From: Acidobacteriota bacterium
GTDB taxonomy: Bacteria > Acidobacteriota > Vicinamibacteria > Vicinamibacterales > UBA823
NCBI GenBank assembly: GCA_002730525.1
Contig: PCAK01000043.1
Location: 1 to 64,000 of the forward strand
DNA length: 64,000 nucleotides
Direction: 5' to 3'
The translations under genes were made by a program, and so were the position numbers. The notes below the pieces were generated by a model, which did not search any database, was not told where the DNA came from, and saw only the letters and a program-made list of their open reading frames with translations. Numbering within the stretch: position 1 is the first letter of the stretch; each line of letters starts with the position of its first letter. Of the stretch, positions 1-64,000 are shown piece after piece.

Positions 1-375
1 CAGCGCGGTCGGCGCGACCGTCAGCGACGACCCGACCGCGGCCCCCTGCGCGACGAGCGCCGCGGCGCCCGCGACCACGCCGATCCAGAGCAGGGCGGGG
101 CGCAACGCCGCCAGCGCGCGCCCGATCGTCGCCCAGTAGATCAGCAGGGCACCGGTGGAGACGATGAGAGCCACCAGCCCCCATCCCGCGGCCACGCCGC
201 CGAGAACGGTAGCTTCGGGTCGGAACGCCAGCCCTGTCACGAGCAGGGTGACGGCCAGTCCGGCGTTGAACCGGAAGAACTTGACGCCCGCATCGCACGA
301 CACTAGGACCAGCGTCCACGCGATGCCGATACCGAGATGAGTGAGAAACAGGAAGAGGATGGCGGACAGCGACAT
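1..375 (-). CDS. Partial multi-pass membrane protein, C-terminus off the window edge
   Basis: Reading the minus strand from an ATG at 373-375 gives 125 codons with no stop before the window edge, so only the N-terminal part is present. The product is almost entirely hydrophobic. It starts MSLSAILFLFLTHLGIGIAW and continues through about four candidate transmembrane helices, with a short charged turn near residues 28-36 (CDAGVKFFRF). I do not recognise the family. It lies downstream of sod on the same strand, but a strong hairpin lies between them, so cotranscription is doubtful. An integral membrane protein is well supported; the function is unknown. Confidence 0.6.
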   Translation of the reverse strand, partial: MSLSAILFLFLTHLGIGIAWTLVLVSCDAGVKFFRFNAGLAVTLLVTGLAFRPEATVLGGVAAGWGLVALIVSTGALLIYWATIGRALAALRPALLWIGVVAGAAALVAQGAAVGSSLTVAPTAL

Positions 376-412
376 GACTGTGGCGAAGAACCCGCGGCCA
401 ACCGGCGAACTG

Positions 413-438
413 CGGGGGCCGGTGGCCGCCGACCCCCG
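413..438 (-). terminator. Hairpin after sod, likely terminator
   Basis: A GGGGG run (414-418) can pair with CCCCC (433-437) across a GC-rich loop, just past the superoxide dismutase stop codon. There is no U-tract, so termination is an inference from position and stem strength. Confidence 0.4.
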
Positions 439-450
439 TCAAGACCCTAA

Positions 451-1050
451 CTAGCCGAGCCGCTTGTTGACTTCCGCCCAGTTCACGACGTTCCACCACG
501 CTTTCACGTAGTCGGGCCGCCGATTCTGGTAGAGCAGATAGTAGGCGTGCTCCCAGACGTCGATGCCCAGGATCGCCTTCTTGCCTTCCATCAACGGATT
601 GTCCTGGTTCGGCGTGCTCACGACCGAGAGTTTCCCGCCGTCGACGACGATCCAGGCCCACCCGCTCCCGAACCGCCCTGCCGCCGCCGCGGAAAACTTC
701 TCCTTCAGGCTGTCGAAACTACCGAACGACGACGAGATCGCGCCCGCGACGTTCCCCGTCGGATCGCCGCCGGCACCCGGGCCCATGATTTCCCAGAACA
801 TCGAGTGGTTCCAGTGGCCGCCGCCGTTGTTGCGTACCGCCCCACGGATGTTCTCGGGCACGCTCCCGAGGTCGCCCAGCAGCGCGTCGAGACTCTTGGA
901 CTGCAGGTCCGGGTGCTGCTCGAGCGCGCCGTTGAGCTTGCTGACGTAGGCGGCATGATGCTTGTCGTGATGAATCCGCATCGTCTGCTCGTCCACGTGG
1001 GGTTCGAGCGCGTTGTACGCGTACGCCAGCGGCGGCAGATCGTGAGCCAT
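451..1050 (-). CDS. sodA: Superoxide dismutase, Mn-type (cytosolic)
   Basis: This 199-residue protein has the usual single-domain Fe/Mn-SOD length and no signal peptide. It converts superoxide to H2O2 and O2. The metal ligands are visible as H27, H82, D164 and H168 (in DVWEH). The outer-sphere Gln is at 149 within NQDNPL, with Gly-Gly-Gly at 76-78 before HWNH. That arrangement is typical of Mn rather than Fe enzymes. The start is decided by a near-perfect ribosome binding site, AAGGAGG, a few bases upstream. The gene follows nadA on the same strand at a 77-base gap and is followed by a hairpin. The choice of Mn over Fe or cambialistic is a sequence-based inference. Confidence 0.95.
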
Positions 1051-1127
1051 CGAGAATCCTCCTTCAAGGGTGATCGCGCATCCGAGCGCGCACTCGCGCG
1101 GCCGGCACCGAGCGAGGGTCTGAAAGT

Positions 1128-2258
1128 CTACTGGATCGACAGCATCCGGTCGAGCGCGATGCGGGTCCAGTGCGTGTGGTCGTCAGGCACGACGATCTGA
1201 TTGGGCGTGTCGCCGGCGACCAGCGACTCCAGCACCCAGCAGAGATGGTTCGGCGAGATCCTGAACATCGTCGAACAGAGGCACCCGAGCGCGTCGAGCG
1301 TCAACACGGTGCGGTCTGGCGCCAGCTCGGTCGCGAGCCGGTTGACCAGATGAATCTCGGTGCCGACGGCCCAGACCGAGCCCAGCGGGCTCTCGCGTAC
1401 CTTCCGGATGATCGCCTCGGTGGAACCATTCGCGTCAGCTGCCTGCACCACGTCCCACGTGCACTCGGGATGAACGATGACTCGAACGCCTGGCTCCGTG
1501 CGACGCGTTTCCTCGATCTGTCCGACCGTGAACCGCGTGTGCACGGAGCAATGCCCCTTCCACAGGATGATTCTCGCGGCGGCCACCTGCGCGCGCGTCA
1601 GCCCACCCATCGGCTGCTGCGGGTCCCAGACGACCATCGCCTCGAGCGGCACACCCACGGCGTAGGCGGTGTTGCGGCCGAGGTGCTCATCGGGCAGGAA
1701 CAGAATCTGCTCGCCACGCGCCCACGCCCAACTGAACGTCGCCGCGGCGTTGCTGGACGTGCACACGACGCCGCCTTCACGCCCACAGAACGCCTTGATG
1801 GCCGCAGCCGAGTTCATGTAGGTGACCGGCACGACGTCACGCGCGCCCATCGCCAGCAATTCCTGCCAGCAGACCTCCAACTCGTCGGGCGCGGCCATGT
1901 CGGCCATCGAACAGCCGGCCGCCAGGTCGGGCAGGAAGACGCGCTGGTGCGGTGCGCTCAGCACATTCGCGCTCTCGGCCATGAAATGGACGCCACAGAA
2001 GACGATGAACTCGGCCTCGGTGTGCGCCGCGGCCGCTTGCGCCAGGGCGTGGGAATCGCCGCTATGGTCCGCGTACTTGAAGACCTCGTCGCGTTGATAG
2101 TGGTGGCCGAGGATCACGAGCCGATCGCCGAGTGCCGCGCGCGACGCAGAGATCCGCGCGTCCAGTTCGTCGTCCGACAGGCTGAGGTAGCGGTCGGGTA
2201 GGGCCTGGCACTTCCCGGTCTGCTGCCGTTCGTACTCGATCAGGGTATCGAGGCTCAT
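1128..2258 (-). CDS. nadA: Quinolinate synthase NadA
   Basis: This 376-residue protein condenses iminoaspartate with dihydroxyacetone phosphate to make quinolinate for de novo NAD synthesis. Family hallmarks are the substrate-binding GHHYQ near residue 51 and the three Fe-S ligand regions: C88 in VFCGVHFM, the PECTWD motif, and the C-terminal CLCSTMF. They support an intact [4Fe-4S] enzyme of normal length. No nadB or nadC lies in the window, so the rest of the pathway must be elsewhere. The gene is downstream of mqnE, but a stable hairpin separates them. Confidence 0.95.
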
Positions 2259-2400
2259 CGCGTCACGTCGCTCGGGTCGAAGGCGGTCACCGGCCAGCTT
2301 GTGAACTTTTGCTCAATCTCTGGCTGCGAAAAAGGCCAGACCCCTCGACCCGCACGTGTCGGGTGGAGCCTGACGCTGCGCCGATCCTAGCATAGCGATC

Positions 2401-2421
2401 GCCGGCGCGCGACGCGCCGGC
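2401..2421 (-). terminator. GC hairpin directly after mqnE
   Basis: A perfect 9-bp inverted repeat, GCCGGCGCG-CGA-CGCGCCGGC, begins two bases beyond the mqnE stop codon. There is no U-run. By position it is a candidate transcript end for mqnE, or a 3'-end stabiliser. Confidence 0.45.
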
Positions 2422-2422
2422 C

Positions 2423-3529
2423 TCAGGCGGGCATCGAGACGACGTTGTAGAGCGTGTCGCGTTCGATCGGCTGACGACCGGCCGCACGGATCAATCGGCC
2501 GATGGCGTGGGTGGTCATCGACTCGGGCGTGCGCGCTCCGGCCATGTGGTAGATCCGCTCCTCCTGGACCGTCCCGTCGAGGTCGTCGGCCCCAAACCAG
2601 AGCGCCGTCTGGGCGACATCGACCCCGGTGGCGATCCAGAACGCCTTGATATGCGAGACGTTGTCGAGCATCAGCCGCGCCACCGCATGCACTCGCAGCG
2701 TATCGGCCGCCGTCGGGGCGGGCATCTTGCGCATCTGGTTGTTGTCGGGGTGAAACGCGAGCGGGATGAACGCCTGGAACCCGCCGGTGTCCTCCTGCAG
2801 CGCCCGGACGCGCAGCATATGATCCACCCGCTCGGCCGCCGTCTCGATGTGGCCGTACAGCATCGTGACGTTCGACCGCATCCCGAGGCCGTGGGCCGTT
2901 CGGTGAATCGCCAGATACCGGTCGGTGCCGCACTTGTCGTGGCTGATCTTCCGCCGCACACGCTCGGCGAAGACCTCGGCGCCGCCACCGGGCAACGAAT
3001 TCAGCCCCGCCTCCATCAGTTCGCGCAGAACCTGCTCATCCGACTTGGCGTAGAGGTCTGCGAAGAACGCAATCTCCACCGCCGTGAAGCACTTGAGGTG
3101 CACGTCGGGGCGGATCCGCCTGAAGCCCCGTAGCAGATCGAGGTAGTAGCTGAACGGAAGGTCCGGATGCAGTCCGTTGACGACGTGAATCTCCGTCAGC
3201 GCCTGGTCCTCCCGCTGGCGCAGCTTGTCCCAGGCCTGCTCCAGCGACATCGTGTAGGCACCGGGATCGCCGGGCTTCAACCGCGCGAACGAGCAGAACA
3301 AGCAATTCGCGACGCAGACGTTGGTCGCCTCGATCCGGATGTTGTGATTGAAGAAGGTCCGTCCGGCGTGCCGGCGCTCGCGCTCGCGATTCGCCAGCCA
3401 GCCCACGGCCAGAAGATCCGGCGCGTCGAAGAGGCGCACGCCGTCCTCAAGACCCAGCCGCGCACCAGCCTCGAGCCGGTCGGCAATGTCGACGAGGCCG
3501 CAGGTCTCGAGCCGAGCGCGCATGAGCAT
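2423..3529 (-). CDS. mqnE: Aminofutalosine synthase MqnE (radical SAM)
   Basis: This 368-residue enzyme (from the chosen start) belongs to the futalosine pathway of menaquinone synthesis and makes aminofutalosine from the MqnA product and SAM. The radical-SAM cluster cysteines are C72, C76 and C79 in CVANCLFC. The AFHPDNN and HIKAFWI segments are typical of MqnE rather than MqnC. Homologues begin close to MLMRARLE, so I chose the ATG at 3529. An in-frame ATG at 3580 would add 17 poorly conserved residues. mqnD lies 6 kb away on the same strand; mqnA, mqnB and mqnC are not in the window. The gene runs divergently from the B12 operon. Confidence 0.92.
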   Translation of the reverse strand: MLMRARLETCGLVDIADRLEAGARLGLEDGVRLFDAPDLLAVGWLANRERERRHAGRTFFNHNIRIEATNVCVANCLFCSFARLKPGDPGAYTMSLEQAWDKLRQREDQALTEIHVVNGLHPDLPFSYYLDLLRGFRRIRPDVHLKCFTAVEIAFFADLYAKSDEQVLRELMEAGLNSLPGGGAEVFAERVRRKISHDKCGTDRYLAIHRTAHGLGMRSNVTMLYGHIETAAERVDHMLRVRALQEDTGGFQAFIPLAFHPDNNQMRKMPAPTAADTLRVHAVARLMLDNVSHIKAFWIATGVDVAQTALWFGADDLDGTVQEERIYHMAGARTPESMTTHAIGRLIRAAGRQPIERDTLYNVVSMPA

Positions 3530-3591
3530 TGGAAGCGAGTCTCGACCGGCCGCGTCCCTTGCCGGCCGAAGGGCTCTCATTTTGCCATGCT

Positions 3592-3597
3592 ATACTC
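3592..3597 (+). promoter_or_regulatory. Candidate -10 element (TATACT) of the B12 operon
   Basis: TATACT followed by CC lies just ahead of the cobalamin riboswitch, where a -10 box is expected. The same TATACTC sequence precedes three other genes in this window. No convincing -35 is visible, so this is tentative. Confidence 0.35.
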
Positions 3598-3611
3598 CGG
3601 CAGACAATCGA

Positions 3612-3790
3612 CGCTTCCCGGTGGCCATGCGAAGTGGGTGCGATTCCCACACGGTGCCGCCACTGTAAGCGGGGAGCGAGGCGACTGGAGTGCTCCGCTG
3701 GTTGGGGGGGGGCCGCCACTGTGCTCGAAGCGAGCATGGGAAGGCGTCGTTGCTTCGCGTCGATCCGCAAGTCAGGATACCTGGCCACTG
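3612..3790 (+). promoter_or_regulatory. Cobalamin (AdoCbl) riboswitch
   Basis: The conserved blocks occur in the right order: GAAGTGGGTGCGATTCCCAC, then GCCGCCACTGTAAGCGGGG (3656 onward), then a second CCACTGT...GGGAAGGCG arm (3714-3747), then the B12 box AGTCAGGATACCTGGCC ending about 3786. The last lies about 80 bases before the TonB receptor start. Such elements shut off downstream expression when adenosylcobalamin is bound. Here it controls the btu operon. The exact ends are approximate. Confidence 0.93.
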
Positions 3791-3865
3791 GGCTCGTCCT
3801 CTTTCGCCCGCTCCGGCCGATGGCCGCGGGCGGGTTCGGCGCGCGATCACGCCGAAAGGAGCCCG

Positions 3866-6136
3866 ATGGCTGCACCGTTTCGCCCGTTCTCCACGCTCGC
3901 CTTCCTGCGTCTGCTCGTGCTCGTCGCGATCCTGTCGCCACTTACCGGGCTGGCCGCCGACCTCAACGGCGCCGTCGTCGACCCTGACGGGCGTCCGGTA
4001 CCGAACGCCAGAGTCTTGGTGTCGCGGGCCGGTGCGGTCAGCGCCACGACCACGACCGACGCCCAGGGGCACTTCGGGCTAGCGCTCGCCGCCGGCCGCT
4101 ACGAGTTGCGAGCCTCGGTCCCGGGCTTCCGGAGCGAGGTCGTTCCACTGGAGATCGGTGCTGACGACCTGCCGCGCGTCACCATCGCGCTACGGGTAAG
4201 CGCCATCGAGGAATCGGTGGTGGTCTCGGCCTCGCCGGTCGACCGCCCCCTGTCACGAACGCCTGACAGCGTCACGGTGATCGACGCCGACGAGTTACGA
4301 GCGCATCAGGTCGAAACGGTGTCGGACGCGCTCCGACTCGTACCTGGGCTCACCGTGACGCAGAGCGGTGGCCGCGGCGGCGTGACGTCACTGTTCCCAC
4401 GAGGCGGCGAGTCGAACTTCACGCTGGTCTTGATCGACGGCGTTCGCGCCAACGCGTTCGGCGGGGGTTTCGACTTCGCCCATCTGCCCATCGCGGATAT
4501 CGAGCGGATCGAGGTGGTCCGCGGGCCGCAGAGCGCCCTGTACGGATCGGACGCCATCGGCTCCGTCGTGCAGATCGTCACGCGCCGGGAAGGGCCCACC
4601 CGTGCGGAGGGCCTGGTGGAGGGCGGCGGTTTCGGCACGACCCGCGCCGCTGGGTCGGTGACCGGGTCGCACAACGGCTGGAGTTGGGGCACGGCGGGTG
4701 AGCGACTCGACACCGACGGGTTCACCGGCGAGGCGCCGGCGACTGGTGAACCGGTCACGAACGACGACTACCAGCGCACCGACGGCTCATTCAACCTCGG
4801 CTGGGAAGGGGGACGCGACGTCGCGATCCGCGGGACCGGCCGGCTCAGCTCGTTCGAACGAGGGTTCCCCGGCCCGTTCGGCAGCGACCCGCTCGGCAAC
4901 GTCTCGGCGATCGATACGATCTCGCGCGGCGAGAACGACATCAAGCTTTTCTCGGTCGACGCCGAGTTCCCGTGGAGCCAGCGCGTCACGCAGGACATAC
5001 AGATCGCGTGGAGCAACCTCGACGGCACCTTCACGAGCCCGTTCGGTACCTCGGAGTCCGAGTCGCGCCGCGTCACGGTGCGCGGTCAGGCCGACGCCGC
5101 GCTCCTTCCCCGCGTGGGCCTGTCGATCGGCGGCGAACTGCTCCGGGAAAGTGCCGAGAGCACGTTCATCACCGGCCCCTCGGTCGATCGCGTGCCGGTC
5201 GAGCGCAGCGCGCTTGGCGTCTTCGGCGAGGTGCGCTACGACGCGGGCGATCGGCTCTACGTGACCGCCGGCGCTCGGGCCGAACGCATTCACCGCGACC
5301 CGCTGGCGCCCGACCCGAATGCGTTCTCGCCTCGCCCGATCTTCAACGCCTCCACCGTCGTCTCGGTGAACCCCAAGCTCGCGGTCGCCTATTTCCTTCA
5401 GCCGCCGGGCCGGCGCGAGCGGCGATGGACCCGGGTGCACGGCAGCGTTGGCACCGGCATAAGGCCGCCGGGTGCGTTCGAGATCGCCTTCACCGACAAC
5501 CCGTCCCTGCGGCCTGAGCGGAACCGCAGCTTCGACGTTGGTGTCGAGCAGACCTTCGCGGGCGGCGCCTTCATCGTCGACGCCACCGGCTTCTACAACC
5601 GCTACGACGACCTCATCATCAGCGTGGGCCGCTCCTTCCAGGATGTCAGCCAGTTCCGGACCGACAATATTTCGAACGCGCGGGCACGCGGGCTTGAACT
5701 GGTGGCCTCCGCACGCACGGCCTGGGGTCTCGCCGCAACGGTGGCCTATACCTGGCTCGACACGCAGGTCCTCGCGGTCGATCAATCGGACAAAGCGCCG
5801 CCGCCGTTCGAAGCCGGCGAGCCTCTCATCCGCCGGCCGCGTCACCAGGGTGCGATCGATCTGGTCTACCGACGTGGGCCGGTGACCGCCTTCGGCCAGG
5901 TGCTGGCGCACGGCCAGAACCTCGACGTCGAACCGTCGTTCGGCACATTCGGCGGGGTCTACACGAACCCTGGGTACGGCGTCGTCAATCTGGGCGGCAC
6001 AATCGCCGTGCGGTCTGAACTCGAGGTGTTCGCGCGGATCACGAACCTACTCGACCGCAGCTACGAGGAAACCTTCGGATTCCCTGCGCTGGGGCGCAGC
6101 GCAATCGTCGGAGTGCGCGTTGCTACAGGCTACTGA
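3866..6136 (+). CDS. btuB: TonB-dependent outer-membrane receptor for cobalamin (BtuB-like)
   Basis: A 756-residue outer-membrane receptor. An N-terminal signal peptide (hydrophobic stretch ending near LTGLAA) is followed by a carboxypeptidase-like regulatory domain of about 80 residues. Then come a plug domain (VIDADELRAHQVETVSDALR, GGESNFTLVLIDGVR) and a C-terminal beta-barrel. The start ATG at 3866 has a GAAAGGAG ribosome binding site; upstream codons in this frame lie inside the riboswitch. Location directly behind a cobalamin riboswitch and ahead of an ABC importer gives the substrate assignment. From sequence alone it would only be a TonB receptor. Its stop overlaps the next gene's start by 17 bases. 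Confidence 0.9.
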   Translation: MAAPFRPFSTLAFLRLLVLVAILSPLTGLAADLNGAVVDPDGRPVPNARVLVSRAGAVSATTTTDAQGHFGLALAAGRYELRASVPGFRSEVVPLEIGADDLPRVTIALRVSAIEESVVVSASPVDRPLSRTPDSVTVIDADELRAHQVETVSDALRLVPGLTVTQSGGRGGVTSLFPRGGESNFTLVLIDGVRANAFGGGFDFAHLPIADIERIEVVRGPQSALYGSDAIGSVVQIVTRREGPTRAEGLVEGGGFGTTRAAGSVTGSHNGWSWGTAGERLDTDGFTGEAPATGEPVTNDDYQRTDGSFNLGWEGGRDVAIRGTGRLSSFERGFPGPFGSDPLGNVSAIDTISRGENDIKLFSVDAEFPWSQRVTQDIQIAWSNLDGTFTSPFGTSESESRRVTVRGQADAALLPRVGLSIGGELLRESAESTFITGPSVDRVPVERSALGVFGEVRYDAGDRLYVTAGARAERIHRDPLAPDPNAFSPRPIFNASTVVSVNPKLAVAYFLQPPGRRERRWTRVHGSVGTGIRPPGAFEIAFTDNPSLRPERNRSFDVGVEQTFAGGAFIVDATGFYNRYDDLIISVGRSFQDVSQFRTDNISNARARGLELVASARTAWGLAATVAYTWLDTQVLAVDQSDKAPPPFEAGEPLIRRPRHQGAIDLVYRRGPVTAFGQVLAHGQNLDVEPSFGTFGGVYTNPGYGVVNLGGTIAVRSELEVFARITNLLDRSYEETFGFPALGRSAIVGVRVATGY

Positions 6137-6971
6137 CGTCAGCTTCGCCTACGGCCGCCAGCCGGTACTCCACGCGGTGTCGTTCGACCTCGCGGGCGGC
6201 GGGGTGCTGGGCATCCTCGGGCCGAACGGGTCAGGCAAGACGACCTTGCTGCGTTTGCTGGGTGGCCTGCTGCAACCGCAGTCGGGTCGGATCGCGCTCG
6301 ACGACCAGGATCTGCGGGAGATTCCCCACGCGACGCTGGCACAGCGGATGGCGATGGTGCCGCAGGAGACCCAGCTCGCGTTCGACTACTCGGTACTCGA
6401 GATCGCTCTAATGGGACGGTATCCCCACCTCCGGGCATTCGAAGTAGAGGGGCCGGAGGACGTCGCGCTCGCGCGGGCAGCGCTCGCCGAAACCGGCACG
6501 GCGGAACTCGAGGACCGCTCGTTCATGACGTTGAGCGGCGGCGAGAAGCAACGGGTGGTCATCGCCAGCGCGTTGTCGCAATTCGGCAGGCGCGCGGTCG
6601 ACGCCGCCGACACCGAAGACGGGCCGGCCGAACTACTGCTGCTCGACGAACCCACGGCGTCTCTCGACCTCGGCTACCAGCTGGATGTCACCGCGACGCT
6701 GCGCCGCCTCAACACCGAGCGATCCATGTCGATGGTGATCTCCACGCACGATCTCAACTTCGCCGCAGCGCTGTGCGATCGGGTCGTCTTGCTCCGGCAG
6801 GGGCGTGTCCTGGCGGCTGGACCGATCGGGGAGGTGCTCCGCCCCGACACCGTCAGGGCGCTGTATGACGTAGACGCTGCCGTGGAACGTCACGAGACGG
6901 CCGGGCATCTGACCGTTGTCCCGCTGAGCCGGCGCGGCGACGCCGCGCCGGGCCGACGCACCGGGCAGTGA
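6120..6971 (+). CDS. btuD: Cobalamin ABC transporter ATP-binding protein BtuD
   Basis: This 283-residue ATPase of the FepC/BtuD type energises B12 import across the inner membrane. Walker A (GPNGSGKTT) is at 34-42, the signature LSGGEKQ at 138-144, Walker B (LLLLDEPT) at 172-179, and the switch histidine lies in STHDLNF. A loop of about 15 residues between signature and Walker B is longer than usual. Translation apparently begins at TTG 6120 inside the end of btuB, suggesting translational coupling; no better start exists downstream. The permease follows at a 4-base gap. Confidence 0.9.
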   Translation: MLQATDVSFAYGRQPVLHAVSFDLAGGGVLGILGPNGSGKTTLLRLLGGLLQPQSGRIALDDQDLREIPHATLAQRMAMVPQETQLAFDYSVLEIALMGRYPHLRAFEVEGPEDVALARAALAETGTAELEDRSFMTLSGGEKQRVVIASALSQFGRRAVDAADTEDGPAELLLLDEPTASLDLGYQLDVTATLRRLNTERSMSMVISTHDLNFAAALCDRVVLLRQGRVLAAGPIGEVLRPDTVRALYDVDAAVERHETAGHLTVVPLSRRGDAAPGRRTGQ

Positions 6972-6975
6972 TGGA

Positions 6976-8046
6976 ATGACCGATCGCCCCCACGCCCACG
7001 CCTCACCGGCCGGTGTCCCGGCGGACCCGGGGCGGACGCGAATCTTCAGCGTCAGACGCCGTCTCGCGCTGACGCTCAGCGGCTTCGGCTGCTTGGCGCT
7101 CGTCTCGCTCGTGGTCGCTCCTCTGATCGGTCCGACGCCGATCGCCCTCGGTCGGGTGTTCGACTCGGCGATTCCGTTCGCCGACAATGTCGATGCGCAG
7201 ATCTTCTTCATCGCCCGGCTGCCCAGGGCGCTGGCCGGCATGCTCGTCGGCGCGTCACTGGCAGTCGCAGGCGTCGTGTTTCAGGCGCTGCTCCGCAACC
7301 CGCTCGCGACGCCGTTCACGCTAGGTGTCTCAGCGGGAGCTTCACTCGGGGCGATGCTGGTCATCACGTTCGGACTGCCGATGGCCGTCGCCGGCATCCC
7401 GGCCGTACCGGTCGCTAGCCTGATCGGTTCGCTGGCCGCGGCCGGCGTCGTCTATGCGATGGCCACGCTGCGACGCCACGGGCTGTCGACGACGGTGCTG
7501 CTGCTCGCGGGCGTCACGCTGAACTCGTTTTTCTCGGCGATCATCATGTTCGTGCAGTACTCGGCCGACTTCGCCAAGACGTTCCAGACGGTGCGGTGGT
7601 TGATGGGCAATCTCGACGTCAGCAGCTTCCAGCCGATCGTCGCCGCGCTGCCGCTCATGGGTACGGCCTTCGTGATGTTCGCGACGCTTCCTCGCGCCTT
7701 GAACCTGCTGACGCTGGGCAGCGACAACGCCGCAGCCCGGGGCGTCGATGTGTTGCGGACCCAGCGCGTGGCGTTTCTGAGCGCGTCGCTCGCCACCGGC
7801 GCCGCGGTGTCGCTGAGCGGGCCAATCGGATTCATCGGCATCGTGATCCCGCACCTCGTGAGGCTGCTGGTCGGCGCCGACCACCGAATCGTCATGCCGG
7901 CGTCGGCCTGCTTGGGGGCCGCGTTCCTCGTGGCGTGCGACGTCGTGGCCCGCACCGCCATGGCGCCGGTCGAACTGCCCGTAGGTGTCATCACGGCGTT
8001 GACCGGCGGACCCTTCTTTCTCTGGCTCCTGATGCGACGACCGTGA
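6976..8046 (+). CDS. btuC: Cobalamin ABC transporter permease BtuC (FecCD family)
   Basis: A 356-residue polytopic inner-membrane protein of the FecCD family with about ten hydrophobic helices. Conserved segments are RLPRALAGMLVGASLAVAGV, FQALLRNPLATPFTLGVSAG, and the C-terminal GPIGFIGIVIPHLVRLLVG, which contacts the ATPase. It forms the B12 channel with BtuD and receives cargo from BtuF. Its TGA overlaps the GTG start of the next gene. Substrate is assigned from the riboswitch and neighbours. Confidence 0.9.
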   Translation: MTDRPHAHASPAGVPADPGRTRIFSVRRRLALTLSGFGCLALVSLVVAPLIGPTPIALGRVFDSAIPFADNVDAQIFFIARLPRALAGMLVGASLAVAGVVFQALLRNPLATPFTLGVSAGASLGAMLVITFGLPMAVAGIPAVPVASLIGSLAAAGVVYAMATLRRHGLSTTVLLLAGVTLNSFFSAIIMFVQYSADFAKTFQTVRWLMGNLDVSSFQPIVAALPLMGTAFVMFATLPRALNLLTLGSDNAAARGVDVLRTQRVAFLSASLATGAAVSLSGPIGFIGIVIPHLVRLLVGADHRIVMPASACLGAAFLVACDVVARTAMAPVELPVGVITALTGGPFFLWLLMRRP

Positions 8047-8972
8047 AGATGAAGATGACGCTGATGATCACACGTAAGACGAGGACAGGGACGACGCGCG
8101 GCCCAGCAGGGCGCATCCGCCCAATGACCCTGGCCGCCTCGCTCATCCTGGTGGCCGGTCTCGGCGCCCAGGCCCCGCAGCGAATCGTGTCGATCATCCC
8201 GGCCGTGACGGAGATCCTCTTTGCCATCGGCGCGGGTTCGGAAGTCGTGGGCGTCGGTAGCTACGACCAGTTCCCTCCCGAGATCGCGGACCTGCCACGC
8301 ATCGGCGGATTGATCGATCCGGACATCGAGACAATCATCGCGCTTCGGCCCGACCTCGTCGTGCCCTACACGACGCAGGTCGACTTGATCGCGCAACTTG
8401 GACGCGCTGGGATTCCCCTCTTTCACTACTCGCACGGCACGCTCCCCGATATCCTCACGACGGTCCGGCAGTTGGGCAATCGAACCGGCCGCGCGCACCG
8501 GGCGGAGGAGGTGGCCCGCGGCATCGAGGCCGACCTGGCCGCGATCGCCGAGGCGGTGTCGGGGCGGCCGCGGCCACGAACGCTGCTCGTCATCGCGCGG
8601 GAGCCTGGGTCGCTGCGAAACGTCTTCGCGAGCGGTGGCTCGGGCTTCCAGCACGACATGCTCACCCTGGCCGGGGGTGAGAACGTCTTCGACGGCAGTG
8701 TGAGCCGCGCGGCGCAGGTGACGACCGAAACGATCCTGCAAGCGGCACCCGATGTCGTGCTCGAAGTCCGCGCCGACCAGAGTCTCTCACCCTCCGAGAT
8801 TGCGCGGGAGGTCGCGGCGTGGCAGGCCCTGCCCTCGCTGCCGGCCGTCCGAAACAGCCGCGTCGTGCTCTTGACCGGCAGTGACCTGGTGATTCCCGGG
8901 CCCCGCATCGTACAGGGCGCGGCCCGGTTCGCCGGAGCGTTGCATCCCGACGTCACGCTGCCGACTCGATGA
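8043..8972 (+). CDS. btuF: Periplasmic cobalamin-binding protein BtuF
   Basis: A class III periplasmic binding protein of up to 309 residues that carries B12 to BtuCD. PQRIVSIIPAVTEILFAIGA and VVGVGSYDQFPPEI are typical of the BtuF/FecB fold. The export signal is MTLAASLILVAGLGAQA. The start is uncertain. GTG 8043 overlaps the btuC stop (GTGA), ATG codons lie at 8049, 8055 and 8064, and ATG 8123 sits directly at the signal peptide. The product is probably soluble, because no lipobox cysteine is seen. Its stop overlaps the ATG of the next gene (ATGA). Confidence 0.88.
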   Translation: MKMKMTLMITRKTRTGTTRGPAGRIRPMTLAASLILVAGLGAQAPQRIVSIIPAVTEILFAIGAGSEVVGVGSYDQFPPEIADLPRIGGLIDPDIETIIALRPDLVVPYTTQVDLIAQLGRAGIPLFHYSHGTLPDILTTVRQLGNRTGRAHRAEEVARGIEADLAAIAEAVSGRPRPRTLLVIAREPGSLRNVFASGGSGFQHDMLTLAGGENVFDGSVSRAAQVTTETILQAAPDVVLEVRADQSLSPSEIAREVAAWQALPSLPAVRNSRVVLLTGSDLVIPGPRIVQGAARFAGALHPDVTLPTR

Positions 8973-9651
8973 CCGGAAAGGTCCTGGTGTCGTGGAGCTC
9001 CGGAAAGGACAGCGCATGGATGCTCCACGTACTGCGGCAGGAGCGCAAGTGGCTATCGGCGGGCTCCTGACGACGACGAACGAGGTGGCCGGCCGCGTGT
9101 CGATGCACGCGGTGCGTCGCGACCTACTGGCCGCTCAGGCACGGGCGGTCGGGCTGCCGCTCATCGACGTCCCGCTGCCGTTCCCCTGCTCCAACGACGA
9201 TTACGAGCAGCGGATGGCGCGCGCCGTCGCGCGCGCGACGGCCGAGGGCTTCACGCACGTCGCGTTCGGCGATCTCTTCCTCGAAGACGTCAGGCAGTGT
9301 CGGGAAACGCGCTTGGGCGGCTCCGGACTCGAGCCGCTCTTCCCGCTCTGGCATCAGCCCACAGATCGTCTCGCGCGCACCATGATCGCCGCCGGCCTGT
9401 GCGCCCGCCTAACCTGCGTCGATCCGACGCGGCTCGACCGCTCGTTCGCCGGCGCGCAGTACGACGGCGATCTGCTGACCAGGCTGCCCGAAGGCGTCGA
9501 CCCGTGCGGCGAGCGCGGAGAGTTCCACACGTTCGCGTACGCGGGACCGATGTTCCCCGCGGCGATCAATGTCGAGCTGGGTGAAGTGGTGGAGCGAGAC
9601 GGCTTCGTGTTCGCCGACCTGTCGCCGCGGCAGGCGGCGCCGACTAGCTGA
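8969..9651 (+). pseudogene. Frameshifted DUF71/COG2102 ATP-binding protein in the B12 operon
   Basis: The ATG at 8969 overlaps the btuF stop and encodes MTGKVLVSWSSGKDSAWMLH, a clear PP-loop (SSGKDS) N-terminus. That frame stops at TGA 9066. The rest of the family continues in another frame from about 9045 (IGGLLTTTNEVAGRVSMHAV, THVAFGDLFLEDVR, GVDPCGERGEFHTFAY). Adding one base near 9040-9048 restores a continuous protein of about 227 residues. Either the gene is inactivated or a base is missing from the assembly. Comparative genomics has linked one DUF71 subgroup to B12 salvage and another to diphthamide synthesis; the operon position favours the B12 group. A gene finder would call only the part starting at 8992, without its nucleotide-binding loop. 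Confidence 0.82.
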
Positions 9652-10471
9652 CGAACTCGATCGGGATCCGGTTCGGAATCAGCCCTTTCGCGAAGGCATC
9701 ATCGAACAGCCGCGCCACGGCCGCCCGCCCACGGTCACCGTAATCGAGCGTCAGCTCGTTCACGTACATACCGACGAACCGATCGGTCCGGGCGGTGTCC
9801 AATCCCCGGCCGAACTGCTCGGCGTAGGCGAGCGCCTCCGTCCGGTGCGATAGCGCATGCGCGATGCTGTCGTGCAGCAACTTCGAGACCCTCCGCATGT
9901 CGGTGTCGCCCAGGTCGCGCCGGATGACGTTGCAGCCCAGGGGCAGCGGCAGCCCCTCTGTCCGCTCGGCCCACCACTCCCCCAGGTCGACCAGCTTGCG
10001 CAGACCGTCGTCGGCATAGGTCAACTGGCCCTCGTGGATGAGCAGGCCAGTCTCAACGTCACCGGCCAGGACCGCTGGCTGAATCTCGTCGAACGGCATT
10101 TCGACCGGCTCGAAATCAGGCTCGAAGAGCTGCAGCGCGAGATACGCGGTCGTCAACGTCCCGGGGATCGCCACCTGGGCGCCCTTGACCGCTTTGGGCC
10201 CTTCGGCGCGCGTGACGACGATGGGCCCGTAGCGATCCCCCATGCTCGCGCCGTGCGGTAGGATCGCATAGCGATCGACCAGCTGCGCGTAGGCGTGAAA
10301 CGACACAGCGGTGACCTCGTACCGGCCCTCGAATGCGGCGCGGTTCAGCGTCTCGATGTCGGCCAGCACCTGGTCGACCTCGAGCCCGTCGGTGGCCACG
10401 GCGCCGGAGGCGAGGCCGTAGAACATGAAGGCGTCGTCCGAGTCTGGACTATGGGCTACGGTAATTTTCAT
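9644..10471 (-). CDS. mqnD: 1,4-dihydroxy-6-naphthoate synthase MqnD
   Basis: A 275-residue enzyme with a periplasmic-binding-protein-like fold. It converts cyclic dehypoxanthinyl futalosine to 1,4-dihydroxy-6-naphthoate in menaquinone synthesis. The N-terminal AHSPDSDDAFMFYGLASG, the central IPGTLTTAYLALQLF and LLIHEGQLTY are characteristic. The 3' end overlaps the convergent DUF71 gene by 8 bases. The upstream membrane protein gene on the same strand ends 24 bases before this start, so the two may be cotranscribed. With mqnE it shows that the organism uses the futalosine route. Confidence 0.93.
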   Translation of the reverse strand: MKITVAHSPDSDDAFMFYGLASGAVATDGLEVDQVLADIETLNRAAFEGRYEVTAVSFHAYAQLVDRYAILPHGASMGDRYGPIVVTRAEGPKAVKGAQVAIPGTLTTAYLALQLFEPDFEPVEMPFDEIQPAVLAGDVETGLLIHEGQLTYADDGLRKLVDLGEWWAERTEGLPLPLGCNVIRRDLGDTDMRRVSKLLHDSIAHALSHRTEALAYAEQFGRGLDTARTDRFVGMYVNELTLDYGDRGRAAVARLFDDAFAKGLIPNRIPIEFVS

Positions 10472-10495
10472 CTGGCTCGCGTTGAACCCGACGAA

Positions 10496-10999
10496 CTAGA
10501 CGTCATCGTCCTCGGGCTCGGGATAGGGATTGGCAGCGCGCTTGAACACGATCGTCAGACCGAACAACACGAGTACCGCGGATGCCACGAGGCCCACGTA
10601 CGCGCCGACACCGATCAAGGCGACCTGCGGCTCGGCGAGTGAGCGGCCAGCGACGATCTCGGTGGCCTGCGCGACGGCCCACGCCTGCTCGGTCGCCGCC
10701 CGCTCGAGAAAGCGGTACCCGACGAACATGATGCCAAACGCGGCAAGTCCGATGATCAGCAATGGATGGCGAGAGTTCTTTCGCGTGATCAGACTCAACG
10801 TGGCCAAGAGCATCGCCAAGACGCCGAGGGCGAGAATCCAGAAGCCCGCGATCCCCGGCACGCCGCCCAACGTGCGCTCTCCAATGAGCACCCACGGAAA
10901 GAACGCGCTCACCACCAATCCGATGCCGGCGACAATCGCGAGGTAGTAGCCACGCATGCCGTCGTTCCACGCGGCACGGACCGCGTCACCCAGACGCAT
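10496..10999 (-). CDS. Small membrane protein of unknown function
   Basis: A 167-residue protein with four predicted transmembrane segments (around YYLAIVAGIGLVVSAFFPWV, FWILALGVLAMLLATLSL, PLLIIGLAAFGIMFVGYRF and VALIGVGAYVGLVASAVLVL) and an acidic tail ending EPEDDDV. I do not recognise the family. The ATG at 10999 is chosen because a TATACT element lies only 7 bases upstream (11007-11012), which fits a leaderless transcript. Longer in-frame starts lack support. It may be cotranscribed with mqnD, but nothing in its sequence ties it to menaquinone synthesis. Confidence 0.7.
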   Translation of the reverse strand: MRLGDAVRAAWNDGMRGYYLAIVAGIGLVVSAFFPWVLIGERTLGGVPGIAGFWILALGVLAMLLATLSLITRKNSRHPLLIIGLAAFGIMFVGYRFLERAATEQAWAVAQATEIVAGRSLAEPQVALIGVGAYVGLVASAVLVLFGLTIVFKRAANPYPEPEDDDV

Positions 11000-11006
11000 C
11001 GGCGTG

Positions 11007-11012
11007 AGTATA
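11007..11012 (-). promoter_or_regulatory. Candidate -10 element giving a leaderless transcript
   Basis: On the minus strand TATACT is followed by seven bases and then the ATG at 10999. Transcription would therefore start at or next to the start codon. No -35 consensus is visible. Confidence 0.35.
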
Positions 11013-11063
11013 TAACAGCGGTTTGCAGCGGCGGACGTGGAGACATGCAGCGGACGCCTGCCA

Positions 11064-12671
11064 TCACCGACGTTTGATCGCCGAGACGCGCGCGCGTCGT
11101 CGCGGATGACCCGAATGTGGTGTGTCGGGGTCGACTTCGGCAGCGCGGACGTCGCCACGACTCTTCGTACGCGGTCCGATGTTGCCAGGCGGCGTGAGCG
11201 GCGTCCCGGGCCGCAGCCCTTCGAGGCCTTCGAGGATATCCGACGCCCAGCTGAACACGTTCCGGCCGGCCACGACACGGCGCAGCGCGCGCATTCGCCG
11301 GTATCGCTCGTGCTGTGGCATCTCGAGTGCCCAATCGAGCGCGCTGGTGAAGCCGTCCACGTCGTAGGGATTGATGATGACGGCGTCGGTCAGTTCCTGC
11401 GACGCACCGGCCAACTCGCTCAGCACGAGGACCCCGTCGAGGTCCCCGCGTGCCGCCACAAACTCCTTGGCCACCAGATTCATTCCATCGTGCAGCGAGC
11501 TGACGATGCAGAAGGTCGCCATGCGGTAGAGCGCCACCAATCGGCGGATCTTGAGCGCCGACTTGCGATACCGGATCGGCCCGAGCCCGCCTCTCGGAAA
11601 CTTGGCGTTGATCTCGACGATCTTCTCGTCGATCTCCGCCTCGACTGCGGCGTAACTGTCGAGCTTCGATCGCGAGGGCACGCCAATCTGGACGAAGGTC
11701 AGCTTCTCCTGCAGGTCGGGCCGACGGCTCAACAACAGGCTCAACGCCTCCAGCCGCTCCGGAATGCCCTTGGTGTAGTCGAGGCGGTCGACGCCGATGC
11801 CCACGAGGGGTGTGTCGATCTGCAACTCGCGGCGCAGCCGGGAGATCTCGCGGTCGAGGGTGGGCCCCGTCGTGATGTCCTGAATCCGATCGTAGTCGAC
11901 GCCGATCGGCACCGACAGAACATTGATCGTACGATCCCGATAGCGGAGCGCCGATCGACTGAGCTTGGTCGCACCCAATTCGTCGCGGGCCGCCGCCATG
12001 AAGTTACGCCGGTCACGCTCCAGTTGGAACGCCAGCAGGTCGTTCGAGAGCAGGCCAGCCATCAGCTCACGTCGCCACGGGCAGATCCGCAGCCGGTCGG
12101 GATGGGGCCAGGGAATGTGCCAGAAAATCGCCGAGTGCGCACCCGGGCGCCGCTCGCGCAGCGCGGAGCCGACCAGCGCCAGGTGATAGTCCTGAATGAA
12201 GACCGGCGCCGCACCGTCCGGCAACTCGGCGTCAATGACTTCCGCGAACCGATTGTTCACCGCCTGGTACGACGCCCAGTCGACTGCGCGAAACACGGGC
12301 CGCACATGCGCCTCGTGACACAGCGGCCAGAGCCCTTCGTTGGCGAAGCCAGCGTAGTACTGCGCCTCCTCTTCCGGCGACAACCAGATCCGGCGCAACA
12401 GGTAGGTCGGGTTGTCGGGCGGCACCATGACGCGATCGCCCGCGTCGACGACGGCGCGATCGGCACTGCCCGCGCCGTGCGCAATCCACACACCGCCCCG
12501 CTCACGCATCAGTGCGTCGAGCGCCACCGCCACCCCGCCCGTCGTCGGAGTCCACGAAATGGACCCGTCATCCGCGTACGCGTGGATGTACGGCTCGCGA
12601 TTGGAGACAACCGTAATCGGACGTCGCGACCGATTGGGAACTAGGCCGTCGACTTTGGACAGTGTGGGCAT
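11064..12671 (-). CDS. otsA: Trehalose-6-phosphate synthase-like GT20 glycosyltransferase
   Basis: A 535-residue soluble GT20 enzyme that transfers glucose from a nucleotide sugar to a sugar phosphate, most likely forming trehalose-6-phosphate. Conserved blocks are [10 protein letters not shown] near the N-terminus, [55 protein letters not shown] and [13 protein letters not shown]. The chosen ATG (12671) precedes the conserved domain by about 18 residues. The C-terminal 50 residues are basic, Pro/Arg-rich and probably disordered. The [12 protein letters not shown] segment differs from the E. coli form and is also seen in GT20 members acting on other acceptors, so acceptor specificity is not certain. 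No phosphatase partner (otsB) is adjacent. Confidence 0.85.
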
Positions 12672-12843
12672 CACTCGCTCGTAGCTGATCTTGTCACATG
12701 CACGCGCGGCGCACACGTAATTCGTCGTCTCACGACTCGAAAGTCGCGATAATCGGCCACGAATGTGTTGTCGCGAGCGATCGGCGGCGGGTTCGTCGCC
12801 GACAACTTCGTGGGAGTGAATCGCGATCCGCGGGAGACGCCGT

Positions 12844-13170
12844 CTACACGCCGAACGACGACCCGCACCCGCACGAGATCGACGCGTTCGGGTTCTTGAA
12901 CACCAGTGACTGCCCCAACATGTTCTCGTCACAGTCGAGCACGGTGCCCTTCAAGAACGGATAGCTCTTCGGATCAACGAAGATCTTGATGCCGCCACCA
13001 CCCTCGAAGACCTGGTCATCATCGCGCGGCTCGGCCGCCCAGTCATAGACGTAGCTCAGCCCGGAACAGCCGCCGGCCTTGACACCCACCCGCAAGCCGC
13101 CCTCCACGACACCCTGCTTGGCCATCAGGGTCCGGATGCGTCTCGCCGCCGCGTCGGTCACTTGAATCAT
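12844..13170 (-). CDS. iscA: A-type Fe-S carrier (IscA/ErpA family)
   Basis: A 108-residue A-type carrier that moves Fe-S clusters to target proteins. The three cluster cysteines are present: one in AGGCSGLSY near residue 35 and two in the C-terminal CGCGSSF. Length and fold are normal. It is the last gene of the iscR-iscS-iscU-iscA run on the minus strand, 16 bases after iscU. It looks intact, unlike its two upstream partners. Confidence 0.93.
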   Translation of the reverse strand: MIQVTDAAARRIRTLMAKQGVVEGGLRVGVKAGGCSGLSYVYDWAAEPRDDDQVFEGGGGIKIFVDPKSYPFLKGTVLDCDENMLGQSLVFKNPNASISCGCGSSFGV

Positions 13171-13186
13171 CGCTGGTTCTCCGTCG

Positions 13187-13597
13187 TCATTTCGTGATCT
13201 GCGCGCTGTGCTTGGTCTCGTAGTCCGCCACCGCGGCGCGCAGAGCGTCGTGCGCCAACTCGGCGCAGTACTGCTTCGCGGCGGGCAAGTCCAGAGCGGC
13301 TGCGACCTCGTCAGCGGTGACGTCCAACGCCGACGCCAGCGTCCGACCCGTCACTCGGTCGGCCGTCAGGTCGGCGCTCGCGATCGCGAAGCTGCACCCG
13401 AACGCCTTGAAGCGCGCTTCGCGAATGATCCCGGTCGCGGCGTCGATCCGCAGCTGCAGCCGGGTCACGTCGCCGTGCCGGGGCGCCTCGGCACGGCCGG
13501 TGCCCACATCCGTGGCGCCGGCCGGCAGCGACCCGGCGTGCTGGGTCTCGCGAAAACGCTCCGCGACCGCGCTCGCACCGGTCGCGCGCTCACCCAC
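13187..13597 (-). CDS. iscU: IscU-like Fe-S scaffold with the first cluster cysteine replaced
   Basis: A 136-residue NifU-N/IscU family scaffold on which clusters are assembled with sulfur from the cysteine desulfurase. The GTG at 13597 overlaps the end of iscS, placing the conserved helix (VAERFRETQHAGSL) 10 residues in. Of the three cluster cysteines, C68 (FGCSFAIAS) and C111 (KQYCAELAHDAL) are present. The first, expected in a PxCGD motif, is His41 (EAPRHGD). The adjacent Asp43 is kept. This Cys-to-His change may alter cluster type or stability. The gene is otherwise full length. Confidence 0.85.
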   Translation of the reverse strand: MGERATGASAVAERFRETQHAGSLPAGATDVGTGRAEAPRHGDVTRLQLRIDAATGIIREARFKAFGCSFAIASADLTADRVTGRTLASALDVTADEVAAALDLPAAKQYCAELAHDALRAAVADYETKHSAQITK

Positions 13598-14636
13598 CGG
13601 GCAGCCACCCCTCGACCGCGGGATCGCGGCCGGCATCAGTCGATTCGTCGGCGAGGGGCGACAGGTCGCGCAGCCGGGTGACCACCCGTGCCACCTTGTC
13701 CACCACATAATCCACTTCGGCCTCCGTGGTCTCGCGGCTCAACCCAAACCGCACCGACGCTCGCGCCCGTTCGAGCGTGGCGCCGAGGGCCTGCACGACG
13801 TACGACGGCTCGTCCGTCGCCGAGGCACACGCGGACCCGGACGAGACCGCCACGTCGTCGAGCGCGGTGAGCAGCGCCTGCCCATCGACATGAGCGAAGC
13901 TCACATTCAGATTATCTGGCAGGCGATGCTCCCGGCTGCCGTTGAGCTGCACCCCGCTCAGGCGCCTCTGCAACTGCTCCCAGAGCCTGTCACGTAGGCG
14001 AGCGATCTGCCGGATCGTCGCTTCCATCTCGACCGACGCCAGGTCGACGCCGAGCCGGCTGACGTCGATGGGCACGCGGCCGACCGCCTGCGCCGCGTCC
14101 GTGTGCACCGGCACGCCGCGTGCTGTCGCCGCCTCGGCAATCGCGGCGATCGGTTGGCACACGCCGATCTCGTTGTTCGCCGCCATGACGCTGACCAACG
14201 CCGTGTGCGGCGTGATCGCCGCCGTCAGTTCGTCGAGGTCGATCAATCCGTCCGCGTCGGTGTCCAGTCGCGTTACCTCGCAGCCCTGTTCGGCCTCGAC
14301 TCGCTGACAGGGATCGAGCACCGCGTGATGCTCGGTGACGACCGTCACGAGGTGGCAGGGGCGAGCGTCGTGCGCGGCGACGACGCCCTTGATCGCTAAG
14401 TTCTTCGACTCGGTCGCGCCGCTGGTGAACACGACCTCGCTCGACCTCGCGCCGATCAACTCCGCGACCTCATGACGCGCGGCATCGATCGCCTCGGCCG
14501 CCTTCCAGCCGAACGGGTGCGTCCGGCTCGAGGCGTTGCCGAAGTGTTCACCGAAGTACGGCAGCATGGCGTCGAGCACGCGCGGATCGAGCCGCGTCGT
14601 CGCATGACTGTCCATGTAGATCGGCAAGGTCACCAT
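13590..14636 (-). CDS. iscS: Cysteine desulfurase-like protein lacking the PLP-lysine segment
   Basis: This 348-residue protein is clearly an IscS/NifS homologue: YMDSHATTRLDPRV, FTSGATESKNLAIKG, TEHHAV, VHTDAAQAVG, and the mobile-loop catalytic cysteine C270 in SSGSACASA. Between VDLAS (ending at residue 201, base about 14034) and VEMEATIRQIARLRD, about 55-60 residues that all active homologues contain are absent, without loss of frame. The missing part includes the SxHK lysine that binds PLP and the HGGGHERGxRSGT region. As read, the protein cannot form the internal aldimine. It may be inactive, a sulfur-accepting relic, or an assembly error. ATG 14636 fits homologues; 14651 is an alternative start. 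Confidence 0.85.
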   Translation of the reverse strand: MVTLPIYMDSHATTRLDPRVLDAMLPYFGEHFGNASSRTHPFGWKAAEAIDAARHEVAELIGARSSEVVFTSGATESKNLAIKGVVAAHDARPCHLVTVVTEHHAVLDPCQRVEAEQGCEVTRLDTDADGLIDLDELTAAITPHTALVSVMAANNEIGVCQPIAAIAEAATARGVPVHTDAAQAVGRVPIDVSRLGVDLASVEMEATIRQIARLRDRLWEQLQRRLSGVQLNGSREHRLPDNLNVSFAHVDGQALLTALDDVAVSSGSACASATDEPSYVVQALGATLERARASVRFGLSRETTEAEVDYVVDKVARVVTRLRDLSPLADESTDAGRDPAVEGWLPGG

Positions 14637-14665
14637 GGCATCGGCACACATTGCTGGCGGTCGGT

Positions 14666-14689
14666 GGAGCGAACCCCGTGGTTCGCTCC
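14666..14689 (-). other. Hairpin between iscR and iscS
   Basis: A perfect 10-bp inverted repeat, GGAGCGAACC / GGTTCGCTCC with a 4-base loop, fills the short gap between the iscR stop and the iscS start. It lacks a U-tract. It could be a processing site, an attenuator, or a barrier that separates regulator from structural gene expression. Confidence 0.5.
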
Positions 14690-14698
14690 GCGCCGGCG

Positions 14699-15187
14699 CT
14701 AGCGGTCAACCGTGGGTGTGAGCGGAATCGCGGCCTCCAGGGGCCGCCGCTCGACGGTCAGCGGAAAGACGGCATCGGGGATCGTGTCGGTCGCCATCTC
14801 GTAGATCGTGCAAGCCGAGAGAGCCGAGACGATGCGATCCTTGATCTGCCACAGCGGGTCGCGAACGCTGCACTTCGAGTACTGGTCGCAGTCGGCCACG
14901 TCATCGGAGCAGGCGGTCACCATCACCGGCCCATCGATCGCCTGAATGACGTCGGCCACCGAGATCTGCGTCGCCAGCCTCGCGAGGTGATAGCCCCCAC
15001 GCGTCCCTTGGTGCGAGGCGAGCAACCCCTGGCGCGCCAAGCGCTGGAGCACCTTGGCGAGCAACTCGACGGGGATGTCGTACTGCTCGGCGATCTCGCG
15101 CGCGCTGGACGACGACGTCTCCGGCTGCAGCGCCAAGTGCCTCATCGCGATCAGCCCGTAGTCGGCCTTCTTGGACAGTCTCAGCAT
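14699..15187 (-). CDS. iscR: Rrf2-family Fe-S regulator IscR
   Basis: A 162-residue DNA-binding regulator. An N-terminal winged helix (LSKKADYGLIAMRHLAL, VLQRLARQGLLASHQGTRGG) is followed by the three-cysteine [2Fe-2S] loop C93, C100 and C106 (ACSDDVADCDQYSKCSV), as in IscR. It should sense Fe-S status and regulate the isc genes. An inverted repeat immediately after its own -10 element, and a matching one at the cysteine synthase promoter, indicate autoregulation and control of the upstream sulfur operon. The GGAGG ribosome binding site supports the start. Confidence 0.92.
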   Translation of the reverse strand: MLRLSKKADYGLIAMRHLALQPETSSSSAREIAEQYDIPVELLAKVLQRLARQGLLASHQGTRGGYHLARLATQISVADVIQAIDGPVMVTACSDDVADCDQYSKCSVRDPLWQIKDRIVSALSACTIYEMATDTIPDAVFPLTVERRPLEAAIPLTPTVDR

Positions 15188-15216
15188 CGAGAGAACGCCT
15201 CCGTTTTCCTGAAATC

Positions 15217-15231
15217 GGACCGGATCGGTCC
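15217..15231 (-). promoter_or_regulatory. Rrf2/IscR-type operator at the iscR promoter
   Basis: The inverted repeat GGACC-N5-GGTCC lies one base downstream of the -10 element, covering the expected transcription start. The core GACC-N5-GGTC resembles the GACT-N5-AGTC core of known IscR type 1 sites. The same pattern recurs at 18636-18650. Confidence 0.65.
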
Positions 15232-15232
15232 T

Positions 15233-15261
15233 ATTTTAACCCCCGGCCTGAGCCTGAACAA
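15233..15261 (-). promoter_or_regulatory. Promoter of iscR
   Basis: Read on the minus strand: TTGTTC (15256-15261), a 17-base spacer, then TAAAAT (15233-15238). The -10 matches consensus at 5 of 6 positions. The -35 is weak, as expected for a regulated promoter. Confidence 0.5.
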
Positions 15262-15286
15262 CCGCGCGTCCTCCTTATAGAGGTGG

Positions 15287-16732
15287 TCAGTATCTGGCCA
15301 GCGACGGGTCGACCCGATCGATCCAGGCCAGAATTCCGCCCTGCAGGTTCACCGCATCTCCGAAGCCGGCCTCGCGGAGCAGCTTGACCGCCTTGGCGCT
15401 GCGCACGCCCGACTTGCAGTGCACGACGATGTTCCGCCGCCCCTCGAGTTCGGCTAGCCGTGCAGGCAAGTCGCCGAGCGGGATGAGCGTCGAGCGGGGC
15501 ATGGCACAGATCTGATACTCCTGCGGTTCCCGCACGTCCAGCAGGAAGAGATCGGCGTCGGCGTCGAGGCGCCGCTTCAGGTCCTCGACCGACGTCTCCT
15601 CGACTTCGCTCGACGAAGACGGCGCGGCCTCCACGCCACAGAACTGTTCATAGTCGATCAACTCGCGCACGGTCGGGTGATCGCCGCACACGGGACACTC
15701 GGGATCGCGGCGCAGCTTCAGTTCGCGGAACCGCATCCGCAACGCATCGAAGATCAAGAACCGCCCCACGAGCGGCTCGCCTGCGCCGATCAGTAGCTTG
15801 ATCGCCTCGGTGGCCTGGATGGTCCCGATGATTCCAGGCAGAACGCCGAGCACGCCACCTTCGGCACAGCTCGGGACGAGACCGGGCGGCGGCGGTTCGG
15901 GGTAGAGACAGCGGTAGCACGGGCCGTCCTTCGTCGCGAACACTGACGCCTGCCCCTCGAACCGGAAGATGCTGCCGTAGGCATTCGGCTTGCCGAGCAA
16001 GACGCAGGCGTCGTTCACCAGGTAGCGCGTTGGAAAGTTGTCGGTGCCGTCCACGATGACGTCGTACGGCTCGAATAGCTCCAGCGCATTCTGCGACGAC
16101 AGCGCGGTCTCATACGTCTCGATCTGCACCTCGGGATTGATGGCGTGCAGGCGATCCTTTGCCGACGCGAGCTTCGACCGGCCGACGTCAGGCGTGCCGT
16201 GCACGATCTGCCGGTGAAGGTTGCTGTAGTCGACAACATCGAAATCGACGATCCCCAGCTTCCCGACGCCCGCCGCTGCCAGATACATGGTGGCAGGCGA
16301 GCCCAGCCCGCCGGCGCCTATACACAACACCCGGGAGGCCTTGAGCTTCAGCTGCCCGTCCATTCCGACTTCCGGCATGATCAGGTGGCGGCTGTAGCGC
16401 TGCACCTCCTCGTGGCTGAGCGCGGTCGCCGTTCGGGCCTCGGCAACGGCCGGACCGACGCCACCGGCGACCGACGGCACGATGCTGATCGTGTCGCCCG
16501 GCTTCAACGCGGTCTGCTCGCGGTCCAGGTACCTGATGTCATCGTCGTTGACGTAGACGTTCACGAAGCTGCGAAGACGTCCCTCATCGGTGTACAGATG
16601 CTTCCGCAGGTCTCCGTACTGGCCGGTCAAGTTCGTCAGCAGTTCGCCAACCGTCGTGCCATCGACCTCGACGACGTCGTGTTTGCCTGTGTACGGCCGC
16701 AGCGGCGTGGGAATGAGTACTTTGTTCGCCAT
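15287..16732 (-). CDS. Fusion of ThiS/MoaD-like sulfur carrier, E1-like (MoeB/MoeZ) and rhodanese
   Basis: This 481-residue protein joins three sulfur-transfer modules. Residues 1-92 form a ubiquitin-like carrier of the ThiS/CysO type, ending PSVAGG at 90-91. Residues about 108-370 are an E1-like adenylating domain (IGAGGLGSPATMYLAAAGVG, DGTDNFPTRYLVND, zinc CPVC). Residues about 385-481 are a rhodanese with active Cys439 (HCKSGVRS). Separate versions make a carrier thiocarboxylate that donates sulfur. Here the carrier's Gly-Gly is internal rather than C-terminal, so cleavage after GG, or a tethered mechanism, is required. The next gene upstream encodes a JAMM peptidase that could make the cut. 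It lies in one operon with cysteine synthase. Confidence 0.92.
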   Translation of the reverse strand: MANKVLIPTPLRPYTGKHDVVEVDGTTVGELLTNLTGQYGDLRKHLYTDEGRLRSFVNVYVNDDDIRYLDREQTALKPGDTISIVPSVAGGVGPAVAEARTATALSHEEVQRYSRHLIMPEVGMDGQLKLKASRVLCIGAGGLGSPATMYLAAAGVGKLGIVDFDVVDYSNLHRQIVHGTPDVGRSKLASAKDRLHAINPEVQIETYETALSSQNALELFEPYDVIVDGTDNFPTRYLVNDACVLLGKPNAYGSIFRFEGQASVFATKDGPCYRCLYPEPPPPGLVPSCAEGGVLGVLPGIIGTIQATEAIKLLIGAGEPLVGRFLIFDALRMRFRELKLRRDPECPVCGDHPTVRELIDYEQFCGVEAAPSSSSEVEETSVEDLKRRLDADADLFLLDVREPQEYQICAMPRSTLIPLGDLPARLAELEGRRNIVVHCKSGVRSAKAVKLLREAGFGDAVNLQGGILAWIDRVDPSLARY

Positions 16733-16754
16733 GTTGTTTCAGACTACTCCAGTT

Positions 16755-17204
16755 TCACGTATCGAGGCGACCTGACGGGGCGTCGACGACCGCCACGGCA
16801 TCGAACGCCGACCGATCGTCGAGCAGCCGCCAGGCGGTGAGGTCGGCGGGCTTGCCATCCCGCACCGACACGATCACGTACACGAAGGCCGGCCACGCGT
16901 GGTCGAGATCGTGCTGCGAGGGTCGCGCCGGGTGGTCGGGGTGCGAGTGGTAGAACCCAAGCAGTTCCGCCCGGGCCGCTTTCGCATGGGCTTCGGCGGC
17001 ACGGTAGTCATCCGGGCGCACGAGGAAGCGCCGCCGCGGACCCTCGTCGGTCGTGTTCGGCAGCGCCAGCGCCTCGGCGACAGCCTCGCCGCGCCCGATC
17101 AGCGCGCCGCAGCATTCGTGCGGATAGGCCTCCCGGCCGTGCCTGCGGATCCCGGCGCTGGCCTCGGCGCACAACACCAACGTGGCTCGCGTTTCCTTCA
17201 GCAC
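16755..17204 (-). CDS. JAMM/MPN metallopeptidase (Mec-like)
   Basis: A 149-residue single-domain JAMM protease. The catalytic set is complete: E30 (PHECCG), then H86-S-H88, seven residues, S96 and D99 (HSHPDHPARPSQHD), the zinc-binding E-HxH-x7-SxxD motif. In mycobacteria the homologue Mec+ releases cysteine from the CysO-cysteine adduct. The setting here, between cysteine synthase and a sulfur carrier fused to its activating enzyme, points to the same job, and possibly to carrier processing. It is 30 bases after the cysteine synthase gene and 22 before the fusion gene, so probably one transcript. Confidence 0.9.
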   Translation of the reverse strand: MLKETRATLVLCAEASAGIRRHGREAYPHECCGALIGRGEAVAEALALPNTTDEGPRRRFLVRPDDYRAAEAHAKAARAELLGFYHSHPDHPARPSQHDLDHAWPAFVYVIVSVRDGKPADLTAWRLLDDRSAFDAVAVVDAPSGRLDT

Positions 17205-17234
17205 TCGCTGGCCAGCCCCTCTTCCGCCTCGACC

Positions 17235-18572
17235 CTATTCGGCGTCAGTGGCAAAGCCCTTCTCTCGCCAGGCGATCGTCCCGCCGTTGATGCTGCGCAC
17301 ATTGCGATAGCCGAGCGACTTGAGAAACAGCACGCCGGACAGCGAGGTGTTCCCGCGCTGGCACACGCTGAGAATCGGCGTGTCGAGATCGTCGGGAAGA
17401 CCCTCGTGATGCTCGCCCAGCACCTCGAGCGGCCTGTTGATGGCACCCGGGATGTGGGCCTCCCGGTACTCGTCGCTCGGGCGCACATCCAGCACGAACG
17501 GTCGGTCCGCCTGCCACTGCTCGTGGGCGGCGTCGATGTCGATGGTCAGGTCGGCGTTACCCCGCACGTTCTCCACCATCGTGTCGAGCAACGCGTTGCT
17601 CGGCGCCGCGGGCTTTGCCGTGCTCGCCTCGAGACCCGGCAGATACTTCACCACCGAGGATGCGTACTTGAACGCGCTGTCCGGGAAGATCACCACGACC
17701 ACGTTGCCCGGCTCGTCAGGAACCAGCTCGAACGCACCTGCCAGGGCCATGGCCGAGCTGGGCCCCGCGGTGATGCTCTCCTCCCGGTTCAGGCGGAGGC
17801 ACAACTCGAACGCCGCCTGGTTCTGAACCTCGGCTAGGCCGTCGTACTCCGCCGGACGAAACAGCTGGGTCTGCTGGAGCTGTTGCAGACTGCGCACGCC
17901 CGGAATGTCATGGCCCTCGCTCGGATGCACACCGAGGACCTGGACCGCTGAGCGCTGCTCTTTGAGAAAGCGTCCCGTCCCGGTAACGGTGCCGCATGTG
18001 CCCAGACCCGCCACAAAATGGGTGACCGTGCCTTCCGTCTGGCGCCAGATCTCCGGTCCGGTCGTCTTGTAGTGCGCGTCGGGATTGGCCTCGTTGACAT
18101 ACTGGTTCAGCATGTGGAACTCGGAACGCTCGGCCATCTCCATCGCCGTCGCGATTGCGCCTTCGGGTGCCCCAGGCGCCGGGCACAGGTTGTCCTCGAG
18201 CTCGATCACCTCGGCGCCAAAGAGCCTGAGCATGGTCCGCTTCTCGAGCGGGATCTCGATCGACAGCGGTGTCGTCAGCGTGTAGCCCTTCGCGTTGGCG
18301 ATCATGGCCAGGGCCATGCCGGTGTTGCCCGAGGTGGGCTCGACCAGCTTCTGGTCCGGCTGCACCGTGCGACGTTCTTCGCCGTCGGCAACCAGGTTGG
18401 CCGCCACGCGATCCTTGACTGCTCCGAACGGGTTGTACCACTCGAGCTTGGCGTAGACCTGGGTGTCCCGAAACGGCACCACCCGGTTCAGACGCACCAG
18501 CGGTGTGGGATTGTCGGCGCTGGAGAGCAGGCCGAGAATGGAGTCATGGACGCGCAGCGCGGGGTCGTTCAT
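17235..18572 (-). CDS. Cysteine synthase/CBS-family PLP enzyme fused to rhodanese
   Basis: A 445-residue fusion. Residues about 15-330 are a fold-type II PLP enzyme related to CysK, CysM and cystathionine beta-synthase, with PLP lysine K53 (NPFGAVKDR), EPTSGNTGMALA, and a glycine-rich phosphate loop at GLGTCGTVTGTGR. After a linker, residues about 350-445 are a rhodanese with active Cys404 (CQRGNTS) and LDVRPSDEYREAHIPGAIN. The rhodanese may supply persulfide sulfur to the synthase, or the pair may take carrier-bound sulfur as CysM does. It heads the operon, with a consensus promoter and an Rrf2-type operator upstream. CysM rather than CysK activity is inferred from context only. Confidence 0.9.
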   Translation of the reverse strand: MNDPALRVHDSILGLLSSADNPTPLVRLNRVVPFRDTQVYAKLEWYNPFGAVKDRVAANLVADGEERRTVQPDQKLVEPTSGNTGMALAMIANAKGYTLTTPLSIEIPLEKRTMLRLFGAEVIELEDNLCPAPGAPEGAIATAMEMAERSEFHMLNQYVNEANPDAHYKTTGPEIWRQTEGTVTHFVAGLGTCGTVTGTGRFLKEQRSAVQVLGVHPSEGHDIPGVRSLQQLQQTQLFRPAEYDGLAEVQNQAAFELCLRLNREESITAGPSSAMALAGAFELVPDEPGNVVVVIFPDSAFKYASSVVKYLPGLEASTAKPAAPSNALLDTMVENVRGNADLTIDIDAAHEQWQADRPFVLDVRPSDEYREAHIPGAINRPLEVLGEHHEGLPDDLDTPILSVCQRGNTSLSGVLFLKSLGYRNVRSINGGTIAWREKGFATDAE

Positions 18573-18635
18573 TTCCTGGGAGTTCCTCGCATGGCCGTTG
18601 ACTGTTCACGAGGAAAAAGGGCACTCATGGATATA

Positions 18636-18650
18636 CGACCAATATAGTCC
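18636..18650 (-). promoter_or_regulatory. Rrf2/IscR-type operator at the cysteine synthase promoter
   Basis: GGACT-N5-GGTCG on the minus strand starts two bases downstream of the -10 hexamer, the same geometry as the iscR site. GACTATATTGGTC fits the core GACTRWWWYAGTC of IscR type 1 sites with one mismatch. It predicts that the Rrf2 protein encoded at 14699-15187 controls this operon. Confidence 0.65.
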
Positions 18651-18652
18651 GA

Positions 18653-18682
18653 ATTATAGAAATCCGGCCCACTGGCTGTCAA
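18653..18682 (-). promoter_or_regulatory. Consensus sigma70 promoter of the cysteine synthase operon
   Basis: On the minus strand TTGACA (18677-18682) and TATAAT (18653-18658) are both perfect hexamers, with an 18-base spacer. It is the strongest promoter match noticed in the window. Confidence 0.8.
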
Positions 18683-18737
18683 CGGAGCCCGGCCGCGCGG
18701 TCCGCGGACCTGAACGCGTACCCGAAGGCCAGCCCGT

Positions 18738-18767
18738 TTGACAGCGTCTCGTTCGAGCCCGTACGCT
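18738..18767 (+). promoter_or_regulatory. Candidate promoter of the TonB receptor gene
   Basis: TTGACA (18738-18743), an 18-base spacer and TACGCT (18762-18767) precede the ATG by 7 bases, implying a leaderless message. The -10 is weak. Confidence 0.4.
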
Positions 18768-18774
18768 GATCTGA

Positions 18775-21414
18775 ATGTCGTTCGTGCAGGTGGTCGCACT
18801 GTGGGCGACGACCACCAGCCTCGGTCTCGCACCCCAACCAACCAACCGCACCCTCTCGGGCTCGATCGAAGACCTGCTCGGCGGCATCGTTCCTGCCGCG
18901 AGCGTGACCGTCATCTGCGGTGATCGGGTGGTGAGAGCGGTGGCGGACGACCAGGGGCGCTTTGAGATCGCCGACCTCCCCGCTCGATCTTGTTTCGTCG
19001 TGGCCGAGCGCGAGTTGTTCACGGCCGCCAGCGCCGACGTCGACCTGTCGGACCGCTCCGTGACCGATCTCCTGATCACGCTCTCTGTGGCGGGTCCCGA
19101 AACCGAAGTGGTGGTCACGCCGGCGCGCGGCGCCGCCGAGCAGGCGTTCGACGTCCCCGAGGCCGTCACGGTGACGACACGCGAGGAAATCGAGTCGCGA
19201 CCGAACCAGATTCTGCCCCAGGTGCTCCGCGAGGAACCCGGCGTGCTCGTCCAGCAAACGACGACCGCCCAGGGCTCTCCGTTCATCCGCGGCTTCAGCG
19301 CCCAGCGCATCGTCTACCTGATGGACGGCGTCCGGTTCAATACGTCGACCTTTCGGGCAGGCGCGACGCAGTATCTCGGGTGGATCAACCCAGCGCTGGT
19401 CGATCGGATGGAGGTCGTCCGCGGCCCCTCCTCGGTGCAGTACGGCAGCGACGCGCTCGGCGGCACCATCAACGTGCTGAGCGTGCAGCCGCCGCGCGCA
19501 CCGACCGGGCGCCAGGTGAGCGGTGTGGTGGAGGCCGGGTTCGGGTCAGCCGACCTGAGCGGCAGCGGCGACGCGACGGTCCTCGTGCAGGACCGCGCCT
19601 GGGCGGTTCGGTTCGGTGGCTCCACCCAGCGGGTCGGGGAACTGCGGACCGGCCGCGGCCGAGATTCCCACTCGGCCCTGACGCGCTTTCTGGGGCTGCC
19701 TTCAGAGACCCTCTACGAGAGCCTCCCCGACACTGGTTTCTCACAGTCCGGCGCCTACGTCGCGGCGACGGTAGATGCCGGCGACGGCGCGACGCTCGAT
19801 GCCGTCTACCTGCACGAGGATCAGTTCGGCGTCAGTCGATACGACCGGCTCCTTGGCGGCAACGGGCGGCACCGAAGCGAGTTCGAACCGCAACGTCTCG
19901 ACTTCGGCTACGCGCGCTATCAGCGCGGACGGACCGGCTGGCTCGACGGGCTGTCGACGACCATCTCGCTGAACCGCCAGCAGGACGACCGGGTCGAGCA
20001 GAGCCGCCCCGACACCTCGATCGATCGTCAGGACGGCCGCGTCCTCGCCATCGGGTACCAGGCGCAGGGAACGCGGCTGGTGGGCGGGCGGCATGCGCTG
20101 ACGTTCGGTGGTGAGGTCTACGACGAGTACATCGCGGCCGGCCGCACGCTCGAGGACCCGGGGAGCAGCCTGCCCACGGCGGTGCGCCCACGGATTCCCG
20201 ACGGCACGCGATACACGAGCACCGGGCTCTTCGTCCAGACCGCCTCCGAACTCGTGCCGGGACGCCTGACGCTCCGGGCCGGCCTGCGCCACGGTTACTT
20301 CCTCTTCCGCACGCAAGCCGACCCCGACCTCGACGTCGGCGCGGAGCGCATCCCGTCGAGTGCGCTGACCTTCCACACCGGCGCAGTCGTCGGTGTCACC
20401 AACGCAGTGAACGCCACGTTCACCGTCAGCCGGGGCTTCCGCGCAGCCAACGCCTTCGACCTGGGTTCGATCGGCATCAGCGGTGGCGGCTTCGAGGTCA
20501 CGCCCCAGGCGGCGGGCGATTTGGGCGGCCTGATTGGCGACAACGACGGCGCCGACGCGGTCTCCACCGGCGTGCCGGTTGATGAACTCGGACCCGAATC
20601 CGGCATCGTCATCGAAGGCGGCATCAAGGTGAGGACCCCCCGCACCTCAGCCTCGCTGACGCTCTTCGACCTCGAAATGCGTGACATCATCCAGCGCCGG
20701 ACGGCGATCTTCCCCACGCCGATCGTGGGCACGACGATCGCCGGCTTCACGGTGGTGCGACAGGACGCAAGCGGGCGGGCGTTCGTCGACGAGGACACAC
20801 GGCCGATCGTCACGAGGGTCAACGTCGACCGAGCGCGGGTGCTCGGCTTGGAAGGCGACGCCCAGGTGCGTGTCGCACCGGATTGGCTCGTCGCCGGGTA
20901 CTTCTCACTGGTGAACGGACGTGAACTGGACAGCGATCTCTATCTTCGGCGGATGCCGCCGCCGCTCGGCGGGGCCCGGCTCAGGTGGGAGCCGGCCGGC
21001 CGACGTCACTGGGTCGAGGGCATCGTGAACTTCGCGTTCGCGCAGACCCGGCTCAGCCCGGGGGACCTGACCGACGCGCGGATCGGCGGCTGGCGCACGC
21101 GCGTGTCGATCGCCGAGTTCTTCAACGGCGGGGCCACCGACCTCGGTCTGGTGGCGGACGGTCGGTTGACCGCAACCGGTGAAACGTTGGAGCAGGTGCA
21201 GACACGCATCCTTGGCGATGCGGCCGGCACGGCGCTGTTCGAGGAAACCCCGGCATTCCTGGCGGTGGGCGCGCGAGCCGGCTGGCAGGTCCATCCGCGG
21301 CTGTCACTGACGCTCATCGCCGAGAATCTCACGGACCGCAACTACCGCTGGCACGGTTCGGGCGTCGACGGACCTGGTCTGCACCTCCAGATCAGGACCC
21401 GCTACAACTTCTGA
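18775..21414 (+). CDS. TonB-dependent receptor, substrate unknown
   Basis: An 879-residue outer-membrane receptor. A short hydrophobic N-terminus is followed by a carboxypeptidase-like regulatory domain (LSGSIEDLLGGIVPAASVTV), a plug (VPEAVTVTTREEIESRP, FIRGFSAQRIVYLMDGVRFN, VEVVRGPSSVQYGSDALGG-type motif) and a long barrel ending in RTRYNF with the terminal aromatic expected for outer-membrane insertion. The plug resembles heme or siderophore receptors, but no histidine-rich heme signature was identified. It is divergent from the cysteine synthase operon across a 200-base gap holding the Rrf2 operator and promoter. A link to iron or sulfur supply is possible but not shown. Confidence 0.85.
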   Translation: MSFVQVVALWATTTSLGLAPQPTNRTLSGSIEDLLGGIVPAASVTVICGDRVVRAVADDQGRFEIADLPARSCFVVAERELFTAASADVDLSDRSVTDLLITLSVAGPETEVVVTPARGAAEQAFDVPEAVTVTTREEIESRPNQILPQVLREEPGVLVQQTTTAQGSPFIRGFSAQRIVYLMDGVRFNTSTFRAGATQYLGWINPALVDRMEVVRGPSSVQYGSDALGGTINVLSVQPPRAPTGRQVSGVVEAGFGSADLSGSGDATVLVQDRAWAVRFGGSTQRVGELRTGRGRDSHSALTRFLGLPSETLYESLPDTGFSQSGAYVAATVDAGDGATLDAVYLHEDQFGVSRYDRLLGGNGRHRSEFEPQRLDFGYARYQRGRTGWLDGLSTTISLNRQQDDRVEQSRPDTSIDRQDGRVLAIGYQAQGTRLVGGRHALTFGGEVYDEYIAAGRTLEDPGSSLPTAVRPRIPDGTRYTSTGLFVQTASELVPGRLTLRAGLRHGYFLFRTQADPDLDVGAERIPSSALTFHTGAVVGVTNAVNATFTVSRGFRAANAFDLGSIGISGGGFEVTPQAAGDLGGLIGDNDGADAVSTGVPVDELGPESGIVIEGGIKVRTPRTSASLTLFDLEMRDIIQRRTAIFPTPIVGTTIAGFTVVRQDASGRAFVDEDTRPIVTRVNVDRARVLGLEGDAQVRVAPDWLVAGYFSLVNGRELDSDLYLRRMPPPLGGARLRWEPAGRRHWVEGIVNFAFAQTRLSPGDLTDARIGGWRTRVSIAEFFNGGATDLGLVADGRLTATGETLEQVQTRILGDAAGTALFEETPAFLAVGARAGWQVHPRLSLTLIAENLTDRNYRWHGSGVDGPGLHLQIRTRYNF

Positions 21415-21442
21415 CGTTCGGTTGCGCCGGCGGCCGCACGCC

Positions 21443-22807
21443 TCAGGACTTGTCTGAATCGGTGAACAGACGCGGGGCCTGCTCGATCGGCTCGATAGTC
21501 GGGATGTCGTCGCCGCTCGCGGCCCCGAGTTCCTTGAACCGGCGCGCCGCCGGGAACACGCGGTTCTCCATCGACCCGACCGCGCGGTTGTGCGCCGCCA
21601 CAGCCTTGCCGAGCGCCTTGCCCACCTCCTCGACATGGTCGGCCAGCGTCCGGACGCGCTCGTAGAGTTGGCGGCCCAGCGCACTGATCGCCTGCGCGTT
21701 CTCCGCGATCTGCTCCTGGCGCCACCCATAGGCGACGGCCTTGAGCACGGCGATCAGGGTGGTTGGCGTCGCCATGACGACCTGACGTGCCATCCCATCC
21801 TCGAGGAGCGCGTGGTCGACCTCGCTCGCCGCGGCGAACAGTGATTCCCCCGGAATGAACATCACGACGAACTCCGGGGTTTGCGGCAGCTGCTCCCAGT
21901 AGGACTTGGCGGCGAGCTGCGTCATGTGGGTCCGCAACTGCTGCGCGTGACGCGCGAGCGCATCGCGCCGGTGGTCCTCGTCCTCGGCCTCGAGTACGTC
22001 GAGATAGGCGTCGAGCGGCACCTTCGAGTCGACGACGACCGATCGATTGTCAGGCAGTCGCACAAGCAGATCGGGCCGGAGCCGTCCATCATCGCCGCTG
22101 ATCGTGACCTGGGGCTCGTAGTCGCAGTGGGCCGCCATACCGGCCAGCTCGACAACGCGTTGCAAGGTCATCTCACCCCATCGGCCGCGGACGTGCGGGG
22201 TGCGCAGTGCCTTGACGAGATTGCCGGTTTCGCGCTGCAGTTGGCCCTGCGACGCGCTCAGGTGTTTCAGTTGCTCTTCCAGCCCACCGAAGGTACGTTG
22301 CCGCGTCTCCTCCATCGCCGTGATCTGCTGTTCGTACCGCTTCAGCGTCTCCTGAATCGGTCGAATGAGCCCATCGATCGCCTCCTGGCGCTTCCCGACA
22401 TCGCCCTTGGTCTCGGCCACGATGGACGCGAACGACTGCTTCGCCAGATCCAGAAACGATTGATTGTTGCTCTTGAGCGCATCCGCGCTGAGTGCGCGGA
22501 ACGTGTCAGTCAGGCGGGTCGTCGTGTCCTCGACCAGCCGCTGCTGGTCGCGCAATCCTTCCCGCGCCTGGTCGAGCCGCGTCTGGGCTTCCGTGCGCGC
22601 GCGCGCTTCATCCTCGAGCGTCTTGCGCAACGCTTCGAGCTGGCCATCCTTGTCGGCGAGCTGTTGGCGCAACTCGCCCCGAATCCCCTCGGCCGACCGC
22701 GCGCGAGCTTCGAGCTCGGCATCCGTCGTGCGCGCACGCGTCGCCAGGAGCCAGGCCACGCCGCCCCCGAGGAGCGCGGCGACGACGGCAACCGTGATTT
22801 CAGTCAT
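21443..22807 (-). CDS. rmuC: DNA recombination protein RmuC
   Basis: A 454-residue RmuC-family protein, thought to limit recombination at inverted repeats. An N-terminal membrane anchor (TVAVVAALLGGGVAWLLAT) is followed by a long coiled coil (about residues 28-190, rich in Gln, Arg and Glu) and the conserved nuclease-like domain with RTPHVRGRWGEMTLQRVVE, VVVDSKVPLDAYL, FVVMFIPGESLFAAA and ATPTTLIAVLKAVAYGW. The ATG at 22807 directly precedes the anchor. Its 3' end lies 28 bases from the convergent TonB receptor gene. Confidence 0.93.
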   Translation of the reverse strand: MTEITVAVVAALLGGGVAWLLATRARTTDAELEARARSAEGIRGELRQQLADKDGQLEALRKTLEDEARARTEAQTRLDQAREGLRDQQRLVEDTTTRLTDTFRALSADALKSNNQSFLDLAKQSFASIVAETKGDVGKRQEAIDGLIRPIQETLKRYEQQITAMEETRQRTFGGLEEQLKHLSASQGQLQRETGNLVKALRTPHVRGRWGEMTLQRVVELAGMAAHCDYEPQVTISGDDGRLRPDLLVRLPDNRSVVVDSKVPLDAYLDVLEAEDEDHRRDALARHAQQLRTHMTQLAAKSYWEQLPQTPEFVVMFIPGESLFAAASEVDHALLEDGMARQVVMATPTTLIAVLKAVAYGWRQEQIAENAQAISALGRQLYERVRTLADHVEEVGKALGKAVAAHNRAVGSMENRVFPAARRFKELGAASGDDIPTIEPIEQAPRLFTDSDKS

Positions 22808-22915
22808 GCGAGGATGCGGGTGGACCGGAGGCGGCCCGCGCCTGCAGTAACATGACGCGACCGATGCCCGGAACGGCTCCAGCATACCGCAAAGGCCGGC
22901 ACGGGACCGTGCGCC

Positions 22916-24031
22916 ATGCCCATGCGTGATGTCTCGACGTTCGAGCTCGTCCTGGTCGGCTTCGGCCACGTCGGGCGCCGCTTCGCGTCACTGCTGGCGG
23001 AATGTCGTGAACAGCTAGAACGCGACGACCACCTCACGTGTCGCGTCGTCGGCGTGGCGACCGGGCGCCATGGCCTGGCCATCGATCTCGACGGGCTCGA
23101 CCTCGGAGCCGCCACCGACCTCGTGGCGTCGGACGGCTCGCTCGCCACACTGCACGACCCCGACACGGGAACTCCGCCGGCCGACACCCAGGCCCTGATC
23201 GCACGCCTGGCCGACTTCGGGCAGGGTCGCTCGCGGATCGTCGTCGAGACCACGACCCTCGACGTGGCCTCGGGCGAGCCGGCGCTGGGTCACGTGCGGG
23301 CGGCGATCGCCTCGGGCGCCCACGTCGTCACGGCCAACAAGGGGCCAGCCGCCGTCGCCTACGCGGAGATCAGCGCCGCGGCCGACGCCGCCGGTGTCCG
23401 GTTTCTCACCGAGAGCGCCGTGCTCGACGGCATCCCGATCCTCAACCTCGCTCGCGAAACCCTGCCCGCCGTCCGGATCATCGGCTTCCGCGGCGTGGTC
23501 AACTGGACGACGAATCACATCCTGGCCTCGATGGAGCAAGGCGGCGACGCGGACGAGGCGCTCGCGGCGATGCAGGCGGAGGGCTTCGCCGAAGCCGACG
23601 CATCGCTCGACGTAGAGGGCTGGGACGCGGCCGCGAAGACCGCTGTCCTCGTCAACGTGGTGATGGGTGGTCGCACGACGCCGGCCGCCGTCGAGCGAAC
23701 AGGAATCGGCGGCCTCACCGGCGAACGCGTCCGCGATGCGGTCCGCCGAGGCAAGCGGGTGAAGCTCGTGGCATCGGCAACCCGCCGTGGCGAGACGATC
23801 ACCGCTACCGTCGCGCCGGTGGAGTTGGACGCGACCGACCCGCTGGCCCAACTCGATGGCCAGTCGAATGCGATCGTGCTCGCGACCGATCTGCTCGGAG
23901 AGATCATGATCACCCAGCGCGACGGCGGGCTGACCCAGACGGCCTACGGGCTGCTGGCGGACGTGGTCATGATCCGGCGGGCACTCTCACCCGACAGGCC
24001 GGCGTCCGGCACGAGCCCGGGTAGGCGATAA
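22916..24031 (+). CDS. Homoserine dehydrogenase-family oxidoreductase
   Basis: A 371-residue NAD(P)-binding protein. An N-terminal Rossmann segment (LVLVGFGHVGRRFASLL) is followed by the family blocks VVTANKGPAAVAY, FLTESAVLDGIPILNL, GVVNWTTNHILASM and LDVEGWDAAAKTAVLVNVV. These match homoserine dehydrogenase, which reduces aspartate semialdehyde for Met and Thr synthesis. It is shorter than the E. coli-type enzymes and has no ACT regulatory domain. Related short proteins are sometimes annotated only as homoserine-dehydrogenase-like, so substrate is not certain. ATG 22922 is an alternative start. The CoA-transferase gene follows at a 19-base gap. Confidence 0.82.
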   Translation: MPMRDVSTFELVLVGFGHVGRRFASLLAECREQLERDDHLTCRVVGVATGRHGLAIDLDGLDLGAATDLVASDGSLATLHDPDTGTPPADTQALIARLADFGQGRSRIVVETTTLDVASGEPALGHVRAAIASGAHVVTANKGPAAVAYAEISAAADAAGVRFLTESAVLDGIPILNLARETLPAVRIIGFRGVVNWTTNHILASMEQGGDADEALAAMQAEGFAEADASLDVEGWDAAAKTAVLVNVVMGGRTTPAAVERTGIGGLTGERVRDAVRRGKRVKLVASATRRGETITATVAPVELDATDPLAQLDGQSNAIVLATDLLGEIMITQRDGGLTQTAYGLLADVVMIRRALSPDRPASGTSPGRR

Positions 24032-24050
24032 TGGTGCTCCGATACGATCC

Positions 24051-25262
24051 ATGAACAGTTCACCGATCGCATCTCCAGGCCCCCTCGACGGCGTGACCGT
24101 CCTCGATCTGACCCGCGTCCTCTCGGGTCCGTATTGCACGATGATGCTGGCGGACATGGGCGCCCGGGTCGTCAAGATCGAACACCCCCAGCGGGGCGAC
24201 GACACACGAGCCTGGGGCCCGCCGTTCGTGAACGGCGAGAGCGGCTACTTCCTGAGTGTCAACCGGAACAAGGAAAGCGTCACCATCGATTTCAAGACGG
24301 CCGAGGGCCGACGGCTCCTCGACGCCTTGATCGATCGGGCCGATGTCCTGGTCGAGAACTTCCGGCCCGGCACGCTCGCGCGGCAAGGGCTGGGTTACGC
24401 CGATGTCAGCGCGACACATCCAGGATTGATCTACACCTCGGTGTCCGGATTCGGCCAGACCGGACCACGTCGGGAAGAACCGGGCTATGACGCCGTCGTG
24501 CAGGCCGAGGGCGGGCTGATGAGTATCACCGGCGACGCCGACGGGCCGGGCTATCGACTCGGCGTGGCCATCGCCGATATCACGGCCGGCATGTTCGCCG
24601 CCTACGGCACGTCGGTCGCGCTGTTCGCCCGGCGCGAGAGCGGCCAGGGCCAGCACATCGACGTCGCCCTGCTCGATTCGGTGGCCGCACTCCTGACCTA
24701 TCAAGCCGGGATCCACTTCGCCACCGGCGAGGCGCCGAAACGGATGGGGAACCGCCATCCGACCATCGCCCCGTACGAAACCTTCACGGCCGCCGACGGC
24801 GAGTTCGTGCTTGCCGTGGGCAACGACGCGCTGTGGAAGAAGTTCGGCGCCGTCGCCGGGCTCGAGTCGATCGTCGCCGATCCGAGGTTCGCGACCAATC
24901 GCGCCAGGGTGACCGCTTACGACGAACTGCGCCCGCTCCTCGACGATGTGTTTCGGACGCGCCCACGACAGGCATGGATCGACGATCTGGTCGCCGCCGG
25001 CGTGCCCTGTGGCGCCGTCCGAGATGTCGGCCAGGTGCTGGGCGACCCGCAGCTCGCCGCTCGCGAGATGGTCGCGGAACTCGATCATGCGGTCGCCGGC
25101 GCGATCCGCGTGCTGGGGGTCCCGGCGAAGCTCTCCGCGACGCCAGGCCAGGTGAAGACACCCCCCCCAACGCTCGGCCAACACACCGATGCGGTGCTCG
25201 AGGAACTGCTCGAGATCGATGCCGTCGAGCGCGACCGCCTCCGTGCCGCCGGCGCGATCTGA
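24051..25262 (+). CDS. CaiB/BaiF-family (class III) CoA-transferase
   Basis: A 403-residue class III CoA-transferase, moving CoA between carboxylic acids. Typical features are PLDGVTVLDLTRVLSGPYCT at the N-terminus, the nucleophilic Asp region (GYDAVVQAEGGLMSITG) and the C-terminal CGAVRDVGQVLGDPQLAAREM. Homologues include formyl-CoA and succinyl-CoA:dicarboxylate transferases; the substrate cannot be told here. It is probably cotranscribed with the preceding dehydrogenase. An inverted-repeat structure ends the transcript. Confidence 0.9.
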   Translation: MNSSPIASPGPLDGVTVLDLTRVLSGPYCTMMLADMGARVVKIEHPQRGDDTRAWGPPFVNGESGYFLSVNRNKESVTIDFKTAEGRRLLDALIDRADVLVENFRPGTLARQGLGYADVSATHPGLIYTSVSGFGQTGPRREEPGYDAVVQAEGGLMSITGDADGPGYRLGVAIADITAGMFAAYGTSVALFARRESGQGQHIDVALLDSVAALLTYQAGIHFATGEAPKRMGNRHPTIAPYETFTAADGEFVLAVGNDALWKKFGAVAGLESIVADPRFATNRARVTAYDELRPLLDDVFRTRPRQAWIDDLVAAGVPCGAVRDVGQVLGDPQLAAREMVAELDHAVAGAIRVLGVPAKLSATPGQVKTPPPTLGQHTDAVLEELLEIDAVERDRLRAAGAI

Positions 25263-25280
25263 AGACTCGGCACAACTTCG

Positions 25281-25349
25281 CGGCCCTGCTCCCCGCTTCG
25301 CTGGAGGCCCCAGCATCTTTCAGGCTGCAAGAAGGGGCAAAGGGCCGCG
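25281..25349. terminator. Bidirectional hairpin between convergent genes
   Basis: GCGGCCCTGCTCCCC (25281-25295) pairs imperfectly with GGGGCAAAGGGCCGC (25335-25349), and inside it GCTGG...CCAGC forms a second hairpin. It lies between convergent genes and could terminate both. The 12-mer GGCCCTGCTCCC recurs in a hairpin near 58413. Confidence 0.5.
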
Positions 25350-25361
25350 CCTCCGGCAATC

Positions 25362-25787
25362 TCAACCCACCAGCGGCTCGATCTCGGCCAGGACGGCGTC
25401 CAGCACATCCTCGCGGGTAAGCGACGGCAGCGCCCGCCCCCGTGCCAGCGGCCGTTCCGTACCGGCGGTCCGGCGCCCGAGCCGGACGTTCGAGCGGACG
25501 AGCACCGCGGGCGTGTCACCCGACTCGTCGAGCACCAGTTCGACGAAGCTCCCGGGCGCGTGAGTCGACTCCAACCTGACCACGCCCGGCGGCGTGGCGA
25601 GCGCAAACGGATGCCCCTCGGCCTTCAGCGCCGTGAGAATCATCCGGCAGACCGGAATGGCCACGCCTTCCAGAAACTGATCGTAGTCGCGCTGGGCGAC
25701 CTCGCGCGCCGCGCGCTGCTCCGACGAGCGGCGCTTCGCCTCGGCGATCGTTCGCTGCACCTTCTGACGGACCTCGGATACATTCAT
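25362..25787 (-). CDS. Hypothetical protein
   Basis: A 141-residue soluble protein with no recognised family. The first 40 residues are Arg/Gln/Glu-rich and helical (VRQKVQRTIAEAKRRSSEQR). The middle is compact (FLEGVAIPVCRMILTALKAEG) and the remainder is beta-rich. Its ATG overlaps the stop of the upstream gene (ATGA), so the two are very likely translated together and may act as a pair. Codon use matches the neighbours, which argues for a real gene. Confidence 0.65.
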   Translation of the reverse strand: MNVSEVRQKVQRTIAEAKRRSSEQRAAREVAQRDYDQFLEGVAIPVCRMILTALKAEGHPFALATPPGVVRLESTHAPGSFVELVLDESGDTPAVLVRSNVRLGRRTAGTERPLARGRALPSLTREDVLDAVLAEIEPLVG

Positions 25788-26230
25788 CGCGTTACTCCAA
25801 CGGGACTCGCCAGATCGGCCACCTCGTAGATCCGCACCATCTCCACGAGCTTGTAGCCGCGCGTCTGATACGGCTGCACCACCCGTTCCGTGCGGAGGTA
25901 TTGCATCATTCCGTTGTCACCGTAGTCGGGCTCGCCGACCTCGTCCGCGGCCGTGAGCACACCCGCCAGACCGTCGAGCGACATCTGCTTCTGCTGCACG
26001 CGCACGGTCGTCGGCCAGAACCCGAAGCGGTTCGTGGGCATCTGGACCGTCTCGGAGCGAAAGGCGACGTACAGTTCGTTGCTGATGAATTGATACCCCA
26101 CGTCGACTCGGGTCGCCGGCGCGTCCTCGACGCGGAGGAAGGCGACATCCGCGAGCGGCGCGATGACATCGATCAGTGTCTGGGTGAAGGCCCCTTCGCC
26201 CGACCACTCGGTGGTTTCGACGTCGCTCAC
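25784..26230 (-). CDS. Hypothetical protein, partner of the downstream gene
   Basis: A 148-residue soluble protein with no recognised family. It is rich in aromatic and beta-forming residues (YQFISNELYVAFRSETVQMP, FGFWPTTVRVQQKQM, YKLVEMVRIYEVADL), suggesting a small mixed alpha/beta fold. It has no signal peptide or membrane segment. It lies upstream of, and overlaps by 4 bases, the 141-residue gene. No function is proposed. Confidence 0.65.
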   Translation of the reverse strand: MSDVETTEWSGEGAFTQTLIDVIAPLADVAFLRVEDAPATRVDVGYQFISNELYVAFRSETVQMPTNRFGFWPTTVRVQQKQMSLDGLAGVLTAADEVGEPDYGDNGMMQYLRTERVVQPYQTRGYKLVEMVRIYEVADLASPVGVTR

Positions 26231-26324
26231 GCGGCCTCCGCCGGTGACCCCTTCACCGCCCCATGGGTCGCCATCATGGCCCCCACCAGAAACGACGCGC
26301 GCATGTCGCGGCGACGAGCCAAGC

Positions 26325-26747
26325 CTACGCCCCGACGGGCGTGGCGGCCGGCTCGTAGGTGGCCGACGAACTCGACGTCTCCCAGACCCTGACCCTGACG
26401 ACCGGCAACCCGGCTGCCTGAACCTGGTCGTAGATGAGTCGCGCGATCCGTTCGACGGTGGGGTTACTCTCGACGAGAAAGACCGGCTCCCCCAGACGGC
26501 GGAGCGGTTCGACCAGCGGATCGTCCTCGCGCAGGATCATCTTGTGATCGATCTCCCGATCGATCCACCCCTTCACCAGCCGCTTGACGTCGCTGAAGTC
26601 ACACACCATGCTTCGCTGGTCGAGCGTGGCGGTCCGGATCTCCACTTCGGCCACAGCGTTGTGGCCGTGCGGGTGCTTGCAGATCCCGTCGTAGTCGAGC
26701 AGGCGATGCCCGTAGCAGAAGTCCACGCGCTTGACGACCGAATACAT
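26325..26747 (-). CDS. queD: 6-carboxytetrahydropterin synthase QueD
   Basis: A 140-residue QueD/PTPS-family enzyme that makes 6-carboxy-5,6,7,8-tetrahydropterin, the second step toward preQ0, queuosine and related 7-deazaguanines. Zinc histidines and the catalytic Cys lie in CYGHRLLDYDGICKHPHGHN, with a second conserved block at DHKMIL and ESNPTVERIARLIYDQ. The Cys before KHPHGHN favours QueD over eukaryotic-type PTPS. The start ATG 26747 fits the usual N-terminus (MYSVVKRVDF). It is divergent from queC with a 64-base gap. Confidence 0.92.
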   Translation of the reverse strand: MYSVVKRVDFCYGHRLLDYDGICKHPHGHNAVAEVEIRTATLDQRSMVCDFSDVKRLVKGWIDREIDHKMILREDDPLVEPLRRLGEPVFLVESNPTVERIARLIYDQVQAAGLPVVRVRVWETSSSSATYEPAATPVGA

Positions 26748-26811
26748 AGCGTCCTCGACTTGGCGTCGCCGCAACTCCGCGATGCCGCGGCGCGACGCAT
26801 TTGACTCTTGG

Positions 26812-27507
26812 ATGGTAGCCAAAGCCACGAAAGCCGGTCAAGGAACGGCGGTCCTCTGCTCCGCCGGCCTCGACAGTGCGGTCCTCGTCGCGGCGGAGTC
26901 GGCGGCCGGCGCCGGGCGCGTCCAGCCGGTGTACATCAGCGTGGGGCTGGCCTGGGAGACAGCGGAGATGGCGATGCTCGAGCGCCTGCTGACGGCTCCC
27001 TGCTACGCCGGCGTGCACACCGCCGCACGGCTGACCTGCGACATGCGGGACATCTACGCGAACTCGCACTGGGCCGTGCGCGGCGATCCGCCCGCGTACG
27101 ACACGCCAGACTCGGATGTCTATCTGGTAGGGCGAAACGCTGTCTTGCTGGCGAAGGTGGCCGTCTACTGCGCGCATCAGCACCTCGGCCGTATTGCCCT
27201 GGGCACGCTGGCCGACAATCCGTTTCCCGACGCGACGCAGGAGTTCCTCGATGCGATGGCCCGCGTGCTCTCGTGCGGGCTGGCCCACGAGATCACCGTC
27301 GCCACGCCGCTGGCCCGTTCGCGGAAGGCCGACGTCGTCAGGCTCGGCGTCGATCTCGGTGTGCCGCTGGAGCGAACGCTCTCATGCATGCGACCGGATG
27401 GCGGGCGCCACTGCGGCCTGTGCAGTAAGTGTCGCGAACGACGAGCCGCGTTCAGCGAGGCCGGGGTGAGCGACCCGGCGGTCTACGCCGCGCCGTCGCC
27501 CCGCTAG
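26812..27507 (+). CDS. queC: 7-cyano-7-deazaguanine synthase QueC
   Basis: A 231-residue PP-loop ATPase that converts 7-carboxy-7-deazaguanine to preQ0. The nucleotide loop is CSAGLDSAVL, with Ala where most members have Gly. The C-terminal zinc site CMRPDGGRHCGLCSKC carries four cysteines. ATG 26812 directly precedes the loop region. Together with divergent queD it supplies two of the four steps to preQ0; queE and folE are not in the window. It is a normal length for the family. Confidence 0.9.
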   Translation: MVAKATKAGQGTAVLCSAGLDSAVLVAAESAAGAGRVQPVYISVGLAWETAEMAMLERLLTAPCYAGVHTAARLTCDMRDIYANSHWAVRGDPPAYDTPDSDVYLVGRNAVLLAKVAVYCAHQHLGRIALGTLADNPFPDATQEFLDAMARVLSCGLAHEITVATPLARSRKADVVRLGVDLGVPLERTLSCMRPDGGRHCGLCSKCRERRAAFSEAGVSDPAVYAAPSPR

Positions 27508-27539
27508 CAGTCCGGCTGGTTCTGAGCGTCGAGGGCGGT

Positions 27540-28628
27540 TCACTCTGGCTTGGCGTCACGGGCGGCTTCCGCCTGACGCTTGAGGTCGGCCAGCAGCGCC
27601 TCGCGCCGCTGCATCAACCCACGGCGCGGTCGGCGGCCGTGGGCCGACCCGATCACGTACTCGCAGAACAGCGGAAACGCCACGGTCGAATCACAGTACG
27701 CCACAACGGTGTCCGGAAGGACGCCCGGGTTCACCTTCCCCCAACTGACCGCTTCGGCGGGGGTGGCACCAGAGAGGCCGCCCCAAACGACCTGATCCGT
27801 CGTAATCTGAATGAAATAGTCGTTCCCACCTTTCGGGATGCCGTAGACCTCCCACAGCGTCGGCTGTCCCTGCAGGTAGAAGTTCTTGGGCGAGCCACCA
27901 CCCAGAATGACGCACCCGTTCTGTTTCCCGGCCAGGATGATGGCGCACACTTCGTTCACGTCGAGGCTCGAATCGATCATGAACGTGCTGCCGTCGAGCA
28001 GCTCATTCGACGCGATGTTCATGCCGATGGAACTGTCCCCGGGTGAGGAGGTGTAGATCGGGACGTCGGCCGCGGCGGCGCTGGCCACCACCGAGTGCGC
28101 CTCGCAGCCTGGAAAGCGCTCGAGGAGATCCCGCCCGAGACGGTGGTGGAAGTCCGCGCTCGACATCGGCCCCTCGAGCCGCTCCCGCTGCAGGAAGTCC
28201 CGGATGTAGGCGTCTGTCTCGAGCAGCACCGACGAGGGGAACAGGATGTCGTAGATCCTGATAATGCCCTGCTCGTACAGCTCGACGTCGTCGAGAAACG
28301 GCGAGCCGCGGTGCAGCGTGAAGTTCATCGCGTAGTGCAGGTCGTGATAGAGGTTCGCGCCGGTGCTGATCAGAAAGTCGACTAGGCCCCGCTCCATCAG
28401 TTCGATCACGCAGCCCCCGAGCCCGGCCGGCGTCAGGGCGCCCGCCACCGTCAGACCGATCGTCGTATCGTTCTCGGGCGCGAGCATCTTGTCGGAGAAG
28501 ATGTGACACGCCTCGGACAGCCGGCCAGCATTGAAGGCCTGGAAGCCCTGGTCGATGAGGCGGCGCACATCATCGCTGCCCTGGGGCCGGTAGTACCTAA
28601 TGACTTTGCCGCCGAGATGTCCCGACAT
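27540..28628 (-). CDS. Deoxyhypusine-synthase-like protein
   Basis: A 362-residue member of the deoxyhypusine synthase family, NAD-dependent enzymes transferring an aminobutyl group from spermidine. The Rossmann-like core has TIGLTVAGALTPAGLGG, ISTGANLYHDLHYAM and GVILGGGSPK-type residues; the lysine of GGGSPKNF matches the catalytic lysine. Bacteria lack the eIF5A substrate, so bacterial relatives probably act on small amines, for example making homospermidine; this is inference. The chosen start (28628) omits ten poorly supported residues from the longer reading. The C-terminus is Arg/Ala-rich and probably disordered. Confidence 0.85.
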   Translation of the reverse strand: MSGHLGGKVIRYYRPQGSDDVRRLIDQGFQAFNAGRLSEACHIFSDKMLAPENDTTIGLTVAGALTPAGLGGCVIELMERGLVDFLISTGANLYHDLHYAMNFTLHRGSPFLDDVELYEQGIIRIYDILFPSSVLLETDAYIRDFLQRERLEGPMSSADFHHRLGRDLLERFPGCEAHSVVASAAAADVPIYTSSPGDSSIGMNIASNELLDGSTFMIDSSLDVNEVCAIILAGKQNGCVILGGGSPKNFYLQGQPTLWEVYGIPKGGNDYFIQITTDQVVWGGLSGATPAEAVSWGKVNPGVLPDTVVAYCDSTVAFPLFCEYVIGSAHGRRPRRGLMQRREALLADLKRQAEAARDAKPE

Positions 28629-28826
28629 GGCGGGTGAACCGGGAGCACGGTGAGGCACGCGTATTCCTCCGGAAGCCGTGAACCGAACGGGAGCATCTGC
28701 CCGAACAGCCGTTCCAGCCCATGAAACCGGGCCGGCGGCTAGAGCTTAACATCTCCAATCGGCCCGAATGGGTCCGGTCCCTCTTGCTATGTCATCGAAA
28801 ATGTTCAAAATAGGTACAGTGTAGAG

Positions 28827-29264
28827 TGGCTGGCAGGTCGGCTGCTGGCGCGCTACTGCGCGGCCAATGGACTGGCTATCGACAGCAAGTCGTTCGCGAA
28901 GGACGCGCTGGACCGGCTGTCGCGGTATCACTGGCCCGGCAATATTCGCGAGTTGGAAAGCACCGTCTCACGCGCGGCGCTGTCATCGCCGGGGCGGACC
29001 ATTCGAGGCCAGGACGTCGAGTTTCTCCACGCCAGCGACGCGCCCGTCGATGAGCAGCGGGAACGTCTGCCGTCGCTGCGGGAGGCCGAACGGACGCACA
29101 TCGTCCGGGTGCTGGACGAGGTCGGCTGGAACAAGAAACAGGCGTCGGAGATCCTCGAGATCAGCCGGGGCACGCTGTACCGCAAGATCCTCGAGTTCGA
29201 CCTCCAGCCCGACGCCCACGTGAAGGGCGTGCGCGGCCGGGCCCGCAGCGCGGACGCCGGATAG
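28827..29264 (+). pseudogene. 5'-truncated remnant of a sigma54-dependent (NtrC-type) regulator
   Basis: The reading frame encodes only the end of an NtrC-type AAA+ domain (LLARYCAANGLAIDSKSFAK, HWPGNIRELES) and the C-terminal Fis-type helix-turn-helix (EAERTHIVRVLDEVGWNKKQ, ISRGTLYRKILEF). The receiver and most of the ATPase are missing. No ATG exists upstream, and an in-frame TAG lies at 28740. A TTG at 28953 could start a Fis-like peptide of 103 residues. The sequence before it (28629-28826) contains no gene that I can see, only an AT-rich patch. Its stop is 20 bases before the HD-GYP gene. Confidence 0.75.
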
Positions 29265-29284
29265 GCCGAACGAACGGACCTCGC

Positions 29285-31771
29285 ATGAAGCAGCTGCCGC
29301 GCCTCGCGAAGATCTACGTCGGCGCCATGGTCACCGGCGGCGGCGCGCTCCTCGTGATCTGCTTCCCGCGGGCCGAGTTCGCGGATCCCGTCCTCTTCGG
29401 CGTGCTGCTGGCTCTGTCTTCGATCAGCTCCGTCTTCAAGGTCAGCCTGCCGCTGTCGCGCGGGAGATCGACAATGTCGATCTCCTACGCCGTGGACTTT
29501 GCGGCACTGCTGCTGATCGGCCCGCACGAGACCATGCTGGTCGCGGCGGCCAGCGCGTGGACGCAATCCACGTTCAAGATCCAGGAACGCAGTCCGCTGT
29601 ACCGGAAGCTGTTCAGCATGGCGTGTCTCGTGGTCGCAGTGCAGGCCGCCGGATGGGTCTACGCGCAGCTGGGCGGCACGATCGGCGAGTTCGTGCTGCT
29701 GTCGCTGCCCCTACCGCTGGCGGGCGCGGTCGCGACGTTCTTCGTGATGAACACCGCGCCGATCGCGCTGGCGATCGCCCTGACCACGCAGCAGCCGGTC
29801 TGGCGAGTGTGGAAGGAGAACTTTCGGTGGAGCACGCCGAGCTACTTCGCGGGCGCGGGCGCCGCCGCCGTCACGGCGATCATCATCGACCAATCGGGAC
29901 GGTGGCTGGTGCCGTTGGCCGCCGCACCGCTCTACCTCACCTATCGCACCTACAAGGTGTACCTGGGCCGGATCGAGGATGAGCAGCGCCACGTGAAAGA
30001 GGTCTCCGACCTGCACCTGGCGACCATCGAGGCGCTCGCGCGCGCGATCGACGCGAAGGACCAGACCTCGCAGAATCACATCCGGCGTGTCCAAGTCTAC
30101 GCCGCTGGTCTGGCGCGCGCGGCCGGCATGGCCGACTCCGAGATTCAGGCGGTCAAGACCGCCGCGCTCCTGCACGACATCGGCAAGCTCGCCGTGCCCG
30201 AACACATTCTGTCGAAGCCTGGCCCGTTGACGCAGGAGGAGTTCCGGACGATTCGCGCGCACCCCCAGGTCGGCGCCGACATCATCGATGCTGTGCCGTT
30301 CCCGTATCCGGTGGCCCCGCTCATCCGGAACCACCACGAGCGATGGGACGGTCATGGGTATCCGACGGGCCTGAGCGGCGAGGAGATCCCGAGGGGTGCC
30401 CGCATCCTGGCGATCGTCGACTACTTCGACGCGATCATGGCCGATCGGCCGTATCACAAGGCGATGGACGCCGAGCAGGCCCTGACGCTGCTCAAGCAGG
30501 AGGCTGGCAAGGCGCTCGACCCCTCACTGGTGACGCGGTTCATCGAGGTGTTGCCGGAACTCGAAATCGAGGCTGACCTCGAAGATCGGCCGCCACGGCG
30601 TTCGAGAGACCTCGGGCCGTCTGAACCCGACGATAGTCAGCCCGCGACCGGGTTGTCGTCGGAAGGCCCTGGTCAACCGACCGTGTTCGAAGATATCGCA
30701 CGCGCGCATCGAGAGATCTACGCCCTCTACGAAATCGCGCAGGCGATGGGCGGCAGTCTGGGTATCTCCGACACGATGGCGCTCATCACCTCCAAGCTGA
30801 GCAATCTGGTGCCGTTCTCGAGCTGCGCGCTCTTCCTCTTCGACGAAGAGCATGACCTGGTCCGATGCCGCTTCGCGTCCGGCACCGACGCCGATCTGCT
30901 GAAGCAGCTCAGCGTGCCGACCGGCGCCGGCGTCACGGGGTGGGTCGCGCAGAATCGCCGAGCGCTTGTCAACGCAAGGCCAAACGCCGACCTGGAGGTA
31001 GCCACACCCAGCCTGACGGGGAGCACGCAGCTACAGTCGGCGCTGGCCTGCCCGCTCGTCTTGCACGACCGATTCATCGGAACGCTGGCCGTCTACCACG
31101 TCGAACCATCGTTCTACCGCGACGATCACCGCCGCCTCCTGGACCGCGTGTCGGAGCAGGCCGCCGCCGTCATCAACAACTCGATCTTGTTCGAGCAGAC
31201 GCAGGAGGACTCGCTCACCGATCCGCTGACGGGGCTGCCCAATACGCGGTTCATGTTCATGCATCTATCGCGCGAACTCGCGCGGGCCGACCGTCTCGAA
31301 TCGCAGACAGCGCTGATGGTGATGGATCTCGACAACTTCAAGAACGTCAACGACACCCACGGCCACCATGTCGGCGACCGGGCGCTATGCGAGGTCGCGA
31401 CCATCCTCCGGGCCGGTATCCGCCCGTACGACATCTGTGTGCGCTACGCCGGCGACGAGTTCATCGTCGTGCTGTCGGGTTGCTCGGACGAGGAAGCGGA
31501 GAACAAGCGTCTGGAACTGCAGGCCGCCGTCGACGGGCTGGCGTTCGAGGCCCAACCGGGCAAGCAGATCGCCCTCGGCATGAGCATCGGCAAAGCGGTC
31601 TTCCCGCACGACGGTGAGGCGTACGAGGCGCTGTTGGCCGTGGCCGACAAGCGGATGTATCAGGATAAGAACAAGCGGAAACGGCGGACACGCCGCAGCG
31701 CTCGCGGTCCCGACGATGGCCCGAGCGACGGGCCCGACGTCGGCGGCCCACCCGCCGCCTCGGGACTCTGA
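29285..31771 (+). CDS. Membrane HD-GYP / GAF / GGDEF signalling protein
   Basis: An 828-residue protein combining opposite cyclic-di-GMP modules. Residues about 1-230 hold six or so membrane helices, a sensory region. An HD-GYP phosphodiesterase domain (about 250-430) has HD in LLHDIGKLAVPEHIL near 297 and GYP in RWDGHGYPTGL near 357. A Pro/Asp-rich linker is followed by a GAF domain (about 475-640) and a C-terminal diguanylate cyclase domain (about 650-805) whose signature reads AGDEF near 721. The first Gly is replaced by Ala, a change some active cyclases tolerate. The last 25 residues are basic then acidic and disordered. It could both make and degrade the messenger. Confidence 0.92.
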   Translation: MKQLPRLAKIYVGAMVTGGGALLVICFPRAEFADPVLFGVLLALSSISSVFKVSLPLSRGRSTMSISYAVDFAALLLIGPHETMLVAAASAWTQSTFKIQERSPLYRKLFSMACLVVAVQAAGWVYAQLGGTIGEFVLLSLPLPLAGAVATFFVMNTAPIALAIALTTQQPVWRVWKENFRWSTPSYFAGAGAAAVTAIIIDQSGRWLVPLAAAPLYLTYRTYKVYLGRIEDEQRHVKEVSDLHLATIEALARAIDAKDQTSQNHIRRVQVYAAGLARAAGMADSEIQAVKTAALLHDIGKLAVPEHILSKPGPLTQEEFRTIRAHPQVGADIIDAVPFPYPVAPLIRNHHERWDGHGYPTGLSGEEIPRGARILAIVDYFDAIMADRPYHKAMDAEQALTLLKQEAGKALDPSLVTRFIEVLPELEIEADLEDRPPRRSRDLGPSEPDDSQPATGLSSEGPGQPTVFEDIARAHREIYALYEIAQAMGGSLGISDTMALITSKLSNLVPFSSCALFLFDEEHDLVRCRFASGTDADLLKQLSVPTGAGVTGWVAQNRRALVNARPNADLEVATPSLTGSTQLQSALACPLVLHDRFIGTLAVYHVEPSFYRDDHRRLLDRVSEQAAAVINNSILFEQTQEDSLTDPLTGLPNTRFMFMHLSRELARADRLESQTALMVMDLDNFKNVNDTHGHHVGDRALCEVATILRAGIRPYDICVRYAGDEFIVVLSGCSDEEAENKRLELQAAVDGLAFEAQPGKQIALGMSIGKAVFPHDGEAYEALLAVADKRMYQDKNKRKRRTRRSARGPDDGPSDGPDVGGPPAASGL

Positions 31772-31782
31772 AGATCGAACTC

Positions 31783-32022
31783 CTAATCGACCCAGTCAGG
31801 GCGGCGTCCCGAGAGCGCCACCGCGAGCAGCGCCGCACCGGTGGCGCCGAGCACCAACCCAGAGCCGTCGGTCAGCCAGGACTCCCATCGAAACTTGCCA
31901 ACGGCGAGCGCGACCGCCGGAGCCATCAGTGTCGCCCCGACCGGCAGGGCCACGCGCCGGTCGAGAGTCAGGCGCAGCACCGAGCCCCGCACCCGCCTGA
32001 GAACCGGTGCGCTCATTGCCAC
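31783..32022 (-). CDS. Small membrane protein
   Basis: A 79-residue protein with two hydrophobic segments (ALPVGATLMAPAVALAVGKF and GLVLGATGAALLAVALSG) and basic ends. Family unknown. It overlaps the end of the BON lipoprotein gene by 10 bases on the same strand, which suggests coupled translation. It converges on the HD-GYP gene 12 bases away. Confidence 0.55.
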   Translation of the reverse strand: MAMSAPVLRRVRGSVLRLTLDRRVALPVGATLMAPAVALAVGKFRWESWLTDGSGLVLGATGAALLAVALSGRRPDWVD

Positions 32023-32378
32023 GAGGCGCCGCGCCGCCGGGAGGCGGACAGGGCATCGAGGTGATCGTCCGGGGCTATCCGGAGCCGCAACTCGACGCCG
32101 ACGACGCCGTCCACGGTCCGGGCCACCGCATCCGCATGGACCGCTTGTTGCTCGGCCCGCACCTCCCCGGTCAGCGTGACGGTGCCGGCGAGTGTGTCGA
32201 CCGTGATCGACAGGCCGTCCAGCAGCGGATCGCTGAGGATCGCTCGCGTGACGCGCGCGGTGATCGAGGCATCATCGTAGGTGGTCACGAGGGTCGGTCC
32301 GCAGGCACCCACGGCCACCGCGAGCATGCCGGCCGCGCAGCCGATACCGACCGCCGATCTCAGGACAGCAGCCCTCAC
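32013..32378 (-). CDS. BON-domain lipoprotein
   Basis: A 121-residue exported protein. A signal peptide ends in a lipobox (LAVAVGAC, Cys26). A single BON domain follows: DDASITARVTRAILSDPLLD, ITVDTLAGTVTLTGEVRAEQ, DAVARTVDGVVGVELRL. BON domains bind phospholipid and often occur in envelope maintenance proteins such as OsmY and DolP, usually with two copies; this has one. It begins directly after the fabI stop, so the three genes 33155-31783 probably form one transcript. Confidence 0.85.
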   Translation of the reverse strand: MRAAVLRSAVGIGCAAGMLAVAVGACGPTLVTTYDDASITARVTRAILSDPLLDGLSITVDTLAGTVTLTGEVRAEQQAVHADAVARTVDGVVGVELRLRIAPDDHLDALSASRRRGASWQ

Positions 32379-33155
32379 CTAGAGCCCCATGGCGTGATAC
32401 CCGCCGTCGGCGAGGAGCACTTCCCCCGTGACGGCGCGGCCCGCATCGCTCAACAGGAACATCGCGGCATCGGCAACCTCACCAGCCTCGACGTTGCGTC
32501 GAAGTGGCGCGCGTTCTCGGTAGACCGAGAGGATGTCGGAAAACCCCGAGATGCCCGCCGCCGCCAGCGTCTTGATCGGCCCGGCCGAGATGGCGTTCAC
32601 GCGGATCTGCTGCGGCCCGAGCTCGCTCGCCAGGTATCTGACGCTCGCCTCGAGCGCGGCCTTCGCCACACCCATCACGTTGTAGTTCGGAAAGACCCGT
32701 TCACTCCCGAGATAGGTCAGCGTCAGCAGGCTGCCGCCCTCGCGGCGCACCATCAACGGCGCCGTCGCCTGAGCCAACGCCACGAGGGAGTAGACGCTGA
32801 CGTCGAGCGCGATCTGAAAATCGCCACGCGCTGTTTGCAGGAACGGCTCTTTGATCGCTTCGCGCGGCGCGAACGCCGCGGCGTGGACGAGAAAGTCCAG
32901 CCCCCCGAACTCGCGGTCGAGGCTCGCCGCCACGGCGGCGATCTGATCGTCCTGCGAGACGTCGCACGGCAGGATCAGCGGCAACTGAGTCAACGTCTCG
33001 GCAAGCTTGCGGACGTTGCCTTCGAGCCGCTCGTTGACATAGGTCAGCGCCAGGCGCGCCCCAGCGCGGTCGGCCGCCTGCGCGATCGCCCATGCGATCG
33101 ACCGATTGTTGGCGATGCCGACGATGAGGCCATGCTTGCCGGAGAGATCGCTCAT
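32379..33155 (-). CDS. fabI: Enoyl-[acyl-carrier-protein] reductase FabI
   Basis: A 258-residue NADH-dependent short-chain reductase that completes each cycle of fatty acid elongation. Key features are the N-terminal GIANNRSIAWAIA nucleotide loop of FabI, DFLVHAAAFAPREA, the catalytic Tyr-x6-Lys in YNVMGVAKAALE preceded by TYLGSERVFPN, and AISAGPIKTLAAAGI. MSDLSGKHG at 33155 is the usual start; ATGs at 33164, 33176 and 33194 are in frame but less likely. Triclosan-type inhibitors target this family. Confidence 0.94.
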   Translation of the reverse strand: MSDLSGKHGLIVGIANNRSIAWAIAQAADRAGARLALTYVNERLEGNVRKLAETLTQLPLILPCDVSQDDQIAAVAASLDREFGGLDFLVHAAAFAPREAIKEPFLQTARGDFQIALDVSVYSLVALAQATAPLMVRREGGSLLTLTYLGSERVFPNYNVMGVAKAALEASVRYLASELGPQQIRVNAISAGPIKTLAAAGISGFSDILSVYRERAPLRRNVEAGEVADAAMFLLSDAGRAVTGEVLLADGGYHAMGL

Positions 33156-33230
33156 GGGGAACATACCTCGAACCATGCTGGTGGGCGGACCCACCGCACC
33201 GTCTCGTCGGACCGAACCGCGATCGTACGA

Positions 33231-33923
33231 TCAGGATGACTTCTTGCCGCGCCGCGCGGATCGCGAGCGTGACTTCGAACGCTCGGACGAGCGCCCCGGA
33301 CGCCGGTTGCCAGAGTCTGTGTTGGACTGGGAACGCCCCCCGTCGCGGGAGCGGCTGGCAAAGCCACCGCCGCTCCCCTGACCGCCATTGCCTGCCTGCC
33401 GTTTCCCCGAGCCCCACCCGTTGCCGTCCCGGCCGTTGCCGTTTCGGCCGTTCGACTGACGGATGGTGAACTCATGCGTGCGCCGCTCGGAGACCTGTCC
33501 CTCGATGCGCGGCAGTGTCGCGCGGATCAGTGGTCGGCGTACTGGACCTTCGTCCTTCTGGGGCGCGGATTCCCCGAGTTGGGCGTTCTCGTCTGCGTCT
33601 GCGTCTGCGTCTGCGTCTTCAGTGGCCATCATGACATCCGGTGAGACGGCCGGCGTGGTTGCCGACTCGGGGGCCGCCGCGGTGTCCTCCGCGCTCGCGG
33701 CCCCGGCCGTGGCCGGCGCATCGAGCGCAGCCGCGGCTTTGGATTTGCGTTTCGGCGGCACCTTGGCCGCCTTGTACTCGTGTTCGGCGTCGCACGTCGA
33801 GCAACGTGTCTGTTTGATCTCGTCGGACACAATCGCGACGACGGCGTGGTTCGTGACGCGGCGCTCACGCGGACAGTAGTCATCCACGTGGTCACCCAGC
33901 CGCAGCCGGCGTTCTTGCTTCAA
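33231..33923 (-). CDS. Low-complexity protein with a putative zinc site
   Basis: A 230-residue protein of unknown function. The first 55 residues are compact and carry three cysteines (DDYCPRERR, RCSTCDAEHEY) plus a histidine, suggesting a small zinc-binding domain. A basic patch (PPKRKSKAAAA) leads into an Ala/acidic stretch with a DADADADAD repeat. The last 70 residues are Arg, Gly, Ser and Asn-rich with GNGRNGNGR-type repeats resembling RNA-binding RG tails. The layout (zinc knuckle plus RGG-like tail) suggests nucleic acid binding, but this is only an impression. Confidence 0.6.
   Translation of the reverse strand: MKQERRLRLGDHVDDYCPRERRVTNHAVVAIVSDEIKQTRCSTCDAEHEYKAAKVPPKRKSKAAAALDAPATAGAASAEDTAAAPESATTPAVSPDVMMATEDADADADADENAQLGESAPQKDEGPVRRPLIRATLPRIEGQVSERRTHEFTIRQSNGRNGNGRDGNGWGSGKRQAGNGGQGSGGGFASRSRDGGRSQSNTDSGNRRPGRSSERSKSRSRSARRGKKSS
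33591..33620. repeat. Hexanucleotide tandem repeat (GTCTGC)
   Basis: Four perfect copies of GTCTGC and one imperfect copy lie inside the low-complexity gene and encode alternating Asp-Ala on the minus strand. Because the unit is six bases, copy-number change would alter protein length without shifting frame. Confidence 0.8.
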
Positions 33924-34028
33924 ACCCTAAAACCCAGGACTTCGAAAAGGAGTGCTCGTGCAGGCAAGAAGAGTGTAGCAGAGGACCCTGTGACGACGCA
34001 ACCATGGTTGCATCGCACGCACCTGCCG

Positions 34029-35425
<1,397 letters not shown>

Positions 35426-35429
<4 letters not shown>

Positions 35430-36661
35430 CCCCCGCTCTTCTGCGCTTTGGCCGCCGCGGTTGGGCGAAGTCCTTCCGGCGCCTTGCGCGCGGCCGTCTC
35501 GACCGGCAGCCCGAAGATCTTGATGAAGCCTTCGGCGGCAGTGTGATCGAACTGATCCTCGGCATCGTAGGTCGCCAGCGCATGCTCGTAGAGCGCAAAC
35601 GGCGACTGGCGGCCGACCACCCGGCAGTCGCCCTTGAAGAGCTTGAGCCGGATCGTGCCGGTCACGCGCGTCTGCACGTAGGCCGTGAACGCGTCGATCG
35701 CTTCACGTGTCGGCGTGAACCAGAGGCCGTCGTAGACGAGGTCGGCATAGGTCCCGGCGAGGTCGCGCTTCAACCGCTCGAGATCACGCGGGATGACCAT
35801 CATCTCCAGCTCGCGATGCGCCATGTGCAGGACGGTCGCCGCGGGCGCCTCGTAGATCTCCCGCGACTTGATGCCGACGAGCCGGTTCTCCACCATGTCG
35901 ATCCGCCCAACGCCGTGGGAGCCGGCGATCGTGTCCACGCTGTGAATCAATTCGAGGAGCGGCATGGCGACTCCGTTCACCTCGGTCGGGACACCCTCCG
36001 CGAACTGGATCTCGACGTAGGCCGGAGCATCCGGACACTCGGACGGCGACCGGGTCATCGTGTAGATCTCCTCCGGCGGCTCGGTCCACGGATCCTCGAG
36101 CACGCCGCACTCGATCGACCGGCCCCAGAGATTTGAATCGGTGCTGTAAGGACTGTCGACCGTGGCCGGCACCGGGATGCCGCGCTGCTCGGCGTAGGCG
36201 ATCTCATCGGGCCGACTCATCTGCCAGACGCGGGCGGGCGCAATGACGCGAATGGCCGGGTTCAGGGCCCGGGCCGAGACATCGATCCGCACCTGATCGT
36301 TGCCCTTGCCGGTGCACCCATGGGCGATGGCCGTCGCGTCTTCCATCTCGGCGATCTCGATGAGGCGCTTGGCAATCAGCGGCCGGCCCAGCGACGTCGC
36401 CATCGGGTACCGGCCTTCGTACAACGCACCGACTTGCAAATTCGGAAGGATGTACTCGCGCACGAACTCCTCCCGCACGTCGAGCACATGGGCCCTGACG
36501 GCGCCCACCGCCAGCGCACGCTCACGAACGTCGTCGAGCTCCTTGCCCTGCCCCATGTCGAGCGTCACGGCGATGATCTCGGCGTCGTGCTGCTCGGCCA
36601 GCCACGGAATGGCGATCGAGGTATCGAGGCCGCCCGAATATGCGAGTACGATCCGTTCCAT
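35426..36661 (-). CDS. argG: Argininosuccinate synthase
   Basis: A 411-residue enzyme joining citrulline and aspartate with ATP. The N-terminal P-loop reads VLAYSGGLDTSIAIPWL, and ATAIAHGCTGKGNDQVRID and VDSPYSTDSNLWGRSIE are diagnostic of the family. The start ATG 36661 gives the standard MERIVLAYSGG N-terminus. It lies 37 bases after argR and overlaps argH. Its C-terminal 20 residues are Ala/Lys-rich and probably flexible. Confidence 0.95.
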
Positions 36662-36698
36662 CAGTTCATCTCCTTCTCGATTTGCACAGTCTTCAGCG

Positions 36699-37151
36699 TC
36701 AGGCCTTGGCCCATGTCTCGAACCGCTTCGCGATGTCGGCCGCCGCGCGACGGTGGCGGCCGATGACGAGAATCGTGTCGTCCCCGCCGATCGTGCCGAC
36801 AACCTCGTGGTAGGCGGCCTGGTCGATCGCCAGTGCCAGCAACTGGGCTTCACCGGGGTCGGTCTTCAGCACGATCAGCTGCTCGACCCGGTCGATCCGC
36901 TTCAGGTAGTCGGCGACGGCGCGCTGGACCTCGGCGCGCGGGTCGGTGGCTCGCGCCGGGGCAATGTCAGCTCGTTGGTACGCCCCATCCGCCGCCCGCT
37001 TGACCAGGCCGAGCTCCTTGATGTCGCGGGACAGCGTGGCCTGGGTTGCGTCGAACCCCTGCCGTTTCAGGAGTTTCCGCAGTACGGCCTGACTGTGGAT
37101 GGCCTCGTGGCTGACGAGGTCGACGATGGCGGCCTGGCGAAACTGCTTCAT
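36699..37151 (-). CDS. argR: Arginine repressor ArgR
   Basis: A 150-residue repressor with the standard two-domain form: an N-terminal winged helix (ATQATLSRDIKELGLVK) and a C-terminal oligomerisation and arginine-binding domain (GTIGGDDTILVIGRH, with the Asp-Asp pair that contacts arginine). It would bind ARG boxes as a hexamer when arginine is plentiful. Two such boxes lie in the 110-base gap between this gene and the divergent argC. argG and argH follow on the same strand. Confidence 0.95.
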   Translation of the reverse strand: MKQFRQAAIVDLVSHEAIHSQAVLRKLLKRQGFDATQATLSRDIKELGLVKRAADGAYQRADIAPARATDPRAEVQRAVADYLKRIDRVEQLIVLKTDPGEAQLLALAIDQAAYHEVVGTIGGDDTILVIGRHRRAAADIAKRFETWAKA

Positions 37152-37192
37152 GGCCTATGCGTCGACGCGCACCCGAAAAGACGCTGGTTTCA

Positions 37193-37221
37193 TTGACCCG
37201 TTGCCGTGAATGTGGTATATA
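37193..37221 (+). promoter_or_regulatory. Promoter of the argCBD-argA-argJF operon
   Basis: TTGACC (37193-37198), a 17-base spacer and TATATA (37216-37221). The -10 is overlapped by the first ARG box. Confidence 0.65.
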
Positions 37222-37247
37222 TATTCTGTTAACTGTATAAATATACA
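37214..37247 (+). promoter_or_regulatory. Two tandem ARG boxes (ArgR operator)
   Basis: Against the TGAATWWWWATTCA core, GGTATATATATTCT (37214-37227) matches 11 of 14 positions and TGTATAAATATACA (37234-37247) matches 12 of 14. Their centres are 20 bases apart, close to the 21-base spacing of E. coli operators. The first covers the argC -10 element, so bound ArgR would block transcription. Confidence 0.75.
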
Positions 37248-37261
37248 TCAGTCGGGTGAAT

Positions 37262-38242
37262 ATGCAAACAGTGCGGGTGGGGGTGGCGGGCGCCACCGGG
37301 TACGCGGGCCAGGAACTCCTCGCGATCCTATCGCGCCACCCGCGCGTCTCCCTGACCGCGGCGATGTCCTCGGGCACCGGCCAGACGGAGTTGCCGCGGC
37401 TCGCGGGCGTATGGGACGGCCGCGTGGAACCGCTGTCGATCGACCAGCTCGCCGACGTCGCGGCCGTCTTCCTGGCGCTCCCCGACCCGATCACGGCCGA
37501 GGTCGCGCCGGCGCTGGTGGCACGCGGCGTCCGCGTCTTCGATCTCTCCGGCACGTTCCGCCTACGCGATGCCGAGCAGCGCGCGAAGTGGTATCCGCCG
37601 ACGCCCGACGAGGCCGCAACGGCGGCAGTCTACGGTCTGCCCGAACACCATCGCGAAGCGCTGCCGGGGGCGTCGCTCGTCGCATGTCCGGGATGCTACC
37701 CAACGGCCGCCATCCTCGCGCTCCGCCCGCTGGTGACGGCGGGCCTGCTGACCGGCGATCTCGTCGTCGACGCCAAGTCGGGAATCTCGGGCGCCGGCAA
37801 GACGCCGAGCGAGCGGACCCACTTCTCTGCCAGTCACGGCAACGTCGCGGCGTACAAGGTGTTCACGCACCGCCACACCGCCGAGATCGAGCAGGAGCTT
37901 CAGGTGCCGGTGACCTTCGTCCCGCATCTCGTCCCACTCGACCGCGGCATCCTGGAGACGATCTACGCTCGCGTCCGGCCAGGTGCCGGAGCGCGTGAGG
38001 TCGAGGCAACGCTCCGGGCGGCGTACGACGAAGCAGCCTTCGTCCGCCTCCGGGGAGCGACCTTGCCGGAGATCCGGGACGTGGTCCACACGAACTTCTG
38101 CGACATCGGGTGGTCAGTGCACGACGACGGCCGCCTCGTGGTCGTCGCCTGTCTCGACAATCTGGTCAAGGGCGCCGCCGGGCAGGCGGTGCAGGCCTTC
38201 AACATCGCGTTCGGCCTCGACGAGCGCGATGGGCTGCGCTGA
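37262..38242 (+). CDS. argC: N-acetyl-gamma-glutamyl-phosphate reductase
   Basis: A 326-residue NADP-dependent reductase, third step of arginine synthesis. An N-terminal Rossmann loop (VAGATGYAGQELLAIL) is followed by the active-site cysteine in VACPGCYPTAAILAL, with the conserved SGISGAGKTPSE loop and a catalytic histidine near the C-terminus. ATG 37262 is preferred; a GTG at 37256 adds two residues. It leads a six-gene operon under ArgR control. Its stop lies close to the argB start. Confidence 0.95.
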   Translation: MQTVRVGVAGATGYAGQELLAILSRHPRVSLTAAMSSGTGQTELPRLAGVWDGRVEPLSIDQLADVAAVFLALPDPITAEVAPALVARGVRVFDLSGTFRLRDAEQRAKWYPPTPDEAATAAVYGLPEHHREALPGASLVACPGCYPTAAILALRPLVTAGLLTGDLVVDAKSGISGAGKTPSERTHFSASHGNVAAYKVFTHRHTAEIEQELQVPVTFVPHLVPLDRGILETIYARVRPGAGAREVEATLRAAYDEAAFVRLRGATLPEIRDVVHTNFCDIGWSVHDDGRLVVVACLDNLVKGAAGQAVQAFNIAFGLDERDGLR

Positions 38243-38258
38243 GGAGGGCGACGCCACG

Positions 38259-39125
38259 GTGCCCGAATCCCCTCAAGCTGTCGCTGCCGGCCCGATCGTC
38301 CTGAAGCTCGGCGGTGAACTGGTCGACTCGCCGATGGCGGCCGAGCGTACCGCGGCCCTCATCGCCCGGAGCGCCGGCCAGCGACCGATCGTGGTCGTCC
38401 ACGGCGGCGGACGCGAGATCAACGCCGAACTGGCGAAGGCCGGGTTCGACAAGCGCGCCGTCGACGGTCTGCGAGTGACGGATCAGACGACGCTCGACCT
38501 CGTCGTCGGCGTCCTGGCCGGCCGAGTCAACACGCGGCTCGTCGCAGCCGTGACCCAGGCCGGCATCCCGGCGGTCGGCCTGACTGGCGCCGATGACAGC
38601 ATCGGTCTCTGCCGTCGAGCCGAACCGTACCGCGCCCTGGATGGAAGCACCGTCGACCTGGGCTTCGTGGGACAGCCGGTGTCGACCGAAGCACCGCGGC
38701 TGCTCGACCGGCTCCGGCGGGCGGGCTTCACTCCGGTCATCGCGTGCATCGGGGTCACTGAAGACGGGCAGTTGCTCAACGTGAACGCCGACGCGCTCGC
38801 TGCACAGCTGGCGGTGAATCTGAAGGCGGGCCGGCTCGTCATCGCGGGCACGACGCCCGGCGTCCTTGGTAGCGACGGCCGATCGGTCGAGCGTCTGGAC
38901 GACGCGGCGATCGACGACCTCAAGGCCAGGGGCGACGTCAGTGCCGGCATGGTTGCCAAGCTCGACGCCTGCCGCATGGCCAGCGAGGGCGGTGTCGAGG
39001 CGGTCGTCATCGCCGACGGCCGCGAGACCATCGACCTCGAGTTACTACCGGGAACCGTCGTGGTGGCGCGCCGGGCGCCCATCGACGCGCCCGGAGCCGC
39101 GGCGAGCCAGGAGAGCCGATCGTGA
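38259..39125 (+). CDS. argB: Acetylglutamate kinase
   Basis: A 288-residue amino acid kinase phosphorylating N-acetylglutamate, second step of the pathway. IVLKLGGELVDSP, VVVHGGGREINAEL, LLNVNADALAAQLA and MVAKLDACRMA cover the ATP and substrate sites. I use GTG 38259, which follows a GAGGAGG ribosome binding site; ATG 38229, overlapping argC, would add ten residues. It is GTGA-overlapped with argD. No N-terminal helix typical of the arginine-inhibited hexameric kinases is evident, so feedback control is unclear. Confidence 0.93.
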   Translation: MPESPQAVAAGPIVLKLGGELVDSPMAAERTAALIARSAGQRPIVVVHGGGREINAELAKAGFDKRAVDGLRVTDQTTLDLVVGVLAGRVNTRLVAAVTQAGIPAVGLTGADDSIGLCRRAEPYRALDGSTVDLGFVGQPVSTEAPRLLDRLRRAGFTPVIACIGVTEDGQLLNVNADALAAQLAVNLKAGRLVIAGTTPGVLGSDGRSVERLDDAAIDDLKARGDVSAGMVAKLDACRMASEGGVEAVVIADGRETIDLELLPGTVVVARRAPIDAPGAAASQESRS

Positions 39126-40342
39126 CGAGCAAGGACATTCTCGCGGCCGAAGCCGCGCACATCCTGCAAACCTACAAGCGTGCACCGATCGTGTTCTCGC
39201 GCGGTAGCGGTGTGCATCTGTTCGACGACTCGGGACAGGCGTACACCGACCTGCTGTCGGGCATCGGCGTAGCGTCGCTCGGCCATGCCCACCCCGGGCT
39301 CGCTGCGGCCATCGCCGACCAGGCCAAGACGTTGGTGCACACGTCGAACCTCTACTTCCACCCGCTCCAAGGACAGCTCGCGGCCCGGCTCGCGGAGCTA
39401 TCGGGATTGCCTCGGGCCTTCTTCTGCAACAGTGGTTCGGAGGCCGTCGAAGCGTGCCTCAAGTTCGCGCGCCGCTACTGGCACACCGCGGGCGACAAGA
39501 CCCGAAGCGAGGTCATCGCACTTGAGCGTTCGTTCCACGGTCGAACACTCGGCGCGCTCTCGACCACCTGGCAGCCTTCGTACCGCGAGCCGTTCCAGCC
39601 GCTCGTCCCCGGCGTCACCTTCGTCCCCGCCGAGGCCGATACGCTCACCGCGGCCATCTCGTCCACGACGCAAGCGGTCATCGTGGAGCCGCTCCAGGGC
39701 GAAGGCGGCATCCGTCCGCTGCCACCCGAGGTCGCACGCGCGCTGCAGCAGGCGTGCGACGACACCGGCGCGCTGCTGATCGCCGACGAGGTCCAGTGCG
39801 GACTCGGGCGCACGGGGCACCCGTTCTTCTTCCAGGCGCTCGACCTCCGCCCCGACCTGATCTCGGTGGGCAAGGCCCTCGGCGCGGGCTTTCCCGTCGG
39901 CGCGGCGCTCGTCGGCGATCGCGTCGCCGCCGCGGTTGCCTACGGCGATCACGGCAGCACCTACGGCGGAAACCTGCTCGCATGCCGGGCGGCCCTCGTC
40001 TTTCTCGAAGAACTGATGGACCACGGCCTCCTCGACCATGTCCGGACCGTCGGCGCGATCGCCCAGCAGCGACTGCGCGCGCTGGCGGACCGGCACGCCG
40101 CCATCACCGATGTCCGCGGTGCCGGCGTGATGTGGGGGATCGAAGTCGACGCCGAGGCGCCCGAGGGCGCTGACGTCGCGGCCGTCGCGACCGCCGCGCT
40201 CGAGCGCCGGCTGCTCGTGAACCGGACCGCCGGGAACGTCGTCCGCCTGCTGCCGCCGCTGACGATCACCGCGGAGGAACTTGGCGCCGCACTCGACACG
40301 CTGGACACGTCGTTCGACTCCGTCCTCGGAGGGACGTCGTGA
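39122..40342 (+). CDS. argD: Acetylornithine aminotransferase
   Basis: A 406-residue class III PLP aminotransferase, fourth step of arginine synthesis. PLP-site features are FFCNSGSEAVEACLKFAR, LIADEVQCGLGRTG and the Schiff-base lysine in LISVGKALGAGFPVG. Starts at GTG within the argB stop. Close relatives also act on succinyl-diaminopimelate or GABA, but the arginine operon fixes the main role. Confidence 0.93.
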   Translation: MTSKDILAAEAAHILQTYKRAPIVFSRGSGVHLFDDSGQAYTDLLSGIGVASLGHAHPGLAAAIADQAKTLVHTSNLYFHPLQGQLAARLAELSGLPRAFFCNSGSEAVEACLKFARRYWHTAGDKTRSEVIALERSFHGRTLGALSTTWQPSYREPFQPLVPGVTFVPAEADTLTAAISSTTQAVIVEPLQGEGGIRPLPPEVARALQQACDDTGALLIADEVQCGLGRTGHPFFFQALDLRPDLISVGKALGAGFPVGAALVGDRVAAAVAYGDHGSTYGGNLLACRAALVFLEELMDHGLLDHVRTVGAIAQQRLRALADRHAAITDVRGAGVMWGIEVDAEAPEGADVAAVATAALERRLLVNRTAGNVVRLLPPLTITAEELGAALDTLDTSFDSVLGGTS

Positions 40343-40911
40343 CCGCCACGGTGTACGCCCCGGTGACCGCTCCGCAACGATCGATCGTGTCCCCAAAGAC
40401 CAAGGGCATGCGGCATGCGACGATCCGGGCGGCCACCGTGGTGGATGCCGCCCGGCTGCACCAACTCATCGCCGATCATCTGGCCGAAGGACGACTGCTA
40501 CCGCGCGGGTTGCCCGACCTCGAAGCCCACGCGACGCGCTTCTTCGTCGCCACCGCGGGCGAGGCGATCGTGGGCTGTGCGGAACTCGCCCCGCTCGGGC
40601 GCTCGGTCGCGGAGGTCCGCTCGCTGGCGGTCGAGGCGTCGCATCGGGGTGTTGGCGTTGGTGCCGCCCTGATCGGTGCGGTCATCGCGAAGGCGCGCGC
40701 GGGATACTTCGCCCGTCTCTCAGCATTCACCCACGAACCCGCACCCTTCGTCCGCAGGGGCTTCTCAATCGTGCCGCGACTCTGGGTCCCGCAGAAGATC
40801 GCCACCGACTGCGTCACCTGCGACCGTCTCCGCCACTGCGAGCAACGGGCGCTCCTTCTCGATCTCCGATCGGCCGGAACCTCGCCAGAGGCGCCGCCGC
40901 AGGTCGCGTGA
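40339..40911 (+). CDS. argA: GNAT N-acetyltransferase, likely N-acetylglutamate synthase
   Basis: A 190-residue GNAT protein resembling the short stand-alone N-acetylglutamate synthases found outside enterobacteria. The acetyl-CoA loop is VEASHRGVGVGAALIGAVI, preceded by AEVRSLAV. The C-terminus has a DCVTCDRLRHCEQRALLL cysteine pattern seen in this subfamily, possibly a metal site. GTG start overlaps argD. It lacks the kinase-like domain of E. coli ArgA. With argJ next door it would prime the acetyl cycle by making the first N-acetylglutamate. The symbol is by context. Confidence 0.8.
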   Translation: MTATVYAPVTAPQRSIVSPKTKGMRHATIRAATVVDAARLHQLIADHLAEGRLLPRGLPDLEAHATRFFVATAGEAIVGCAELAPLGRSVAEVRSLAVEASHRGVGVGAALIGAVIAKARAGYFARLSAFTHEPAPFVRRGFSIVPRLWVPQKIATDCVTCDRLRHCEQRALLLDLRSAGTSPEAPPQVA

Positions 40912-40930
40912 CCGGACATCGGTACCAACG

Positions 40931-42136
40931 ATGAGTTCTGACAAGGACATCGCCGGCGGCGTCACCGCGCCGGACGAGTTCCGCGCCGCAGGCGTGGCCT
41001 GCGGCATCAAGGCCGACGGACTCGACCTCGCGGTCGTGGACGCCGGCACCGCAGTACCGGCCGCCGCGGTGTTCACGACGAACCTCGTCACGGCGGCACC
41101 GGTCCTGCTGTCGCGGGCGCATCTCGAACAGAGTGGGGCGCGGGCGCGCGCAGTCGTCATCAACAGCGGTTGCGCGAACGCGTGCACCGGAGATGCCGGC
41201 ATGGCCGTGGCTCGCGCGATGGCAGACGCCGGCGCGGAACACCTGGACTGCACCCCCGCGGAGATCCTCGTCGCCTCGACCGGCGTCATCGGCGTCGAAC
41301 TCGACAGCGCGAAGGTCGGGCGCGGGATCGCTGCCGCTTCGTCCGCGGTCAGCCGGGAGGGGCATCTGGATGCGGCCCGGGCCATTCTGACGACCGATCT
41401 GGGCCCGAAGGAATCGGCGGCGCGAGCCGAAACCAGCGCCGGTGACTTCCGCGTAGGCGGCATGGCCAAGGGCGCCGGCATGATCGAACCGAACATGGCG
41501 ACGATGCTCGCCGTGCTGACGACTGACGCGAAGGTCGACGCGGCGCGCCTGCAGCTTGCGCTGCGCCAGGCAGTGGACGACACGTTCAACGCCATCACGG
41601 TGGACGGCGAATGTTCGACCAACGACACCGTCTTCGCGCTGGCGAGCGGCGCCAGCGACGTCGAGATCGACGACGCCACCTTCCCGACGCTCGTCGACAC
41701 ATTCCGAGTGGTCGCGCGCGATCTCGCGGTGGCGATCGTGCGAGGCGGTGAAGGCGCCAGCAAGCTGGTGGCGATCCGCGCGCACGGCGCCCGATCGCTG
41801 GACGACGCGCGGCACGCCGCCCATACGCTTGCCAACTCGCTGCTGGTCAAGACCGCGGTGCACGGTGGCGATCCCAACTGGGGCCGGCTCGTGGCCGCCG
41901 CCGGACGCGCCGGCGTGGCGTTCGATCCCTCACGGGCTGTCGTCAAGATCGGCGACACGGTGCTCTTCGAGCACGGTCGCCCATTCGACGATCGGGCGCC
42001 GGACGCGGCGGAACACCTGCGCGGCACCGATATCGAGATTCAGGTCGACCTCGGCGTCGGCACCCACGAGGCGACGGTCTGGACCTGCGACCTCAGCGCC
42101 GAGTACGTGCGAATCAATTCGGAGTACCGAACGTAG
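40931..42136 (+). CDS. argJ: Glutamate N-acetyltransferase / amino-acid acetyltransferase ArgJ
   Basis: A 401-residue autoprocessing enzyme that moves acetyl from acetylornithine to glutamate, recycling the acetyl group. Hallmarks are TNLVTAAPVLLSR, VINSGCANACTGDAG and the self-cleavage region MAKGAGMIEPNMATMLAV, where cleavage before Thr gives alpha and beta chains. The common His in GMIHPNMATML is Glu here. Later blocks DTFNAITVDGECSTND and VHGGDPNWGRLVAAAGRAG are intact. ATG 40931 is 19 bases after the preceding gene. Confidence 0.95.
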   Translation: MSSDKDIAGGVTAPDEFRAAGVACGIKADGLDLAVVDAGTAVPAAAVFTTNLVTAAPVLLSRAHLEQSGARARAVVINSGCANACTGDAGMAVARAMADAGAEHLDCTPAEILVASTGVIGVELDSAKVGRGIAAASSAVSREGHLDAARAILTTDLGPKESAARAETSAGDFRVGGMAKGAGMIEPNMATMLAVLTTDAKVDAARLQLALRQAVDDTFNAITVDGECSTNDTVFALASGASDVEIDDATFPTLVDTFRVVARDLAVAIVRGGEGASKLVAIRAHGARSLDDARHAAHTLANSLLVKTAVHGGDPNWGRLVAAAGRAGVAFDPSRAVVKIGDTVLFEHGRPFDDRAPDAAEHLRGTDIEIQVDLGVGTHEATVWTCDLSAEYVRINSEYRT

Positions 42137-42146
42137 GTAGGCACCA

Positions 42147-43079
42147 ATGCAGAAGGACTTCCTGTCGATCCTCGATCTGACCGCCGACGAACTGTCGGAC
42201 TGCCTCGACCTCGCCGCACGGCTCAAGGCCGATCGCCCGCTTCGCCGCAACGCGCCGACGGCGAACGCGCTGGACGGTCGCCACGTGGCGATGCTGTTCG
42301 ACAAGCCGTCACTCCGGACGTTGGCCACGTTCGAGATCGCCGTCAGGGAACTGGGCGGCGAGATTATCGACCCCCCGGCCGACTCGACATTGGGCGGCCG
42401 GGAGGCCCTGTCCGACGTCGCACTCAATCTCGAGCGGTGGGTGGCGGCCGCGGTGATCCGCACGTTCGCTCAGACCCGGCTGGCTGAGTTCGCCCAGGTG
42501 ACCAGACGGCTGCACGTCGTCAACGCCCTGAGCGACGCGGAGCATCCCTGCCAGGCCCTGGCCGACATGCTGACGCTGCGCGAGTGTTGGGGGACATTGG
42601 CCGGCCGCACGCTGGCCTACGTTGGCGACGGCAACAATGTCGCCACCTCGCTGGCGCAGGCCGGTGCGATGCTCGGCCTGCGGGTGCGGCTTGCGTCGCC
42701 GGACGGCTACGAGCTCTCGGATCGCGTCGTTGACGCGGCGAACGCCGGTGGGCGGCTCGGATCGATCGAACGATTCGTCGACGCGCCCGAGGCAGTCGCC
42801 GGTGCCGACGCGGTGTACACCGACACCTGGACCTCGATGGGCCAGGAGGATGAGTCGGCGGCACGCCATCGAGCCTTCCAGCCGTATCAGGCCAACGCGG
42901 CCCTGCTGGCGAAGGCGAAGCCCGACGCAGTCTTCATGCACTGCCTGCCGGCACACCGCGGGGAGGAGGTCACCGACGAGGTGATCGACTCGCCCGCGTC
43001 GATCGTCCTCGAACAGTCGGAGAACCGGCTGCACACGGAGAAGGCACTCCTGGCGATGCTCCTGGCCGAGCCGCGCTAG
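42147..43079 (+). CDS. argF: Ornithine carbamoyltransferase
   Basis: A 310-residue enzyme making citrulline from ornithine and carbamoyl phosphate. The carbamoyl-phosphate loop reads [13 protein letters not shown], with SLRT in place of the usual STRT and Leu instead of the following Arg. The other signatures are normal: [12 protein letters not shown] and the ornithine loop [17 protein letters not shown]. The pathway-completing genes argG and argH lie on the far side of argR. A terminator-like hairpin follows directly. Confidence 0.93.
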
Positions 43080-43111
43080 CCGCCGCGGTCGCGCCACTCG
43101 GCGCGAGGCGG
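43080..43111 (+). terminator. Hairpin ending the arg operon
   Basis: Starting next to the argF stop, CCGCC (43080-43084) pairs with GGCGG (43107-43111) and TCGCGC (43089-43094) with GCGCGA (43101-43106), separated by a small bulge. No U-run follows. Confidence 0.5.
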
Positions 43112-43124
43112 CCGGAGCGGCTGG

Positions 43125-43130
43125 TATACT
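43125..43130 (+). promoter_or_regulatory. Candidate -10 (TATACT) of the AGCS symporter gene
   Basis: TATACTCC lies 23 bases before the start codon, with a GAAAGGA ribosome binding site in between. No -35 consensus is visible. Confidence 0.35.
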
Positions 43131-43153
43131 CCCCCGGGAAAGGACCACCACCG

Positions 43154-44500
43154 ATGCTCGAAACGATTGTGCAAGCCAATGCTTGGCTGAACGGCTACGT
43201 CTGGGGCGCGCCGATGATCGTGCTCCTCATGGGCACGGGCCTACTGCTGACGGTGCTCACCGGCGCGGTGCAGTTCCGCTATCTCGGCTTCGCCCTGCGG
43301 GAAGTGCTGGGCAAGCTGACCCAGAAGAGCACGGGCGAAGGCGACGTGACCCCGTTCCAGGCGGTGGCAACTGCGCTCGCCTCGACCGTCGGCGTGGGCA
43401 ACATCGCCGGCGTGGCCACCGCGCTGACCCTGGGCGGTCCCGGTGCGCTGTTCTGGCTCTGGATCTCCGGCCTGCTCGGCATGTGTACGAAGTTCGCCGA
43501 GATCGTCATCGCGCTGCACTATCGCGAGCCGGACTCGACGGGCACGATGCGCGGCGGCGCGATGTACACGCTGAGCAAGGGCCTGGGGCTGCCGTGGCTG
43601 GGCACGATCTTCGCGCTGCTGACCTCGCTGGCCGCCTTCGGCATCGGCAACATGGTGCAAGCGAACTCGGTGGCCGACAGCCTCGAGTCGAGCTTCGGGA
43701 TCGCCCCGGCAGTAACCGGCGTCGTCCTGGCAGTGCTCACGGCGGCGGTCATCCTCGGCGGCATCAAGCGGATCGGCGAGGTCACGCAGGTGCTCGTGCC
43801 GTTCATGAGCATCCTGTACCTCGGCGGCGGCCTGATCATCATCGCGCTCCACATCGCCGACATCCCCGGCGCCATCGCACTGGTCTTCGAGGGCGCGTTC
43901 AGCGGCACGGCCGCCACCGGCGGCTTTGCCGGCGCGACCGTCGGCCTGGCGCTCCGCTTCGGAATCGCGCGTGGCCTGTTCTCGAACGAGGCCGGCCTGG
44001 GCAGCGCGCCGATGGTGCACTCGGCAGCGAAGACTGATCATCCGGTGCGGCAGGGGCTCTACGGGATCTTCGAGGTGTTCGTGGACACGGTTCTGGTCTG
44101 CACGATCACCGGTCTGGCGATCCTGGTCACGGGCGCCTGGACGAGCGGCCTGGACGGCGCGACGCTCTCCGGCGAGGCGTTCCGCCTCGGGCTGCCGGGC
44201 GGCCTCGGCAACATCATCGTCACCGCCAGCGTCCTGCTCTTCTCGTTCTCTACGGTAATCGGCTGGAGCTACTACGGTGAGACTGGCATCGTCTACCTGT
44301 TCGGCGCGAAGGTTGCGACGCCCTACCGGATCGCCTGGCTGATCTTCATCTACCTGGGCGCCACCGGCTCGCTACAGCTCATCTGGAGCGTCGCCGACAC
44401 GCTGAACGGCCTGATGGCGATTCCGAACCTGGTGTCGGTGCTCTTCTCGATCCCGATCCTGCTGAAGCTGACGAAGGAATTCTTCGGCAAGCAGCGCTGA
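43154..44500 (+). CDS. Sodium:alanine/glycine symporter (AGCS family)
   Basis: A 448-residue inner-membrane symporter with about ten helices, importing small neutral amino acids with Na+. Family blocks seen are GDVTPFQAVATALASTVGVG, FSNEAGLGSAPMVHSAAKTD and GETGIVYLFGAKVATPYR. It starts 74 bases after argF but has its own -10 candidate, and a hairpin separates them. Substrate within the family is not known. The last 129 bases overlap an antisense gene. Confidence 0.92.
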   Translation: MLETIVQANAWLNGYVWGAPMIVLLMGTGLLLTVLTGAVQFRYLGFALREVLGKLTQKSTGEGDVTPFQAVATALASTVGVGNIAGVATALTLGGPGALFWLWISGLLGMCTKFAEIVIALHYREPDSTGTMRGGAMYTLSKGLGLPWLGTIFALLTSLAAFGIGNMVQANSVADSLESSFGIAPAVTGVVLAVLTAAVILGGIKRIGEVTQVLVPFMSILYLGGGLIIIALHIADIPGAIALVFEGAFSGTAATGGFAGATVGLALRFGIARGLFSNEAGLGSAPMVHSAAKTDHPVRQGLYGIFEVFVDTVLVCTITGLAILVTGAWTSGLDGATLSGEAFRLGLPGGLGNIIVTASVLLFSFSTVIGWSYYGETGIVYLFGAKVATPYRIAWLIFIYLGATGSLQLIWSVADTLNGLMAIPNLVSVLFSIPILLKLTKEFFGKQR

Positions 44501-45046
44501 GGCCGTGATCGTTAGGGCGCGAGGCTGGGCGTTGCGGCCAAGGACCAGGCGGCTCTGCTTCGCGCCAGCCGATCGCGTGAAGGTCATCACGTTGCCACTG
44601 GGGAAATCGAGCCGCAAGCGATCGCCGTCCCGGCTCACTGTGCACGGTTCCTGGGGAGCGTCGTCGTCGGGTCCGCGTGCGACCATCCTGAGTTCGCTTG
44701 CAGCCAGCCCGGGCATCGCGTCGCCAGCCGACAGGGGGTAGCGATGCGTGAAGACCAGTTGGTCGCCTGAGGTCGAGAACGACCCGCCCTCGCCAGAGCC
44801 GCGCTTCGCGTCGGTGCCGTCCATCACGAAGAAGAGCACGGTCCAGTCGTTTCCGGTGAAGAAGATCCGGCCGGCCACCCGATGCTCGGTGCCGTCGGCC
44901 AGGATGTAGCGCTGGGCGTCCCACGCCCCCTGGATGTCGACGTCCTGGGCCGCCGCCGCGGGCCCGGCCGCGGCCACCAGGCCGAGTACGACGAGCCACA
45001 ACCCCACGCGGATCGCGCGCTCAGGGTTTCGTGTTCGCGTCTTCAT
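44372..45046 (-). CDS. Secreted hypothetical protein, 3' end antisense to the symporter gene
   Basis: A 224-residue protein with a clear signal peptide (VGLWLVVLGLVAAAGPAAAAQ) and a compact beta-rich body (WDAQRYILADGTEHRVAGRI, FTGNDWTVLFFVMDG, LRLDFPSGNVMTFTR). Family not recognised. The body appears complete by about residue 175. The last 45 residues are Arg/Gln/His-rich and lie antisense to the convergent symporter gene, so the natural stop may have been lost. The start overlaps the preceding selenoprotein gene by 26 bases; ATG 45052 is an alternative. Confidence 0.6.
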   Translation of the reverse strand: MKTRTRNPERAIRVGLWLVVLGLVAAAGPAAAAQDVDIQGAWDAQRYILADGTEHRVAGRIFFTGNDWTVLFFVMDGTDAKRGSGEGGSFSTSGDQLVFTHRYPLSAGDAMPGLAASELRMVARGPDDDAPQEPCTVSRDGDRLRLDFPSGNVMTFTRSAGAKQSRLVLGRNAQPRALTITASALLAEEFLRQLQQDRDREEHRHQVRNRHQAVQRVGDAPDEL

Positions 45047-45614
45047 CTGCATCCCAGAACTCCTCCAGCGGCACGCCCAGCCCATCAGCCAGGCGGTTGA
45101 CGAACGCGTAGTAGCCGGTCACCAGATTGATGTCCAGCACGGCCCGATCGGAGAACCCGGCGATCCGGAGGCGATCGATGTCAGCCTCGGCGACGGTCCA
45201 CGGCTCGCGCGCGAGCTTCACGGCGTAGTCCAGCATCGCACGGTCGGCCTCCGCCAGATCGGCGTCGCGATAGTCCACGGCCAACTGCTCGACCACGCGG
45301 TCATCACACTTGAGTCGACGCAGACCCGCTGCGTGATGGCGGATTCAATAGTGGCACTGGTTCGCGGCCGATACCGCGACCGCGACCATTTCCCGCTGAA
45401 TCCTGGAGAGTGGCGACCGGCCGTACATCACCAGCTTGTAGAAATCGAGGTGCACCTGCAGTGACTTCGGGTGCAGGCTGTGGATCTTCAGAATGTTGTC
45501 GACGTGACCGCGCGGATCGCGCGACGCCGCGTACAGCGTGGCGAGCTCGGGATCGAGATCCGGCGCGTCCTCATCGACCGTTTCGATCCATGGCCGGCGG
45601 GCATCATCGGGCAT
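45021..45614 (-). CDS. AhpD-like (carboxymuconolactone decarboxylase family) selenoprotein with in-frame TGA
   Basis: Read through TGA at 45345-45347, this is a continuous 197-residue AhpD-like peroxidase-related protein. The catalytic set matches AhpD spacing exactly: E75, then C87-H-Y-Sec90, then H94 (AhpD has E118, C130, C133, H137). So UGA occupies the resolving or attacking cysteine of CxxC. Both sides belong to one family and one frame: REMVAVAVSAANQCHY before, and YAFVNRLADGLGVPLEEFWD after. A SECIS-like hairpin follows the UGA. A standard gene finder would report two separate pieces. It should reduce peroxides or disulfides in the cytosol. It lies 52 bases after a sulfurtransferase gene. 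SelA, SelB, SelC and SelD genes are not in this window. Confidence 0.88.
45302..45347 (-). promoter_or_regulatory. Selenocysteine codon and bacterial SECIS-like hairpin
   Basis: After the UGA (45345-45347), ACGCAG pairs perfectly with CUGCGU around the loop CGGGU (45318-45334). A lower stem CAUC/GAUG can close it. The loop starts 17 bases after UGA and has G in its first two bases, within bacterial SECIS limits. The GGUCUGC string sits at positions 19-25 after UGA, the same offset and sequence as in E. coli fdhF. Confidence 0.82.
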
Positions 45615-45666
45615 GACGGTGGCACGGTACGCCAAGGAGGTCGGCGCGTGCAAGCGGACGGCGCCG

Positions 45667-46641
45667 TCAGGGATTCCGGTTGGCCGCGACGGTGCCTTCC
45701 CACGTGGCCACCGGCAGATCGTCGCGGTTGCCCCACTCGTCCCACGACCCGAGATACAACCGGACCCGGTCGTAGCCGACGAGGTGCATCGCGAAGAGTT
45801 CGTGCGCCGAGCGGCCGCCGCCTTCGCAGTAGGCGATGATCTCGTCGCCCGGGTCGAGAGCGGCAAACAGCGCGCGCAGCTCCGATGCCGACCTGAACGT
45901 CTTCAGCTCCGGGTCGAACGTCTCTTCCCAGTAGATCGCGGTCGCCGAGGGAATGATGCCGCCGCGCGTCGCGCCTCTGAGGTCGCGGCCCGCCAGTTCG
46001 TCGACCGTCCGGGTGTCGACGAACCGGGTGCCGGGCCGATCGATCGCGTCGCGGACCTCCTCGGCCGTGACGATCCAGGCCATGTCCGGCTTCGGCTCGA
46101 ACTCGGTCCGTGTGACCTCGGTCGATTCGGCGGTCGTCGGCAGGTCCTCGCGGGTCCAGGCGTCCCAGCCACCATCGAGGATCGCGACCTCGGTGTGGCC
46201 GAGTGTGCGCAGGACCAGCCAGGGCCGGGTGCCGTACACCCCGCCGCGGTCGTCGTAGAAGATGACGCGCGTGTCGTTGCCGATCCCGATCGCCTCGAGC
46301 TCTTCTGTAAAGGCTTCCGCAGACGGAAGGAACGTCGGCGGGTTCTCCGCGTCGCGGGAGGTCGCGATGTCGAGATAGACCGCGCCCGGAATGTGACTCT
46401 CGTCGTAGCCGGCACGACGCGTGTCGACGATCCGGATGGTGGGGTCGTCCAGATGACCGGCGAGCCAGACCGTGTCGACCAGCATCTCCGGTCTCGTGTA
46501 ACCGGCGTCGGTTGCGGCGGCGGATTCGGGCTCGGCCGACGCCACGTCGTTCACCGATGCAGGCCGGCCGCAGGCGGAAGCGACGAGCCCTAACGCCAGC
46601 ACCCAGACGGTGCGAGCATGCGGCCGCGACCGCCGGCTCAT
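45667..46641 (-). CDS. Exported lipoprotein sulfurtransferase, two rhodanese domains
   Basis: A 324-residue thiosulfate or mercaptopyruvate sulfurtransferase. A signal peptide ends with lipobox LVASAC (Cys24). The inactive N-terminal rhodanese domain (VDTRRAGYDESHIPGAVYLD) precedes a C-terminal active domain with Cys272 in CEGGGRS. The six-residue loop differs from the CRxGxRxS of TST and CGTGVT of MST, so the acceptor is unclear. ATG 46641 is preferred because it follows the MFS stop; 46671 would overlap it. The selenoprotein gene lies just downstream, suggesting a shared role in handling reactive sulfur or peroxide, which is inference. Confidence 0.88.
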   Translation of the reverse strand: MSRRSRPHARTVWVLALGLVASACGRPASVNDVASAEPESAAATDAGYTRPEMLVDTVWLAGHLDDPTIRIVDTRRAGYDESHIPGAVYLDIATSRDAENPPTFLPSAEAFTEELEAIGIGNDTRVIFYDDRGGVYGTRPWLVLRTLGHTEVAILDGGWDAWTREDLPTTAESTEVTRTEFEPKPDMAWIVTAEEVRDAIDRPGTRFVDTRTVDELAGRDLRGATRGGIIPSATAIYWEETFDPELKTFRSASELRALFAALDPGDEIIAYCEGGGRSAHELFAMHLVGYDRVRLYLGSWDEWGNRDDLPVATWEGTVAANRNP

Positions 46642-46657
46642 CAGTCCCTGCCTGGAA

Positions 46658-47905
46658 TCACTCTTCGACATAGTCGAGGTCCTTGCCATACGTATCCTCC
46701 AGCCGGCCGAGGGCGACGAAGGCGACGATGATGGCGATGGCGCCCACCAGTGCGGCACTGCCCCTGATCCCGAGATAAGTCGCCGCGAACTGAAACGCCA
46801 GCGTCACGACCACCACCGAGCCGCGGACGAAGTTCGGCGTCGTGGTGGCTGCCGTGGCACGGATGTTCGTGCCAAACAGTTCCGAGGCCATCAGGACGAA
46901 CACGGCCCAGTAGCCATTGGCGACGCCCAGCGCGAAACAGACAGCGTAGAAAAACCGGAGCGAGAGGCCGCCGACGAGAAAGTAGACCACAACCAGGACC
47001 GCGCTCGCCGTCATGGACGCACGAACGACCTTCGTGCGGGTTCGCCAGACCTGGCTGAGCGTGCCTGTCAGGAGACTTCCGAGCGACAGGCCGATGTAAC
47101 AGAACATGATGGCCTGGCCGGCCACCGGCAGCTCGTCCATCCCCAGCGCTCGGCCGAATTCAGGTGCGAAGGTGACCAGGATGCCGACCACGTACCAGAT
47201 CGGCACGCCGATGAGGATGACGGCCAGGTAGCGCATCCGGCGCTCGGCGGTACGGAAGAGCATGAAGAAGTCCCCGCGCGACACCGTCTGCTGCCGCACC
47301 TGCTCGAACATCCCGGACTCCGCGACGCCGATGCGCAAGATCAGCAGTGCGACCCCCATCCCTCCGCCCACGAAGTACGCGGTCCGCCAGGTGAAGAAGT
47401 CGCCCACGAGCGCGCCGACGACCGCGCCGAGGATGCCGACGGCCGAGATGATCATCGCGCCGTAGCCGCGCGTCTCCTTCGACATGACCTCGCTGACGAG
47501 CGTCACGCCGGCGCCGAGCTCGCCGGCCAGCCCGACGCCCGCGACAAAGCGCCACGCCGCGTAGGCTTCCACGGAGTTCACGAAGCCGTTCGCGATGTTG
47601 GCGATCGAATACATCGCGATCGACCCGAACAGCACCGAGAGCCGACCCCGGCGATCGCCGAGCACGCCCCAGAGGATGCCGCCCACAAGCATCCCGCCCA
47701 TCTGCATGTTGAGCAGCAGCACGCCGGGCGAGAGTAGATCGTCCTGGGCGACGCCGATATCGATCAGGCTCTCGACTCGGACGATCGCGAACAGGATCAG
47801 GTCGTAGATGTCGACGAAGTAGCCGAGCGCTGCGACGAGCACGACCAGGAACGTCTTGCGTCGTGTCTGCTCGTAGGTGGCCGGCGTCGCGGGTGGTGGA
47901 TTCAT
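46658..47905 (-). CDS. MFS transporter
   Basis: A 415-residue major facilitator protein with twelve predicted helices. The motif between helices 2 and 3 is GVLGDRRGRLSVLFG, and helix 5 has GAVVGALVGDFFTWRTAYFV. The first helix carries YFVDIYDLILFAIVR, as in metabolite:H+ symporters of the sugar and aromatic acid groups. The substrate is unknown. It is first in a minus-strand run that continues into the sulfurtransferase and selenoprotein genes with short gaps. Confidence 0.88.
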   Translation of the reverse strand: MNPPPATPATYEQTRRKTFLVVLVAALGYFVDIYDLILFAIVRVESLIDIGVAQDDLLSPGVLLLNMQMGGMLVGGILWGVLGDRRGRLSVLFGSIAMYSIANIANGFVNSVEAYAAWRFVAGVGLAGELGAGVTLVSEVMSKETRGYGAMIISAVGILGAVVGALVGDFFTWRTAYFVGGGMGVALLILRIGVAESGMFEQVRQQTVSRGDFFMLFRTAERRMRYLAVILIGVPIWYVVGILVTFAPEFGRALGMDELPVAGQAIMFCYIGLSLGSLLTGTLSQVWRTRTKVVRASMTASAVLVVVYFLVGGLSLRFFYAVCFALGVANGYWAVFVLMASELFGTNIRATAATTTPNFVRGSVVVVTLAFQFAATYLGIRGSAALVGAIAIIVAFVALGRLEDTYGKDLDYVEE

Positions 47906-47977
47906 GGCCGTTCATCTTACCCGCGGATGTGTGGACGCCGTGTCGTTCGAGGCGCAGCTCCGAGGTGGAACTGCCGA

Positions 47978-50251
47978 TCACCGAAACACATCGAACAGGT
48001 GGCTGTACTTGACGGTGAAGCTGCGCCCGGCCGATTCCGGCGTCAGCCCGTCGAGGCCGCGCGTGTCGTTGTAGACGAGAAACAGCCCGGTGTTGGCATC
48101 GCCGAGAAGGCCGAATCTGAGATTCGCAGACCAGAGGTCGGCCTGATCGTTGTACTGGATCAAGCTCTGCACGAACATCCGTGGCGTAAACGAGTACGAC
48201 GTCCGCGAGATGATGAGATCAGTGATGAAACTGCCACCGGGCAAGGTGACGTCGTTATGGCTCACGCTCAGTTCGGTGTTGAAGGCCTCGCCGACCCTCA
48301 GCCGCACCGACGGCGCAATGCTCGTGCGCTCGCCGCCGAAGAAGCCGCCGGCCAAGACGGTGAGCCGCGCGCTCAGAGGCGCGCCCTGGTCGGAGAACAA
48401 GATGATGATCGCTTCCGAGTGGTCGTAGGTGCCGGCGGGCACGATGACACCGGGGGAGATCTCGAACGGCTCGGGGACCCCCTCTGTGGTCAGGTTCATC
48501 CCGGTCTGGACCGTGGCACCGTTCCTGAACTCGGTGTGGTTGTCGATGTGAATGAACTGGGTTTCCTGGAAGCCCTCGAGGTCCCAGAAGACGTCGTAGT
48601 TCACGTGCGGGCGCAGTTCGAGCACATTGAACGGCGCGTCGGGCCCAAGCCGAAATACTCGTTGCACGCGACCGCTCACACTGCGGAATCCGCTGCGCGT
48701 CAGGAAGCCGACCTCGGGATTGAAGTTGTCTCCGATCTCCGTGTAGGCGTTCCGGATCTCCCACTCCTCCGAGTTGTACGTGAAGCCCAGGCTGTAGGCG
48801 TGCTCCCGACCGCTGAGGCCGGGCGTCTGTGTGCGGGCAACGAAACTGGTGACCGTCGTGTTCTGGCCGATGCCCAAGCGTCCGTCGAACCCGTAGGTCC
48901 GGTTGTAGTCGTCCTCGCCGGCCTGATCGCCCGATGCCTGCCGGTTGACGAAGATGCCGCCTATGTTCGACCGGTTGGCAAGGTCCTTCCGGACTCGCGC
49001 GACGGTGAAGTTGTTCGACGGCGCCACGCCGTCGACCGACTCGGTCTGCATGTTGAGCAGGCCGACGTTGACGTTGCCACCCACCTGACCCGAGAGCCGG
49101 CCGCCGCCGACGATCGGCACCACCTCGCCTGACGGGCCGATGCCGATCCGCCGGCTGAAGAACAGTTCGGCCGAACCGGTGTTCCCCACCCCGAACAGCC
49201 CGGCATTCTCGAGGAAGAACGGCCGCTTCTCCGGGAAGAACAGATTGAACCGGTCCAGGTTGATCTGCTGGTCATCGACCTCGACCTGCGCGAAGTCGGT
49301 GTTGTAGGTGGCGTCCAGAGTCAGACTCGGCGTCAGGCTGTACTTGAGATCGACGCCGGCATCACCCAGCACCACATCGCCATCCTCGAACTCGTTCGAG
49401 ATCGCGTCGCCGAGGACGTAGGGCATGATCTTCAGATTCTTCTGGGGTGGTAGCACCAGGCCCTGCAGTTGGCCCGCCAGCGACAGCCGGTAGATGCTGA
49501 ACTGGCGCGGCAATGCTGCCCAGAACGCCGTCTCGTTCCGCCGCCGGATGTTCCGCTGGAAGTTGAGACCCCAGGTCTGACTTTCACCGTTGGGGTAGCG
49601 CAGCGTTCTGAACGGGATCGCGAATTCGGCGCTCCACCCGATCTCGGACACCTCGGTCCGGACCTCCCAGGAACCGTCCCAGTTGAGGTTGAACCCACGA
49701 CCCGCGCCCCCCTGCTGACGCCCGCCGCCGCCACCCCGGCCGCCGCCGACGAAGCCGTCGCTGCCCTGGCCTTCGTTCGTCACCTGACCGTCGTACTCGA
49801 GACCGGAGGGGTTCGTCCCGAAGACGAAGCCGTTCTGCTGGTCGAGGTAGGTGTCGAGGATGATCTGAAACGAGTCGGTTTCGGTGAGAGGCGAGTCGCG
49901 ACGACTGTCCGACACGATGATCGTCGACGGATCGCCGTCGTAGCAGATGATGCCGAAGTACAACGTGTCGGCGGAATAGGCGATCCGCACCTCGGTCCGC
50001 TCAGACGAAGGCTGCCCTTCGTCGGGGGTCGTCTGCGTGAACCCGGTCACCGGTGCGATCGCCGTCCAGACCGGATCGTCGACCACGCGACCGTCCATCG
50101 CCGGCACCACGTCAATCGGCTCCGCCGTCGCGCCGGGGAACTCCACCGCGCGCTCCTGCGCCGCAGCTGCGGCACCGCTCGCCGCGATGGCCACTGCGAT
50201 CAGAATCACGATTCGCCAGTGGTCGGATGTCCGATACGCCTCTCGCCTCAT
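47978..50251 (-). CDS. DUF5916 outer-membrane protein with N-terminal CBM9-like domain
   Basis: A 757-residue exported protein. A signal peptide (VILIAVAIAASGAAAAAQ) is followed by a CBM9-like sandwich (DGRVVDDPVWTAIAPVTGF, ADTLYFGIICYDGDPS, DSFQIILDTYLDQQNGFVF) containing a Gly/Gln-rich loop. Then comes the large DUF5916 beta-rich region, with NLDRFNLFFPEKRPFFLENAG and many alternating strands consistent with a barrel. Family members are common in Acidobacteria, Bacteroidetes and Gemmatimonadetes near peptidases and transporters, but their function is not established. ATG 50251 chosen over 50257. Confidence 0.88.
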   Translation of the reverse strand: MRREAYRTSDHWRIVILIAVAIAASGAAAAAQERAVEFPGATAEPIDVVPAMDGRVVDDPVWTAIAPVTGFTQTTPDEGQPSSERTEVRIAYSADTLYFGIICYDGDPSTIIVSDSRRDSPLTETDSFQIILDTYLDQQNGFVFGTNPSGLEYDGQVTNEGQGSDGFVGGGRGGGGGRQQGGAGRGFNLNWDGSWEVRTEVSEIGWSAEFAIPFRTLRYPNGESQTWGLNFQRNIRRRNETAFWAALPRQFSIYRLSLAGQLQGLVLPPQKNLKIMPYVLGDAISNEFEDGDVVLGDAGVDLKYSLTPSLTLDATYNTDFAQVEVDDQQINLDRFNLFFPEKRPFFLENAGLFGVGNTGSAELFFSRRIGIGPSGEVVPIVGGGRLSGQVGGNVNVGLLNMQTESVDGVAPSNNFTVARVRKDLANRSNIGGIFVNRQASGDQAGEDDYNRTYGFDGRLGIGQNTTVTSFVARTQTPGLSGREHAYSLGFTYNSEEWEIRNAYTEIGDNFNPEVGFLTRSGFRSVSGRVQRVFRLGPDAPFNVLELRPHVNYDVFWDLEGFQETQFIHIDNHTEFRNGATVQTGMNLTTEGVPEPFEISPGVIVPAGTYDHSEAIIILFSDQGAPLSARLTVLAGGFFGGERTSIAPSVRLRVGEAFNTELSVSHNDVTLPGGSFITDLIISRTSYSFTPRMFVQSLIQYNDQADLWSANLRFGLLGDANTGLFLVYNDTRGLDGLTPESAGRSFTVKYSHLFDVFR

Positions 50252-50341
50252 CTGCACCGCCTACTCCTCGCCGATCCGCTCGGCGCGGCTCACGCCGCAC
50301 GGCCGATCTTCTCATCATAGTCCGAGCGAAGGGACGCGACG

Positions 50342-52381
50342 TCAGACGCCGAAGCGTTCCGGATCCCAGGTCAGACCCAGCGCGCCGGGTGGCGCCATGT
50401 ACCCAAGGAGGGCGGATGCAGCCACGACGGCCGGGCTCGCCAGGTAGCCCTCGCCTCCGAGCCCCATCCGGTTCTGCCAGTTCCGGTTGAAGGACGTGAT
50501 CGCGCGCTGGCCGCGCTGCAACGCGTCGGGTCCCTGCCCGAAGCACGGACCGCACCACGATTGTCGGATCTCTCCGCCGACGGCCCGGAAGATCTCCGCG
50601 ACCGAATCGCCGCCGAGCCGCGGATCGGGCTGCTCGATCTGCCGCGCGATACCGCCCGAACCGGGGAAGACGATGAGCGCGGTCGCGGCCCGCGCCGCAC
50701 CTGACTCGCGGCCGGCGCGCAGCACCAGCGCCGCTGACAGCAGATCGTCGTAGCTGCCGTTCGTGCAGGAACCGATGAGCGCCTTGTCGAACACGATCCG
50801 CTCGCGTGCGACCTCATCGGCAGGAAACGCGTTCCCGGGACTGAAGGGCTTGGCGATCATCGGCACGACGTCGGCCAGCGGCAACTCCTCGTCCACGTCA
50901 TACACCGCGTCGGGGCCCGGCCGGAGGGCTGGATACGGCAGCGCGTGCACCCCCTTGGCGCGGTACCAGGCCTCCGTCACCGCATCCTGGGCAAAGACCC
51001 CGTTCATCGCCTCGCCCTCCGCCATCATGTTGGCGATGGTGTTGCGATACGCCATCGGCAGCCGGCCGTCGGCGTCGACGAACTCAACCGACATCCCCTC
51101 CGCCTGCTGCTGGCCCCAGCGGCGCAGCAGCTCGAGCACGATGTCCTTGCCACTCGTCCACGGTTGCACGCGTCCGCTGAAAACGACGCGCCGCGAACGG
51201 GCCGGCGTGAAGTAGACGTAGCCGGTCGACCAGCCGAACCCCAGCGTCGTTGAACCGACGCCCACGCCGACCGCGCCGTAGGCACCGTAGGCCCGGCTGT
51301 GCGAGTCGGCGCCGGGGATGAACTGGCCGGGCAGGACCAGGCCTTGCTCCGGGAAATAGAGATGGAAGATGCCGTCCCCCGGTGTCGCGTAGTACGGCTT
51401 CTCGAGATCGTGCTGCCGCGCGAACTCCCTGCCGATCCCGGTCTGCCTATCGTCGATCGCCTGACCGGTGAAGACGAAGTGGTCGTTGGCGATGGCCGCT
51501 TGCCGCGGGAACAGGCGCTCGCCGCCGGTGATCTGGTTGAACGTATGGATCGCGAACGGCGCGGTGCCGTCCGACGCAGGCAGGAGGTCGGCATAGACCC
51601 TGAGGGTCCGGCCCGCTTCGACCGCCGCGGTCTTGTCGACCCGGTGCGCCCAGACGATCTGCTCGGTCGTGGTCATCCGCCGCGCCCGCTCGGCGTCGGG
51701 CCACTCGATCGCCGGCGCGGTCGCCGTGGCGGCTTCCAGTTCGCGGCGACCGACAGTGAAGATCCCGCCGCTCTGGCGGATCTCTTCTTCCTTCTCGGCC
51801 AGCGGTACCGGCGCGTACTGTTTCTGCTGGGTCTCGTTCGACAGCGCGCGGGTACGGGGATCGAAGCTGAACTCGTCGTCTTCCCTCGCATCGTCGACCG
51901 CGTCGGGACTCTGAACAACGTGCAACCCCAGATTGAACGCGTTCCGCCGAAAGATGTCGCCCATGTTGCGGCCGCAGACGATCACCAGTTCGAGGCCGAC
52001 CTCTTCCGCGACCGCCTTCAATCCGGCGGGGCTCATCTCACGCGACGATCCGATGGCAAAGCGGTCACCGGCGATGACGAACGTCTGGCCGGCATGCACC
52101 CGCGCGCGAAAGTCAGGCATCAGGTAGCGGAACGCGCCGGCCTTCCAGCGCTCGTCGAGCGTCTCGAGGCTCTCCGACACGCAGTCGGCCGCCGGCGTGA
52201 TCTGATCGGTGTCGATCGCGGCGAGCTTCGTCCGGTCGCCGGTCCCGTCGTCGGGCGCCCAGAAGATCAACGCGCGGCCGCGGATCGGTCCGCCGAACGC
52301 ATCCCGTCCGGCAGAGCCGTCGGGCAAGACGCTACCGGACGCCGTCGGGGTCTTCAGCCGGGCAGGCTGGATAGCATGCAT
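50342..52381 (-). CDS. Aconitase-family hydratase with the swivel domain first
   Basis: A 679-residue protein with the aconitase parts in reversed order. The N-terminal 200 residues are the swivel (LeuD-like) domain (DTDQITPAADC, GDRFAIGSSREMSPAGLKAV, FRRNAFNLGL). The C-terminal 460 residues are the catalytic (LeuC-like) part with cluster ligands in GSCTNGS (near 538) and CGPCFG (near 611), and GADSHSRAYGAYG for substrate binding. Mitochondrial-type aconitase has the swivel last; AcnB has it before the catalytic part but after a HEAT domain that is absent here. It may be an aconitase, isopropylmalate or homoaconitate isomerase. The substrate is unknown. Confidence 0.85.
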   Translation of the reverse strand: MHAIQPARLKTPTASGSVLPDGSAGRDAFGGPIRGRALIFWAPDDGTGDRTKLAAIDTDQITPAADCVSESLETLDERWKAGAFRYLMPDFRARVHAGQTFVIAGDRFAIGSSREMSPAGLKAVAEEVGLELVIVCGRNMGDIFRRNAFNLGLHVVQSPDAVDDAREDDEFSFDPRTRALSNETQQKQYAPVPLAEKEEEIRQSGGIFTVGRRELEAATATAPAIEWPDAERARRMTTTEQIVWAHRVDKTAAVEAGRTLRVYADLLPASDGTAPFAIHTFNQITGGERLFPRQAAIANDHFVFTGQAIDDRQTGIGREFARQHDLEKPYYATPGDGIFHLYFPEQGLVLPGQFIPGADSHSRAYGAYGAVGVGVGSTTLGFGWSTGYVYFTPARSRRVVFSGRVQPWTSGKDIVLELLRRWGQQQAEGMSVEFVDADGRLPMAYRNTIANMMAEGEAMNGVFAQDAVTEAWYRAKGVHALPYPALRPGPDAVYDVDEELPLADVVPMIAKPFSPGNAFPADEVARERIVFDKALIGSCTNGSYDDLLSAALVLRAGRESGAARAATALIVFPGSGGIARQIEQPDPRLGGDSVAEIFRAVGGEIRQSWCGPCFGQGPDALQRGQRAITSFNRNWQNRMGLGGEGYLASPAVVAASALLGYMAPPGALGLTWDPERFGV

Positions 52382-52418
52382 CGTGTGATTATCTCAGACA
52401 CCTGTAGAATCGCCGTTC

Positions 52419-53318
52419 ATGTCGTCGTCGACACGCGCGCTGGCCTACGTCGTCTGGATCGCGACCACCGTCGTCTGGGGCACCACCTGGGTCGTGATCC
52501 GGATCGGCCTCGAAGATCTCTCGCCGCTGGTGTTCTCGGCCAGCCGCGCCGCCCTGGGCGCCGTCGTCTTCCTGGCCATCGCGACGCTCACGGCCTGGGA
52601 CCGCCGGCCCGGCGCTGCGGAGATCCGCTTCTGGGCTCTGGTCGGCGGACCGCAGCTCGGCCTGCCGTACGCGCTCATCTTCTGGGCGGAGCAGACGATT
52701 TCATCCGGCCTGACGGCGACGCTCTTCGCGACGTTCCCGGCATTCACGGCAGTGGCCGCGCACCTGCTCCTGGGCGATGAGCCGCTCTCCTGGCCCAAGC
52801 TGGGCGGCACCGTCCTGGCCTTCGTCGGCGTCGCCGTCCTGGTGGGCCCAGCGACCGGCCCGGGGCCGGTCCCCTTCGTGCCGATCGTGGCCGTCCTCGT
52901 CGCCGCGGCGTCGGGCGCCATGGCCGCCGTCATCGTCCGGCGGCACGGCCGTGACACGTCGACCCTTTGGCTCACGGCGATCCAGATCTCCGGCGCGGCG
53001 CTGTTCCTGATCATACTGGCTGCCATCTTCGAACCAAGGCCCAGGGTCGAGCTGACCGCACGCGCCATCGCGAGCACGGCCTATCTGGGCATCGTCGTGA
53101 CCGGCGGCTGCTACTGCGGGTTGTTCTGGCTACTGAAGCGGCTCGACGTCACGCTGGTCAGCATGAGCGTCGGCGGCGAGGCCACGGTCGCGGTCTTTCT
53201 CGGCGCGTGGATTCTGAACGAACCACTCGAACTCAGATCGCTGCTGGGGCTGTCGCTGGTCGTCGCGAGTGTGGCCGTCGTCAGCCTGCGCGCGAAGCCC
53301 GCCGCCGTCACCCCCTAG
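52419..53318 (+). CDS. DMT-superfamily (EamA) transporter
   Basis: A 299-residue inner-membrane protein with ten predicted helices in two EamA repeats: WGTTWVVIRIGLEDLSPLVF in the first and GEATVAVFLGAWILNEPLEL in the second. Such proteins export metabolites or amino acids. The substrate is unknown. Divergent from the aconitase gene by 37 bases; its 3' end overlaps the convergent amidase by 4 bases. Confidence 0.88.
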   Translation: MSSSTRALAYVVWIATTVVWGTTWVVIRIGLEDLSPLVFSASRAALGAVVFLAIATLTAWDRRPGAAEIRFWALVGGPQLGLPYALIFWAEQTISSGLTATLFATFPAFTAVAAHLLLGDEPLSWPKLGGTVLAFVGVAVLVGPATGPGPVPFVPIVAVLVAAASGAMAAVIVRRHGRDTSTLWLTAIQISGAALFLIILAAIFEPRPRVELTARAIASTAYLGIVVTGGCYCGLFWLLKRLDVTLVSMSVGGEATVAVFLGAWILNEPLELRSLLGLSLVVASVAVVSLRAKPAAVTP

Positions 53319-54886
53319 TTCGAACTTGGCGTCGCCAGCGGCGGCGTGGTCGCCGGCGCACGTCGATGCCAGGTGCCCTGCTCGAAGGCGTAGGCCAGCT
53401 CTATCAGACGGGGCTCCGTCCACGGGCGCCCCAGCATCTCCAACCCGATCGGCATGCCGTCGGCGGTGAACCCGGCCGGGACGGTGATCGCCGGCAAACC
53501 CGACTGCGCGCTCAATCGACAGTTGTCACCGCCCTGCCGCTCGCCGACCGGCGCCGCCTGCTGCCGCATCGTCGGGTAGATCAGCGCGTCGATCTCCAGC
53601 ACATCGAGCACCTCGACCACGGCGTTGCTGAGCACGGTGCGGCGGGCGATCGCCTCTCGATACTCGTCGGTATCCAGCGATTCCACGGAGTTCGAGTTCT
53701 CGAGCCGCTCGCGCGTGTCCGGCAGGTGCAGGCCCTCGGCAATGATCTGAGCGAGCGAGCTGACCGGCGCGCCTGGCGTCGCCGCGAGGTATGCATCGAG
53801 ATCGAACTTGAACTCGTGGCTGAGGACGACGTACGTATCCAACAGGTAGGCCAGACCCTCGATCTCCGCCGCGACCACCTCTGCGCCGAGGCGTTCCAGG
53901 TCGGCGACGGCCGCGTCCATCAACTCGCCGGCCGGGTCATCCGCCGGGTCCTGCCGCACCAGGTAGCTCAGCAGGCCGAGGCGCGCGCCTCGCAGGCCGT
54001 CGGCGTCGAGCGACGTGGCGTAGGTCTCGGGAATGTGGCGGCCGGCGTCGAGCGTCACCGGATCGTCCGGATCGGTACCAACGGTTCCGTCGAGGAGCAC
54101 CACCAGGTCGGTTACGCTGCGGGCAAGCGGGCCGGCGATGTCCTGGGTGTGCGAGATCGGCACGACGCCGTCGCGACTCGACAGCCCTTCGGTGCCGCGC
54201 AACCCCACCAGACTGTTGTGCGCCGACGGGATGCGAATCGAACCGCACGTGTCGCTGCCCATCCCCGCCGCGGCGAAGCTGGCCGCCACGCCCGCGGCCG
54301 TGCCGCCACTCGAGCCGCCGGGGTTTCGCAACGGATCGTACGGGTTCAGGGTCTGACCGCCGATCGAACTGATCGTCGTGATCCCGCGCGCGAACTCGTG
54401 GAGGTTCGTCTTGCCGAGCAGGACGGCACCCGCTTCACGCAGCCGTCGGACCTGGTACGCATCGTCGGGCGGCAGCAAGCCGGCCATAGCGATCGACCCG
54501 TTCGTCGTCGGCAGGCCGACCATGTCGTAGTTGTCCTTGATCAGCAATGGGATCCCGTGCAGCGGTCCGCGGGCACCTGACTCGCGCCGCTCGACGTCGA
54601 GGGCCCGCGCTGTCTCGGCTGCATCCGGGTTCAAGGCGATGATCGTGTTGAGGGCCGGACCGGCTTCATCGTAGGCCTCGATCCTCGCCAGATAGCGCTC
54701 GACGAGCTGCTCCGACGTCACGACGCCAGCCTCCATCGCCGCCTGGAGATCGGCGATCGACGCTTCGGCGACCTCGAACGGATCGGGCGGCGGCGCCCCG
54801 CCGCACCCGGCGACGCCCAGCAGCAGGAACCCGGCCGTGAACCGCAGCGAGGATAGCGACCCGATTGCCGTAAGCGATGTCGGCAT
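53315..54886 (-). CDS. Amidase-signature lipoprotein
   Basis: A 523-residue exported hydrolase. The signal peptide ends in lipobox LLGVAGC (Cys28). The amidase signature shows the Lys of LLIKDNYDMVGLPTT, the cis-Ser of GGSSGGTAAGVAA and the nucleophilic Ser in GSDTCGSIRIPSAHN, forming Ser-cisSer-Lys. It hydrolyses amide bonds, possibly of peptides or peptidoglycan-derived amides; the substrate is unknown. ATG 54886 precedes the signal peptide; 54925 is less likely. Confidence 0.9.
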   Translation of the reverse strand: MPTSLTAIGSLSSLRFTAGFLLLGVAGCGGAPPPDPFEVAEASIADLQAAMEAGVVTSEQLVERYLARIEAYDEAGPALNTIIALNPDAAETARALDVERRESGARGPLHGIPLLIKDNYDMVGLPTTNGSIAMAGLLPPDDAYQVRRLREAGAVLLGKTNLHEFARGITTISSIGGQTLNPYDPLRNPGGSSGGTAAGVAASFAAAGMGSDTCGSIRIPSAHNSLVGLRGTEGLSSRDGVVPISHTQDIAGPLARSVTDLVVLLDGTVGTDPDDPVTLDAGRHIPETYATSLDADGLRGARLGLLSYLVRQDPADDPAGELMDAAVADLERLGAEVVAAEIEGLAYLLDTYVVLSHEFKFDLDAYLAATPGAPVSSLAQIIAEGLHLPDTRERLENSNSVESLDTDEYREAIARRTVLSNAVVEVLDVLEIDALIYPTMRQQAAPVGERQGGDNCRLSAQSGLPAITVPAGFTADGMPIGLEMLGRPWTEPRLIELAYAFEQGTWHRRAPATTPPLATPSSN

Positions 54887-54952
54887 GGGAGAATCGTCCT
54901 TGGTTTCGAACGCGCATCCTAGCATGTCCGAGGCGCCCGAGTCAGAACTGCC

Positions 54953-55209
54953 ATGTCACCCGACCTGCCAACCCTCAAACAGTTCGTTAGCTCGATTCCC
55001 CGCCTGTCGCTCGGCAGCTTTCCGACGCTGCTGGTCAGGCTCGGCCGCCTGAGCGACCACCTCGGGATCGACCTCTGGTCGCGCGCCAGCGCGGTGGGCG
55101 CTTCGACTTCGACCGCGTCGTCCTGGCGATCGGCACCGGATCGACGACAACGGGCGGGTTGTCGATGACGTCGGTGGCGGAACAGCAGTGTGTCCCACCA
55201 CAGGCGTAG
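54953..55209 (+). pseudogene. Remnant of a D-cysteine desulfhydrase / ACC-deaminase-family gene
   Basis: From ATG 54953 the frame reads LKQFVSSIPRLSLGSFPTLL and RLGRLSDHLGIDLW, the N-terminus of D-cysteine desulfhydrase-type PLP enzymes. Near 55078-55085 it jumps, in another frame, to GRFDFDRVVLAIGTGSTTTGG, which belongs over 100 residues later, and stops at 55207. The PLP lysine and most of the enzyme are missing. It fills the 361-base gap between the amidase and M28 genes, which otherwise holds only the M28 promoter region. Confidence 0.7.
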
Positions 55210-55220
55210 CGGCACCGCGC

Positions 55221-55226
55221 TATACT
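55221..55226 (+). promoter_or_regulatory. Candidate -10 (TATACT) of the M28 peptidase gene
   Basis: TATACTCC lies 21 bases before the start codon, with a TTGGAGG ribosome binding site between. No clear -35 is visible. Confidence 0.35.
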
Positions 55227-55247
55227 CCTCTCCTTGGAGGACTCACG

Positions 55248-56885
55248 ATGAAGCGGACGGTCCTACTGCTCGCGCTCCTGTCGACGGCGGCCCTGACGGC
55301 GCAAGAACGAGCCCCTGAGAACGACTCGATCAGGCAGTCGGACCTGCGCGCCGATCTGTTCTTCCTGGCGTCCGACACGATGCAAGGACGGTTGCCCGAC
55401 ACGCCCGAAAACCGCCTGGCCGCGGAGTTCATCAAGTCGCGGTTCGAGCGGATGGGGCTGACGCCGGCCGGCCGGGACGGCTCGTACTACCACGAGTACA
55501 ACTTGATGACCGCGTCGCTCGCCGAGGGCAACGAGCTGCTCATCGCGTCGGGCACAGGCGAATCACAGCGGAGCCTCCGACTCCGACAGGACTACTATCC
55601 GCTGAACTTCAGTGCCAGCGGGCGCGCCCAAGGTGACGTCGTCTTCGCCGGCTTCGGGATCGTCTCGGCCGATCGCGGCCACGACGACTACAGCGGCGGT
55701 TCGGTCGAGGGGAAAATCGTCGTCGTCCTCAATCACGAACCAGGGGAACGCGATCCGGAGAGCGTGTTCGACGGTCTCGTCACCTCCGAAGCGTCCCGCG
55801 CGGTGCGCAAGGCGGTCTACGCCCAGGAACGTGGCGCGGCCGGGCTGCTCATCGTCACCGACGCCCACAATCATCCCAGCCCGGCCAACTTCCAGGCCCA
55901 GGCCCGGGGCACCTGGCCGGCCGAGCCGCGCCGCGTGCCGCGCTACACACTCTCGGCCTGGATGGAACAGGTCAGGATCCCCGTGGCGCAGGTCTCGCCG
56001 GCCGTGGCCGAAGCTCTCGTCGGCGGCTCGGGCTACACGCTCGACGGGCTGGGCACGATGGCGGAAGTCGACGGCGGCGTCGCGCCGATTCCCCTGGTCG
56101 GTCCCCGCATCGAACTGGGCGCCGCGGTCGACCGTCGAGTCGTGCCAGACCGAAACGTCGTCGGCATGATCGAGGGCTCGGACCCGGAACTTGCCGACGA
56201 GGTCATCATCATCTGCGCGCACTACGATCACGACGGCGCCGACGGTGTCCGCGTCTTTGCCGGTGCCGATGACGACGGCTCGGGAACCGTCGCGCTATTG
56301 GAAATCGCCGAGGCCTACGCCCGGGCGGCCGCGAACGGACAGCGCCCCCGCCGATCGGTGCTCTTCGCGGCGTGGAACTCAGAGGAACGTGGGCTGCTCG
56401 GTGCCTGGGCCTACACCGAGGACCCGATCGTGCCGCTCGACCGGACCGTGGCTGTCCTGAACATGGACATGGTCGGCCGAAACGAGGAGGTTCCCGTGGG
56501 CGGCGGACGCCGGTTCCGCGGGCTGGAGATCCAGACCGCCGAGTCGAACAACAACTCGATCAACATCATGGGCTACTCCTACAGCCCGGACCTGCGGAAC
56601 GAGGTCGAGGAGGCGAACGAGCCGTACGGCCTGCGCCTGAAGATGGACTACGACAACAACCTGTCGAACCTGCTACGGCGGAGCGACCAGTGGCCGTTCC
56701 TGCAGAACCGGGTGCCGGCGCTGTTCTTCCACACCGGGCTCCATCCCGACTACCACACGACCTACGACCGACCGGAAAAGATCAACTATCCGAAGCTCGA
56801 AACGATCGCCCGGCTGGTGCATCAGGTCAGTTGGAACCTGGCCGAAAGTTCGGTCCGGCCACGCTACGCTCCGGTCAGCCGGTGA
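55248..56885 (+). CDS. Secreted M28-family zinc aminopeptidase
   Basis: A 545-residue exported peptidase. A signal peptide (TVLLLALLSTAALTAQ) is followed by an N-terminal part, a PA-type insert (about 110-250, FAGFGIVSADRGHDDY, GAAGLLIVTD) and the M28 catalytic core. Zinc ligands and catalytic residues are visible in CAHYDHDG, GADDDGSGTVALLE, WNSEERGLLG, LNMDMVGRN and FFHTGLHPDYHTTYDRPEKI. It should trim N-terminal residues from peptides in the periplasm or outside. The start has a strong ribosome binding site. Confidence 0.93.
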   Translation: MKRTVLLLALLSTAALTAQERAPENDSIRQSDLRADLFFLASDTMQGRLPDTPENRLAAEFIKSRFERMGLTPAGRDGSYYHEYNLMTASLAEGNELLIASGTGESQRSLRLRQDYYPLNFSASGRAQGDVVFAGFGIVSADRGHDDYSGGSVEGKIVVVLNHEPGERDPESVFDGLVTSEASRAVRKAVYAQERGAAGLLIVTDAHNHPSPANFQAQARGTWPAEPRRVPRYTLSAWMEQVRIPVAQVSPAVAEALVGGSGYTLDGLGTMAEVDGGVAPIPLVGPRIELGAAVDRRVVPDRNVVGMIEGSDPELADEVIIICAHYDHDGADGVRVFAGADDDGSGTVALLEIAEAYARAAANGQRPRRSVLFAAWNSEERGLLGAWAYTEDPIVPLDRTVAVLNMDMVGRNEEVPVGGGRRFRGLEIQTAESNNNSINIMGYSYSPDLRNEVEEANEPYGLRLKMDYDNNLSNLLRRSDQWPFLQNRVPALFFHTGLHPDYHTTYDRPEKINYPKLETIARLVHQVSWNLAESSVRPRYAPVSR

Positions 56886-56954
56886 ACCGATGACCCACCG
56901 ATCCCGGCCAGGCGGACCTTTCACACAACCGCCTACCCGGTGTTGTAACGATCG

Positions 56955-58403
56955 ATGAACCAACGCGACGACTTCGCCAACCTCGAATACTCCGTCGAGG
57001 AAATGCGCCAGATGGGCGACGAGGTGCTGGCCCGCGCCATCGAGCACATCGCGACGCTGGCGTCACAGCCGGCCTGCGGCGACCTCGTCGGCGACGACTA
57101 CTGCCGGACACTCCGCGAGCCCGCGCCCGAGGACGGCACCGCGCTCGACCCATTGCTCGATCGACTGTTCGACGACTGGATCCCGAAGTCGTTCACGACA
57201 GCGGGATCGGGCTACCTCGCCTACATCCCGGGCGGCGGCGTCTATCCGGCAGCCCTGGCCGACTTCATCCAGAACACGACAAACCGATTCACCGGCATCT
57301 GGCGCTGCGCGCCGGCGTTGGTCCAACTCGAGGCGAACGCGCTCGACTGGATCCGCGACTGGATGACGTTCCCCGCGACGACGCGCGGCCTGTTCACCGT
57401 CGGCGGTTCGATGGCGACGTTCAACGCCATCCTCTGCGCGCGCGAGCGGCATCTGGGCGCCGACATCCGACCCGGCGTCGTGTACGCGTCGGCCCAGGCC
57501 CACCACTCGGTCGCCAAGTCGGCGAAGCTGGCGGGGATCATGCAAGACCGCGTGCGCCAGATCGACGTCGACGATCAGTTTCGGATGCGCATCGATGCGC
57601 TCGAAGCCGCAATCAACGCCGACCGCCGCGCCGGCCTGAAGCCGTTTCTCGTCGTCTCGTCCGCGGGCACGACGAACACCGGCGCCGTCGACCCGTTCGA
57701 CACGATTGCGGACCTCTGCACCGACGGACAGCTCTGGCACCACGCCGACGGCGCCTACGGCGGCTTCTTCTATATGTGCCCGGAACTCCGGCCGTTGATG
57801 CGGGGGATGGACCGGGCCGACTCTCTGACGCTCGATCCGCACAAGGGCCTGTTCCTGCCCTACGGCACCGGCGCGCTGCTGGTCCGCGATGGCGCCGTAC
57901 TGCACGACGCCCACGCGGCAACCGGCGAGTACATGCCGGCGATGCCTGACGACTGCTACGACCCGAGCCAGCACGGCCCGGACCTCTCGCGCGGCTTCCC
58001 GGGCCTTCGGGTCTGGCTGACGGTGAAGCTGTACGGCGCGGCCAAGCTTCGCGCGGCGGTCGCCGAGAAGCGTGCGCTGGCCGTGGCCGCGGCGGAGGCG
58101 ATCGAGCAGCTGCCGGGCGTCGTCATGGACGCGCCGCCGCAGCTCTCACTCTTCGGGTTCCACATCGAATGGCCCGGTTCGACGGTCGAGGAGCAGAACG
58201 TGGCCACGACCGAACTCATGAACCGTGTCACGGCCAGGGGCAGGGTGATGTTGACCGGCTGCACGACCGGCGGCCGCTTCCTCGCGCGCGTCTGCGTCCT
58301 GAGCTTCCGGACGCGGCAGGCCGACATCGACACCTGCGTCGAGCATGTTGCCGAGGAAGCCGCGAAGGTGCTGGCGGCCCAGGGAGCAGGGGCCACGAAC
58401 TGA
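56955..58403 (+). CDS. PLP-dependent group II amino acid decarboxylase
   Basis: A 482-residue member of the aromatic-L-amino-acid / glutamate decarboxylase family. Features: PKSFTTAGSGYLAYIPGGG near the N-terminus, FTVGGSMATFNAILCAR for the PLP phosphate, the stacking HHS in AQAHHSVAK, HADGAYGG for the PLP aspartate, and the Schiff-base lysine in LDPHKGLFLPYG near 298. Substrate may be an aromatic amino acid; this is not fixed by sequence. Its end is part of a strong hairpin and overlaps an antisense run-on frame. Confidence 0.9.
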   Translation: MNQRDDFANLEYSVEEMRQMGDEVLARAIEHIATLASQPACGDLVGDDYCRTLREPAPEDGTALDPLLDRLFDDWIPKSFTTAGSGYLAYIPGGGVYPAALADFIQNTTNRFTGIWRCAPALVQLEANALDWIRDWMTFPATTRGLFTVGGSMATFNAILCARERHLGADIRPGVVYASAQAHHSVAKSAKLAGIMQDRVRQIDVDDQFRMRIDALEAAINADRRAGLKPFLVVSSAGTTNTGAVDPFDTIADLCTDGQLWHHADGAYGGFFYMCPELRPLMRGMDRADSLTLDPHKGLFLPYGTGALLVRDGAVLHDAHAATGEYMPAMPDDCYDPSQHGPDLSRGFPGLRVWLTVKLYGAAKLRAAVAEKRALAVAAAEAIEQLPGVVMDAPPQLSLFGFHIEWPGSTVEEQNVATTELMNRVTARGRVMLTGCTTGGRFLARVCVLSFRTRQADIDTCVEHVAEEAAKVLAAQGAGATN

Positions 58404-59099
58404 CGCTGCCCGGCCCTGCTCCCTCTCCTTCGGACATCCTTCAAACAAGGTCTTCGCCTGGCAGCTCGGCCAGGCGATCCAGAGGCCGCCGCCCTCGGCG
58501 AACTTCCCCATCCGGCTGACCTCCCGCCGCAGGACCGATCGACGCCTGACGAACCAGAGCGTGACGTCCCGCTGTGCGCGGGAACCGACGACACGCGCGC
58601 CGTCCGGCAGCTTCCCTAGCGTCGCCGCGAATCCCTTCGGCGCGCCGACCAGCGCGACGCGTCCGTCGGCCTTGATCCCCAGCTTCTTCGGCAGCGGCGT
58701 CCCGGCGTAGCCGGCCATCGCCGACGACGGCACAACGGGATCGGCCGGTGGGTGGGCGATTGCCCAACGGGTCGCGCCGCGGACGCTGCGCCAGGGAGTG
58801 AACGTCGCGTCGGGCAGCGCCTGGCGGACGCGCGCGACCTTCTCTGGTTCACCATCCACGAAGACGATCGCCACGCCGCGGGTCGACGCGGCTTGCCGGA
58901 CGGCAAGGCCGAGGTCCCAGCCCTGCATCGGCTGACGTGTGAGATCGATGACTATCGCGTCGGGTTGACGCCGGCGCAGCGCCGTGAGCGATGCCGCGTC
59001 GAACGCCGCGGCGTCGACCGTGTGGCCGGCGCGTCGGAGGAAGGCGGCCCGGGGTCGCGCGTCAGCGGGCGCCCAGTGGATCAGTCGCAGGCGCGCCAT
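58146..59099 (-). pseudogene. DUF3052 protein truncated at its C-terminus, frame running antisense into the decarboxylase gene
   Basis: From ATG 59099, residues 1-110 look like a degenerate receiver-type domain (IVIDLTRQPMQGWDLGLAVR) and residues 134-211 match DUF3052 (LPKKLGIKADGRVALVGAPK, GGGLWIAWP). At residue 211 (about base 58469) the family match stops. The expected last 45 residues (the DLTED... and KVCAVDETWSGL-type region) are absent. The frame continues to 58146 through 258 bases antisense to the decarboxylase end, with no family resemblance. The break coincides with a GCCTGGC/GCCAGGC hairpin at 58456-58475. Probably a 3' deletion. Confidence 0.65.
58380..58426. terminator. Inverted repeat at the decarboxylase 3' end
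   Basis: AGGGAGCAGGGGCC pairs with GGCCCTGCTCCCT across a loop of about 17 bases containing the decarboxylase stop codon. It shares GGCCCTGCTCCC with the structure at 25281-25349. A likely terminator or extragenic repeat. Confidence 0.5.
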
Positions 59100-60033
59100 C
59101 AGTCTCCTCGGCCGCGGACGCGGGAACCGGCGCGGGCAGGTAGCGATCGTAGAACCCGACGACCCGCCGCTCGAACTCGTCCGGTCGCTCGTCGAAGAAC
59201 GCGATGTGTTCGAGGTCTGGATCGAACCAGAGTTCCTTCGGCTCCCGCGCGGCGTCATACAGCAGCCGTCCGCTCTCGGGTGTGACGACGACGTCGGCGC
59301 CCCCCTGCAGGAACAGGATGGGACGCGGACTGAGATCGTCGACCCACTGCGTGAAATCGAAGTCGTCCAGGTACATGCCCCGATCGCGCCCGACCCAGAA
59401 GACGATCATCGGCGCGAAGGGGAACGGCGGCAGGCCGGTGAAGTAGCGGACGCTGGTCTCTACCGTACTGCGCATCGACGCGAACGCGCTGTGGGCGACG
59501 ACCGCCTTGATCTCCGGCGATTGCGCGGCCACCTGAATCACGAGCGATCCGCCCAACGAGTTGCCGAAGATGCCGATCCGCTCCGGATCGACGCCATCGG
59601 CAAGTCGCGCAAAGTCGATCCACGCCGCGAGGTCCTGCATCTCCTCGCGGCCGAACGTGATCAGCTCGCCGCCGTTGACATCGTGCGCCCGGACCGACGA
59701 CAGCAGGACGCCGTAGCCGTGTTCGGCGAAGAGCGCGGCGATCCCGAGCAGATCCGTCGACCGGTTCACCTTGTAACCGTGCTGGAGGATGAGTGCCGCG
59801 CCGTTCTCGGACGGCGTCCACCATCCGGCCAGGTTGACGCCGTCGGCCGAGGTGACCGTGACGTCGCGGTACGCCATGCCGACGTCGGCGGGCGTCTCGT
59901 CGATCGGCCGGCGGCTGTCGAGCGGGCTCGTCACGAGCCGCGCCGCTTCGCCGCGCGCGAACCAGGCCATGCCGGTGAAGGCCAGTAGGACCACGACGGC
60001 GAGGGCGATGAGGGCCTTGAGGGTCCTGGACAT
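59062..60033 (-). CDS. Membrane-anchored alpha/beta hydrolase
   Basis: A 323-residue serine hydrolase. An N-terminal anchor (LKALIALAVVVLLAFTGMAW) is followed by an alpha/beta-hydrolase domain. It has ALILQHGYKVNRS for the oxyanion region, nucleophile Ser in FGNSLGGSL, Asp in FLQGGADVVVTP and His in LEHIAFFDERP. The substrate is unknown; the form resembles dienelactone-hydrolase-like and acyl-peptidase-like esterases. ATG 60033 is used; the reading from a TTG at 60039 is not supported. Its stop overlaps the start of the DUF3052 gene on the same strand. Confidence 0.88.
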   Translation of the reverse strand: MSRTLKALIALAVVVLLAFTGMAWFARGEAARLVTSPLDSRRPIDETPADVGMAYRDVTVTSADGVNLAGWWTPSENGAALILQHGYKVNRSTDLLGIAALFAEHGYGVLLSSVRAHDVNGGELITFGREEMQDLAAWIDFARLADGVDPERIGIFGNSLGGSLVIQVAAQSPEIKAVVAHSAFASMRSTVETSVRYFTGLPPFPFAPMIVFWVGRDRGMYLDDFDFTQWVDDLSPRPILFLQGGADVVVTPESGRLLYDAAREPKELWFDPDLEHIAFFDERPDEFERRVVGFYDRYLPAPVPASAAEETDGAPATDPLGAR

Positions 60034-60078
60034 CAGCAATTGCCGTAATTGCGGCTCGATTCGTGGGCGGGAGAAACG

Positions 60079-64000
<3,922 letters not shown>

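Follow-up and report, generated by a model that had tools for sequence, protein, structure and literature searches.

The window, by which we mean the whole 64,000-nucleotide stretch that was analysed, carries on its minus strand a predicted selenoprotein gene of the AhpD-like family at positions 45021 to 45614. The gene starts at an ATG (45614-45612), ends at a TGA (45023-45021), and encodes 197 amino acids plus the stop when its one internal UGA is read as selenocysteine (Sec). This single in-frame TGA lies at 45347-45345 and is codon 90; the frame is otherwise free of stops to 45021, compared with four and seven stops across the same stretch in the two remaining minus-strand frames. The read-through protein is MPDDARRPWIETVDED...VSAANQCHYU-IRHHAAGLRRL...VPLEEFWDADEDANTKP. 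The coordinates proposed in an earlier, sequence-only reading are correct, and the strand, which that reading did not state, is minus. Counterparts of the ATG are found at the equivalent place in three homologous loci (L031, L032 and L034), and inspection by eye of the sequence before ATG 45614 revealed no clear Shine-Dalgarno sequence. A search against PHROGs gave no match, and a phage origin was dropped.

Plain ORF calling with translation table 11 divides the gene into two pieces, 45345-45866 and 45021-45296, split at the TGA codon, an example of standard ORF calling breaking up a predicted selenoprotein gene at its UGA. The composition and divergence of the DNA are similar on the two sides of this codon. 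The GC content by codon position is 0.69/0.39/0.81 upstream of the TGA and 0.76/0.40/0.80 downstream, and the differences from the relative L031, counted by codon position, are 18/15/38 before and 22/11/44 after the TGA, concentrated at third positions on either side. Together, this third-position bias and the codon GC content argue that the stretch past the TGA is coding and under constraint.

The gene is flanked by two genes on the same strand. A predicted exported protein is encoded downstream at 44372 to 45046 in the ORF list; its gene overlaps the end of the selenoprotein gene, is conserved at this downstream place in most of the family (L060, L064, L067, L068 and L069), and may be co-transcribed with it. 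Its product matches no Pfam family. Upstream, at 45667 to 46638, lies the gene of an exported rhodanese-type sulfurtransferase (PF00581, 2.6e-33). The sequence-only reading had drawn attention to a lone position of the selenoprotein gene after this sulfurtransferase, a view that does not hold: the downstream gene overlaps it and is conserved, and the rhodanese adjoins it only in the window and in the one same-genus genome (G001), and does not lie next to it in four other same-family genomes (L067-L070). A functional link to the rhodanese was rejected because the family does not conserve this neighbour, which probably lies outside the function of the selenoprotein. In the four other same-family genomes with an intact gene, the gene is directly preceded by a homologue of 47978-50257, and in three of these four it is followed by the exported protein and the alanine symporter. 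In the window, 47978-50257 is a gene for a large protein on the minus strand.

Family, active-site residues and predicted fold

The read-through protein matches TIGR01926, a family of peroxidase-related enzymes, with 150.7 bits (3.6e-44; cut-off 81.8), and is also matched by PF02627, the CMD domain (50.9 bits), and by ahpD_dom. Two related models are matched below their cut-offs: TIGR00777, which describes AhpD of the Mycobacterium tuberculosis type (19.4 bits; cut-off 191.95), and NF041238 (53.7 bits; cut-off 175), of which only a part is matched.

The TGA at 45345 to 45347 would encode Sec90 of a CHYU motif, in a column where homologues carry either TGA or, in their Cys forms, TGC or TGT. 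The codon of its partner, Cys87, lies at 45354 to 45356, that of Glu75, the counterpart of Glu118 in M. tuberculosis AhpD, at 45390 to 45392, and that of His94, the counterpart of AhpD His137, at 45333 to 45335. All three are invariant in alignment A1, the relay residues being those described for AhpD (PMC3141380), and Glu75, Cys87, residue 90 and His94 are invariant in 27 aligned sequences. The predicted equality of the spacing E75-C87-UGA90-H94 with E118-C130-C133-H137 of AhpD is exact. At the fifth relay position, M. tuberculosis AhpD has His132 and PA0269 has Tyr50 (PMC3141380); Tyr89 occupies this place here, so that E75, C87, Y89, U90 and H94 follow the M. tuberculosis AhpD spacing Glu-Cys-(His/Tyr)-Cys-His.

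An AlphaFold model, built with Cys substituted for Sec, has a pLDDT of 91.9 and a pTM of 0.87, and in this model the protein is predicted to fold as an all-helical CMD/AhpD domain. Its best structural matches in the PDB are 3c1l, 2pfx, 2prr, 6k40 and 2oyo, with TM scores between 0.81 and 0.84, and sestrin is a weaker structural match.

Persistence of the UGA and the means to decode it

Homologues were sought in 100 genomes, the window's own included, and a match with an in-frame TGA is found in 31 of them. The UGA occupies the same column in all four intact same-family homologues (G002, G003, G004 and G007) and in 14 further UGA-bearing loci, the UGA-bearing homologues being about 36-75% identical. 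Every locus that was read completely, a set that leaves aside the weakest TGA matches, has the TGA as the fourth residue of C-x-[YF]-U (the count for L039 includes its final stop). The Cys homologues have TGC or TGT at this column. The U/Cys pairing in the alignment is thus exact, and the UGA stands, as the sequence-only reading had it, at the place of the second Cys of CxxC. Only two changes of the Sec/Cys label are needed on a tree built from 27 proteins, and Sec is therefore taken to be an old and stable trait in this group. In one genome without a selA match, the homologue (L053 1501-1932, G018:C125) reads TRYC, with Cys at the Sec column and Thr in place of the first motif Cys.

A sequencing or assembly error, in which TGC or TGT has been misread as TGA, would need one base change only, and the assembly is a draft of 45 contigs. 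Against this, TGA occurs at the same codon in independent genomes (G002, G003, G004/G007 and others), which makes an error the least probable of the explanations considered.

Truncation at the UGA in close relatives, which had been named as a pattern that would speak against selenocysteine, is not seen. The gene is broken in one sister species, the only same-genus genome (G001), and four further members of the family have it intact. In the G001 copy, residues 113-195 alone match, and true similarity begins close to residue 123. Its N-terminal half (L064 3553-3801, G001:C16) has been replaced, not truncated at the UGA. The opposite strand of the replacing sequence resembles, by eye, the C terminus of a sulfatase. 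With its N-terminal half lost, the gene is therefore dispensable in G001. This broken copy, together with the termination of the gene at the UGA by a standard ORF caller, is what could be expected of a pseudogene, in which a nonsense mutation makes the UGA a true stop and leaves an inactive fragment only. The recurrence of the UGA in this column across many genomes (about 36-75% identity), the coding constraint past the UGA, and the presence of the Sec machinery weigh against this explanation, and we regard it as very improbable.

The machinery was searched in the window's own assembly, which is 99.2% complete, and all four components that the sequence-only reading had asked after are present: selA (552 bits), selB (331.7 bits), selD (351.5 bits) and a tRNA-Sec (61.6 bits) with the anticodon TCA (UCA). 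The selD gene (L027 1501-2430, G000:C10:38726-39655) has one in-frame TGA, at the SACAGU active site, and SelD of this genome is itself likely to be a selenoprotein; given this TGA, the organism would thus use Sec beyond the AhpD-like gene. Across genomes, selA is above cut-off in 31 of 31 genomes with the TGA form, compared with 12 of 19 that have only TGA-less matches (Fisher p = 0.0005, or 0.0017 with the fragmentary selA of G063 counted as present; the genomes are related, and these values serve as a guide only).

A candidate SECIS hairpin downstream of the UGA

A hairpin, ACGCAG-CGGGU-CUGCGU, occupies 45318 to 45334 of the minus strand (+11 to +27, counted from the UGA) and is proposed as the bacterial SECIS element on the basis of pair conservation and a compensatory change. 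As the sequence-only reading had noticed, ACGCAG and CUGCGU enclose CGGGU, forming six base pairs with a five-nucleotide loop. Bacterial SECIS elements have been described as hairpins that closely follow the UGA and have a G in a small apical loop (PMC1088965), and both the position and the small G-containing loop are found here.

The homologues were sorted by hairpin type after their sequences had been seen, and in 12 of the 13 homologues of the +11 to +27 type all six pairs are formed. At each of those 12 loci, synonymous recoding reaches six of six pairs with a probability of 0.004-0.02. Four sequences differ at both sides of the fourth pair, with G-C replacing C-G, as expected for compensation. 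Slid registers pair at most 51.5% of cells, compared with 100% in the proposed register, and the covariation score was reached by none of 500 shuffles, a count that is not a formal probability because the rows are related. At the foot of the hairpin, all 11 rows of alignment A2 have the Arg codon CGT, a rare codon that accounts for 10 of the 189 Arg codons in the genes nearby. These observations support selection for the hairpin beyond coding needs, as judged from the alignments.

Folding energy was dropped as evidence for the hairpin since it is not significant, and pair conservation was used in its place: the z-score is unremarkable (-0.96), the energy of the 39 nucleotides after the UGA is not unusual under synonymous recoding (p 0.91), and z-scores do not differ significantly between UGA and Cys forms (p 0.11). 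When the window was searched against Rfam with gathering thresholds, no SECIS match was returned; the window's only match at this threshold is a cobalamin riboswitch at 3606-3802 on the plus strand (58.4 bits). The sequence-only reading had also pointed to the string GGUCUGC at the same offset from the UGA as in Escherichia coli fdhF. The offset stands: the string spans +19 to +25 in each RNA. Its letters vary among the homologues, which have GGCCUGC, GGUCUCC, GGACUCC or GUUUCUGC at this position, and in our reading it is paired differently here than in the fdhF RNA. Given this variation among the homologues, GGUCUGC is accorded little weight as a recognition element common with fdhF.

The window's own genome contains a paralogue (L065, ~3590-4132; G000:C5:69586-70128), a second AhpD-like selenoprotein with a CHYU motif and about 42% identity. 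A second group of homologues, which includes this paralogue, pairs at +18 to +37, with synonymous-recoding probabilities of 0.06-0.16. We tentatively suggest, at rather less than even odds, that Sec-containing AhpD-like subfamilies in one bacterial order have two hairpin positions (+11 to +27 and +18 to +37), the SECIS element having re-formed at least once within one protein family while Sec was kept.

SelB-dependent decoding of UGA generally competes with release factor 2. Decoding at this locus might on that ground be inefficient or conditional, so that an 89-residue truncated form and the full-length Sec form coexist, perhaps as a selenium-dependent form of regulation. Such a fragment would however be without half of the active site and, judging from the model, more than half of the fold, and no sign of a role for it is seen in the sequence; a dual product of this kind is unlikely. 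The preferred explanation, to which we assign a probability of about 0.95, is that the gene encodes a TIGR01926 AhpD-like selenoprotein whose UGA90 is decoded as Sec by the organism's own SelA, SelB, SelD and tRNA-Sec via the hairpin, providing a Cys87/Sec90 redox site. The interpretation of the locus as an AhpD-like selenoprotein gene, put forward from the letters of the DNA alone, is thereby supported.

Predicted function and relation to known AhpD-like proteins

For the AhpD-like selenoprotein, SelB, acting at the hairpin, would deliver Sec-tRNA to the UGA, and Cys87 and Sec90 of the product would form a selenenylsulfide or, when reduced, a selenol-thiol couple. Glu75, Tyr89 and His94 may serve as an AhpD-type proton relay, such that the pair in Cys87-His-Tyr-Sec90, together with Glu75 and His94, would constitute an AhpD redox site. 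Cycling between the selenol/thiol and selenenylsulfide states could, to judge from homologues, reduce peroxides directly or recycle a peroxiredoxin-type partner. The protein is likely to function as a thiol- or lipoyl-linked peroxidase or reductase of the AhpD type. The peroxidase or peroxiredoxin-reductase role is suggested by analogy with three cases. PA0269 shows weak reduction of H2O2 (PMC3141380). In Deinococcus radiodurans, a mutant that lacks the AhpD-like protein shows increased sensitivity to H2O2, and rescue by proteins altered at the two motif Cys residues falls far short of that by the wild type (PMC8945050). AhpD itself is the reductant of AhpC (PMC8945050).

Two of the structural relatives are known Cys forms. 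The top PDB match by both structure and sequence is 3c1l, Mlr4105 of Mesorhizobium loti (1.5e-34), a Cys protein. The D. radiodurans AhpD-like protein, 6k40, has the same fold (TM 0.84) and a family-level sequence match (1.1e-24) but is 30% identical and also has Cys for Sec. M. tuberculosis AhpD (TIGR00777) has the relay spacing Glu-Cys-x-x-Cys-His in common with the window protein, which falls under the TIGR00777 cut-off; the catalytic helices lie at different places in the two chains (PMC3141380). NF041238, the AhpD-related CFYUT (seleno)protein, is a related domain with a Sec motif, of which the match here is partial and below cut-off.

The AhpD-like CxxU family is not new, as the sequence-only reading had recognized. 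It was first reported in 2005 from the Sargasso Sea survey with 27 sequences (PMC1088965), comprises 299 sequences in the GOS survey as 'AhpD-like 1', COG2128 (PMC2398784), and is tabulated among predicted prokaryotic selenoproteins as 'AhpD-like protein, TIGR01926, CxxU' in a 2026 review (PMC13188914). Knowledge of the family itself is unchanged by the new locus; what is gained is the predicted AhpD-like selenoprotein, its paralogue and a probable Sec-containing SelD, as additions to the selenoproteome of an Acidobacteriota family that has received little study. Similar to the known AhpD-like selenoproteins (COG2128/TIGR01926), the window protein belongs to the same family model and has a CxxU motif, with Sec predicted at the second position and U/Cys pairing among homologues; relative to them, the organism and the locus alone are new.
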